In this document: positions 1-64,000 of the stretch, piece by piece | How positions within the stretch are numbered: the first letter of the stretch is position 1 | Layout: each line of letters opens with the position of its first letter | Source: Brachionus manjavacas | Lineage: Eukaryota; Rotifera; Eurotatoria; Ploima; Brachionidae | Direction: 5' to 3' | DNA length: 64,000 nt | NCBI GenBank assembly: GCA_019054805.1 | Contig: JAHQIY010000007.1 | Coordinates: 129,501 to 193,500 of the forward strand | Program-made: the position numbers and the translations under genes | Notes under the pieces: model-generated | Databases searched by the model: none | Seen by the model: the letters and a program-made list of their open reading frames with translations, nothing else | What the model was told of the DNA's origin: nothing

Positions 1-204
1 ATAATGTTTGCCGATATAAATCCTACAACAATGTTTTTTGGACTTCAAGAAAATTTTAGTGAAGATTTTCAAATTTTTTTAGTATATATGACCATATTTG
101 TCATTCTAATCTAAAATCATATGAAGATAAATTGGACATCAAAAAAATCTCAAAATTTATGGTTATAATTTTTTGCTCTTTGATGCTTTATTTCATGAAA
201 CAGA

Positions 205-345
205 TTCAATTTAAATTTGACAGAGATGTCGAACAATATATGAAAGCATGTGACGTTTGAAAAAGAAATAATATGACAGTTTTAAAAGAGCATCATGACA
301 AAACACCAGCTCTAAAAAGTAATTCGAAAAAAAATTTGTGTTCGG
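205..345 (+). mobile_element. Ty3/gypsy-type integrase zinc-finger remnant
   Basis: The frame beginning near 214 reads as a stretch resembling the end of the H2C2 zinc-binding module of retrotransposon integrases: D-R-D-V-E-Q-Y-M-K-A-C-D-V, then a stop, then K-R-N-N. In the family this is the RDVExYVxSCxxCQRNK region; the second cysteine of the pair is replaced by the stop codon. No protease, reverse transcriptase or long terminal repeat was found around it, so it is a decayed fragment. Assignment to Ty3/gypsy rather than another LTR class is inference. Confidence 0.4.
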
Positions 346-572
346 CCTCTTTTTCACTGAAGAAGGAATTCTTGGAGTAATCATCAAGTCCGTTTTTGTG
401 AAATATTTAGAACTTAATTTTTAATTAATTATTTAAGAAAATACTTTTTATTAAATTCAAGGAACTATCTTTTTTTTTGTCATATATTTCTTTCTTTAAA
501 TATTTATTTTTTTTAATTAGTTAACTTCTAATCAGATTATTTAGGTTCCTAAATATCAATATAATATAATAT

Positions 573-602
573 AAATATTTGACCAAGATTGGTCAAATAT
601 TT
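573..602. repeat. 30-bp near-perfect palindrome
   Basis: Two 14-bp arms (AAATATTTGACCAA and its complement) are separated by the two bases GA. It lies in a gene-free stretch; no function can be assigned. The sequence on both sides (361-1200) holds nothing else I can support as a gene. Confidence 0.6.
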
Positions 603-1200
603 AAATGAAGGCTACTGGTCACTTTTCACTATAGACCCTTATTTTGAGCTGCATGAATAAACTTTGCCGATCAACCGAAGAAATTGGCAAATTTGGTCCC
701 CGTTGCCACTATTTAGTTCTTTAGATGTCGCTTTGAATTTCTATAATTAGCTGTTTTGACACATTTTGTGAAACTTTCGTTCTTGTTTAATCTTTCACAA
801 ATCTATAATTTGCCTATTTTATTAATCAGTGGTTCTTTTGTTCCCCATTGTTTCGGTCTTTGGGCGAATTTTTTGGGCAACTTGAAATTTATTATTTTAA
901 TCACCGGACCGGATCTTAATTAATAAAAATCTCAATAAAATTATAAAATAAACTTTTTTTATTTGTTTTTTAAATTAAATATTAAATGTTTGAAAAATTT
1001 AAATAAATAAAAAGTATTTATTTTCTGTTTTTGAAAACTTAAAAGACAAAATTAAAATCCACATTGAGTTATCAAAATTTTAGCTCAAACAATCGCTTTA
1101 AATGGTATTCTAATATTCATTAAAATTTATTAAAGCGAAAAGGTTAAATATTGTTTTTAAAGGTTACAAAATATTGATTTACATTTTACTTTTACTTCAG

Positions 1201-1736
1201 ACAAAAATCAAGAAAATTTTTTTTTCTAGGAAAGATTAAACAAATTATTTTTAGTTAAATTAGGTTTTTTGTTGTTTTTAAAAAATATTTTTTTTTTTTT
1301 TTTTTTTTTTTTTAATTATTTTAATTTCAAATCTAAAGCTTAAAATTTTGTTTGAAATTTACATTTTATCATGAATGCTCAAAAGAACATTTAAGTATTG
1401 GGATACTCAATCATTTTTGCAACTTTACAAAACATTTGTTAGACCCCATCTTGAAAACTGTGTACCTGCTTGGAATCCTTATTTAAAAAAGGATATATTT
1501 CGACTAGAACAAGTACAAAGACGAGCAACGAAACTTGTTTCCCAGATAAGAAGCTTGAATTATGAGTCAAGTTTAGCTTACAAAAATCAAGAAAATATTT
1601 TTTTCTAGGAAAGATTAAACAAATTATTTTTAGTTAAATTTAGTTTTTTTTTGTTTTTAAAAAAAATTTTAGAAATTATTTTAATTTCAAATCTAAAGCT
1701 TAAAATTTTGTTTGAAATTTACATTTTATCATGAAT
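1201..1736 (+). repeat. Direct duplication bracketing a LINE segment
   Basis: The block 1201-1376 is repeated at 1580-1736, differing mainly by a poly-T expansion at about 1288-1313 in the first copy and a few substitutions. Between the copies lies a LINE segment that matches 9531-9736. The repeats are 157-176 bp, far longer than a usual target-site duplication, and the enclosed LINE piece has neither its 5' nor its 3' end. Confidence 0.75.
1375..1580 (+). mobile_element. Internal LINE reverse-transcriptase segment (copy)
   Basis: This 206-bp stretch is base-for-base the same as 9531-9736 by my reading. It encodes part of the C-terminal, post-catalytic region of a CR1/L2-like LINE protein (K-T-F-V-R-P-H-L-E...; Q-V-Q-R-R-A-T-K-L-V). 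It starts and stops inside the LINE coding region and sits between direct repeats, so it is not a normal target-primed insertion. Confidence 0.8.
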
Positions 1737-2283
1737 TTATCGATTTTTGGTACACTTGTTTTAAAAGATCTAAAAATAATAATTTTTAGGAAAACATTTT
1801 CTAAAACTAAAGAAAATTAAATTTTTAACCAATTTGGAGGGAAAATTATTCAAAATATTCGAGTAACGAGCGGCTAAACTTCGATTAAAATATTCATGAG
1901 AAGAAGTATCAAGTATTGTATGATTAAAGAACAATTGCAAGTTGTATAAAATTAATAACAACTGCAATTGTCAAATTAAGATTATTATGTGCAATTATGT
2001 AAATTTTATTTTGTTAATAAACCTAACAATCAATTAATTAAATTAAGATTGATTTCTTCTTCTCATGTGTAAAGTCTATTGACGAACTTCGTCAAGAATT
2101 TTTCTAAAAAAGTCCAGTAATCGACTTTATTTACGCTTTCACGTTTAATTAGCTCGTTCCTCGCAAATAATTTTTGAATAACGAGTTGCAAAATATCAAT
2201 GAATGATCGACCCAATTAGAGACCTAGAAAGAAGCTTAATTAAACCGTTTACGAGTCTCCGAGTTTTCAAATTTCCTTTTTTT

Positions 2284-2341
2284 GTGACAATGCATATAAA
2301 CTGTATTGATGAATTTTGATGCAGTTTATATGCATTGTCAC
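2284..2341. repeat. Perfect 20-bp inverted repeat
   Basis: Arms at 2284-2303 and 2322-2341 are exact complements (GTGACAATGCATATAAACTG), separated by 18 bp. It is adjacent to a second, interleaved set of inverted repeats. It could form a hairpin; nothing suggests a transcript. Confidence 0.75.
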
Positions 2342-2404
2342 TTACATATCAAATAAGGAAAATACAAATAAGGAATTGTTTTTCCTTATTTGTAATTTCC
2401 TTAA

Positions 2405-2504
2405 TTGTAAAGAACCATAAGGAAAAACAATGCCATTAAAAATTGTTTGTACCTTATGGTTCTTTACAAACAATTTTTAATGGCATTGTTTATACTATGG
2501 ATCT
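2405..2504. repeat. Interleaved inverted repeats with kringle-gene copies
   Basis: Two inverted repeats are interlocked in the order A-B-A'-B': A at 2405-2422 with A' at 2452-2469 (18 bp), and B at 2428-2449 with B' at 2468-2489 (22 bp). The A' side (2451-2469) is an exact 19-bp match to exon sequence at 4588-4606, and 2488-2504 is an exact 17-bp match to 4961-4977; both belong to the kringle/sushi gene about 2 kb away. This looks like sequence assembled from short copied pieces. Confidence 0.65.
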
Positions 2505-2535
2505 TCTTTTTTATGTAGAATAAAAACAAGATTAC

Positions 2536-3360
2536 GATACAATTCGAATTACTGAGAATAAATTGAAAGCCTACGCCGATGATACTAAGATACTTGCTCT
2601 AATCAAAGATATAAATTTAAACCTTGGCTTACAGTCTGATATTAATAAATTTTGTAAATGGTCCAAGGCAAAAATTGCAAGTTGTACTCCTGACGTAACA
2701 ACACAGAATCTGAGTATACTATGTTTGAGACCCATTTGCTTAACAAATCAAATTGTGAAAACTTTTCAAATCCTGAGGATTTAGGCATTTTTATCCAGAG
2801 CGACCAGAGGTCAGAAGCTCAACTTCCAAAGGAAATCGTATACTTGGAATGACTAGAAAATCATTCAAATACCGTACGATGGAAATTATTAAAAAAAACT
2901 ATATTGTTCTTTAGTCAGGCCTCAATTGAAGAATGCAATTGTATCTTGGTGTCCATTTTATGAAAAAGATGTCAATGAACTTGAAAAGTTAAACGAAGAG
3001 GACTTATTTTAATCCGAGTTTGCAAGATCTTGAATATTAAAAGCGTTTATTTAAACTCGGTTAAACTGATCTTAGAATAAGACGACTTCGAGACGATTTG
3101 ATTCAAATGTTTAAGATTGCAAACGACGCGGAAAAAGTTAAGTAAACGAGATCAATTATAGCCTAAACATAGTGACCGATACCAGAAGATTCTACTTGAA
3201 AAGGAATACCAAGAACCTAATGCAAGAAATTGTGAAAAACTGTCTTCCAAGGAACAAATTTTCAGAAGAAATAGTAAATGCAAATTGTCTTTACAGTTTC
3301 AAGGCAAAGATTTATGGGTGGTTGATGAAGCGTATTGAAACGAATGATATAGCTTATTAA
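2536..3360 (+). mobile_element. Degenerate LINE, C-terminal half of reverse transcriptase
   Basis: The frame at 2563-2784 contains the catalytic Y-A-D-D box (K-L-K-A-Y-A-D-D-T-K) and the following helix region. After frameshifts, 3000-3360 reads as R-R-L-R-D-D-L-I-Q-M-F-K-I-A-N, the conserved post-RT motif of CR1/L2-like LINEs, ending with a short ORF at 3172-3360 in a shifted frame. There are many stops and frame changes, so it is dead. It faces the same way as the LINE at 8745-9900 but is clearly more diverged. Confidence 0.6.
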
Positions 3361-4152
3361 ATCTTCGCTTGAAGAATCGCCCGTTTGCAATTAATTTTAC
3401 TAATGCTGATACTAAAATAATATGATTGAATCTAAGATTGAAATTTTTAAATATTTATCTCTAATCAGAAAATAGTGTATCAAAAAATAATTTCATAAAA
3501 ATGTGATAAAACAGTCAACAGATGTCAAAATGATTTAGTGTAAAAGAATAATAGCATCAAAAATATCAAATTTAGTTTTTTTGCTCTTAGAATTTCTAAA
3601 ATTAATAAATGAATAGAAAAATATGCAGCTCTTGAATTTAGCTAAAATATCAACTTATTCATGAATGAAGTTTGAATTTCTTTAAAATTTTTCAAAATTA
3701 TCTAAATGGCGACCTAAATACAATGCTGTCATTTTAAATTTTTTTTAAATGGTGAATGCTAATGTGATTTTCGGATTTGAGTTTAAATTTTAGAAATTTT
3801 TAGCTAGCTTATTTTTAATGGCATTATTCAGACTCATCTTATTTTGTCATTAATTTAAATACTTTTTGATTTGCTTTAAAAAAATGTGATTCTTATTTTG
3901 AATTTAAATTACTTAAATCATAGTTCGAATTTCAAAATTTAATTTCTTTTTTTATGTATAAAAAGAAAATTTTATTTATAAAAAATTATTTAGTTTACCA
4001 AAGTTTTAAATAAATAGAAGAAAATCATGAATATAATTATTAAACACCATTTTTGGACTAGATTGATCAGTTTTTTTTTAGGTATTACATTTTTTGGTCT
4101 GTTTTATTTTTTTTAATAAAAAACGAATTTAAAAGTGGTTTCATTAATTCAG
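3361..4152. other. Gene-free AT-rich stretch upstream of kringle gene
   Basis: No coding exon is convincing here. A hydrophobic reading frame starts with ATG at 4027 (about 29 residues) and could be a signal peptide, but none of its possible GT donors has the phase needed to join the first kringle exon at 4153, so I have not included it. Confidence 0.5.
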
Positions 4153-6312
4153 TGCGATGTGCGACCTGAAGACTGTTCTAGCTCCGAAGATAACTTGGAC
4201 TATATGGGAAGTTTAAGTTTAACTGTCTCGAACAAAAAATGTCAAATGTGGTCTTTGCATCCTCACGCTAATGAGTTTGATTTTGTTGACAGTTATATTT
4301 AAATATTTAAATTCTATTATTTTTGACCATTCTATTTTAAAGGCCTTAATGATGCCAAAAATTTTTGCCGGTATTTAGTTTTTTCCCCATTTTATTTTCT
4401 TACTTCCATTTTTCAAAAGAAATACCAAGGGAAAATTAAAAAAAGAAAAAGCCTTTTGTTTTACAAATATAGAGACAAATGAATGGGAATACTGTCAACT
4501 AAAAAAATGCAGTATTTGTTTGAAATTAAAATAAAATTATCAAAACTGATTTTATTTCGAAGATGGATGCTCAAGAATTCACGGAATACCTTATGGTTCT
4601 TTACAATTTAACAATTACCAGATATACTCTGATCGAAGTTACCAGCCCGGTTCCAAGATAATTTTTTTTTGTCGAAAAAATTTAGCAATATATGATCCTA
4701 CTTCAGGATCATTAGAGTGGAATTGTGGAAAAGATGGTCAATGGTCAGCAAATAAACTACCAAAATGTTTATGTATACTTTTTTATTATATCATTTGATT
4801 AAAATTTTATTTTAATTCACAAAGGGCGAGGATTTATAGATTCTTTTCCACGTAATAAAAATTTAGATAAACGCTTTTCATTTTAAAAGCAAATTAACTT
4901 TAATTTAAGCAAGTTGTTGGTATTATTCAAATGATGGATCAATTAATTCTGTACCTAAGCGTTTATACTATGGATCTAGTAATACTGCAAACGGATCACA
5001 GTGTTTAGAATGGCAAAAAATTAATAGTTTCAATGATGAAAATTTTTTTCAAGAGGGTTTTTATACCATAAATTTTCAGATAGTTTCTTAATTTTTTAAA
5101 AGGCTTAATTAATGCGAACAATTATTGTCGTAGTCCTGGAAATTTCGAGCCAAGTTGCTTTACAGACTTGCAGACTCTTACTAACTGTCAAATACCGCAA
5201 TGCAGTAAGGGAAAAAATGATTTAGATTAAAAAAAATGATGAAAATTTAAATTATCATTTAAAAGCTGGATGTGGATCGATTCCTTATATAAAGTATACA
5301 TCCTATGATATTACATTTACACCTAATACTAGAGAGAATACAATGGATACTGGAAGTTTTGTCAATTATAGATGTTCAGCAGGTGTTTTGATTGGCAACA
5401 GTAAGTTAACTTGTAATAAGGGAAAATGGGACGGAGAACTTCCATATTGTGATGGTAAAATAGCTTAAATTGTAATTGATTTTTAATGAAATTAAGATAT
5501 TTTTAAACAGTCAAATTTTGCTCAAGCCCTCCTTTGGTCCCTAATAATAAAATAGTTAGTTACAGGCGCATTTTTTATGCCAACATAGAAGATTTTGGAA
5601 AAGATTATTTAGCTTATGATGAATCAATTTATAAATTCAAGTGTAAAATGGAATTTAAATTTGAAAATCCATTAATTAATGAGCTAGTATATCAATGTTT
5701 TAAAGGAGAATGGAAATTGATCGGCTCAGATTCCAAATGTATTATCAAAAATGACGGTAAGCTTTACATTTTTTCAAAAGTTTTTTATTTTTAATTACAT
5801 GATGTAAATTGAGCTCTTAAAGCAATAAATGTGCCTGATGAATTCTGTCCCTTTCCAAACAATGTTGAAAATGCATATAGAAATAATGTAAAAATTTTTA
5901 AAAATGGAAAAGACAGATACTTTGGAACATTTGAAATTGCATGTTTCAAAGGCTATATTGTTCAAGGAGATCCTTTGATTTCATGTGTCAATGGATCATG
6001 GACAAAATATCCGAAATGTGTCTTAGAACCGAGTTGTTCTTTAGATGTTCTTAACAAACCAGCTGAAAATGTTAAAATAATTTCATCTAGCCTTTATTAT
6101 AGCTCAGATAACTCTGGTAAACAAACATTAATGAGAAATTATTTGATTTAAAAAAATTGAAAAATTATTAAGGAATTGCTATCGGATCCCATGTGAATTA
6201 TGAATGTCTTCCAGGCTATCAGCCAGAACTTACTTATGATGACTTAAAACTGGAATGCTTAAAAAATGGAGAATGGTCTTCCCGTATACCAGTGAAATGT
6301 TTAATAGTTTAA
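4153..6312 (+). CDS. Kringle/sushi (CCP) mosaic protein, 5' incomplete
   Basis: Exons: 4153-4291, 4343-4370, 4420-4511, 4563-4772, 4825-4851, 4910-5056, 5103-5204, 5266-5454, 5511-5756, 5823-6116, 6173-6312; every internal intron is phase 1 and the sum is 538 codons including TAA. Domain order: kringle 1 (first three exons; six cysteines, N-E-W-E-Y-C-Q-L-K-K-C end), sushi 1, a 27-nt linker exon, kringle 2 (C-L-E-W ... N-N-Y-C-R-S), then sushi 2-5. Each sushi has four cysteines and the conserved Trp before the last one. Kringle and sushi domains bind proteins or glycans outside the cell, so it is probably secreted. No membrane segment follows the last sushi. The signal-peptide exon was not found. 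No protease domain is present, unlike plasminogen-type kringle proteins. Function unknown. Confidence 0.8.
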
Positions 6313-6979
6313 TAGCTCAAACAAAATTTTGATCATAAAATCCAGACATTGATTTTAATTTTCAGTTTTTAGAATAAAAATTTTTAAAAAATTTTTAAAA
6401 AAATTAATTTTATCATATTTATTTTTTACACCGAAATTATTACCCAGTCGAAACTAGTCCCCTTTTCTATGATGAAAAAGGTTTAGTGCGTTTCTTACTG
6501 CAGAGACATTACCTTTTAGAAAGATTACCTTTTTCAGCGGGGTTCGAGCATTCGACCATCTGCTTGTATGAATAATTCATACAAACCACTCGACGTATGT
6601 GGTTCTTAATTGCAGTGTAAAAGATAAACTCGATGCAGTTACCTTTATGCCAGATCGGAGCCGCCAATCAAAATATATCGAAAAGGATTTGTTGCATCTA
6701 GAATATCTTTTATTTATTTATACTCGTATTCAAACAAGTATAACTCCACTTCAATCCTAAATAGCTTCTCCAGTAATTAATTATTGTGTTTTGCTTAATG
6801 CGTTTTTGAATAATTTGAACAAGATTTTTGCCTGGTTTGTTATTAACATACTATTAAATATATTAACAGGTTAATTAATTACTGCAAAACAGCATCTTAT
6901 ACTTTAACGCTCTTTTTCTTTGAACGCTTACATTTTTAATTTTTTTGAAAATATTAACATTTTTCAACTGTTAATCTTA
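6313..6979. other. Gene-free stretch with a dispersed repeat
   Basis: No gene seen. 6437-6662 is richer in G+C than its surroundings. Its 3' part (CTCGATGCAGTTACC ... CAGATCGGAGCCG) recurs in opposite orientation at about 41464-41500, and CCCTTTTCTAT recurs at about 41400. It is a fragment of a dispersed repeat of unknown class. Confidence 0.45.
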
Positions 6980-8096
6980 CAGTCAATCCTCGGTTTAACG
7001 AACTACTTAGGCGGAAAATTCGGTATTTGTTATATAGAAATTGCCATTAAAAATGATAAGGACAAAAAAAATTTTAAACCAAATTTTATTGATTAATAAA
7101 ACTAAAATAAAAATGCGATAGTTTTTTAAAAAAATAGTTAAGTTTTTTAGAAAAATAGTTTTTTTGAAAAAAATCGGTAATAGATGGTCGTTTGGTAAAG
7201 CTACTTTCAATTATAAAATTTTCAATTTTAAATAATAAATTAATTACATTAGAATTATCATCTTTTTTGGTTAAAAAAATTGTTTCAGTTCATTTATTCT
7301 ATTGATTGCTTCTTTTGAGTTAATCACTTGTTCATTTGCATCTTGTTGCTCATCAATTTCTGTATCACTGTCTTGCTCCACTGAATCGACGATTTCTGCC
7401 TCTGAGAGCATTCCGATTGACATATAGGTGAATTTTTCGAAATCGAGTTTCTTTCAAAAGGATGCAATTTCTCTATACTGATCCTCTTCGTTCTCGCACA
7501 GTTCGTCTAAATTGAATAAAAAATCGCTATTGAATCTCGCTTTTCTAAAACAATTTCTTATGGTTGATGGCATGCAACTTGTCTCTTGCAACATCTGTCC
7601 AATATTTAACTTAAAAAGAATAAATTATACCTTAATTTAAAGGCTGTAGAACAGATGTGCAGTTGACTGGATAGTTAACTATCTTAATATTGTCACAGGA
7701 AGGATCAGATTTATGGCCACTGAATATGTTTTTTTATAATTTATATCTTGACTTCAAGAGATTTACATTTTCTCTTTATGTAAACTTGCTTTTCATTCAT
7801 TTTTATCAATTAAAATTTTTAGATAAACAATAATAAGCAATAGACAAGTATTTATTTACTATTTTTTATTATCATGGTGTTAATGAACGGATGTAAATAT
7901 ATAAAGGTTTTTTTTCTAAAGAAAAGTATTACTCGGTTTTTTTCTATTAGTTCGTTATATCGGGATTTCGTTATAAAGAGGTTCGTTGTATCAAGGAAGA
8001 TTAGCAATCTTTTTCCTTTATAAAAAATCAGTTGCTGGATTCTTCATTTTCGTAATATAGAGAATTATATGAGGGCCCGTTACGGAGGATCGACTG
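6980..8096 (-). mobile_element. Tigger/pogo-like DNA transposon, decayed
   Basis: The ends are inverted repeats beginning CAGTCAATCCTC (left, 6980) and CAGTCGATCCTC (right, read inward from 8096), each flanked by TA, the target used by the Tc1/mariner/pogo superfamily. On the minus strand near 7570-7530 the text P-S-T-I-R-N-C-F-R-K-A-R-F matches the conserved C-terminal region of Tigger-type transposases. It is followed by an acidic tail rich in E, D and Q (about 7430-7290) after an in-frame stop. The catalytic DDE core is not recognisable, so this is a deletion derivative. Subterminal text such as TCGTTATAAAGAGG is typical of Tigger ends. Confidence 0.65.
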
Positions 8097-8195
8097 TATT
8101 AATTTTTGTTATTTTTTATTTTATAAAGTTACGCTTGCCGATTAAAAAAAAAATAGTTTTTAAAAATATAAAATTTGAATCTAAATTAGGTTTAA

Positions 8196-8233
<38 letters not shown>
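8196..8233. repeat. (AAT)n microsatellite, LINE 3' tail
   Basis: About thirteen AAT units. It lies immediately 3' (on the minus strand) of a LINE 3' end, as expected for LINEs that terminate in a short tandem repeat instead of poly(A). Confidence 0.8.
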
Positions 8234-8238
<5 letters not shown>

Positions 8239-8735
8239 GCTACGGCAAGCATGCTTGCGGAGATGTCTTACTAGGAAGACATCTATGGTAGCTAGATGCA
8301 TTGAAATGTATTTACATACTTTCTCAGGTAGGCTGTTCCACACTCTAATCACACGATTTGTGAAAAAAATTTCCCGCTGGGCGTAGTTGATAGGTGCTTG
8401 GACGGACAGGCGCCTCTTGTCCCATCTAATACCTTGTGCTGGTCCTGATTGGGAAAGCGAGCTGCAATGTGGGGGAGGTCTGACCCAATCTATGTTATTT
8501 AAGCCGCTTCTTATCTGGAACATCTGGATAATGTCTCCTCTTGCCCTGCGTTCGCTCAGAGTGGGCAAACCCAAGATGGAAAGGCGATCGCTGTAGCTTA
8601 AGCTACGGATCCTTGGAACGAGTTTGGTTGCTCGTCTTTGAGCTTTCTCAAGAATGTTGCTGTCCTTGGCAGTGTAGGGAGACCAGACCACTGCAGCGTA
8701 CCCAAATGGGGCCTGACATATGCGCAGTATAGCGT
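8196..8735 (-). mobile_element. 5'-truncated LINE 3' end (CR1/L2-like)
   Basis: On the minus strand an open frame of about 180 residues carries the C-terminal end of a LINE reverse transcriptase: E-K-A-Q-R-R-A-T-K-L-V, then R-R-A-R-G-D-I-I-Q-M-F, then F-F-T-N-R-V-I-R-V-W-N-S-L-P, followed by the tail microsatellite. There are no internal stops, so it is young compared with the LINE next to it. The 5' truncation point (about 8735) abuts another LINE running the opposite way. Confidence 0.8.
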
Positions 8736-8744
8736 TATGAAGGT

Positions 8745-9900
8745 AATGTTAGTCCAGAATTTAAACGTTCTTCTCAGCTGTCCAAGGAAATAATAGAAAA
8801 GCTAATAAGAGATGAAATGATAAGGCATTTGTTGGAACACAATTTACTGTCGGTGCATCAGCATGGATTTTCACGCTAAATCCTGTATAGCCAACTTGCT
8901 AGAAACTCTAAATATCATCAATGAGACATTGAAAAGAGGATTCAGTGCTGTAATAGTATTCTTGGATTTTGCGAAGACATTTGATCGCGTCTCGCATTAG
9001 TTACTTAAGATCAAGTTAAAGAGTTATGGATTTACGGAAGAGCTTTTGGGGTGGCTAGAAAATTTTCTTCAAGATAGAAAACAGAGAGTAGTAATCGGTC
9101 AGTACGAATCTAATTGGGTTGATGTTCTAATTGGGGTCCCATAGAGTTCAGTTCTTGATCCGCTACTATTCTTGATACTATCTCTGACCAGTTCAGAGAT
9201 AAAAGTCACTTTTGTAAGCTGTTTGCGGATGACAGCAAATTGATAAGTGTCATTAGAAATACTGGTGATCAAATTGAAGATGACATTGACAAGATGGTTG
9301 AGTGGTCGAAGCGCTGGAGTATGGAGTTCAATGAGTCTCAATGTATAGTAATGCATATTGGCAACTCAAAAATTGCCAGGCAATAAATCTCAATGTTAAA
9401 CCCGATTGATAACAGAGCTGGATTAGCTAAGACTACTACTGAGCGCGACATTGGTGTAATGGTGAACAACAAACTCAAATGGAATGATCAAAATGATAGC
9501 TGTGTTATAAAAGCTAATAACATGCTTGGTATGCTCAAAAGAACATTTAAGTATTGGGATACTCAATCATTTTTGCAACTTTACAAAACATTTGTTAGAC
9601 CCCATCTTGAAAACTGTGTACCTGCTTGGAATCCTTATTTAAAAAAGGATATATTTCGACTAGAACAAGTACAAAGACGAGCAACGAAACTTGTTTCCCA
9701 GATAAGAAGCTTGAATTATGAGTCAAGTTTAGCTTATTTAGGATTGGAAATTCTAAAAGAAAGGCGAGAGCGTGGAACGTCAGTTGTCACAGCAAGTTCG
9801 ATTAACCAGTTTAAAAGCAGACTGGATAATGTCGGTAGAAATAATAAAAAATGAAAAGTCTACTATAGCGGGACTAATTTAGTCTTCCTGCTTTGTGATT
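8745..9900 (+). mobile_element. LINE reverse transcriptase, interrupted by stops
   Basis: Reading across frames, the order of reverse-transcriptase motifs is intact: the segment before H-Q-H-G-F, then F-L-D-F-A-K-T-F-D-R-V (palm motif A), G-V-P followed by a stop where Q is expected, F-A-D-D-like text near 9225, then an open frame 9393-9854 with the post-catalytic R-R-A-T-K-L-V region and a final R-R-E-R-G. Stops at the H-Q-H-G-F motif, before the G-V-P motif and elsewhere show it is inactive. It is of the CR1/L2 type by motif order. It is the only long copy in the window matching the 206-bp piece at 1375-1580. Confidence 0.75.
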
Positions 9901-10574
9901 TTAGATTAACTAAATTGACTATAAAAAATAAACAATTTTTATTTTTACTAACTTAAAATTTAATATTTGAAATATTCTCAACAAACATAGTTTTTTTTAT
10001 AAAATTATAATCTTTACGAATTTTAACAACTCCTTTTTTTTTATCGTAATCTATTCACACTTGAAAGGATTTTTTAAAATTGGTCATTTTTTAACAAGCT
10101 TCAAAATTCTTGTTTCTACATATTTTGTATAAAACTTATTTATTTTTAGAATCGAAATAATTATTTTCAAAGGCAAAATCAAAAGCAATTAAATCAATTA
10201 GTTAAATCAATTTTTTTTTATTTTATATTGGCATTTTTTTGAATCATAGTAATGTTCCCAGTTTTCCATGCTTTCGGAATTCTACATTCTAAAAGAGATA
10301 ACATTCTAAAAGTACAAATGGATGAATGCAATCGGTACCTATTGATTTGTTTTTTCAAGTTTTTTTTCTTATTGACATAAACCATTTATTTGATATTTAG
10401 AAAAAAAATTGCCTTTAAAAAGCTTAACTAATTTTGAAATAAAAATATATAAAGTTAGTAATTTATTGTAGTTACCAAAAATATTTTGGTTAGTAAAAAT
10501 GTATTATAAATTATAAAAAAATTAAGTAATTTGCTCTATTAAACAAAAAATTGTATTTATTCAAGTTAATAATA
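9901..10574. other. Gene-free AT-rich stretch
   Basis: Nothing coding, no clear repeat boundary. It separates two LINE pieces. Confidence 0.4.
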
Positions 10575-10870
10575 ACAATTTAATAATAAAAGGCTACAGC
10601 AGACTAACTGCGGAGCAAGGCAAAAGGTAGCCTGGCTATGGTAGCTGTCTGGTTTTTAACATAAATCCTTATAATGGTTAAATGATGTTAATAAAAGAAA
10701 TTAATTATTTTAGTTTCAAATATTCATCAAGTTTGTTTTTAAATTCATTTTTGGATTTTGCATTAGCAGCCTCAGCTGGTAATTTGTTCCACTCGATTTG
10801 TCAAGAAGTTGATATAAATAATTGTTTAATATCTTTTATTTTAATTACTTTAACAAAATATATTTAGCTT
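10575..10870 (-). mobile_element. LINE 3'-end fragment
   Basis: On the minus strand 10840-10690 reads I-E-W-N-K-L-P-A-E-A-A-N-A-K-S-K-N-E-F, the WN-x-LP-x-E...FK-x-x-LD terminal motif of LINE proteins. It is followed by a short 3' UTR-like stretch (10660-10590) and an AAT-rich tail. The 3' UTR text near 10590-10615 resembles that of the LINE ending at 8196, suggesting related families. Confidence 0.55.
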
Positions 10871-11063
10871 GAAAGCTCCGTTTTAGAAAAAATTTAAAAA
10901 AAAAACGCTGACGAAGAACGGCGTTCTTTAAGCGTTCTTTATTTTCCGGGTAAATATATCTAAAATATGAAAAAAGTAAAGAATTTATTTTAAAATAAAT
11001 AAAATCTTAATAGTTTATTTCAATGTAAAATTCAAATATTTTTTAACTTATTTAAAACTTTTC

Positions 11064-13526
11064 TTATTTTTTTTCTTCTTTTTGTTCATAATTGTTTAAA
11101 AATCCGTCGTAATTTTTAAATGAATCATTAACATGTTTCATCTAAAATAAAAAATATTAGAAATGTAAACAAAATATCAGTATTGAAAATTTAAGCTTTT
11201 GTAACCAAAACATGATTTTTCTAGCTTCAGATTTATCAGAATAAATTTATTTTATTTAATTACCGATTTGTAATAGAGTGATAGAAAATTTTTGAGTTCT
11301 TCTACAAGTTCATGCTCATTGTCCTTATAGAAAATAATTTATTTTTTTTTAAAAGTTTCTAAGTTCTACTTTTAAGGACGCTTGCTTTGAACACACATCT
11401 TTCATTTTTTCTGTCAAACTTGGAATGTCTGAAATAAGAAAAAATTAAAACACAACTAAACTTAAAATATTTAAACCATTAAAAATTGGACTGTCTAGAA
11501 TTGCTTGCAGTGATTTTAATTTTCGAAAATCTTCATCCAATTTAGCCAATGTATCTTGTTCTAAAAATAATTATTATTAATTAATTATAAGTTGCAAGAG
11601 GCTCGCTCTAATTCGAGATAATAATTAATTTTAGCTCCTTTTTATATTTAATGATGATATAACTTAGGCAAATGAAATTGTATCTCAACCTTAACCATAA
11701 GGTAGAATCAGAGCAATATAAAATATGTTAGTTTAAAATTTTTCAAATTACCTGATAAAATCAGTTCGATTTTTGCTTTCAACATTATTTCATCTTCTAA
11801 CTCGTTGATCGCGTCAAAGTTCAAATATTTACCGATTTCATTAACTTTAATAATTAAATTAATTCATATTATTTTTAATTAAGTTTATGATCAAATGTAA
11901 ATTTCAAATCAAAATTTTTAGTTTTTGGTTTAAAAAAAAGGTATTTTTTATCAATTTTTTGAATATTAAATTTGTAAACTTTATTAAACATGATCTGATT
12001 AATCTTAAATTAGGAAGAAAGTTACATGAATTTTTATCTGAAGTTAAATAAAATCTAAATCAATATTTTGAAATTTTGCAATACAAAACTTATATTATTA
12101 AAAATCAATTAAAGATCAATTGGAAAAAAAAACATTTTTTAAAATTAATTAAGATAAAAAACATTTTAAAAAAGCTTATTTCATCATTTTTATTGAGATT
12201 CTAATCTGTTAAGTTTTGATCATTTGATCATGATCATGAACTTCAAGTTGCCCTTTTTTAACAGTAAATAGCAAATTAAAAAATCTTTTGAAAAATTCAT
12301 AATTATATCTTTATAATGAACATTTAATGCTTAACTTAATTTCTTATTTTGTTAAAACTCTGCAAAAGTTTTCTAATGTAGAAGAATCCATTGCATATTT
12401 TATAGTAGGAGTAGTAGTATTTAACTGGGATATAGATTCTACACCATCGCCAAAAGATGCTTAGTCATTTTTGGCTTTTTTAGTCTTTGTTATTTTAGTA
12501 TTGATATGTCATGATCAATTTGAACTTTGAAACTGACGATTTTTTTGACTAATATTGTTTCTTAATAAATTTATTCCATGATTCTACAACAAAACATGGT
12601 TAGACATCGTTTGCTAAACATAAAAATATGCCTCTGCATTAAATTTGATAATTGAAAATTAATTTAAACCTATTTTTAAGTAAAAAATTTTGGTTCTAAT
12701 CTTTAAATTTTGATCTAAAACTTCAATTTCAAAATTTTTGTTTTAATTAAAAGAGGTTACAAACATACAGTTAGTTTCCTTTGAGGTCTTGCACTTTTTT
12801 GAGTACTTTTACTTAGTCTGATGTATAGTATTTTATTTCATAAAGTCTTTTTAAGATTAAAAAATTGATTTTTACTTTTAGCTTATAAACTTTTCAAATG
12901 CTAAGCTTTTACAAAGAAAAAAAAATTTTCATGTTAATGTTGGTATTTTTCATTTTGAGATTTCCACAATACTTTAGGAATAATATTGATTTCAAAATTA
13001 AGAATATTGATTATATGGACAAGCTTAAATTGAAAGATATAGAATTAGAGATTCAAGAATTAGATATTGGTAATTCACAAGATAAATGTCTTAATTTCCT
13101 AAAAAAAATTCTAAAAATTAGATAGATATATGTGATTTATAAATTTAATTAAAGCAAAAAAAAACTTAAGTTTTGTCAAAAAAAATAAAATTTTGAATTT
13201 TTTTCAAATTTATTTTTTTATCTTTATTAGATTTTTCTTCTTAATTTAATATAAATGCTGCTTTTTGGCAGAATTTTTGACAAAATTTTGAAAAACCAAC
13301 CTGATTTAAAAGCTGATCCAATTTTAGGGTAATTCGATGAAAACAATGAAAGACTATTAATAATTTCATTTATTGTATCAAAACCCTTAAAAAAATACAA
13401 TTTGATTTGATTAAGTTTTGACTAAACAATTACTTTAGTATTGTCAATTTTTTCAAAATTTCCAACCAAATTTTCTAGTCTGTTTATTCGATTTTCCATT
13501 ATTTCTAATTCATTAAGCAATGACAT
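11064..13526 (-). CDS. DCTN3: Dynactin subunit 3 (p24)
   Basis: Seven exons on the minus strand: 13526-13434, 13385-13301, 11844-11752, 11560-11477, 11428-11370, 11323-11264, 11141-11064. All phases agree and give 183 residues (human DCTN3 is 186). It opens M-S-L-L-N-E-L-E-I-M-E-N-R and continues with heptad-rich helices throughout, matching the all-coiled-coil DCTN3 layout: I-N-R-L-E-N-L-V corresponds to the family's L-E-R-W-V region, and I-G-K-Y-L-N-F-D-A-I to I-K-Y-L-D-P-E-Y-I. DCTN3 is a shoulder subunit of dynactin, the cofactor of cytoplasmic dynein. Introns are 46-191 nt except a 1456-nt intron (11845-13300) in which I see nothing coding. It ends in a lysine/glutamate tail. Confidence 0.75.
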
Positions 13527-13768
13527 TATCTTTTAATTATTGCTCTATTATCTGTTTTAAATTATATTTCAGATCAAGAGTTACTAGGTCTTGAATTACT
13601 AAAAAAACAAAAATTTTGCGTTTGTGAAAAATTTTATTACGTTTCAGCAAGGAATTAAAAATTGGAATAATAATATAAAAATATAAAAATTTCTGAAAAT
13701 TTTAAAAAAATATAATTTCCTAATCTTGCTTCATTAAGGAGTGGTTTAATAATACTTTGGTTTCTAGT

Positions 13769-16700
13769 TTACCATTTTTTCAGTTCTTCAATATTTCTAA
13801 AAATATCTAAGCATGCCGGATTCACTAGCGATGATGATGGTTTTATAGAATGCCCTTCGATTATTTTACGCACTGGAACTTCTACTTTTTTTCCATTTAA
13901 AGTATACTTAAAAAAATAAAATAAATTAAGTCAAACTCTTATTAGTATTACCGGAATTTCATTAATTGACAGGATTAAATTTGGAACATGTCGTGCAGAT
14001 AGTGATTCTCTAATCTTTAGTCTGACTTTATCTAGCAATGGTTGAGTCAATTCCTGGTTTTGCTTTAATTTTAAAAAAAGAAGAACACGTTCTTCACTTG
14101 GATTATGAGGATTCTTTTGTCCTACGCACAATGAATCATCAATCTCTTCCATATTCTCGATCACATTGTAAATATCGGCGCTACCAAATCTAACGCCATT
14201 TGGATTCAAAGTTCCATCGCTTCTACCAAGCATGAAGACCCCTCCTGTTTCGCTACTAATCATCATAAAGTCTCCATGAGACCAAACACCGGGAAACCTT
14301 TCAAAATAGCTAGATTTATATTTTTTAAAATCGTTGTCATTCGAAAAATAAATTGGCATCGACGGAAATGGTTTGGTGCATACCAATTCCCCACACTCAT
14401 CATAGACCGATTTTCCTTCATCATTCCAGCATTCAACTGACATTCCCAATTGTCTACATTGTATTTCTCCACGGTAAACAGGCAAGTTCATATTGTGACC
14501 GCAAAATAAAGATATTATATCGGTTCCACCTGTTATTGAACCTAAAACTAGATCATTTTTTATTGATTCATACACATAGTCAAAGCTATTTGGTTTGAGT
14601 GGACTTCCAGTACTGAGTATACATTTTAACGAAGTCAATTTATGAGTTTTTTTTGGAGTGCACTTTTTTTCTTCTAGGACGGATAGCCATTTGGCCGAAG
14701 TCCCAAACATTGTAATTCTAAAATTAATTTTTATTAATTTTATGGAATTCATTTTTTGCTTTTTTATATCATTTGGACATGTATATTTTTAAAGTAGTTA
14801 GTAAACAAAATTGAATGGGATTTTTGGTTACATATTTCAAATTGCACGTCTTTATTTCTTTAATTCTGTGCAATTAAGTCATTGTTGGGAAAAAGATTCC
14901 ACAACAAGAAAATTGTCAAATGAAAAATGTCTAAACTGATTTAATGATGTAAAAAATGGTACAAGACAGTTTCTTTTGGTATCACCGTAAGTTTAATCTA
15001 TTTAACTAACCTTGAAGTTTAAACTGAACAAGGTTTTACCTGTTGCTCCGTTGCCAGAATAATATAAATAACAAAGAGAAATTAGTATTGATTATTTAAT
15101 TGATTGATTTATTTTATTTATTAAATCGAAAAATCATTATTAAAATTTGTTCATTAGTGTTGATTAAATGATTTAATGAATATTTCTGCACAGTATGTCA
15201 CAAAAAGTTAGTTAAAAGTTTGAATCAAACCTTTTATTTCTATTTGATTGTTTTTCAAGCTTGATTCTAACTTTTTGTGACATACTGTACAAACAACATT
15301 TCTTGTAAGAAAAACTTGAATGCATGAACTTCAACTATATTCAAATATATAAGTTAGTTATCGGAAGTATATGCATGAAAATTTTACTCTTTTTCACACA
15401 TTTGGGTTTTAAATATTAAGATTACATCTTGGAAAATTCACCAGAAGCACAACATTACCTTTTTTATCGAAGCGTTCTCTTTTAAGAACCGAATGAGCAT
15501 GCTAATATGGGCTCAACCACTGATTGCTGTTATTTTAGTTTTGAAATTATATTATTTATTCATCACAAGTGTTTCTGAAAAACGTTCATCAAGGAGATTA
15601 TCGAGCTACAGCTCATTCAGTATAAAATATAAAATAAAATCAAAATCATGTTAAAAAAGCTTAAAAATCGAAAAAAGAATTAAAAAGAAACAAATTGAAA
15701 TAGAGTGTTACATGTAACACATGCTTACATAGAAGAAGCTTCAGGAAAATAAAAAATAGAAAGGTAGCAATTACACAATGGAGTCGAATATTCGATATAT
15801 CTAGATTCGAATCTCGCTTTGAATTCCTCGTCCAGTTTGTCAATCGAATCGAATAGAATTACTCAGTTCAATTCTTACATATCTCTAATCAACTCAAAAA
15901 GTGGATTTGAGACTGTTAGTAATTTATTAAAAACCTCGTGATGCATGATGTTGAAGGAAATATCATTTTAATTTGAAGATAGATCTAACTGCTGTATTCT
16001 GAATTTTTTGTAGTTTTCGGATATTTTCTAAAATAAATTTAACCAAGGAAAAGGATAGTGTAAAGTTGGTTTGACTAAAGGTAACAAATCGTGTGGAAAA
16101 ATTTGGCAGCGTGTGTTAACTTTATTAATCAATTTAAGATTAAGAAATATCGTCGAATGTTATGTGTTATAGTCACTAGATAATTTTCAAGTATTAAACC
16201 TAAGAGTTGTTTCAAAGTGTCATTAATTACTTTAAATCGCCCTGGAGTCCAAAATTATTATTATAATACAAAAATATTATACTCCTAAATTATTTTTCAA
16301 ATAATTAAAAGTTAATAGACTTTTTTTAAAATTAATAAATTTTTTTAGGAGATAAACTAAAGTAATAAAGTTTGGAGAATTTCTTCAAAGAGTAAAACAC
16401 TTTTTTTGGGTCAATATTACAGAATAAAAAGAATATTTAACGGAGATTTACTATTTTTAACAAAAATTACTGAAAATTAAACTAAAATTATTTAAAAAAA
16501 AAAAGAATTGTTAATTTTGCATAACTTGTATTATTCATCATAATTTTTCTTATTTGTATTAAATTATAAATTAAACATTATTTTACTTAAAAAAACTAAA
16601 ATATGTTTTATAAAATGGTTGAAGTTGAAATTGATTTTCAGCAATTTTTGTAGCCAAATAAGGCTATTCCGGTGTTACAATTAGAGGAAAAACAGGGATT

Positions 16701-19700
16701 CAGGATGGAGAAGAGTACAAAAATCCTTATCGGCAGATAATAACAAGCTGAAACGCTCACGAGTGATATGTACTTTTAAAAAACAATTAGAAAATGAAGA
16801 ATTAGTCGATTCAGAAATCAAAGTCAAAATACAAAACGCATGAAATCAAGTATGGTAAAAATATGGTAAAAAAAGTGAATTGCAAATGTGTTTATTCAGA
16901 TTGTCCAGCGGAAATTTATATGATTTATTTAAAAAATCAATTTAAAATTTCTAAATTTGAAAGTAATAGTAAATGAATTAAAAAAAATTCAAAAAAACAC
17001 TCTCTATTTAAAAAGAGAAAATGCTAAAAACGAGATCTATTGCTTGTGGATGCAACATGTAAAATTATTTTTCAAGGGTTTCCTTTGTTAATAGTTGACA
17101 CTCCTGATTATCAAAAACATTTTCATCCGATAGCTATTGCCATTTGTGTTAGTGAAAATGAATAAGATTACGAATATCTTTTTAAAGCCATTTTAAAAAT
17201 GATTACTAATGATTACTACCCCAGATTACTACCCCAAATTATATTTTGGCTGATGCTGTTAATGGTATGACCAATGGTTTTATAAGTGTCTTTGGAAATG
17301 ATTTTAAGAAAATTGTGTGCTGGGCTCAGACTGAGCGAGCTGTGGATAAAAAATTTGAAAAATTAAAATATTTGACAATTGATGATGTCAAAACTAAAAA
17401 ATTATTTATGATGGATCCGCATATGTTACAATTATCATACAATCAATCAAGGTATGAAGTTATCAATTGTTTAAGAAAAAATGGTCCGATTACAAAGAGT
17501 TTTTTGTATATTGGGATAAATAATGGATCAAATCAAAGAATTTTGGTTGGTTCGAAGGTCATGCTCCAGGATATCCAGGCAAAAATAATGCCCTAGAAGG
17601 AACAACGATGGTCAACTGATCAAAAAGTGGGAATATGAACCGCTGATTAAAAATGATTACTGGTACGATGCACTTGCATATGCAGTTAAAAAACTTTTCT
17701 AAAATATAATCAATCTTGTGATATCTATTTGTTTACATTAGATAAGTTGGTCGATTTGGAACTATATTTAGATAATTTAGAATGTGACTATTAGATGGGG
17801 GTAATTGTATTGATGAATGTGAATTTGTTTCTAATATAGACCTCAATACATTCTTTCAATACAATCATTCGGTTCGATTGGTGAAATTGGATGAACAAAA
17901 TTGGAAGTTTTCGCCTAAACTTTTCTCGTTCTATGTTGATGAACTAATAAGACAAATTGAAACAGACGAGAGTGGTACTAAAATATCGGATGAGCTCAAA
18001 CTAGACATTATTGTATACGCTGACGATATCCTGCTCCTAAGCACAAGCAAAAAAGGGCTACAAGATTTGATAGACATAGCTGAAACAAATGGTGAAAAGA
18101 ATTACATATCTTACAACCCCTAGAAAACTGTCTTTATGATCTTTAACAAAAAAACACAAAGACCAGCTGAAGTGCTACGAAAAGATATATGGCAATACAA
18201 CGTTAAACTCAACGGAATTGACATAAAACAAGTTAAACAAATGAAATACCTAGGAGTTGAAATCACAGATGATAACAAACATATCGAACACCTAGAAAAA
18301 AGGAAAAAGTCAGCTATGGCGGCACTCATGAAACTAAAGTCACTCGGACTGACTGGTCCAAACCTTCATCCGGTTATGAAAGGGCATCTATATAAAACGT
18401 ACGTCAGACCGGTACTACTATATGGTATAGAGAGTTTATACTTAACTCAAAGAGATACACTTAAGCTTAAACGAATAGAAGGTAACTTAATAAAAACAAT
18501 AATAGGTATTCCGACTAAATGCAAGACAACCAACCTAATGCATGCACTCATGAATGAACCGACCATCGAATACGTCGAGATTATTAAGAACCAATTTATT
18601 GTAAACCTCCTAAGGAACATGTACACCCGAAAAATAGTCGAACAGACCATACACTTAAGACTCAAAGACATAATAAAAGAATTAACTGAGTATGGAGAAG
18701 AGGACCTCGATGACTTACCACTAAAACTAGAAGACCAGTGCAAAGTAAACAAATACGTAACAAAATCAGAAATCAGATAGAATTGTAAGAACAACCCGAT
18801 AGTAGCTGAACTAATAATAATATTCAATTCAAAAAACAGGGATACAATACCGGACAGAATCACACATCTCATTAGATATGATGCTTAATATGAACCCACC
18901 AACTTCCTTTATTTTTATTCTATTTTTATATCAATTGTACAAAGTTGTTTTTTCATAATGTATATAATATTACGGCACGCTTTATTTGACAGTGTACCGG
19001 GAATTATTAATTGGCCTTAGCATAAGCCTAAATAAATAAATAAAATTGGAAGTTTTCATCTTGCTCATGTAAGGATTAACTCAAAGATTATATGTGTAAG
19101 CAAATTATTGTCGTTTTGCTTTCAAAGAAGTCAATTCAAGCTCCAGAAAAATATTTGGATTCGGTAATTGATTACAAATCGAGATCAGGAAGAAAGAAAA
19201 AAGCAATTCCTTGGAATGTTAGGCAATGAATTATTTTTTTATATTTGATTAAAAATAATAAAAATAATTTATTATTTATTTTTATTTATTTATCTGTTTT
19301 CTGTACCGAGCTAGAGCTCCTTCAGAATAATTTAGCTTTAAACTTGATTTTTATAATAAATCTGTATTTTTATATCAATTAAGTAATTTTATGAAAAAAA
19401 GGTAATTTTATATTAATTTAGTATAACCGGTGACAAATTAGTAATTTTAGTTAATGAATTAGCACACGCCATATTTAATTATGAAAATTTATTGTACAAA
19501 AATATAACACTAAGGAAAAATTTGAAGAGCTTCTAGTGATCAAACTTTTCTTTCATCAAGCATAAAGTTCGAGCTTTTATCCATCTTATTATAACCTTTC
19601 CATTCAATAGCTCATCTATTTGGAAAACACCGTTTGAAAAATCAAGACCAAGTTGAATTTGTGAGTTTTATTGGCTCTAAAAACTCCTAATAATATATGA

Positions 19701-22700
19701 GAGAAATCGTATTGCTTGCTTATGAATCACTAAAGACCAAAGACCAGAATGGTTTAAATTTTGTGGTTAGGATGTTTTATTTTTTTAGCATTAAAGTAAA
19801 AAAAGTAAACTATTCTAAAAAATTTGACCGTTTTTTCGACAAACATGTTTTCTATATTTAATTTCTTCCGGCATCTGGAGCCTAGATAGTGACCCACACT
19901 TGAAACTATGATAAGGATTAAAATCGTAATTTTAGGATGTTGCATTTGAAAATTCAACAAAAAAAAATTAAAAATATTTGATGTTATTTGTGCATTTCTC
20001 TTACATACAGCATCATAAATAAATAAAGATTTTTTTTAAATTTAGCTGGGGGTCATTCACTAGGCTCCAGATGCTAGGCAAAAAAAAGTCAGCATTGTTA
20101 AGAAGCTGAATCATAAAAATAGACTGGTGTCAGTAATTGTTGTAGCACTAGAATTATTTAAGATTCAAAATAATCCTTAAAAAAATCTTATTTTCAATTA
20201 AAAAATCTTGTCCTAAAAATCATGATGTGATCAAAAAATATTGATAAATATTACGAGATGGTATAATAAATAATTAAGCTTTCAAAAATAAAAAATTAAA
20301 TACCTGAGTTTGTCGACAAGATCCCATAGAACATTTAAATTTGGTAAAAACGGAGAGCCATCAAATATAACAATAGATGCTCCAGTTGCTAATGACGTAA
20401 TCAACCAATTATACATCATCCAACCAGTCTTTAAATATTTTTAGCTAAATAATAAAATATCTTTAAAAATTACTGTAGTATAATAAAATATGGTATCATC
20501 CCTGGACATGTTGCCATGAAGTAAATGTTCTTTTAAATGCTGAATTAATGTTCCCTTTAAATAAATTGGGTATTTTGAAATTTTTAATGTATTTTTGAAT
20601 TTTTTTTACGCCATGTGAGTGAACTATGCATTTAGGAATTCCAGTAGTACCGGACGAAAACATAATTACTAATGGATGGTTGAATGGAACTTGCTCGAAT
20701 TTAAGCTCTTCTGTATTAGAGCCATTTTGAGATAAAAATTCGTCGTAGGAGATACTGAAAAATTTTAAAAATTATTGATGATAATCAGAAAAACTCCACT
20801 ACCTCTTGTCAATGCTTGAATGATCATCCAAATCATTTTGACAAAACGGAATCAAAATGCATTTTTGAATTGTTCCAAGTCCTTAAAGATAAAAGTTATT
20901 ATTAACGAAAATTATAATTATAATCACATGATAAACTCATTTTCCTTTTATCTTATCGAAATACTTATAAAAAATCATTTTTCTAAACAATCATTTAAAA
21001 TTATAAGTTTTCAAAGAAGCTTTGAAAGTTTATTTTTTATTTATTAGAATTCAAATAAATAATTATAATGATCAGATTCAATGAATGATTTGATTATTTG
21101 ATTAAATCAAATATTAATTTGAAGAATATTTGGACAATCTTTGCCGATCCCTGGAAGAATTGGATAAAACATTTCATCAAGTAATTTTTTTAAAATTGGA
21201 ATTAATCACAACATTTAAGATTAGCTCAAGGATTTAAGAGTTCGCTTTAATGATTTTTTTTAATGAATCAGGAACGAAATAATAATTTCAAAAAATAAAA
21301 TTTATGATGTCGTAGTTCTTTTTTTATTTTTAATTTTATTTTTAATTTATTCAATAATGATTTGACATGATGGTCAACGTAAATTTACTTCTTTACTTAT
21401 TTTTTCGTAAATTTTAAGGGACCAACAAGCTTTTCTTTAAACTTTGTAGTTTTTATTATTTTTTCAATTTTTTTATAGCTTTTTTCTATAAGAAAAAAAA
21501 TACGTACAGTTCATTTCAGAACAAAGTTAAAAGACTGATTAAGCAGTGTTATTGAAATTATTAATAGAAAATTCGAACGAAAAATAATTTTAAAATATTT
21601 AAGGAAACAATTTTGAGAAAAATTAAATTTGTAATTAATTCAATATTTTTTTTTGATGTAAAATAGTTTTTAAAAATTAAAAAAAAATATTGGTAATTTT
21701 AAATTGTTAAATGAAAATGAAAAAATTCTAATTATTTAATAAAAACATTCTCAATTTTTATGAAAATTAATTTTTCTAACTTTTTAATGAAAAAAAATTG
21801 TGAAAATTTTCAATGTAACGATACCCTGCATAAAAATAACTTTTATGGGATCCAGAAAAAATGATCAAGGGACATGTTAATATTAAAATAGATAAATAAG
21901 AATAAAAATAAATTTTTGCTATTCTTATTTATCTATTTTTTTATAAAACTATTTGCATTTTTGAATGGTGATCCATGAAAAAAAATAAAAAATAAAGTAT
22001 TGAATAAATAAAATTATTTACCATTTAGAGCATCTTTAAGTTTTGATATATGGTCATGCTTTTTTCCATTATAATAAACTGATGTTACAGAAAACATGAG
22101 TTTTGGATTTATTTGCTTGAAACGTTCAATTACTGACTAAATAAAGGCAAATTATTAAAGTCAATATTTCAAAGAAAAAAAAAACATTTGCTCCGAAGTC
22201 AGGTGATGCACAGCTCCAGATAGCACCTAAACTTACAACGGAAAGTTTAACAGCAAGAGCTTCAATAAAATTCGGTAAATATCCTTTTTGGATAAAATTA
22301 ATCTTTTATTTAAAAAGAATTTTTTAAGTTTTTACCAACAACAACATCATTTTTCTGGATACCATAAGATGTCAAACAATTTTTGATTTTTCGAACTCTA
22401 TCTCGAAGCCCACTAAAAGATATTGTTTTAACTGTTGAAAAAGCTTCACCTTAAAATAAAAAAATTTATTAAAAATTTATTTAAAATTTATTACCAAGCA
22501 TTTACCAAATGAATGCACAGCAACTTTGTCGTCATTATACCTGAGTAAATTTTCTGCATAATTTAAACGTGCTCCGTCGAACCAACTAAATGGTAAATTA
22601 TCAACTGGACCATCGGGTTTATCTAGAACCTACTCAAGAAAATTATTTCGGTCTTTTTAAAGTTGTGAATGTTACCTTTTCATAAGGCCTTGAGTAAACA

Positions 22701-22996
22701 ATATTTGAAAAATGCCAAAATTCTTCCCAAAAGTTAATGAAATTCTCACATGACCATTTGTACAAGTCATCGTATGATTTAAAGTGAAGGCCATATTTTT
22801 TTTCGATTAGGTTCAGAAACTCTACCAACTTGGTATTTTGACTGATAGCTGATTTTTTCGGATCCCATAGTAGTTTTTTTTCTTCATTTTGATCCCTTAA
22901 ATTTTCGATTGTGATCCCGTTATTTGACTTTTTCAAATATCCATTAATTTTTAAATTATTATTGTCATCATTAAGACGATTAGTCCTAGTGTCCAT
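13769..22996 (-). CDS. AACS: Acetoacetyl-CoA synthetase
   Basis: Eleven exons: 22996-22676, 22629-22506, 22449-22336, 22283-22186, 22136-22022, 20881-20803, 20754-20610, 20554-20474, 20428-20304, 14717-13952, 13906-13769. Phases all match; 701 residues (human 672). It activates acetoacetate with ATP and CoA in the cytosol, feeding ketone bodies into lipid synthesis. Visible motifs: the AACS-typical N-terminal [13 protein letters not shown]; the AMP-binding loop S-S-G-T-T-G-x-P-K at about residues 317-325; [49 protein letters not shown]; and the C-terminal N-G-K-K-V-E-V-P-V. The N-terminus has about 25 extra polar residues. Two introns are long: 14718-20303 with nested transposons, and 20882-22021. 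It is transcribed divergently from TASP1. Confidence 0.93.
15191..15287. repeat. 97-bp hairpin element (mariner-MITE-like)
   Basis: Terminal inverted repeats of about 21 bp (CAGTATGTCACAAAAAGTTAG and complement) enclose a short AT-rich core. The CAGT...ACTG ends resemble mariner-derived miniature elements; a TA follows on the right, but the left flank is CA, so the target duplication is imperfect. It lies in the long AACS intron. Confidence 0.65.
16640..19229 (+). mobile_element. Mutator-like (MULE) transposon remnant, split by a LINE
   Basis: Three zones read as one transposase in broken frames. First, a FLYWCH-like N-terminal part (about 16640-16960, [18 protein letters not shown]). Second, a DDE core (about 17040-17590): L-L-V-D-A-T-C-K ... 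G-F-P-L-L-I-V and F-H-P-I-A-I-A-I, then L-A-D-A-V-N-G-M and W-A-Q-T-E-R. Third, a SWIM zinc finger that begins W-K-F-S at 17905 and resumes after the LINE at 19058 as S-C-S-C-K-D ... C-K-Q, with the zinc-binding His replaced by Gln. A basic tail R-S-G-R-K-K-K ends at a stop at 19227-19229. Stops and frameshifts show it is inactive. No terminal repeats were identified. Confidence 0.65.
17913..19041 (+). mobile_element. 5'-truncated LINE with 16-bp target duplication
   Basis: The insertion is flanked by identical 16-bp copies of AAAATTGGAAGTTTTC (17897-17912 and 19042-19057) and ends in (AAAT)n, so both edges are defined. It encodes the C-terminal part of a reverse transcriptase: [12 protein letters not shown], then [10 protein letters not shown], then M-K-Y-L-G-V-E-I and [11 protein letters not shown]. 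The frame runs to TAA at 18886-18888 with just two in-frame TAG codons (18121, 18778), so it is fairly recent. It differs in motif text from the CR1/L2-like copies at 8-10 kb and belongs to another LINE family. It sits inside the SWIM finger of a MULE. Confidence 0.88.
19871..20074. repeat. Inverted-repeat element, about 200 bp
   Basis: Arms of about 25 bp (GCATCTGGAGCCTAG... at 19871 and its near-complement ending at 20074) enclose an AT-rich centre. It is probably a miniature inverted-repeat element. It is located in the AACS intron just upstream (on +) of exon 20304-20428. Confidence 0.55.
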
Positions 22997-23422
22997 TATT
23001 TTAGTTTCAAATTAACAGTTATCTAAAATTTTCAATTAGCTGATAATAAAGATCAACAGTTTTTATTTTTTAAATACAAAGTATCGTAAGATTTTTAAAG
23101 TAAGCAACAGCTAAAGAAATGAAAAATCGACTGATGAAAATGAATTACATTTTTTTTTTATTAAAATAAATTAAAATAAAAAATTGAAATAATTAATTTA
23201 TTATTTTTTTCAATTGAATGAGTATTCAGCTAGTAGGTATTACCTAATCCCAGTGAATTTTTACATGCAAAATCTTTTTGCCACTTTGATTTTGAAAGGA
23301 CTCGAACTAAATGTTGAAACTAAACTAAAAATTGAAATATCAACATAATCTGGAAAAATTGAAATATTTCAAAAGCTACTTTACAAAAATACTCTAAAGG
23401 GAAATCTCTCTTTATTTTAAAA
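22997..23422. promoter_or_regulatory. Divergent AACS/TASP1 intergenic region
   Basis: The two start regions are about 430 bp apart and point away from each other, so this interval must hold both promoters. I see no TATA box or other motif I would assign with confidence in such AT-rich sequence. Confidence 0.45.
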
Positions 23423-25068
23423 AGTGAAAATGAAATTAAGACTAAATTTTTTATCTTTTAAGTGTCTGAGCCCTTTGATGAAATAAATATCATAGAACAA
23501 GAAGTAATTACCTCGAATATTGACAATTTAGATACAAACACGCAATGTTTTGTTGCCGTTCATATAGGAGCTGGCTACCATTCGGCTTCTAAAACAGGCA
23601 TATACAGAAATTTATGCGAAAAAGTTTGCTCAGATGTAATAAAACTACTAAAGCAAGGTTACAATGCTCGAACAGCATGTGCCACTGCAGTTGCTTTATT
23701 AGAAGTATTTAGATTAAAATAAAACCTTACTATTTTCGAGTTTAATATTTAAAAGTAAGAACAGTCCCTTGACCAATGCTGGAATCGGTTCAAATCTTAC
23801 ATTAGATGAAAAAATAGAATGTGATTCGAGCATCATGGACAAGACTGGTTTTGGTTCAGTGGGTGCAATATCCAACATTAAAAATCCCATAATGGTTTCT
23901 TTGTCTTTACTTGATGCCCAAGTAAAGGGATCTCTTTCGCTTGGTCGCATAGTGCCATGGTAATATTAGATTTCATTAAAAATCCTTTTTAATCTATTTT
24001 TTTAGTATGCTTGTTGGAGAAGGGGCAAAAAAATGGGCGATTGAAAATAATTTTGAAGAAGTTTCAGAAGAAAGCATGAAAACAGGTTTTAAATTTTGAA
24101 AATTTTGAAAATTTTTCAACTATTTTTTTTAAGAATCAATGGTTAAAACACATCGACATTATAAACAAAAATTAGATAATTTTCATCAAAATAATCTAGT
24201 TCAGGAGAATGCCAAAAATAAAAGTGAAAATGAGGCCTTATTAGATACGGTAGGTGCTGTGTGTGTAGATAGAGATGGAAATTTGGCAAGCGCAGTTTCC
24301 TCAGGTGGAATTTTGCTCAAGCACCCTGGTCGAGTTGGACATGCAAGTGAAAATTTTTTAGAAACTGATTCATGAAAGTTGGTAGCAATTTAAATTTTAG
24401 GCATGTTTGGATGCGGGTGCTGGGTCGAGCAAGATGTAAAAACTAGTGATGATGAATTTAATTCAATTGGAATTTGCACAACTGGGTGTGGAGAATACAT
24501 AATAAAGTCACTTTTTGCAAAAGAATGTGCTCAGAATATTCTCAGAAATTTAAATAAAACTGATTATGATTTGAATCAATTTTTTAAAAAAAATTTTTTT
24601 GGTAATTTGGGAATTTTAAATTGAAAAAAAAATAAAAAAAATTCTGTCAATCTTAGATGCTCCGTTGCTAAAAAAGTTTGATGACAAGCTGATTGGAGCA
24701 CTCATCTGTAAATTGAGCAGTTATCAAGATAATGAGAAGAATTGTAATCTTTTTATTTGTTTTGCTAATTTTTAATTTTTTTTTTTAAGTAGAATTAATT
24801 GTAGCTCATACGACTCCTTCGATGTGCTTCGGATATGTGTCATCAAATATGATAAAACCGGCTGTAAGAATATATAAAATAAAAAATTTAAATAATACTT
24901 GTTTAATTAAAGTCAGTAATGTCAAGAATGAGTGAAAATAATTTATCTATCAGAGATTGTGTTCAGATAACAAACTTCAATATTAAATTCAGGTGTAAAT
25001 TGGACCGGAAAATTCAAAACGAAGTCATTCACGAACAAGAAACTAGCAATAAAAGACAAAAAATCTAA
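23423..25068 (+). CDS. TASP1: Taspase 1 (threonine aspartase)
   Basis: Exons 23463-23704, 23760-23959, 24006-24085, 24134-24346, 24401-24601, 24657-24743, 24790-24863, 24913-25068. The first exon has no in-frame ATG; a preceding exon ending in A at 23423 would supply a split A|TG and gives 417 residues in total (human 420). Taspase 1 is an N-terminal-nucleophile hydrolase that cleaves itself and then MLL/trithorax-type proteins after Asp. Visible: V-H-I-G-A-G-Y-H-S near the N-terminus, N-A-G-I-G-S-N-L, the self-cleavage site L-D|T-V-G-A-V with nucleophile Thr at about residue 213, S-S-G-G and K-H-P-G-R-V-G, G-C-G-C-W, T-T-G-C-G-E, and H-T-T-P-S-M-C-F-G-Y. The loop before the cleavage site is shorter than in human. 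Introns are 46-55 nt, apart from the proposed 39-nt first intron. Confidence 0.93.
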
Positions 25069-25782
25069 ATTGTATTGTACAAAGACAAATTTTATTTTTT
25101 ATCATGAAAAAAATTGAATTTGAATAATTTATTATCAAAATTTAAAAAACTCGAGTAAAAAAATTTAAATCATCAATTTTTATTAGAATAAATTAATGTG
25201 TTTTTAAGTGATTCTAAATTAACTTTTTGTATGGTATTTAAATAACATCACTGATTTGCTACATGGTTTTTAGGATTTAAAGCAATTTTTAATAGGACTT
25301 AGTCAATTTGCGAGCGTTGGCTGACCAAGTTTTAAATCGAAAGCATTGCAAAAATTAAGTAATCCAAAATTTTCTATAATTTCTGAGATACTTTTTTTTT
25401 TATTTCATTGACAAAATTTTTTTCTAATTGACAAAAATAAAAAATAATTTATGTTTATTTATTTAAATTGATCTCTGTAGAACCGACGAATTATCTAATT
25501 TTAATTGACAAAATATCATTTTTTCTTTCTAATATTTATTTTTTAAATTTGCCCTATTAGGCAAGAATAGAAAAAAACTAACATTTGGTCGTCTTGTTTA
25601 AATCATGTTTAATCCGAAAAAAAACTCTAATAGTGATTTTTGACTTAAACTAAAAATTACCAATTCATTCAAAAAGCTCTGACTTTTAACAAGATTATGT
25701 CAGAAATCGCTGACCTACACATTTCTAACTAAAGTTTTTGACGATTAGGATTACCAAATTAGACTACCAAATTATGATAATG
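25069..25782. other. Gene-free AT-rich stretch 3' of TASP1
   Basis: No exon or defined repeat seen. Confidence 0.4.
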
Positions 25783-26478
25783 GTCAATCGATTATAAAAA
25801 ATATTGAAAATATAAGGCCATACTTAAACTAGACCGCTTTCTTACCATCGATGGTACACAAATTGAGAACGTAAGCGAATTCAAATACTTAGCATCAATA
25901 CAAGGATGGGAATACACAAAAAGCATAAAGAGTAGACTTGCCAAAGCAAAGAATGCCTTTGCTAGATTCCGACCAGTATGGAAGTCAACCAGCTACAGCA
26001 AGGAAACAAAACTCAAACTGAACAACATTGTGGTAAAAGCAACACTGATGTACGGTAGCAAATGTTGGGGGATTTGTGAATCTAACAGGAATAGCCTGAA
26101 CACTCTCCTCACTTGAAGCCTGCAAAAGAGCCTCGGGATACATTGGCTTGAGACATTGTCAAATGCTGATCTATACACTAGAATAAATTTAGAACTATTA
26201 AGTCAGTGTTTTAAGAAAATATGGCTTGGGTATGTATTTAGAATGAAAGAAACACAGGTACCAAAAGTACCTTCAGTGTACACCTCAAGGGCGACGTAAG
26301 GTAGAACGACCAGCAATAACATGGAGGTCAACAATCACGAAAGAGCTCGTCTAAATGGAAATGACATGGGGAGAAGCAAGACAAAAGTAATAAGTAAATA
26401 GTAAAAGACAAAAATATTGGTAAATCGATTATAAGAAATAATGAAAATATAAGGCCATTCTTAAACTTGACCGCTTTC
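25783..26478 (+). mobile_element. LINE RT C-terminal fragment between direct repeats
   Basis: 25846-26400 reads I-D-G-T-Q-I-E-N-V-S-E-F-K-Y-L, then A-F-A-R-F-R-P-V-W, L-M-Y-G-S-K-C-W and finally G-R-R-K-V-E-R-P-A-I-T-W-R-S, the C-terminal region of an endonuclease/reverse-transcriptase of the RTE or related type, with frame breaks. It is bracketed by direct repeats of about 60 bp (25783-25841 and 26420-26477, sharing AAAATATAAGGCCAT and GACCGCTTTCT) with about 85% identity by eye. Confidence 0.65.
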
Positions 26479-27211
26479 TACCAAAGCTTCACTTTTCCAT
26501 GTTTGAGATGGTAAATTCGTTCAGAATCTGAGATGGCAAAAAGAATCAGAGATTTGCTTAAAGTATGCTTGCAGCAGTTCTCTGTTTGAACCAGAAAAGA
26601 TGCAAGAACAAAAAAAATAAAATTTTTTGTAAGTCTTATTCCTTAAACGCTTTTTATAATTATTGGTAAATTTATCGACAACTTATTAAAAAAAAAGTTT
26701 AGAAATTATCAAAATAGAAATTTAATTTAATATTCTCTAAATAGTAAAAGAACAAAAAAAAGATTATACGAAACTTATTTTAACTAAAAATTTATCACAA
26801 CATACGGCCGTAACAAAGCCTCTTTTTACAGTTAAAAAATGGGCCAAAATATTATTATTAAATATTAATATTAAATAAATATTGTTGAATTAGACAGTTG
26901 TACAAGAGTTATTTTTAATGATTAATTACAGTAAAATACATCGAGGTGTAGTCATTTAAAATAAATTATCTCTTGAATTTAAAATCTTAAAATTTATAAA
27001 ATGTCTAATAGTTTTATTAATTATTTCTTTTCTAAGAAATTACTTAAATGATTCCTTAGGAATCGTAGATTGAAGATTGATCCAAAAAAATAATTTTTTC
27101 AATATTTTAATGTTTTTAAAAATTAAAAAATTGATAATATTGAAATTTTCATGAAAACGAAAGTGGTGAAATTAAGAACGACTGTAATTTAAATAGATTT
27201 ATTTTGAAAAC

Positions 27212-28722
27212 TCATGTTTTTCTTTTTTTAATTTGACTCTTATTTTTTGATCTGTTCATCCATGGAAGAAGATTTTCATTTTCTTTTGTTCGTTTAATAC
27301 GAATCATTTTTTTATGTTTTTTCTTTGATTCCTTGAATAAAATTTTATAGGAAAAAATTAGATTTGAAAATTTTAATTTATTTAATTGTACCTTTACTAA
27401 AACTTCCCTTTTCGGTAACCATTCTTTCCTAGCATTTTCAAGGTCAAAATCTTTTGCTCGACAAAAATAATTGATGGCATCTTTTAACTGATCGTCTTGG
27501 TCAAAATCTGGCAAAAAAGATTTTTTTTCGTTTTGATTTTTGTCCACTTTTGACAGAATTCTCGGAATTTCTTTCTTATTAGCAAAATTGTCTTCATCTT
27601 CTTCACTTTCGTTTTCAGAAGACGAATAATTTGATTTCTTTGACTTGTCAAAACCAAAGCCTTTGGTAAAAATATTTTTTTTGAATTCGTTTCTGAAAAC
27701 CGTATCCTCATGGACTTCAATATCGGCATCAACTTCATTTTCATCCGTAAATTTAAATTTAAACACGTCATTAGAGGAAAATAAATCTTTTATATTTGGC
27801 TCGACTTGGAAAAATTTTTCACCATCTTTATTTTCCTCTTCTTTTTCTTCTTCGACTTCACATTCAGACTCATCATTTTGTTCATCAATTTTTTCATCTT
27901 CACTTTCAGATTCATCATTTTTTTCATCAATTCTTTCATCTTCACTTGACTCTACCGAACTTTGGTCGCTTTCAGATTCCTTTACTTCATAAACTCTATG
28001 ATTTGACTTAGTAGGGTCATAGCGAACAATTTTGTTTCGCTCCATTCCGCTATCAATTGCTAATTTGTTCAATTTGAATTTTTTCAAATCGCTTTCTTTG
28101 TCCAGCAAACTTTTAGGCTTTATAATTTGTTTGCCAGTAATTTCTTCCAAAATTTTAAGTGAATTCAAATTTTCGGTTTTCAGCTTATTTTTGCTTGTTT
28201 TTTCATGAGATGATTTTATAGCTGTGTCCACTTCGTCTTCGACGAAACGATCGTCTATTTTAAAACGCGAATCATCATTTGAAAATTTCGATTTCAAGTA
28301 AATAAGCTTTAAAATTTCTAAATATCATTCAATATTTTTTATCTTTTGTAGCTTACCTGATTTGCTTTATTCTCTTCCAATTTTAGCTTTGATTCAAACA
28401 TTTCTACAGCCTCTTTTTTTTGCTGGTCATATTTTTCGTTCGAGGCACCTGAATCCGAATCGGATTCAATTAGTTTAAATTTTTTATTTCCGATTGCATT
28501 TTTAGCTTTTAAAGATACTGATGTTTCCATATATTTCTCTTCTTCATCTTCAGAGCCAGATTCACTGAATATTACTTTTTTGGGCTTTTTATCAATTAAA
28601 TCCAAGCCATTTAAACTCGACCGGATCAAGCTTTTTTTAATTTTGAATTCATTCAATTTTTCTTTTAAAGATTCAAGTCTTCTTTTGTTGGATTCTTCTA
28701 TTTTCAAATTTTTCGAGTCCAT
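27212..28722 (-). CDS. NOL8: NOL8-like nucleolar protein lacking an RRM
   Basis: Exons 28722-28357, 28306-27392, 27331-27212; 466 residues. The order of short conserved blocks follows the C-terminal half of NOL8: R-R-L-E-S-L-K-E-K ... S-L-I-R-S-S-L-N-G-L-D near the start, the acidic serine run, S-R-F-K-I-D-D-R-F at about residue 135, N-K-I-V-R-Y-D-P-T, long acidic E/D/S tracts, then L-K-D-A-I-N-Y-F-C-R and E-S-K-K-K-H-K-K-M near the end. NOL8 is a nucleolar protein linked to ribosome biogenesis. The human protein is more than twice as long and starts with an RRM; no RRM exon was found upstream, so this is either a short form or a missed distant exon. The last intron (27332-27391) is exactly 60 nt and open in frame. 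Identity rests on short motifs in a low-complexity protein. Confidence 0.6.
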
Positions 28723-29375
28723 TTTTTAAACCAAATCCTAGATAATTTAATTTTCAAAAAAAATTCTTAAAACATGTTTATTTTAAATTTTATTAGAAAC
28801 TGCTTAATGCAAATGCATTCATACATCTTTTTACAAATTGATAATTGATAATTGATTTAACTTAACAATTTTTTACTTTTTTTAAATGTTTAATTTAAAA
28901 AAATAGTTAATGCATTAAAAAAGTAACAATAATGGCTATCAATATTTATTTATTTATTTTCTTATTAAATGACAGATTTCGTTTGATGCTTTATTTAACA
29001 AAAAAAGTTTATAAAAAATTATTCTTTGGGCAATTTAGATTTTGCTCCAAACATACTAACTTATTTAATTAATTTAAAAATTGATATATCATACCTGGCA
29101 TTTTTTCATATCATTTATCTTTATAAAATGAAAAATTTTTTTTTTTTTTAAATTTTTTGTCATATTTTTGAAGTCTCGTTTTAACATATAAAGCTCTGCG
29201 ATATTGTATCTTAATTTAAAAATTTAAAAATATATTGAAAATCGATTGTCGATTTGTGAAGTTAATTTTGCAATATAAATAAAAATAAATTTTAAGGTTT
29301 TTATTCAAATTTTTTTTGCCTTTTGTCAAACTATACACTTATTGTGTTAATTATCCTAAAAAAATATTTGATATA
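28723..29375. other. Gene-free AT-rich stretch
   Basis: Upstream side of the NOL8-like gene. No RRM-coding exon or other gene seen. Confidence 0.4.
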
Positions 29376-31121
29376 CAGTAGCGCTACGCCACATGGATTT
29401 TACGTAAATTTACGTCAAATTACGTTAATTTACGTAATTTTACGTAAAAAAAAGTAAATTTACGTAAATTAACGTAAAGATAGAAAAGTAAAATTACGTT
29501 TATTAACTTAAAATAACGTAAATTAACTTAATTTTACGTAAATTTAATTTTTTTACGTAAAATGTAAAACGGCCAAAAAACAGTCGAAAATTCAATATTT
29601 TAGACGATTTTTTTGAAAATTTGAATTTTCTGAGTTTTTTAACTAAAATTTTCAAAAAAGTAAATTTACGTAAATTTTCGTAAAATTTCATTTTTTTACC
29701 AGGTAAAATTTGGTAAAATTTGGTAAATTTTCGTAAAATTTCGTAAAAAAAAGTAAAAAAATGTAAATTTCTCAGATTTTATTTATTTCTTTAGTTTCTA
29801 AGTTTTAATTTCTGTTTATAAAGATAATACAATGAAAAGCTTAAGAAATAAGCTTAAGAAAATTATTTATTTTTTGAACAAACACGAGTTAAAAGTTTAA
29901 TTTACCTTTGATTTCCAAAAACAATTTATCATCTTTTTTTTGATAAAATCCGATGGTTTTGTTCAAATCATCCGGGAATTTTTCCTTCAACTTTTTACGA
30001 AGCTCGTTAGTAAAATCTTTTGAGTGTCTAAAAATTAAAATTTTCTTTAAATTAAGCTTTATCTTCAATTTATTTTTACATATGTTTGAGAGTTCATCCT
30101 CGGATTAGGTTTGGAAAAACTTTAAAAGAGATTTCGACGCAGTTATTTCAACTTAATCAAAAATTTAACCAGCCAGTCAATCAAAATAATTCAGACCAAA
30201 TTAGCGTGAAATCGGCTCAACCTGAGACCTTAATATCCCCGCGTTTGAAGCGAAGAGCGGCTACACCGGAATTAATTGAATCCGAGGATGAACTCTCAAA
30301 CATATGTAAAAATAAATTGAAGATAAAGCTTAATTTAAAGAAAATTTTAATTTTTAGACACTCAAAAAGATTTTACTAACGAGCTTCGTAAAAAGTTGAA
30401 GGAAAAATTCCCGGATGATTTGAACAAAACCATCGGATTTTATCAAAAAAAAGATGATAAATTGTTTTTGGAAATCAAAGGTAAATTAAACTTTTAACTC
30501 GTGTTTGTTCAAAAAATAAATAATTTTCTTAAGCTTATTTGAAAAAGTTTGTTCCGTCTAAAAGTGATTTTAGTACGGCCTGGTTTAATGCAACGAACAG
30601 TATGAAAACCGATAGAGCAGCTGCAAAAAATAAGTATAGACATAAACTTTTGTGTTTTTTTCATTGTATTATCTTTATAAACAGAAATTAAAACTTAGAA
30701 ACTAAAGAAATAAATAAAATCTGAGAAATTTACATTTTTTTACTTTTTTTTACGAAATTTTACGAAAATTTACCAAATTTTACCAAATTTTACCTGGTAA
30801 AAAAATGAAATTTTACGAAAATTTACGTAAATTTACTTTTTTGAAAATTTTAGTTAAAAAACTCAGAAAATTCAAATTTTCAAAAAAATCGTCTAAAATA
30901 TTGAATTTTCGACTGTTTTTTGGCCGTTTTACATTTTACGGTAATTTTGGTAATTTTACGTAAAATAACGTAAATTTACGTTATTTTACGTTAATAAACG
31001 TAATTTTACTTTTCTATCTTTACGTTAATTTACGTAAATTTACTTTTTTTTACGTAAAATTACGTAAATTAACGTAATTTGACGTAAATTTACGTAAAAT
31101 CCATGTGGCGTAGCGCTACTG
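29376..31121. mobile_element. Giant inverted-repeat (foldback) element
   Basis: Ends read CAGTAGCGCTACGCCACATG on both sides, flanked by TA (or TATA). The left arm 29376-30106 (about 730 bp) is the reverse complement of 30279-31121 apart from about 112 extra bases in the right arm (around 30540-30660) and small changes. Only 172 bp (30107-30278) is unpaired. The outer half of each arm is packed with TTTACGTAAA-type units. CAGT ends with TA flanks recall Tc1/mariner/pogo-type elements, but no transposase is recognisable. Confidence 0.85.
30086..30660 (+). CDS. Spliced ORF inside the foldback element, unknown protein
   Basis: Three exons keep frame across two consistent introns: about 30086-30305 (ends I-C or, spliced, I-Y), 30359-30480 and 30539 onward. 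The product reads, in pieces, P-R-L-K-R-R-A-A-T-P-E-L-I-E-S-E-D, then D-F-T-N-E-L-R-K-K-L-K-E-K-F-P-D-D, K-D-D-K-L-F-L-E-I-K, and S-D-F-S-T-A-W-F-N-A-T-N-S-M with a basic end. No start codon is certain and the 3' end is not clear. The second exon and both introns are also present, mirrored, in the left arm; the third exon lies largely in the part unique to the right arm. It may be an element-encoded DNA-binding protein or a captured host fragment. I do not recognise the family. Confidence 0.5.
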
Positions 31122-31734
31122 TATAAAATATTTGTGTGAAATATCTAAATTTTAATAATAATACTAGCAAAAGTAATAATAATTTATTAACAAATTAAAA
31201 TGGCTCAAAATGAATTTTTTGATTTTAACTAAATTTGTTAATTTTTGTTAAAATCTTTTTTTACCACAATATCTATTTTGAAGAAGTTATTAATGTATTA
31301 TTTGGACAAAATTGCTACCAACTTAACTATGTCTAGCTAATATTGTCTTGAATAGTTTTTCAACTTTTATTTCAAAATTTAAGATTCCAAAATATAAAAT
31401 AACTTTTAAAAAAATTTTGAATAAAATACCCCAAATTTTTAAAAAATAACCCTAAATGTTAAATTGAATACCTAAAAATTAACAATTATACAGTAAAAAA
31501 ATTAACACCTTTTCAATTAAAACAAATTTTTCAATTTTTTTATTAAAAGAAGCTCAAATACTAAAAAAAAAATTTTTTTGATTTGACACATAATTTTTTA
31601 AAAAGACTTAGATTTCGATAATGTGTCATGAATTATTCTATGGTCTCATTGAAAATCAAACCTATGGAAAATTCGATGGTATAAACATTACAATTGTCAT
31701 CATGTGATAACAATTGATTACAATCGTAAGAATT

Positions 31735-32010
31735 AATGAAGTTTTGATTCAGTGGGTATGGATATCGCAATTCAATCAAATAGAAAAAAAGGTAGACCAA
31801 AACAACAATTGGTCCACTTCAATTACAGACAAAAGAATTTTAAGCTTCAAACATAATTTCACAAGGTATAGAATCAGTCGATGAAAGCGACCAGATAGAG
31901 GAGGCGTCAACTTTAAAAAGACAAAGATTCGACTAGGACGACAGAATTTGCAAAAATGTGATTTTAAAAATAGTCAAAAGACGATATTGGGCCAGTCCTA
32001 ATAAATGTGA
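31735..32010 (+). mobile_element. Possible transposase tail remnant
   Basis: The frame near 31755-31850 reads S-N-R-K-K-G-R-P-K-Q, an AT-hook-like basic motif common at the C-terminal end of MULE/FLYWCH-type transposases (compare the R-S-G-R-K-K-K tail at 19170-19229), followed by stops. This is weak evidence. Confidence 0.25.
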
Positions 32011-32536
32011 CAAAAATTAAATATTTTGATTTTTTTATATAATATGTATTTTTTTTTAATTTGGTACTTATTTGTTTGAATAATAATTCTTTTTTTAGTG
32101 CATAAAATAAAATTTTGGTATTATTCTAATAAATTTGGGGTATTTTATTCAACAAATGGGGTATCAAAACTGAATTCGCCCAAGAGTAATCTTTATATCA
32201 AATGATTCAGTTTTTTTTCTTCTACAATTTGATTTATAGATAAAAGGGAATTTATTAGAAATATAAAACCATATCCTTCGTCCTTTCTAATTTTTTTTGC
32301 TCTTCTTAATTTACAAAAATTTGCAATATTTTATAATAAACTCTTTTATGAAATATAATTATTTTTCAATATTTCGTATCAAAACTCTTCTTTTTCCAAA
32401 AATTAAAATTTTGAATTATAATTTTAATTAAAATTTGAAAAAAAAAATTTTTTCTCGAAAATGAAATCTAGCTTAATTTACTGAATGCGTTCTTGTTCTC
32501 AAGTTTTTTGGAGGTACTTGATCAGATATTTTTAAA

Positions 32537-32602
32537 AGTCACAAGTCAAGTGCAAGTCCGGACTTTTTTTTTTCAAAAGTCCGAGCCAAAGATATTAAAC
32601 CT
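32537..32602. repeat. Dispersed repeat with AAGTC/GGACTT units
   Basis: The block around AAGTCAAGTGCAAGTCCGG ... TTTCAAAAGTCC ... GCCAAAGA is matched, in the same orientation, by 55008-55072. It contains its own inverted units (GTCCGGAC). Class unknown. Confidence 0.5.
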
Positions 32603-32692
32603 GATATTCCAATTTAGAAAAAATCTTTTTACTGATGAATTTAAATTTTTAATAATTTTTATTCAAAAAAAAAATCACTAAACGTTTTAGTT

Positions 32693-35685
32693 TTATTTTA
32701 AATATTTTTTGGGAAAAATTACAAAGATTTGTACAAAAAAAAAACCTATCGATGAAAACAAAGCACCACACACAAGAATAATCTTGTTTCCAAACGTTGA
32801 TGTCAAAAATGACATAAATGAGGAAACTATAATTTGAGATAAAAAATGACAAGAACCAAGTATTGCGCAATCGATTCCAAAGCCTCTTTTCGATCCTGGC
32901 GATCCACCTGAGCACAAAACAAATTGTTTGTCATTATGAAATTCATACAATAATTGATATGGAATGGTTGTTAGTGTTGTAAGCATGAAACCAAAACATG
33001 AACAAAAAGGAAGAATGGTTACTATGCTATTTAAATAAAAAATAGTCACGCAGCAAAAAATATAAAAGAAAAATGTAAATAAAAACAAAGTCTTGGGCGT
33101 ATATTTTTCCATTAGAAATTTTTCAACAACAACTAAAAATAAAATACAAATATTAAAAAATAAATAAATAAAAATTTTAAAATTTTAGTGCTTTACTTGC
33201 TGAAACTGCAGAGCTAATGGAATAAGTAAGTAAACACCATGATCCCATTTTGATGCCGTATTCATACATCATGAAATCAGTTGAATCTCGATCAGCTGAC
33301 GGATCTCCATGGTAAATATTCTTAGATTTGAATTTTTTGCTTGAAATTAAATTTTTTTCTTTCTTTTTTGAATTACCTGAGCGATGTAATCCGTAAAAAA
33401 CAATGTTGTTGAATAAAATGCCAGCCATCCTATTGTTTGACAAATAAATAATCGTCTAAGCTCAGTGGGCATCTAAAACTATTTCCTTAGAACTAATTCA
33501 AAAATTTAAAGGATTTGAGGCACTTGTTTTGATTCCAAATTTTTCCTTTAGATTAAATTTATGTTTATTCAACAAATGATTTAAGCTTAATTGAATAAAC
33601 TCGACGTCAAAAAAAGAACTTAATTTATCTTTTTGTATTGATCATTTGAATTTTTGTATACAATTTAAATTTTTCTAGTGGCAGATATTTTTATTTTATT
33701 GAGTCTTTAATTATTTAATCTATCAAAGTATTTTTTATTTTAATTTTTTTTATAAAATATTTTAGTTTTTAAAATAAAATTCAATTTCCAAAACAGGTTG
33801 AAAGAGAGAATGAAAAATGCTACATTTAAAGAATTTTTGCTTCAGCTAAAAATAGTTCCCTGCAAATGCTGCAATTCTTTGTGTTTTGCCAGTAAAGGTA
33901 TCGTACAGTTTTTGCAAACATCTGTTAAGCAATTCATCCTTTACCTCCAGCTAACTATTTTTTTATATATGTTAAACTTTTATTTTAATTTAAAGTTTTA
34001 TGTTTAGAATAGATTTTTTTTCATAATTTATATCTAATAGATTTTTTTGTTAAAATAATTATTCTGCCCATAGGGCTTTAAATTAATAAGAAAAAAATAA
34101 ACAAATTTAGAATAATTTTTAAAAGAAGACTTCTTGATTTTTTTAAAAATTTTTTTAGATTTTATGAAATTTAGTCAAGAACAAAATGATAAAAAATCTA
34201 GTAACAAAATCTCTTCAAAATTCACTATACTAGAATATAGTGCGATTTAATCTCTGCTAAATTTGCAGAATTTTACCAGATGTATGGTAATTTTAAATTT
34301 TAAAATTTTTTCAAAAATACTTTTTTAGATTAAAAATTTTACTAAAAATTTTGAATCCTTTAAAAAACAATTCAAAATAAAAATTGACTAAATAATTAAA
34401 AAAATATCCCTTTTAAAAAAATCTTCTACCAAATTATTATATTGCCTTATTTTATTTTTTTACTTTTCAGCATTGTAATGATACTTTTTATTTTTTTTGA
34501 AAAGGTTCTATATTTTTGTGTTTAAAATTTGATATCATATTTGAATTGATTCTTTACAAAAACAGCCAATAATGTATTCTCATAATAAAAGTAATTAACT
34601 AAGAAAAAATCAGAACTAAACTTTTTGCCCCTTATCCTTTTTAAATTAAATTACATTAAAAAAAGATTTTGTCAAAATTTTCACGAAAGAATCATTTTTT
34701 TCCTCTGTCTCTTTCATACCAAAAATATCGCTATCTACTATTTCATCTAAAATCAAAAAAATTTAAAAATTTTCCTAGCAAAATAAATCAGATGGCTCTC
34801 ACAAGTTGACTCAATCTCGAAAGGTTCTTCTCGGGCGGCTGTTAAAGTAAGATAAAGGCAAAAAATGAATATAATACTCATGAGTACGAATAAAATTTGA
34901 CTTTCATCTCCCAAACCGGATAGAAATGAATGCTTCCATTCAACTGCAGACAAAATGTAACCCAACGAACCACCGATGCCTCCAAGAAACGCGTGCAAAT
35001 TGAGCGCCATGTGTTGATCTCTCGAGTTGCATGAATCTAAAAGATACGCTCGCAAAGGACTGTCGCATGTATCAGCTGAAAAATCAAGAATTGTTACACC
35101 AATAGCTGTCAAAGCTATTCCATAAATTGGAATCTAGAATCTAGTTTACAATTTTATTATAAAAGAAAAACAACAAAAATATTACTCTAGAAAAATCGTC
35201 ACCTAGCCACATGCCAAAATGACGTCCTTTTAAAATCAATGATATGCCTATATATGAAGCAATTCCCAAGGCGAAAATAAATGGTCGCCTCCGTCCGTAT
35301 TTGCTTTGACACCTATCGCTCCATGCTCCCAAAATAGGCTGAAAAACAAAGCCGAAAATTGGACTCAAAAAATAAACATACGAATAAATGTTGTGCGAAA
35401 CATTTGATTCTAATAGAATTGGCACGGTCAAAGCAATCTCCAAACTAAACACAAGCTCGATTCCGAAGTAGACGGCTCCCATTTTGAGGAGTTCGAGTTT
35501 GGTTCGACTAGGTCTCTCATCTTTTATTAAAAGCATTTAAGATTTAAAAAATTTATCTTGAAATTTTTTTATTTAGAAAGAAATAAACTAATTTGACAAA
35601 AAATTTACTTGGATTAAATAAAATTTTACTTACATTTAGACAGCTTGTCAAATTCATATGAACCATGACTAATTTTTGGCTCCAT
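32693..35685 (-). CDS. SLC45-family sugar/proton symporter
   Basis: Exons 35685-35634, 35520-35186, 35133-34803, 34746-34655, 33472-33377, 33320-33197, 33132-32693; 489 residues, all phases agree. This is a major-facilitator transporter of the SLC45 (sucrose/H+ symporter-like) family. Visible: V-Y-F-G-I-E-L-V-F-S in helix 1, F-G-F-V-F-Q-P-I-L-G in helix 2, the signature S-D-R ... G-R-R-R-P-F-I in the 2-3 loop, L-D-F-S-A-D and R-A-Y-L-L-D, A-L-N-L-H-A-F followed by G-G-I-G-G-S-L-G-Y, a central cytoplasmic loop, then L-R-R-L-F-I-C and F-F-T-D-Y-I ... H-G-D-P as in the second half of SLC45 proteins. The central loop is far shorter than in human SLC45A1/A4 and closer to A2/A3. The substrate cannot be set from sequence. 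One intron (33473-34654) is 1.2 kb. Confidence 0.88.
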
Positions 35686-38600
35686 ATAACAAATGTAAAC
35701 AAAAAACTCATATAAATTCTAAAATTCTAATTATTTGTCTTAAAGTTTCAGCAAAAATTTTTTAAATTTCGCTTGAATGACTATCATAATTAGTCTAGTA
35801 AATAATTAAGAACAGAGAGTAAAATTTTGGCTAAAAATTAAAGTAAATTTAAAATGAAAGAGATTTGATTTATTAGGTAAAACCTATAGTTACGGTGTTT
35901 GTTATTTTAAAAAAAACAAAAGCTCGAGTTCAAACAAAAAATTCAAATTTAGAAATTTTTATGTTTTTCAATAGCTTTGATTTAAAAATAAAATTAGATC
36001 ATGAAAATTATACACGGTTTGGTGTATTTGGCTATTTGATTTAGCAAAAAAAAATATTTTTATTCTAAAGTTAATTCAAAATTGCTCCATTTTTAAATTT
36101 CTATGATGACATTGAATTCTAATGAGTGATTTTTTTTAAATAATATCTTTCCATATTTGATTTATATATTAGAATACACTTTTTAGCGAAAATTCCCAAA
36201 ATGCTTGCTAAAAATTTTAATTAAAAAATTATAAATTATAATTTAGTTCTTTCTTTGGAATAAAAATAATGATTTAATTTGGAAAAAATTTTTTTTAAAG
36301 ATTTGTAATGTTTACATTAATAAAAATGTGGTAAAAGCAAACGGTCTTTATATTTTCAACGAAAAATTTAAAAATATAAGCCAACTAAAACTTAACAAAT
36401 AACATATTTTTATTTTTCGTTTGGTTTTTTATTTTGCTTAGAAAATATTTTGAGAGTAATATTTTGAATACTTGACAACTGGCTTATCCAAAAACTTAAA
36501 ATATTTAATTGTTTCTTTAAGGCTTTTAAGCTTTCATTTCAAAAATAAAAAATTATTAAATATTTCAATGTGGTTAATTAAAACTTGCTATCAGTGAAAT
36601 AAATTACTAAAAACTTAACTGGGATCTTTAAGCAATTAATTTTATTTTTTTTTAATTTGCATTCTATAAAAACTTTTAACTTAATTAATATAAATAATTT
36701 TTTTTAAGTATCAGCGATTTTTCACCCACAGAAACGTGTTAAAAAAAATCCTCGCTAAATTTTAGAAATCAATTGCATAAAATTTATTTAGAAGAAAGCA
36801 AATCTAGTAACAAGCAAGCTATGAGAATAATAATCTACCTTAAAATTTTCTTAGTGAATTCAAAAAATCAACAACTCATCAATTTATGGAAAAATTTTTT
36901 TTTTAAAAATAAGAATACTGACTATTTTATTATGATTCATTTAAGAATAGAAAAAATTAAATCTAGATGAAAATTTTTTTATAACCACTTGATAAAATAG
37001 AAAATCTGACTGCTTTTTTAAAAATACTTTATAAAATCATTTGAATCATAATTTATTTCAAAAATTTTTCAGAGCCAATCGATAGCTTTTGATAGCTTCA
37101 ATTTTCCAGAAAATTTTTAAAGTTTTCCAAAATTTTTTCAAAAACTTTAAATTCGTTAATTTTAGAATGACATAAATATTTAATTTTATTAAAACCTCTT
37201 ATTTATGTCAAAAAATTAAAAAATTTTTTATTCAAGATTGTTAAAATATTCATTCTTCCAAGAATAATTTTTTAAATGATTATTAGAAAAATTTTCGAAA
37301 AAGTAAATACAAAAAGAAATTTTTGTTAGTTATTTTGTCAAATAAGATCCAATAAAACATTAAGTTTTAAATTAAAAAAAAATCCTTTATTTATAAAAAA
37401 TTCATTTAAAATATTTAAAATCGTATAAAATCATATTTTGCTTTCATTATTTCATTTGTCTTGCATCTCCTTCAAGCAAAGTTAGGAAATTTCAAACAAA
37501 TATTTTTAAAAGTAAAATCTGATAATCAGATGCTGATTATTGTCTTGAACCTTTGTTAAATAAGTATCGTTGCCGGGCAAAGGTGCAAAGGCAAATGCCT
37601 CAAAGAGTCTTTGAGGAAAATATTTTAATTTGATCACGTAAATGTAATACATCACGTTCTTTCTTGCGTTACTGGATACCTAATTTCACCACAGTGAACT
37701 ACTGTTGAGGTTTCATACTCAAATTTATAAAAAATAAACTCAGCAGTATCACTGAGAGGTGAGAGGCTACTTAAAACAAAATTTTGTTGATAAAACGTTA
37801 AAAATTAATGAAAAAACTCATTTCGTTTTGTAATATAAATAAATTAGTCCAATACGGTCCAAACTAAATTTATTTTTTCAATTTATAAATCTCAACATAA
37901 TCATACATAAATAAAAAAATTTTCAAAAAATTATTCAATAGTTTCTACAGAGTATTAAAGCATTATGAAATTTCATAGAAAAATTCCAATACAAACTTTT
38001 TACATAAATATGGATTTTGTACGACAAATTTTTCTGTGAATTTTAAAAGGTTAAACAAACAATAATCCATTTAACAGTCCACTTAAACAAAAAATTTAAA
38101 AAAATATTGATATTATTTGAATCAAATTTTATGTTAATTTAGAATTGAAAAATAAAATTTTTAGATTCTTATAACCATCAAAATTATTTAAGTAGAGAAG
38201 ACAGAATTTTAAAATTTAGATAAAATAAATAAATCTCAAAATATTGATATTTTATTTGATGAATAATATTTCCTTGTTAATTAAAGTTAATTTTTGTTTG
38301 TTGAATTTAGTGAAGCATGTTAAGTTTCATGTTTTTTCATAATCGAATTTTTCGAAGGTTTGCATCAAAATTCAAAATGCCCAATACAAATACTTAATTT
38401 GGCAAAAAATTTTTAGCCCTTTTAATAATTTATTGTTTTAATAATTCAATAAAATTTTTACTCTTTGTTGAAAAATTTAAACTCAAAAAATTCAAATGAT
38501 ATTCATAAAAACTAATTAAAGCTAGGATTTTTTCTAATTTGATACCCCTAATTTAATTTACCAAAAAATGCTCAAAGTCCTTTGGCTCGAATATAGCTAA

Positions 38601-39175
38601 AATTTTAATACAGACTATCAGAAAATAATTTAAGAATTTAAAAGTTGGTAGAGGAGATACAGTATTGTATTAATAATTAAAGGGAATCCTTTGACCACTT
38701 AATAAAATAAATTATTTTTAAAATTATTAATTCAGTTCTATTTAACTTTTAAAAAATTTACCGAGATCACTGACTATGCAGAAAGATATCTTGTTTTTTT
38801 TTTCATTCAAAATGTTAAATGAAAAAGTGAAGTGATCATAGCCACACACAAGGAACAACAATTGCTAGAGTAAATAAAAGCGAGTTTTTTGAAAATTTAT
38901 CTATTTTATAAGTAAAGTTAGAAAATATAATTAGCAATTTGATAGTATTAAATATATAAATCAATTTTATAAAAAAAATTTTAAAAAGAATTGCCAAAAC
39001 ATTCCATTTTCTTTTTCAATTTAAAAATTAACTTGAGATTCATTTTAAATATTAAATTCTAAAATTTTTAAAGTTTTAAAAAAATAAAATTAAGCTTTCT
39101 CAAATTTAAATAAATTTATTATAAAAAAAATTAAAAATCGATAATCAATTCTTATTTTTTATTTTTAAACATTTT
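35686..39175. other. Gene-free AT-rich stretch with one GC-richer island
   Basis: No exon supported. An island at about 37555-37760 (GTTGCCGGGCAAAGGTGCAA and following) stands out from its AT-rich surroundings and may be a transposon relic or non-coding RNA. It has no open frame, and no second copy was noticed in the window. Confidence 0.4.
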
Positions 39176-39278
39176 TTATTTTTTGTCATTGATATTTTCA
39201 TCTAAAAATAATGAAAAGCTCTGTTTAGTCAATGTGACTGTTTGGTGCATGAAATAGGTGAGTTGACCGATTAAGAAA
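39176..39278 (-). CDS. Possible alternative last exon of supervillin-like gene
   Basis: If the donor at 39345 (CG|GTTGAA) is used instead of reading to the stop at 39330, it joins this exon in phase and adds about 33 residues (F-L-I-G-Q-L-T-Y-F-M-H-Q-T-V and on) before TAA at 39178-39176. The codons are richer in G+C than the flanking DNA, which favours coding, but the donor is weak. Confidence 0.3.
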
Positions 39279-39329
39279 CTAGAAGAAAAAATAACAACTA
39301 TTTACATTCTAAAATTTAATTAGAATTTT

Positions 39330-42300
39330 TCAATTTTTATTCAACCGATTCATTCTGGTTATCTCATTTACCAAAGCTGCTTGCTCGCGAATTTGTCTTT
39401 GTTCTTCTTCGGTTAACTCGTCTACTACAATGGGTACATGTCGTTGTTCATATTCGTTTTTAATATCAATTCTGTTTTGTAGATTTTTTAAGTGATTTCC
39501 TTTTGATTTTGTTTTTCTATGGGGTCGCGCTCGTGATTCTTGGGTAAGTCGCTTAGCATCGGATACAATCTGATCGAATTCTTCCTCATCAAATTCCTCA
39601 TTCATTGTATTGTCATCTGTTTTGTTTCCGCTACTATTTGAACTTACTAAATTTTTATTTAAAATATCATCTTTGAAAAACGAATCCATTTCCGAATCAG
39701 TCGAGAATAGCTCGACTTTTTCAGGCTTATATTTGTTCACACTGTTCTTCGAAATAGCCATCGTGTTCCTAGTCAACATGGAGTCAGTATCAGAACCAGC
39801 TGAGTGAATACGGCTTAGTTTAGACTGTTTGATCGGGCTTGGGCGTTTTTCTAGTTTAAAATTTTTTTTAATTTTCTATATGTAACTCAGACCAAAGTTA
39901 ACAACTAATTAAAAAAAATATCAAAATTTTAAATTAAACACATATTGCATTTGATAAAATTCAAAAATTTTGTAACTTAGCCTAGCCAGGTGACCTGTTT
40001 TGAAAAAATTTTAAATTTAAACAAATTAAAATGAAGAAATTCGTTCATCTAAATTGACCCAAGGTTTTGACAAACCCATATGGACAGACCGATTAGTGAT
40101 AATTCGGTTATTAGAGTTAATCTAATTTCCCCATTTTTTAGTTGAATTAGACCGCCCGTTAAGCCGAAATTTCACCCTTTTGCCCCATAAAATAACCCAA
40201 TTGCCCTGCAAATTTTCTGTTACTTTTAAATTGATTTTTTTTAAATATTGATAAATTTTATCAAAATATTTCCTCATGTAATTATGAATTCAACTATAAA
40301 TTAAAGTATCTTTAAAAATTAAAAAACAAATTTCCTTTTATAGAAATTTGATCTCCCTATTGACCCCAATTTTATACGAATGGCCCACAACTAACCAGCA
40401 TCATTGTTGAAGGGAATTTCACGAGCTTTTCAAAAATGTGTCTAAAAATATTGCAAAAAATAGATTTCCAAAAAATAGTTGCATAAATTTGGGCTAAATT
40501 TATTGGCAAAAGAGGTAATTCGGTCAAATGGGTTATTTTTCGGGTAGACTGAGTGAATTTTTGGAATGAAGTGATGAAGCCCTATTTACCCCTTTACCCC
40601 AGGTATTCACCCCATTAAACATCACCAGTTTGTTTATTGTCAGATGCTAAGATTTTTTTTGGATTCTTGGATAAGTTAGCAGTCTAATCAGATTTGTTGA
40701 AATCAAACATTTTCGTGGTAAAAAAACTCGAAAATTTAAAATTTGCCTAAATCTTAATAATTTTCCCATGAGTTATTTTAAGCTTAAATTCATCCCAAAG
40801 ATAATTAGCAAATATCAAACAAAAACAAGCATTTTATTATACGGACCCTAAATTATTCAAAAAAGTGTAAAAACAAATGATGCCAATAAGGAAAATAAAG
40901 TATTGCCTTTTTTCAGTCAGTTTTATGTATTCAATCGATAATGCTACAGAAGATCATTAGAAGTAAAATAAGATTTTAAAAGTCGTAGCGACAGAGAACA
41001 ATTTTTCTCAAACTATTTTATAAATTTGAGAAAAAATTTTACTATCCAATATTTTTGTTGTTTTTTTTACCAGAATTTCATGATAGCGTAGTAGCTGTTA
41101 ATTATTTCGATTATTATTTTTTCTATCGATTAAAGCTTCATTGGAAAAATGAAAAAAAAATCAAAATTATTTTCAGGCTATTTTTGTTTTCATGCAGAAA
41201 AGTACAACTAAAATTGCGAATTATTACAAGAATAATTTAGCCAGATTACTCAAAAAATAGTAGATGCTTAAAACTTGGTAATTTTTCGTAAAATAAACAA
41301 GAGAATCTTCAGTTAATTTCATTATTTTCAACATTTTAACTTTTTATTTTTTAAACAACTTTTTAAATTTATGAAAAATTCTATAATTATAATAATTGTC
41401 CCTTTTCTATCCGAGTGGATAATGAAAAGGCGCTTATTTCCTTTTTCAAGTACCTTTTTAAGCAACGGCTCCGATCTGAACAGAGGCTACTGCATCGAGA
41501 TGCAAAAAATCTGCTTTAACTATTCAAAAAAATTTAAACTATGAAAAAATTCAATTTTAATTTTATATTAATTTAACACTAAGGCACCTTTGACTTTTTA
41601 GTACTATTTTAAATCCTCTTAAAAAGAACGCTAAAGAAATATTTTATTTCTGTATATTTTTCTTCATTTAATTGAAAATATTATTTTTTAAAAATTTTCT
41701 TAATATTTATTTTAAAAAGTCGTAAAAAAATTTTGCACATTAAATATTTGATTTCGGAAAAATATTGGATGATTTTCTTAAATTAACCTTAAAAAACTTA
41801 ATTTGGATTTTTTTTAAATATGTGTTTTTTAATGAAAAAATGGCAACATATATTCAAGCTCTTTTAAAATAAATTTAAAAAAATTATACCTTGGATTTTT
41901 ATGGGTGGTTTGTCTAAAATATTCTGATTATGACTCACAATGATATCTAGTGACTCGTTGGATTGGGATATTTTATTCTTTTTAATGTTTAATTCTTCAT
42001 TGTCATCGGAGAGATTTTCGTGCTTTTCAGTCGCCTTAATCTCATTCATAAATGGCACGAGTACATTTCGTTTGATCTTACTATTTGATCTAGAAGCTAT
42101 ATTTATTTGATTTAATTGCTGTTTTAACTGCTCTTTTTGTTGCCTAACTAGATTTGATCCCGATATGGTCTTTTCCTCATTACTAGTGCTGGCGCTTCTT
42201 TTTCTCCAATCTTCCTCACCATTTTTTCTCAATGCAGCCATTCTCTCTTGTATTGTCATGCCAAAGTTTACTGGACTAGATTCGTGTGAATTTTTGGCTT

Positions 42301-45300
42301 CGGTACTCTTTTCCTCGGCATTAGGAACATTTTTGTTAGATTTATAGAAGCTCAATTTCGGCTCTTTGCTCGAATTCGGACTGTCCGAGCTTTGGTTATC
42401 AGTGTTTTCTTCCATTTTGATGGCTCCACTCTCCATGGTATTTTCTTTTAACAAAAATTAATTTACTTAACAATTGGAAATAAAAAATTAAGTGAATACT
42501 AAGAGACTAATTTATCTATAAAAAACTATTTTAAGCAATAAAAAATATTCCGCTTTAGACTAAAACAACTACAAAAGCAGGACCTTAATATTCTTACTGG
42601 AAATAAAATAGCTGCGTTTTATATTTTGAGGAGGTTTATCAAAGTGGTTGTTATTTAATTCAAAAGTTGTTTTTGTTTTTCGAGACGATGGCTCAATTAA
42701 ACTTGGTTCAGGGTAGTTTTTCGGCACAGGCGAATTTTTAACAGACAAATTTGGTTCAAATTTTAAAGATTTGAACCGAAAATCTCGTTTAAAAACAGGC
42801 TTGGATTTAAAAAAATCTTCAAACTCATCAACTGTCAAGAAGAAGACACATTATTTTTTATTTGATTAGAGGTGACATGCTGACTTACTTTCTTGACTCG
42901 AATTAGCTTCGAATTTTTTCTTTATGGCCGCTAAGCTTTCGGTTTGCTTGCTCGATTGGCTACTGTCATCGCTATTGTTGCTTTTGTTGATATTTTCCTT
43001 TAAGACTGATACTTTGTCTATGTAGTTAAATGATTTTGTTGACATCAAGTTGGATCCTTGCTTATTTGCTTCATTCTGTAAAATAATTTTTTAGATTTTA
43101 AACAGATCATAAAAAATAATCATAACCTAATTTTAATCCAAAATAAATAAAAGGAAAATAAAAAATTTAGTTTTTATTAATTTTTTTAATTTCTTATGAA
43201 ATTTCTTAATTTCAGATTTGTTTTTATAAATTTGAAATTAAACCTATTTAAAGCGATCTTTACTTTGAATGAAATTTTGCACTGGCAATGATTTGGTCAC
43301 AATTTTTCGTAAAATTGTTATGATTACATAAAATATTTAAAGAAAAAAATTCCAAAAAAAAAATCAAAATTTAAATAAAAACAAATAAAAAAAAAAAGAA
43401 TTACATTTTAAAATTAGTGTTGGGATCCGTACAAGCGGACACTTAACCGGCCAAAATTTTCAGAAACCGTGACCGTGTCCGCATTAGCAGGACAACCTTT
43501 AAGCGGGCGGTCATTTGGCCGGTCTGCTAGGCGGTCTATTTTTTGGACCACAAAAATAAACGGTCTAAAAATTACGGGCGGCCAAAAAACCGGCCAACTT
43601 TTTGGCGGGCGGTCACTAAATTTTTTGTAAAATTTTGAAAAAAAAAATCTTAAAAAACTTTTTAAAATAAATAAAGAAAATTTTTTTTAATTTTTTTTAT
43701 CATTTTAATCAATTTTTTATTTTTTAAATTAAAAACATTATTTCGAAAAAATTTCAATTTTAGTGGCTAACCGCCAAAAATTTGGCCGTATTTTTGGCGG
43801 TCCAAAAATTTGACCGCCTAGCAGACCGGTCAAATGATCGCAAAAAACCGTCCGTGTATTTGACCGGTTTGTCTTGACCGTATCCAACACTATTTAAAAT
43901 ATATAAAATTCAACTTTTGATAAAAATTCACAGTAATTTAGATAAATTTTTACTGTTTGTTTTTCAAAATTTATGCAATTTAAAATACAATTATTAAAAC
44001 TTAAATTTAAAAGTTCCCGTAATGTTTATGATTTTAATAAAATTAATTCAAGTCAATGCATTTTTATATTTTGTGCACCTTTGTCTGAATAAATCATGTT
44101 TTTCTAAGAATTAAAAAGAGTAAAAAATAAGACGATCTACAAACTACTAAGTAAACGAAATAGTAAAAAACGAAATAGTAAAAGAAGTTTTAATAATTGT
44201 ATTTTAAATTGCATAAATTTTAAGTATCAGAAAGAAAATTATTGAGTTGTAGTAGCAATTATTTTAGATATTATAAGATTTTTTTATTCCGTTTGATTTT
44301 TTTTGATCATTAATAAATAAAATTTATTGAGTGTAAAATTTAAAATAATTTAACTTTTTTCTTTTAATAATTATTAATTTTAATGTTTTTAGATATTTTA
44401 TAATTAACTCATCCCTAGATAAAAAATATATGATTAATTTTAATGGTAAATGCTAAAAAAACACCTAATTATTTAAAAAAAAACTCGATATTTAATAAAA
44501 AACTCGAGGTCTTTATTCTTAAAAAAAAATTCAAAATTTTTTTTTAAAAGATTTGATATTTAGCATAAACAGCGATCATAATTTACAAATATATATTAAA
44601 TTGACTTATTAAACGATTTTTTTTGCATAGAAACTAAATTAGCTAGAAAAAATTTAAGAGAACTTATTTACTATTTTATTATTTCAAGAGATTATTATGT
44701 CACCACACAATTAAGCATGGCTAACAAACAGTCGTATCTTGCCAACACACACTCAATTCCTAATGAGCACAGAATTTGAAATACAAACAACGGAGTTTGC
44801 TGTTAAGTTAGAAAAATTTCAAAACTTATTTTTGTCATTTGATCAGCACAAGTTAAGTGTGTTTCGAAGAGATAAAGGCAATTAATTTTTTTACTAATAT
44901 TTCTGAAAATGTAAACAGATTTAATGAATGAAATTTAAATAAACGAATATCTATTTTATAATTTATAATTAGAATAAAATTAATTATTTTCAATAATTTT
45001 TCTTTAAAATATTTTTTTTAAATTTAAAAATGATTATTTTTTAAATTGGCCTTATTTTAGACTCAAATTAACAAACAAAAGATGAACATGAACTGACAAA
45101 AATTTGGTTTATAGACCCTAAAGAGATCCAAGATTTATTAAAAAAGAAAACGCAAAATGTATTGTCAAATGGATCACAAGCTTACTATAACTGCAAATTT
45201 GTTCTACATTTGTTTTAAATTCTATTATGTTCTTTTCTTAATCTTTTTTGGTAAAAACCTGGTAGAAAAATAAGGTAAATGATTACTCATTGATGAATTG

Positions 45301-48300
45301 ATTTTAACAAGCCAAAGTTAAATGATATTTAAAAGTAAAATTTAGAATTTTATTTTTCCAATTTTATTAATATAAATTGAACACAAAATTTGTTGAAAAT
45401 AAGTTTTATATAGTATATGAAATTATTTATTCAAAGTTTTGGTAGAATTTGATACGGCCCTTTTTTGCTTTTAGATTTTATTGTTTGCTGTTGAAGATGC
45501 TAACTCAGTTAAGTATGTTGTCACAATTAAACGCTAATAATTTTACAATCGTAGAATCTGACCGTCATTTAAATTTTTTGATAAATTTTAAAAATAAAAT
45601 TAAAAAAATTATCTATATTTTCTTGTTTCTTTAATCAACTCATAGAAAAATTAAAAAAAGGAAAATTTGGAAATATTTTCAATCGGTGTAATATACGGAT
45701 CGCTAATAGTATAAATCAAATATAAAAGAAAAGCTAAGTAATAATTAAAGTCGAAAAATACTTCCACTGTTGTCGAAATTTGTTTTAAAATTTTCTTAAT
45801 AAATAAAAAAAAATTTAATATTTAATTTTTCTTTAACTTCAAGCAAAAAAATAAGAACTCAAAGATCCTAGTCTAATTTTTATATCGGATTCTTTTAAAT
45901 TTAAAAGTACAACAAATTATAATTTAAATAATGTTAAATTATTTAAAAAAAAACAATCAATTACCTGCAAATTAAAGTTTATTATCGTCGAATTTTTAAC
46001 ACTGTTTGGTTTTTTGGTAAGATTTACGGCAAAGTTTGCCGCATTAGTCGTGCTATTAGATCCAGAGAATAATTTTAATTTTTCGCTAATGCTTAATTTG
46101 CTCGGCTCGTTGCTCGCTTCATTCAAATTATCCGAATTATTCTCTTTATTAGATGAAGACGAAGCAGTCGAAACCATTTCAACGTCATCAGTAGTTGGTG
46201 GCGCCAACGAAATTGCCACTTTGTTCAAAGACTTGTGCGGTGAATTGCGTCTTGAAGAAGGCTTCGAAGAATCAGACTTAGAATTAGCTCGGTCTGAGTT
46301 TTTATGCTCTAAATTAGCGCTTTTTTTAACAAAATTATTGTTCGAATCCACAGCTTCTTTAACACTGATCACTGATTTTAGACTTTCATTTTTGTCATCT
46401 TTTTTTTCATTCAAAAGCTCGGGTTTTTCCAGGTGAGAGTGAAAAATTCGCGTAAAATCATTTTGTTGCTGCTTGATGGCCTCCGAAGCGGCTGCCGTAG
46501 CTGCAGTCAAATTTACATTGAACAATGGCTTTGAATTCAGCATACTTGGCACCTTAACCAAATTAATGTTCGACACCGATTTAGTAGTGCTCAAATTGCT
46601 TCTGACCGGAAACATGGACTCTGGTTCGTTTCTGCTTGATGCCAATGAGACAGGCTGATGGACTGTGTGTCTATGATTCAGCAAAGACGTGTGGTTGTGA
46701 CCGAGTTGGTTAAAATTGTTCGAAAGTGGAGAGTTTTCTTTGTTCTGAGACTCGAATGGGCTTCGTTTGCGGCCACTCTCCTGCTAGAATCAAAAACAGG
46801 TCAAACATGCTTTAAAAGAAAAGGTAGCTTTTATTTAAATACCCTAGATTCTTGCTGCAAAGGAAGCTTTTTTTTCTCGCCACTATTTGCATTTAGTTCA
46901 AATTGTCTCAGTCTCTCTTGGATCGCAGCGCTCTGATAAGGCATTGTTAGTTGATCGTCATTAAAATCTTTTGTTTAAAAATTAATGAACATAAGAATCA
47001 TTTGATATTTTCAAATAAAACCTGTTTTACTAAATTCAAAAGAAATAGAAAAAATGAGGGACATATTATATTGGAATGAATTAGAAAACAATGCTATGCA
47101 AACAATTTCCAAATTTGAATTCCACCTATAAACCTGGTTGCTTAATAAACAATAAACTTGACGAGAATAGTTAATAATATAACATGAAAATAAGAATGTC
47201 GGAATTTTTAAAAGAAAAAAAATTAATTAAATGAATCAAAAGGTTTGTTTTTTTGCATGATTTATTAAGCGAATTGGTTGCCAAAATAAAAATGAAAAGC
47301 TAATTTTGCCAAGAAATTGTCTCATCTGGAATTTTAACCAAAAAGAAGTTGCTATCTTAAATTAGCAATCTATTTTATCGCACAAAACTTGGGCTTTTAA
47401 ATATGCTTTGTCTAAAAAATTTAAACTTTTTTTTTTATTTTAATTGGGTTAATGATCGAGTCGTGATTACCCTAAATCCAAAAACTAAAGGTTCATAGAT
47501 GTTTTTTTTTAAAGCCTATAGAACAAAATGCAAAGATTAAATCCTAATTCTCTTTTAAAAAAGAAATTTTAATTCTTATTTTTAGGATCTAATTTTAGCA
47601 TTTTAAATATTAAATTTTAATTATTCAATTGACAAGATTTTTACTACCTCCAATCTCATAAACCTAAAAGTATTAATTAACTAAAAATAAAGGACTACTT
47701 TTTGCATATTTGGAATGTTCCTTTAAAACAAAATGTTGATCAGAAATGAAGCTTTAAAATGGTAAATTAAAGTTAAAGATCAAAATTTAGTGATCATACT
47801 CAAAATTCGTTAGTAAAAAAAGGTTTTAAAATATTTTTTAATTACAAAATTTATTACAATTTATAAGTATTTTTTTGTTGTCAACATTCTATGCTTAACT
47901 TAATTTTTAAAGTCTGAAAAACTCTGCAAAAATTCTATTGATGATTATTGTAAAGCATAATCTGTTCAGCAAAACATGTCTTTGCATAAAATTTCAAAAA
48001 AAACAAAATACTAAAAAATCTCTCATTGTCAGTAAATTTTGAAAATCAATTTCAACTAGCTCTTTAATATTAATCTTGAATTAAATTTTTGTTTTGAGTT
48101 ACTCAAATACTAATTTTTAATTTAGATGACCAAATAGACAATTCTAGGATCTTCAACGAATGGCACTATCAGCAGACATTTTTTTATACCAAATACTATA
48201 TTATTTTTGTTTATATTTTTGCTATTCTCCTAATGACAGTTACAGAAAAATTATACTTTTTTATATATTATATAAATGTTTGCTGAAAAAAATACAAGAT

Positions 48301-51300
48301 TATGTCTAAAAGAGAGTTCTCTGTCTTTTATTCTAATAGATAATGATTTGATTGTTTTTTTTTAATTATTTAAAAATATACAAATATTATTAAGACATCA
48401 AAGCCATTCTAAATTTTGCTATTGTTATTTGAATAGAAAAAAAATTAAATTAATCAAAGAAAAAATTAAAATAAAAAATTATTTTTAGTTTTTTAATAAA
48501 ACATTTAAAAAAAAATCTCGAACTATAAATTTTAATTTAAATCGAAAATTAAAAAAAATAAAATCTAATTATTAAATTAAATTATATAAGAAAAATTTAT
48601 GACAAAGAAAATTGAATCTTATTCTAATTAAGCATTGAATTAAACCACTTTATAAAATTTTCTTCAAAATCTTTTTTATTTTCTTTCAAATAAAATTTTA
48701 TGATGTTTGACAATAAAAAATTTTAAACTTAATGATAAGCTATTTCAATCAAGCTCAATGGTAACCCGGGCTCTTAAAAAATTCTTTAATTTCTTCTCAG
48801 ACATCTTGAATTCAAGCTGTTTGAATTTTTTTTGCTCTATTCAGACAGAAAATTTATCCAAGGGGAAATATTGCTCACTAGGTACTTAAACTCTAGACTT
48901 TTTTAAAATAAATTCAAATATATTGATTTAAAAATAACAATCTAGTATTCTATTTTAAAAGATCACCTTAAACAAACTGCCACAGTTAAATTGTATGTGT
49001 AAATATTTGATTAGACTCATTCTAAAATGAACTTGTATTCGACAAAAAAAATGTTTTGATTTCAAATAATACAAAAGAATATTTATTTTTTAATACAATA
49101 AATACAAAAACAAGAAATAAATTCAACTTCAGCTAACATTTAAAGTAAAATTTTAACCTGGATATTATGCAATAAATGAATTAGTTAAATTTAAATTTTA
49201 TTTAAAAAAAATATGTTCAAATACCTTGTGAATAAAAAGATGTTACTCAAGGCTTCTATTTTTGTAAAAATTTGCAATATCTATTTAAATTTATAAATAT
49301 CTTGAATGCAAATAACAGAAGAGATAATATATCGAATGAGTTGCTAATTTAAAATTTAGAGCTCTACTCTAGTATAGCGATTAGTTCACATTTTTTTGTC
49401 AAAGTTAAAAAATCTTTATAAACAAAAAAAAGCTAAAATAACCAAAATAAATTCTGAGTAAACAGAATTATATGAACTACATGCAGAAATTGGCATATTT
49501 TGCATTAATATTAATTCAACCACAATTGGGATTCTATTGATAAATTAAAATTTGGTTTTTATTGATTCGAGCTAAAAGATTAAGGAAACTAGATTTAAAC
49601 GGAAAGTGTTTTTTTAATTACTCTCAATATCCCAGAATTTCTGGCTCATTTAATTAGTTTGTAAGAATATAATGGATCGGTCATCGAAAATCGATTCCAT
49701 TTATTTTTTTTGTCTATGCAAATTTCAATTTAGACAAAGCAAAATAATTTTTAATTAAATTTTCTTAGCTTTGACTGGATTAGAATTCATTAATATTTGC
49801 TCTTCATTTAGACTTAATGATGATTTCTTTTTGACTAAATTTGAATTGATATAAAGTTTCAAATAGAATTGAAGTGAATATCACAAATAGCGATTTTCGT
49901 ATTAGCCTAAACTTTTTAACCAAACTCTAATCCTTTTACCTTTGGATTTAATAATGTTTGACTAAATTGTGAAGTTGTTGTCGAAAAAGTCATACACGAA
50001 GATTTAATTATTATTACTTTAATTTGAACATTTAATAACTAGAGAACATTTGTCTTTGAATTCTTTGCTATTTGTTTAGAAAAATGTGAAAAAAATCATT
50101 TCTGAAATCAAGACTAATTTTAGTTAATCTAAAATTAATTATTTTTAAAAGTTATAATTAAATAAAATGTTATCTTTTCATTTCAAAAAAAATTTGGACT
50201 AACTAATTGATTTATAGGGATTGACAAGTGGAATGATTTGGAATAAATTCTTATTGTTTTTGAAACTCGTTAAGTTTTCGAAAACAAAAAAATTTTAATT
50301 TTATAATTTCGGATAGTGAAACAAATATTAGCTAAATATTTAGATATTTCTTTCATAAAATTAAAAAAAAATAATTTAAAAAAAGTTTTAAATTTATTAG
50401 GTTCAAAGATAAAAACAAAGTTTTTAAAAAATGATTGCTAAAAAATTAAATTCATAATTTTATTTTTTTAATTAAATATTTCATTAATTGAATATTTTTA
50501 TTGATATTTTATGCCTTAATCAATAAATGAGATATTAGGTAACAACCCTTATATTTTTTCTCCCTCAACTTTTTGTTGCCTTTGTTTTAAAATAACAAAA
50601 ATCTCCTTCGAAAAAATTTAAACAAAAAAAATTATTTTGACTTAATCATAGATTTTGTTGATAAGATGAATTCTTTTAATTTTACTACTAAACAAACTAT
50701 ACGATCTGTTTATTTGGAAAATTATTAATACATAAAAATAATAGCTCGTATTTAGTTGATATTTATTAGAAATTACTCAAGATCTAAATATATATTAATT
50801 AGTTTAAATAGTAAACGATTAAATCATATTTATTAAATTAATTTAATATTTGGAATGGTAATTTTTTAATTGATTTTATTCACTTTCATAGAAAAGACCT
50901 AATGTCTGCATTTTAGGATAAGTTTCAAAGACCAAAGAAAACCAACAAAAACCTTAACTTAAAAAAAATGTTTTCAAGTCCTTATTTTTGTAGCAAAGGA
51001 TGCGTATTTTTCTTAAATCTTTAATGATAGAAAAATAAAATTCCTCTTAATCTATTCAATGAATTAAGATGGTACATTGAAAAAACATTTGTTTAAATAT
51101 CTAAGAGGACTTTGTTTAAAACTTAAGTGACAATATGTTCAGCTGCTTTTAAAAAATAAACTCGTAAACTAAACTAAAGCAATTGTAGACTAAATAGTTA
51201 AAGAGATTAGGAGAAACCAAAACTTTCTTAAACTACATTAAGCAATGACCTGTGATTTTAATTTCAAATCAAAAATATCAGAGTAAAATTTCCATTTTCA

Positions 51301-54300
51301 ACTAATTTTCAGAGATTTTATAGATTAGACAATAGCTATTTGGATAACGTAGTGCTCAAAAATAATCTACCAATAAGCCAACTAATGACAATCTCCAAAT
51401 GAATACCTAATTCTTTTATAATTATACTTTAGCTAAAACTAAGTTTTTATTTCATCATTTAGTTATTTAGTATTAGAAAATCTTCTTAAACTAAGGCAAA
51501 AAAGACTTGATGCCAAAATAAAAAATTTATCATTATTCCTAAATTTCCTAAATCCTAAAATATTGAAAGGGAAGATCGATCTTTTCATTTCTTACTTAGA
51601 ATCTAATATTTGAATTTCATTTTTAAATTTAATTTTGAATGCTTGATAAAAATATTTTTGAAAAAAAAATTTCAAAACAAAATTTTCAAAAAATGAAAAG
51701 TTAAGCATGCAATATTAAAATTATTTATATCAATTAAAAGATTAATTTTAGTATATAAAGATAAACTATTTGAATTGAAATGATATTTTGAATTGATCAA
51801 TAACTTCAAGATGTCCAAAGAAGCTGTAAAATGCAGGTTTTAAATAATTCAATATTCTTGAGATCTTGTTTCAATGAATTAAAGAAGAAAAAATACTATC
51901 AAAGTTTCGTTATTAATGTTTTTGAATTAAAAAATTAAAACTGAAAACACTTTTTAATTTAAATTGGAGAAAAAATAAATCAATTTTATATGGTAGCTAA
52001 AAAATATTACTTATCATGTAAATTTAAAATCATTTAATTGATTTTACTCAAACATCAAGTAAATCTCATATAAAAATTGGGATATAATGATAATAAAGGT
52101 TTAGCATTAAAAACTTAGTGACTTAGCTTGAATCCTTTAAAAAATTATTAAAAACTTAGATTGAAAATACTTCAAGGTCAAATGTTGAATACTGGAAAGC
52201 CATAATAATAGAAAAGATTAAAAAATTGAAGTAAAAAAAATATTTTAAGAATTTTTCTGATAGATTTTTTAGAATAATTAAGAAATAAAAATTTGGTCGG
52301 CAAAGTCATTAAGTATGAAATATAAAAAATCTTTGAAAAGCTCTCTTGAAGATAGCAAACATCATTCTTTTGTACAAAAAATGAAGTCGAATGGAGGCGA
52401 CAAACTACAGGTCCCACTAAAACATTTCTGAAACCCACTTTTTTTACAAAGAAGATTTTTAGTACATTGGAGTTTTTTGAAGAGCCCACTTGGCTGATAA
52501 ATGTCATAAAATTTTTTTCAAAATACTTAAGTACTAAAAATTTATCACTTGTATTCTTTTTTTTTATTTGTTTAACTTTAGAACAGAGTGTTTTATTTTT
52601 CTAAGATCTAAATATTTTCAAATCCGATTCTTAAAAAACTAAGGTTTTGCTAAATATCTAAAAACAATACTTCCTGGAGAAAAACTTTTATCAAACGCAA
52701 ATTTTTAAAAAGCTGGCTAAATTTTTTTCTAGAAGATGGGGGTCAGTTGGGAGCCAGGAGGGGCTCAGATTTTTAAATTTTTAAAAATCTTCAATTTTGG
52801 AGAAGAATTAAATAAATTTTCAAAAATAGAGAAAATTTCAAACTAAAATATATTTTAAAACTTTTAAAAATAATTTTGCTTTGTAAAAAAAGTGGGATTC
52901 AGAAAATTTTAAAAAATTGGGGGTCTCTCTCTGACTTAAATGCAATGTAAAATTCCGGAAAAAAATAATAAGAAAAAGACTTTACGTGCACCTTAAGGAA
53001 AAATACAAGTGAATCGATGTTTTTTTTTACGCTGATTTTAAAAAGGTTTTTACAAAAGATAGTAATTAATTAATAGCAAACGGAATAGCGGAAAATCTAG
53101 GAGGGTGGATCGAAAATTTTCTAACTAACAGGCTTCAATGAGTTATAATGGTGAACTCTTTATCTGAATTTAAACAAGTGCAAAGTAGTGTCCCACAAGC
53201 CTACCAAGCAATTGAAATTTGTTCATTTAAATGTATGCTGGTGATAAGAAAATTTTTAGGATTATTGCCAAGTGAAATTGACTCGCTTTATAATTGATGT
53301 AATATTTGGAAAATGAGCAAGCGTAAATTGACGTATTTTGGCAAAAATAATCCAAAACATAAATACATGCTAGCCGGCACTGAAATTAAATCCTGAATAC
53401 CAATGCATTAATAGGTATCAAAGAAGATTGAAAACTCTGAAAAAATAACTCTTACATCTACTGAAAATGTTGATAAACATGTAAGTCGAAAAGTTACTAA
53501 AGCAAATTCCTTATTAAGCATGTTCCTGAATACATTCACTCTATTTATTGAAGAGATAGCCAAAATTATTTTTCAACTTTCATTAGGCCTTATCTGAAGT
53601 TTGCAGTTCCAGTTTGCAACCCAAAACTAAAGAGACGTATTAACTAAATCAAAAAATGCAGCATTAAGTAACCAAGTCTTGAAAGTTCAGGAAAGAAAGA
53701 AGAAATTGTTAGGTAGCAATTATTGTCATTTATAAATTAATGCTATAGTTAAAGACTGAAGAGATTGAGAAATAAAAATTTTCAAAAAAGAAGACTAAGC
53801 GGAAATCTGATAGAGTGTTTCAAAATTAGCAAATGTGTGAACAAGGTGAATTGGGAATTTTTTTAAAAACGATGAGATCAGTCATTGTCATAATTTAATA
53901 GGACATAATAGCAAATTCAAAATAAAGAAACAAAAAACACAAGGCCATATAATTTCTTTTTCAAAAGGATATCTATTCATTGGAATTAACTTTCAAAAAC
54001 TCTAGTTGAAGCAAAGAATTTGAACGTTTTCAAAGCTGGCTACTTAAGAACAGGAACTCATAAAATGTTTTGCACTGATTAAACATCAATTAATGTTTAC
54101 AACAGATTACTATTTCCATAAAGATAAATTTAAGACAATTTAGAAATCTCTTAAATCAATTTTTAAGTTTTAAATTTCAAAAAAAAAACATTGAGATGAT
54201 GTTTCCAGTAAAATTTCTTAGTCAAGTCTTAAGATATCTTATACAATTAAATCGTTTTCAATTAATAATATTTAATGATATGTAGTTAAAATAATTTTAA

Positions 54301-56625
54301 CAATTGATTTAGTAAAATTTACCAGATAATACTATCAACCAAATAATCTGCAATTTAATGAATTTATCTGACTATAACATTTTTCATCTAATTGCCTAAA
54401 ATTTTGATTTTAGAAATATATTAAATTGTGCAATGGCTAGGGTTTTATTCAAAAAGCTTTTAAGATTTTTTTACATTTTTGTTCTAAAATTCACACTACC
54501 TTAATATTTAAATAAAAATTTTAGAAATCTTTTTATTTTTTTATTTTTATTGAATAACCAAATTTGAAGAGAAGAAAAAAATTAATAAAATTTAAAATAA
54601 AAGAAAAAGAAAATTTTTTTGGTAAAGAAATGACAAAATAAACACAATTTAAAAATCCTATTAAATATAATTGAGTTTAAGATTGTTCACATTAGACACA
54701 TCTTTAAAATTTTATTTTAAACTTATTCAAAATTAAAGCTATCTTCTAAAAAAAAATCATAAGTCTCTTTTATATAGCTTGTCTCGACACTAAAAAAATT
54801 TACTATTTTATTGTCATTTCGATGGTGAAAAATATGAACTTATTATTAAAATAAGCAAAAAATTGTGTCTTATTCTTTTAATTTATTAATTCAAAAAGAC
54901 ATGAAATATATAAAAAATTTACTTTTTATTTTTATAATTCATCGAAAAATAGTAAGAAAAATAAAAAAAGTTTTAATAATGTTAAAAAAAAAATTCAAAG
55001 TTGTTAAAAAGTCTCAAGTCAAGTCCAATTCGGAACATTTTTCTTTTCAAAAGTCCAGGCCAAAGACTTTTATTATTTTTTAAAAAAAAGTCCGGACTTT
55101 TATTTTAGTGTCTTTGACTTTAACTAAGCCGTCACAATTACTACTTGAAACCGAAAAATTTCATGTGACCGGAGTTTGGAGCTTTTATACAACTCTAGAA
55201 AAATTCACGTGCCAAGCTTTAGAAGCGTAAAATACCCCAAACAAATACAATTAGTCCTGCCGAGTTAAAATTTTCTTCAATACACCGTTTAGGTAAAAAC
55301 AATCTATCAAAAGATACAGTCTAATTTATTTAAAATGATTTAGTAAAAAAATAGTTTTAACCTTATAAATTTTAGACCAAAATTAATTTTATTAAATAGA
55401 TTTCTTTGAATTAAAAATGAAAAAAATGTCTCAATTTTTATGCCGAAAACACCTACAATATATTCAATTTATTTGAAACTAACAAAACGGTAAATCTGTC
55501 TGATTTAAAATCAAAATATTTAACCAAATTATAGTAAATAATTAATATATGAGACAGAAATCTTAAAAAGTTAAAATTTAGAATTAAATTCAGAAAATAT
55601 TTGTATAAAATCATTCTTTCAAAAGACTTTAAAGAAATTCCTATAAATTTGTCCCCGATATTTTTCTTAAAAAAAAAACAAATATTTTTATCAAACATAA
55701 AAAACTACTTACTCTGATATTCACTTTTTCTATTTTGAGAAAGCTCAATAGACAAGCTAGGATCAAGACTTTTGCTCCTCGATTGCTGAAAAATAGCCTG
55801 ATTAACCGCTTGATTAGATTTGGCAGTCAATTGGTTTTGTTGCTGAGCTTGAAGAATCGGCTGCTGATGAGCTGCATTCTGGTTTTTTACAATATTTGCC
55901 GGTTGAACATTCGGCTGATTATTAATCAATTGATTAGAATATTGCTGATAATTGAAAATGACTGAATTTCGATTTTTATTGACATCATTGTATTTAGCTT
56001 GAATTACTTCCGAATAACTTGGCAATGGCTTTCGAGCTTGACCAATATTTGCTGAATTGTCAGTCTTTATTGAATCAGTTAACTTTTTCTTATCAATTTC
56101 CTCATTTTTGACCACCAAAGATTGTCCAGAGTGCATCGTCGGTTCATCATTATCGAGCAAAGATAAACCATTATCTTTCATTTCACTGGACTTGTCTTTT
56201 TGAACAAGTTTTTTACTCGTCTTTTCACTAGGATGATTTTTACTAGTCTTTTTTTTGCTCTGAACCGACTCGGCCTCATAACTCAAATCGTCCATAGACT
56301 TGTGAAATTGTTTGCTGCTTGTACATAACCTTAATGGGGAAAAAGTTTAAAAAGAAGTTCAAATCTTAGTATTTAAAGTATTATCCGACTAATTTTGGCC
56401 AAGATGTGTCTAAGACAAAATTTTAGCTCGGATTAAGTTTATTTGACTTGGTTACCACATTAACATGGTATTAACCAAAGCAAAAATTAAAAAGTCATTG
56501 AATTTAATTCAAAAATAGCCTCGTTTTGGTAATTACCAAGCCTTTATCGGTTTGTCCGATGGCTAATTTTAATTGAGAAGACCAAATTTTATCTTTTTAA
56601 TCTCTAAAAATTACCTTGCACCCAT
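39330..56625 (-). CDS. Supervillin-like N-terminal-region protein, no gelsolin domain
   Basis: Exons 56625-56615 (11 nt), 56317-55713, 46967-46843, 46783-45965, 43075-42889, 42831-42598, 42444-41890, 39850-39330; every junction keeps phase and the sum is 1018 residues. It is mostly Ser/Asn/Lys/Glu-rich and disordered. Repeated short helices A-I-Q-E-R-L-R-Q-F, S-I-S-E-K-L-K-L-F and T-I-Q-E-R-M-A-A-L ... E-E-D-W-R-K-R resemble motifs in the actin/myosin-binding N-terminal half of supervillin. The last exon (L-K-N-L-Q-N-R-I-D-I-K-N-E-Y-E-Q-R after an acidic block) resembles the stretch just before supervillin's gelsolin repeats. The gelsolin repeats and headpiece are absent. It begins M-G-A-S-S-K. 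Exon structure is well supported; family assignment is tentative. Confidence 0.55.
39976..40620 (-). repeat. Dispersed repeat in supervillin-like gene intron
   Basis: A GC-richer block with words such as ATTTACCCCTTTACCCC and AATTCGGT. One edge, TAGCCTAGCCAGGTGACC at about 39978, occurs in reverse complement as AGGTCACCCGGTTAGGCT near 59640, where a similar block (58840-59660) ends. The two are probably copies of one non-autonomous transposon in opposite orientation. Confidence 0.5.
41395..41525 (-). repeat. Copy of the repeat seen at 6437-6662
   Basis: Shares, in opposite orientation, CTCGATGCAGTA...CAGATCGGAGCCG with 6628-6662. It lies in the 2 kb intron (39851-41889) of the supervillin-like gene. 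Confidence 0.45.
43415..43892. mobile_element. MITE-like terminal-inverted-repeat element
   Basis: About 478 bp with ends TAGTGTTGG-GATCCG / TAGTGTTGG-ATACGG in inverted orientation. Longer internal complementarity follows, e.g. GGCCGGTCTGCTAGGCGGTC at 43529 against its near-complement around 43810-43835. The ends are GC-rich with many CGGTC/GACCG units, and the core is AT-rich. It carries no coding capacity. It lies in the intron 43076-45964. Confidence 0.75.
52424..52912. repeat. Inverted repeat pair, 25-bp arms
   Basis: TTCTGAAACCCACTTTTTTT at about 52429 and its near-complement around 52890-52908 enclose about 460 bp that includes a GC-richer segment (52735-52770). It is a possible non-autonomous element. 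Confidence 0.4.
53030..54060 (+). mobile_element. Decayed LINE reverse transcriptase
   Basis: Motif order survives in shifting frames: G-G-W-I-E-N-F-L-T-N-R near 53100, S-S-V-P-Q near 53190, R-R-L-S-G-N-L-I-E-C-F-K-I near 53800, and K-I-K-K-Q-K-T-Q-G near 53925. These are CR1/L2-type positions. There are many stops and the sequence is highly diverged. Confidence 0.55.
55008..55072. repeat. Second copy of the 32537 repeat
   Basis: AAGTCTCAAGTCAAGTCCAA ... TTTCAAAAGTCC..GCCAAAGA matches 32537-32602 in the same orientation; an additional GTCCGGACTTTT follows at 55090. Confidence 0.5.
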
Positions 56626-57689
56626 TTTTGTTTATCCTGATATTGTGATTGATTTAACTACAGCTTCTGAATTATTCCAGATTATTTTATCATTTTCTAA
56701 TTATCTATATTTTAAGTTAAAATTAAAAAATATTATTCGAAAAAAAATATAATCAGAGCTGCCGATGTCGGATTAAAAAAAAGCAAGATTAAAAAAAGTA
56801 GTTTGAGGCTTCAAATAGAACTATTTAGTCTTAAAGAGATTTGAAAGAAGTACTCGACTAGCTTTGAGTATTTTTCGAATACTTACAAGTTTTAATCAGA
56901 CTTATCGATCTTGATCTTTAGCATTAATGACTTATCTAAGCGAAATAAAAATTGCTGATTTTTACAATAGTTTTCAAAAGAAAAAACATTAAGGCCATAG
57001 TTTTGATTCAATTTTTTGCATTAAATTTAAAGTCTTATTTAAAGCTGAATTTTTTTCTCAAGGATAAAATCTATGATTTTCCGCTAGGCATTTAATTCAA
57101 GTAGTTTCAGAAATACTCTAATGGATATTTTCTTTTTTATATTTTTTTTTCATTGTTTTTTTAAGTAAATATTTTTGTTTAAATTTAATAAGAATAAAGA
57201 TTTCGGTCAGATTATTTTTCGTTCTATCCTAAACAAAAATCTGACATATTAAATTAAAAATATTCTTATAACTTAGCTATTATTTTAGGTCTTTTTTTTG
57301 TTAAAATTTCACTATAAAATATTATTGTATTTAATCAAAACTAATGCTTAAAATCAATTAAAATAAAAAAAATTTCTCAAAATTAAAAGAATTTATCTAA
57401 TTTTTTAGCCAATTTATAATTTATAATTCTTCGGTCATCGATCATCGTTTTGCATGTAACTAATTTAATATCAATTTTTTTCATAACTTTTCGAATGAAT
57501 TTTAATGAATTGAACTTTATTTGATCAAAAAGTCAAGTTGCATAAAAGATACTCAAAAAAGGATGTCCAAAAATTTAATGTCTCCTAAATTGGAATTTTG
57601 AATAATTTTTATTTGCAGAAGTTTAAAAAAAACTATAATTTAGTCAATTCAAACCAAATCGTGTTACTCAGCTTCTACTGCTCTATAGA
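56626..57689. other. Gene-free AT-rich stretch 5' of supervillin-like gene
   Basis: It should include the promoter of the gene starting at 56625; no specific element is recognisable. Confidence 0.35.
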
Positions 57690-57900
57690 GCGCTATTATA
57701 TTTAGAATATTCGGAAAAAATGCAGCCCAAATAGTTCCGGGTGAAATATTTAAAATAGAAAAGATGCAACACAAAGTTACCAAACTAATTAGTTGTTTAA
57801 AAAATCTACCCTATTCAAACTGTTGAGGAGGGATGAAAGAGCTAATTTAATTCTAATGAGCAGACTTGTCAATAAATAGTAATTTGAATTTGATAAAAAA
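57690..57900 (+). mobile_element. Small LINE fragment
   Basis: Near 57755-57830 the frame reads I-E-K-M-Q-H-K-V-T-K-L-I ... L-K-N-L-P-Y, the E-K-V-Q-R-R-A-T-K-L motif of CR1/L2-type LINEs, followed by stops. Confidence 0.5.
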
Positions 57901-58839
57901 AATCAAATATGCAAAAGCTGTTTCACTATGAGTTAGTGATATAAAAAAATAAATAAACAAAAAAGAGCCAAATTTTCTGACTTTTAAGCAAAAAGAATGT
58001 AACATAATGTTACTTTATGTGATATATCAACATCTTTGTCGATATCACTGGAAAGTTGATTAACTTAACCATGAGCGTTTAAGTTAACAAGGAGCATAAA
58101 TAGCTGCTCCAATACGTCTTACGAGAGGATCGGATAGACGGGCCCAAGGGTACTAATGTAAACATTACACTTTATGGTACATTTATCTGACCATTTTTTA
58201 AGGCAGCTGTTTGTGCTTTACTTAAAATCTATACTAAGGATTTAAATGCTCTATAAGTCATTGTTCTTGGCACAGTGTTCATTTAATTCGCTACAAATAA
58301 GATTTTTACTGCTTTCTCTTAATAATTTATTTAAAAAAATGAATCCTAAGTAATTAATCTGCTATTAATATTGAATTAATATTAATACATCAAAAAAAGA
58401 TGATTAAAAGCGTCGTCGAAGCCAGGATTTTTAAAATTGTGAGGCATCCTTTTTATCCAGCCAAGAGATGAATTAAAAAGCAATATTTTAATAAACATCT
58501 TATAATGTAAATTCGGTGACGTAATTCGAAAAACCGAAATATATCAGTCGTTTTATTTTCTTTTTTTAAAGAATCCACATATTCTTGGAAATCTTGAAGA
58601 GAGGAATTCAAATATATATATGAAATATTTTTTAAAAATTTTTAAACCTTTTTTTTCTTAATTCAAAGTTTTTTTTCGGCTTATTCGGTAGATTTTTTCA
58701 AATTAGTAATTGTGTTTGACAATTTTTGATCCGATGACGGAACAAGTTTGAACTGACCTTATTTGCTTATCGTTTTCAGCGGGTCTTAATTAATAGAAAA
58801 TAATTTTACTAGAATTTTAAGATAGCCGATGGGTCCGTT

Positions 58840-59660
58840 GTCTAATGTTGTTATTTTTTATGGGTTAAGAGGTTAATGAGGTATCACCTAAATACCCAAA
58901 AATCCCACCCATTTACCCCTTTAAATAAAATATATAGCATAATTAGACTGAATGGACAAAAATGATCACAATGACGTCTTTTTTATGAAAAATTTTAAAT
59001 TTTGTTTCTCCTTTTTTTACAAAAATAATTTGATTTTATTTGATAAAAATATTCATTCTGTATTATCAAAAATCGTCAATATATTATTAAATGAATCAAA
59101 ACAAGCAAAAAGAAGTTGAAAAAAAAAATATTCGATGGAAGATCTTGATAACGCAAAAAAAGATGTTTTTGAAAAAAAATTGAACACTACACAAGCTTCA
59201 AATTTAAACAACATTCCAAGACAGTTCTTTTTAACTAATCTTTTTAACTAAAAAAAATCAAACATAAAATTTATTTTGAATTCGTTAATAATTCGTTTAA
59301 ATTTTTTTCTAAATAGTTATGTTGTAGCGTTTATTCAAAAGAATATTAATAAAGAATATTTTAAATATTTATATTTTTAAAAATAACATTTAAAATCCTT
59401 TTTTTAATTCTTATTGGGCTAATTGCGTGTATTCGGTGAATATCCTGAAAAAGAGGTTAGTTCTCGGGCTAAATATTTAAAAAATCAGGGGTAACTGGGT
59501 TAACCTAATTTACCCAATAAGGCCTCACCCAATTAACCGCAGGAGGTAAAGGGGTGACTAGAAAAAACTGGTCTAATTCGGTGAGCGTTTTTGGAGTTTT
59601 TGAATAAAATGAGTTCGAACTATGCAATAAAAAAAAAATAGGTCACCCGGTTAGGCTCAT
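58840..59660 (+). repeat. Dispersed repeat related to 39976-40620
   Basis: Contains CCATTTACCCCTTTA, TTTACCCAATAAGG and CTGGTCTAATTCGG, and ends AGGTCACCCGGTTAGGCT, the complement of the edge at 39978. The middle is AT-rich. No coding sequence is visible. Confidence 0.45.
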
Positions 59661-62600
59661 TTACCATAATAGTAATTAAATTTAATAAAAAATTATACAT
59701 AAAGTGATAATTCAATGTTAACCCTATGCTTTTATTTCATAAGGCTCAACAACATTTCATAGCAGCACAATTTCATTACAAGATAGAATTCACAGCATCT
59801 TAATTTTTTTCATTGCAGCTTGAATTGTGCAAAAATCAATTTCTTAGAATTTAGTTAAGTCAATTTTAATAAAGTCAAAATACTAAAAAAAATCTGAAAT
59901 AATATTAATTAATGTAGATTCTAAATTTAAAATAATTCATCAAGTTTACTCCAAATCAACTTATAAACAGTTCTAAGCTTTAATAATTTTTTCATTGCTC
60001 GGCACTCCAATATAATATTAAATGTAAAAGGGAGATTTTATTTTAAAAATATATTAGTTTAAAATCTCCTTTTTTTTGTTAAATTTTATTTAATTTTTTT
60101 GAATTGAGAAAATTTGATTTGAATTTAAATGAAAATTCAGGATGCAATGAAAGGTACTATTGCTTTTTCATAAAAGCTTTAAACTGACTTTTATACGCTT
60201 ATTGTAGTTAGTTGGATATCGAAATTTCATTTAGTCATTTATGTGATATCTTAATTTTTAAGCAGAGAAAGATCTTTCTGGACAAAGATATTTTTATCTT
60301 AAATTTAAACCAAAAACCTTCTTTTTTTGAATGATAGAGCTATATGTCGATACGCCACCGATGAGTAGGTAACAAATTGTCGAGTTTTCTAGTGTTAATA
60401 AATTTACCAGTCATTTTGGTAGAAAATGTGAAAAGATAGAATCAATGAAAACTCTTTTTCCTAACATGCCTCTAAAAACTAAGAGCGAACCAATTCCTTA
60501 AGAAATCCATTTTATAAAAAATTTCCAAAATGAATAATAAATGAATCTGGAATGATAAATAAAAAATACACAAAAAGCAAAATAAAATTTATGAATGTAA
60601 AATATTAAGAAAAAGAAAAAAATAGTTTTGCAAAGCAAAAATTTAAAAGCTTCTTTTAAAAAATGTCCTTCTCTTGTAATTTTTTGGTTCTAATTTTATT
60701 ATTTATTAAAAAAATACAATTCTGCTAAGATGATTTAACTTTAATTTATTTATTAAAAAAAAATAATTTTAATTTTAAACCAAAATTTTTTGTCTCTTTC
60801 GAATATTATGCATACGATCATAAATTCCAGCCTTGTAATTTTCTCGCCAATTCTTTACTCTTTTCTATTCAATGAGATAAAATTCTTATTTCCCAAACAA
60901 TTTAATATTTCAATATTTCTTTGGTCAAAAGCTTGCTTAATTAAACAGTTTCCTACAAGCGGTTAAAACCTAATTTATCTAGAGTCCCAGCTATTTTTGA
61001 AGCTATTTTGTTATAAAAATTTTCAAATAAAAATTGCAACTAAATGTTAACTACTCGTGAAATATAAATATTAATAAATAAAAAATTAAATCAAATTATT
61101 CTTAGCAAGCTATAAATATTTCAAATAAAGCACAGTTTGAAAACACTTAAATTTTTCTGCTGCTGATGGTGAAATTTTTAGTGACAGATAATTTTGAAAT
61201 TAAGTTTAGCATTAAAAATTTATTATTCCAAAGTATCTTTAAATGATCACATTAGCACAATTTTTTGCATTTATCAGACCATTAAGAAAATAAATAAAGA
61301 ATTTTTTCATCTGTCTAAAATTGATAGAGCATCATATTTACCGAAGAGTCTAATATTAAGCCCAAGAATATTATCTAGCGATTATGCAATTGAAATCTGA
61401 ACAAAATCAGTACTATCAGAGTTAAGCCAAAATGGTTATTCAATGCCTCTAATTTCAGTTCAATAAAGTTTGATGAGGCTTCATGATTTGAGCTGATTTC
61501 TTCAATTTTGAAAGATAGAAAATAATTTATCTAAAACAGAGCACCCAGTATATCAATGATAGCCAAGCTATCGAGAACTATTTTTAGAAGCAAAAAGCTG
61601 CCGAGTAGTCTTATCAAAAGCAGGTACTAATGCTTATCTGAATTGTTAAATTCGCTTATGATCCAACAAAATAAACTCAAAGCTAGAAATGATAACAAAA
61701 ATTCAATCAAAAAAATTTTAAAAAAAATCAGCAAACTCCTGTTATTCTACACCTTAGAAAATACTAATTTAAATTGTTTGTTTTGTGAGCAATTTTTTCT
61801 CTTCTAATAAATAAAATTCACATCATTATTTATTTGACCTTAGGTACTGTTTCTTAATTTTTGATTAACCAAGCTATCCAAATTTAGCACAAAATCCAAC
61901 AAAAAAAATAAACAAGATTAGATCATAGATTGAGCAAAAAAAAGCTAAATAGTTATTTATTATCCGACAAGATTAGATATTTAGCGCTCTTTTTAGATTT
62001 TCTCCAATCTTAATAAATGTTTAAATCCTCTCAAATGTTCGATTATTTGTATTAAGTATCGAATTGGCCCTCATGGAAACACTTCCAAGTTATCGTTAAA
62101 TTAAACTCCAAATTTTTCGCTTAACTTATTTACATAAACAAGAACAGCAAGAGAATATTTAATGTATCAATAGTTATATAACCTTGATGATTAAAGCCAT
62201 ATAATTGTATTCTGAATCAACAATTTATTGAGAAGATAAATCTTTGCCCTAATCATTTCTTTTTAATCAGCTCAGAATGCGTTCTAAACTGATATTGTGA
62301 GCTTTTTTTTTAAATCAACTTTGGAAGCTTAATAATGTTATGAAAAATAAAATATTTCAAGTTATATAATATTTTCTTAAGTAAATATATCTGTTCGATT
62401 TTACCAGCATACTTAATTTCAAACTGAGCTGAATGCCAAAAATTAAAGCCAAATAAATTTATCAAATAGATAAATACAAATTCACATTTATTTTGTTCGC
62501 CTTTTTCATCATTAAAATTAATAATTACTGTTAAATAAATGAAAGCCTTTTCATTTAAAAAAATTTTCCAATTTTAAAATTTTAATCTTTTAGATCATGT

Positions 62601-62775
62601 TTAAAATAAATTAAAATTTATATTGTTACAAAAAATTCTATGAAAAAAAGCAAATAAATAATGGATTGCAAAATAAAATTAATCGAATTTAAATAAATTT
62701 TGATAGCATTTTTTTTGCTGATTTTCTCTTTAAGTAAAAGTTTGTGCTTTGTGAAATGCACTTCAATAGACTAGA
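59661..62775. other. Gene-free AT-rich stretch
   Basis: No exon, RNA gene or clear repeat boundary was found on either strand. Confidence 0.4.
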
Positions 62776-63060
62776 ACAAAATTATAAAAAATCTAGCAGC
62801 TTTTTTCCAAGAAGTTCAAAATTTGTTGTGCGAATGAAACATGGTTCAACATTTAAAGTGGCCAAATATTGATTTTGATAAAATTGCAAAATTAGCAGAA
62901 ATTAAATTAAATTCAAGAATGGTGCATTTTGATGAGATTTTGCACATTAGCAGATTTTGACAGTTGATCCAACTATTTATATTGCAAGATTTTCCATACA
63001 CAGAATTTATTTTGAACTTCTTGAAAAAAAGCTGCTAGAATTTTTATCATTTTATTTTGC
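62776..63060. repeat. MITE-like inverted-repeat element, about 285 bp
   Basis: Arms of about 50 bp pair across the element: TCTAGCAGCTTTTTTCCAAG at 62792 and its near-complement at 63019-63038, with pairing continuing through GAAGTTCAAAAT and outward through the AT-rich ends. No coding sequence. Confidence 0.65.
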
Positions 63061-64000
63061 TCTTTTTTAGTAAATTTTACATAAACCAAATTTTTGCATA
63101 AACTTAATTGTTTTATTATTTTAATTATTTTATTTTTTTTAATATAATTTTTTATTTTAATTATTTATAAGCTTCAAATGTAAATACTAATAACAGCACT
63201 AGTACATTAATCTATTGCCAATTCAATTTTAAAAATTTATTCTCTCCTCAATTTCACACGACTTTTTAAAAACATCACCTATATAACTATTAAATACAAA
63301 TATTTACTTTATCTATTAACTTTTTTTAAACATTCATAATCTTTATTTATCTATTAATGATTTAAGTTGTTATTCTGTCCCAAATATAGAACCGAGGCAT
63401 TATTATAGTTAAAAAACAAACTATTTTAAAGGTCGTCAATCTATGCGTCAATCTAAATTTAAAAATTTTTATTTTTTTAAACAAATGAGTGCGTCCACCA
63501 TGGTCGCATGAAAGACTAATGTCTGCTCTGAAAACTTTGGAAAAAAAATAATTATATCAAAAAAAATTTTGTTAATCAATAATTTTTTAACTTTATTTAC
63601 ATGATTAGAATTTTTTCGGTGGCGTTTTTAATCCTTTGAAACGGATTTTTTAAAAAATGATTTTTAAATTTATAACAATAATTTATAAATTTGGCAGAAC
63701 AGATAAGAGCTGATATGATGTAGCCTTTTAACCTACATTCACACAGGTACCTCTGTGTCACAGCTATATTTACTACTACTACTACTATAAACCTATGATA
63801 TAAACCTATAATTGCTGTTGAATAGATCAATTCGACGCATTAACTTTTTCGTGAAATCGGAGTCATCAATCAAAAAGGTCATCATTATTATTATATGGTT
63901 TCGTAATTCTACTCTGAATGATTATTCAGTGGCACTCAAAATTTACTTAAAATCCGTATTCTTACTAGATTTACTTAGACCAAAATAAAATCAACGCTTC
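63061..64000. other. Gene-free stretch to window end
   Basis: Contains a short (ACT)n run at about 63769-63786. Nothing else supported. Confidence 0.4.

Follow-up and report, generated by a model that had tools for sequence, protein, structure and literature searches.

Introduction

Textbooks present Tc1/mariner elements as transposons with a single protein, and gene-transfer tools have been built on them. The part of PMC7325037 that treats Tc1 gives its usual form as a single ORF, TIRs of about 30 bp and a length of about 1300 bp, with Minos as the long-TIR exception. The TBE and Tec elements of ciliates are described in the same source as Tc1/mariner elements with three ORFs, and those of TBE are under purifying selection according to the corresponding sections of PMC7325037 and PMC4724952. 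For Mu killer, the relevant part of PMC3440606 leaves the hairpin as only a possible contributor to silencing.

Here, we analysed a palindrome within a 64,000-nucleotide stretch of DNA (the window) from the rotifer Brachionus manjavacas. We found that it is very probably a non-autonomous, mobile derivative of a Tc1-like DNA transposon with two genes, a transposase and a second, spliced gene that we call ORF2.

Results

Structure of the palindrome and its second copy

The window lies on contig C7 of the assembly and is AT-rich throughout (GC 20-36% per 2 kb); an Rfam scan of it returned nothing at gathering scores. Matches above cut-off to the Wnt (7) and innexin (49) families mark the genome as an animal's, and an exact search for a rotifer spliced leader gave no match. 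Frames at 8116-8748, 9387-9854, 18124-18780 and 25808-26116 resemble, by eye, pieces of non-LTR elements from the C-terminal part of the reverse transcriptase. The palindrome is flanked by minus-strand genes that we take to be NOL8-like (27212-28725) and SLC45-like (32693-35536). Both are read leftward, and transcription running on past the right-hand gene would pass through the palindrome.

The palindrome (positions 29376-31121; Table 1) is 1746 bp long, with arms of 731 and 843 bp and a loop of 172 bp. Complementary blocks of 283, 176 and 89 nt pair perfectly, and an outer block of 175 nt pairs at 97%. When the two arms were aligned, 719 of 726 positions were identical; the alignment has 6 gaps totalling 122 positions, largely made up of about 112 bp that are absent from the left arm. 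The near-perfect palindrome around a 172-bp loop in the original prediction was thus recovered. The right arm and most of the loop (element positions 735-1746) correspond to positions 1626-2636 of an element on contig C1 at 98.6% identity, and the left arm to positions 2636-2176 and 2058-1796 of the same element at 98.5-98.7%. Both termini of the palindrome read CAGTAGCGCTACGCCACATGG, with TA outside each.

A second copy of the palindrome was found on contig C6 (5461765-5463610; L013), with other flanks and at a different TA site. Over the right arm and loop, 997 of 999 aligned positions are identical between the two copies, with 23 gap positions in 5 gaps; the left arms differ at 7 of 729 positions and show 113 gap positions. 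This near-identity suggests that the palindrome may currently be mobile. When the assembly was searched with a 25-base pattern across the inner junction, allowing 2 mismatches at most, two places matched. As the CGGATT-AGG-TTTGG junction is common to both copies, one founding event was apparently followed by a move to a second TA site. Moreover, the C6 copy retains the segment of about 112 bp, so its loss from the left arm in the window was a later event. The prediction that one arm is decaying is thereby confirmed.

Table 1. Positions of the palindrome's features in the window
Feature	Position	Strand	Basis
TA target-site duplication, left	29374..29375	.	20/20 element rows
TIR tip, left, CAGTAGCGCTACGCCACATGG..	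29376..29397	+	genome-wide tip matches
Left arm, inverted copy of parent's ORF2-side end	29376..30106	-	C1 element match
Left subterminal array, 7 TTACGTAA words	29400..29673	.	word count
Deletion site of about 112 bp, last ORF2 exon of left arm	29839..29845	.	L013 (C6 palindrome) retains segment
Mirrored ORF2 exon 4 in left arm	29906..30027	-	arm mirror
Palindrome junction, CGGATT via AGG to TTTGG	30107..30109	.	25-base pattern search
Loop, single-copy, part of ORF2 exon 3	30107..30278	+	172 bp
ORF2 exon 3, 5'-truncated	30108..30305	+	fuller exon in L009 and L058
Right arm, ORF2-side end of parent	30279..31121	+	C1 element match
ORF2 exon 4 (..KDFTNELRKKLKEKFPDDLNKTIGFYQKKDDKLFLEIK)	30358..30480	+	splice model
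ORF2 exon 5 to stop (..LKKFVPSKSDFSTAWFNATNSMKTDRA..)	30534..30691	+	splice model
Right subterminal array, 6 TTACGTAA words	30823..31097	.	word count
TIR tip, right	31100..31121	-	genome-wide tip matches
TA target-site duplication, right	31122..31123	.	19/20 element rows

Ends, TA flanks and a common end motif

The genome (114 Mb in 61 contigs) was searched with the element ends, as had been proposed along with the original prediction. The tip TACAGTAGCGCTACGCCACATGG with its TA matched 61 places with up to 2 mismatches, 33 of them perfectly, and a reversed control matched none. An element without other copies is excluded by these matches and by the recurrence of the palindrome junction. Among 20 element rows, one of which (C22b) reuses the left end of another (C22a), TA flanks the left end in all 20 and the right end in 19.

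Inside the tips, both ends carry arrays of the word TTACGTAA, which is counted 13 times over the 1746 bp of the element and not once in the remaining 62,254 bp of the window. In five elements of other families (L059, L061, L062, L063 and L065) the word lies near the ends and all five interiors are free of it; two of the 10 end segments tested, the right ends of L061 and L063, do not have it. Small derivatives, L025 for one, also hold it in their interior. In other superfamilies subterminal repeats are acted on by accessory proteins, and we infer that TTACGTAA is a putative protein-binding site.

The spliced gene in the palindrome

On the right side of the palindrome, ORF2 has GT-AG introns of 52 and 53 bp, and the three exons form a single frame to the stop. 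These exons are mirrored in the left arm, the last of them lacking about 112 bp. Exons and introns of consistent phase with a mirrored left counterpart had been predicted, and the in-frame joining at GT-AG introns bears this out. In our model the whole ORF2 is spread over about five short exons. Its protein begins with an N-terminal block that contains HPFHHLH or a close variant of it, followed by a second block that ends in VPKNK or VPKKK, a coiled-coil-like middle and a C-terminal block. The spliced frame in the palindrome is probably the 3' half of this gene of the element's own, and not a captured host gene.

A homology search with the spliced product had also been proposed. Neither the single exons nor the spliced members of ORF2 gave anything above cut-off in Pfam; the best match was SPATA24 (E 0.001, 19.3 bits versus a cut-off of 27). 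A PDB profile search with E up to 10 returned 30 distinct sequences, made up of 29 hemagglutinins (best 0.0026) and LD22664P. We took these PDB matches as chance because they sit on the coiled-coil-like middle, which leaves no trusted relative of ORF2 in Pfam or PDB. A scan of viral_contigs with alignment A1 gave 237 pattern matches, none of which was confirmed.

Comparison of ORF2 pairs over gap-free blocks gave saturated synonymous differences (pS 0.71-0.94) and unsaturated nonsynonymous ones (pN 0.21-0.40) in 14 of 15 pairs, in blocks picked for gap-free alignment, a choice that lowers pN where it favours conserved blocks. The dN/dS values of 0.00 arise from infinite dS. The near-identical pair L061-L065 has a dN/dS of 0.96, without sign of constraint. 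Judged from these comparisons, ORF2 looks to be under constraint.

Head-to-head pairing of ORF2 and a Tc1-like transposase

Six or more other copies, several of them very diverged, have ORF2 and a DD34E Tc1-like transposase arranged head-to-head. L059 and L060, which belong to another family than the palindrome, are 97.2% identical over 3468 bp, and their inverted ends (361 and 386 bp) are 91% alike; the ends of L059 read TA-CAGTGGTG. In both, the transposase is on one strand and ORF2 on the opposite one, with their starts back to back. L061, L062, L063 and L065 have the same gene order, with inverted ends of 84 bp at 94% in L062 and of 73 bp at 98.6% in L065; in L061 and L063 no inverted-end pair was found within the stretch fetched. 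The flanks of L060 (353-390 and 3825-3862) are inverted repeats of each other, and therefore L060 appears to have landed at the centre of a different palindromic element.

A copy on C31 carries both genes, its transposase part 96% like the C23 element and its ORF2 parts 94% and 91% like the C1 element. It is the sole copy of the palindrome's family seen with both genes, and its ORF2 is split by an LTR-like insert of about 5.9 kb between direct repeats of 266 bp at 99% (L057:2918-3183 and L058:6-271). No fully intact two-gene copy was seen among these: in L059 a stop interrupts exon 3, in L060 the frame is shifted, and the C31 copy carries its insert.

The pairing was also counted genome-wide. 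At least 18 of 50 ORF2 places have a transposase match within 3 kb, versus about 0.4 expected by a rough estimate; the 50 places include each palindrome twice and so are not independent, and the transposase matches rest on 134 scored candidates out of 818. The head-to-head order is kept at 16 of those 18, and one of the other two (C7:5056948) has an additional transposase match in the correct order 762 bp away. The remaining 32 places, several of which are known derivatives, have no transposase within 3 kb among the matches listed. Transposase and ORF2 distances for five families show only a loose correlation (r 0.65, with 9 of 120 permutations as high).

The transposase matches DDE_3 in Pfam above cut-off (3.3e-12) and HTH_Tnp_Tc3_2 just below it (4.9e-7, 30.4 bits versus 31.5), and in PDB the catalytic domain of Sleeping Beauty (5cr4, 3e-15). 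By hand count, 34 residues separate the second D from the E in L063, L065 and L010 when spliced at GT-AG introns. By its DDE_3/Tc1 transposase, DD34E spacing, TA duplication and CAGT-type ends, the parent is classed as Tc1-like. It departs from the single ORF, a trait typical of Tc1 without being strictly defining, in that L059-L063 and L065 have two genes.

Derivatives of the palindrome's family

Elements of about 2.0 kb (C23, C6a and C6b) have the transposase and, of ORF2, just the end, and the TIRs of the C23 element (L010) extend over 408 bp and are 98% alike. The C1 element (2636 bp) has ORF2 and no transposase nearby among the matches listed. An inverted repeat with arms of 81 nt and a spacer of 15 nt lies in a presumed ORF2 intron of the C1 element (L009:2245-2421), with a counterpart at the matching place in the C31 copy (L057:2537-2715); it is perhaps a miniature element. 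Forms of 871-881 bp (one each on C20 and C51, two on C39) consist of about 42 bp of one end and about 832 bp of the ORF2 side. These copies (L021, L022, L023 and L024) have 20-bp flanks in common, in either orientation, with ACGTAAA-like sequence outside. They are thus not four independent insertions, and seem to lie inside a larger repeat. Miniature forms of 230 bp occur once on C2 and twice on C4. Relatives that are not full palindromes, namely the C23-type elements, the C1 element and the 871-881 bp forms, set the family apart from Foldback (FB) elements, whose long, internally repetitive inverted ends are a constant form.

A separate palindrome (L014; C7:4470059-4471911) derives from the transposase side. 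In positions of the C23 element it runs through 1-586 and 835-1001, about 5 filler bases, and then from 1070 back to 1; its left arm likewise has a deletion, of about 248 bp. The inner junction of the window palindrome has 3 filler nucleotides. An older, partial transposase-side palindrome, with pieces in opposite orientations, is present on C12 (L066:263-1539) and suggests that mirror copies formed more than twice. L067 and L068 contain no inverted repeat of at least 50 nt.

Discussion

Origin and possible role of the palindrome

We propose the following course of events. The parent has TA duplications, inverted ends with TTACGTAA words and two genes transcribed outward from the middle, a DD34E transposase on one side and, opposite it, an ORF2 that has about five exons. 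In the derivative, the transposase side has given way to a mirror copy of the ORF2-side end, with its TIR and last ORF2 exons. After excision or a break, repair synthesis would begin in one TIR, switch to the near-identical TIR at the opposite end and copy inward from there; the new copy would then be end-joined to a normal copy of the ORF2-side end. Such a template switch with end joining would account for the mirror arrangement, for a loop as long as the amount by which one copy outran the other, and for a few bases of filler. With two good ends kept, the palindrome could be moved by transposase in trans. The left arm of the copy in the window lost its 112 bp or so afterwards.

The inner junctions bear on whether homologous pairing or conversion between the TIRs, instead of template switching and end joining, produced the mirror copy. 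We give this a real though minority chance. It would suit the 408-bp TIRs of L010 with their 98% likeness, and the part of PMC3573991 that deals with extended TIRs in Galileo explains them by copying of TIR1 and adjacent DNA into the TIR2 position; filler bases, however, and not homology, mark both junctions. TIR conversion would begin as a template switch does, and the two models overlap. The original prediction had allowed for two routes, a small TIR element duplicated in inverted orientation or the capture of a gene by a foldback transposon. The former is right. The latter, in which a small TIR or foldback transposon picked up a piece of a host gene (Pack-type capture) before being inversely duplicated, we regard as very unlikely, even though spliced exons do lie within a small TIR element and 32 of 50 ORF2 places lack a transposase nearby among the matches listed. 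Against it stand six or more other copies, belonging to several diverged families, in which ORF2 and transposase are arranged head-to-head, and the saturated synonymous and limited nonsynonymous change in the compared ORF2 blocks; no standalone, host-like ORF2 gene was recognised in the part of the 32 transposase-less places that was examined. Host-gene capture had been our own first reading, dropped once copies on C31, C2 and C10 showed ORF2 beside the transposase. The claim of gene capture is probably wrong, the coding sequence being the parent's second gene, which lies beside the transposase in diverged relatives. ORF2 may nonetheless have come from the host in the distant past. Amplified long-read libraries are known to yield long palindromes as an artefact, but that a foldback chimera of one read was copied onto the chromosome by the assembly is scarcely credible here: the junction recurs on another contig with different flanks, the arms differ by 7 substitutions and the deletion of about 112 bp, and both palindrome ends coincide with TIRs and TA common to many copies. 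As the identical junction is found at exactly one other place in the assembly, the palindrome is not an assembly fold.

As to its role, a derivative moved by the family's transposase most likely has no function beyond such carriage. A hairpin-RNA role is plausible from its structure: if a neighbouring promoter read through, an RNA hairpin of about 730 bp against ORF2 and the TIRs would form. The palindrome has the anatomy of Mu killer, in that TIRs of the same end surround an inverted partial duplication of the adjacent gene. It is nevertheless unlikely to be a Mu killer-like locus, transcribed to hairpin RNA from which small RNAs silence the parent transposon. Minus-strand reading frames do lie on both sides (28339-28725 and 32693-33184), but the derivative lacks the element centre, where both genes start, and would therefore need read-through or a TIR promoter; its target would be ORF2 and not the transposase, which L014 would target. 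The section of PMC3440606 on this point also argues against flanking-gene read-through as the Mu killer silencing route.

Comparison with known systems

Among the top matches in the literature on multi-gene Tc1 and rotifer mariner elements, Repbase and Dfam lying outside this search, no two-gene Tc1-like animal element was recognised. The prediction of an undescribed element accordingly holds more for the two-gene parent group, whereas the anatomy and origin of the palindrome have precedents in Mu killer and Galileo. A broader and rather doubtful proposal is that an undescribed two-gene Tc1-like branch in an animal may need an accessory ORF2, a protein without known relatives, acting on TTACGTAA end arrays, and that mirror derivatives of either gene may arise repeatedly and, if transcribed, silence the elements as hairpins. 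If this is true, a long-conserved second gene and a common end motif would make it possible to test directly, in an animal lineage, if a partner protein is required by some Tc1 elements. The palindromes show that mirror copies of the Mu killer kind can be made from both sides of such elements, so that transposons seeding their own silencing becomes testable in an animal.

The parent resembles the Tc1 family (DD34E, e.g. Sleeping Beauty, within IS630-Tc1-mariner) in its DDE_3 domain, DD34E spacing, CAGT ends and TA duplication, and in a Tc3-like HTH that scores just under the Pfam cut-off. Unlike Tc1, it pairs an intron-bearing transposase head-to-head with another gene of several exons, and its inverted ends reach lengths of about 400 bp. 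With TBE and Tec, as characterised in the sections that treat them, it shares a Tc1/mariner transposase with accessory coding sequence, one ORF being on the opposite strand. TBE encodes proteins of 22 kD and 57 kD, the latter of the zinc-finger/kinase type, whereas the element here has one ORF2 and an animal host; Tec has a site-specific recombinase, and ORF2 is set apart from the TBE and Tec proteins by description.

The extended-TIR copies of Galileo (P superfamily), in the account given by the relevant part of PMC3573991, are likewise inverted duplications of adjacent internal DNA (TIR1-F1-F1-TIR2), and on that account are the closest precedent for the palindrome's mode of origin. The transposase superfamily and host are different, and the duplicated part is coding here. 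For its anatomy, the closest precedent among the published descriptions that we drew on is Mu killer, a derivative of the two-gene MuDR of maize. It belongs to another superfamily; ORF2 is duplicated here and not the transposase, for which L014 is the analogue. The genes of MuDR are convergent, whereas those of the parent are divergent. Silencing is known for Mu killer, while our palindrome is described from its sequence and is present in two copies at different sites.
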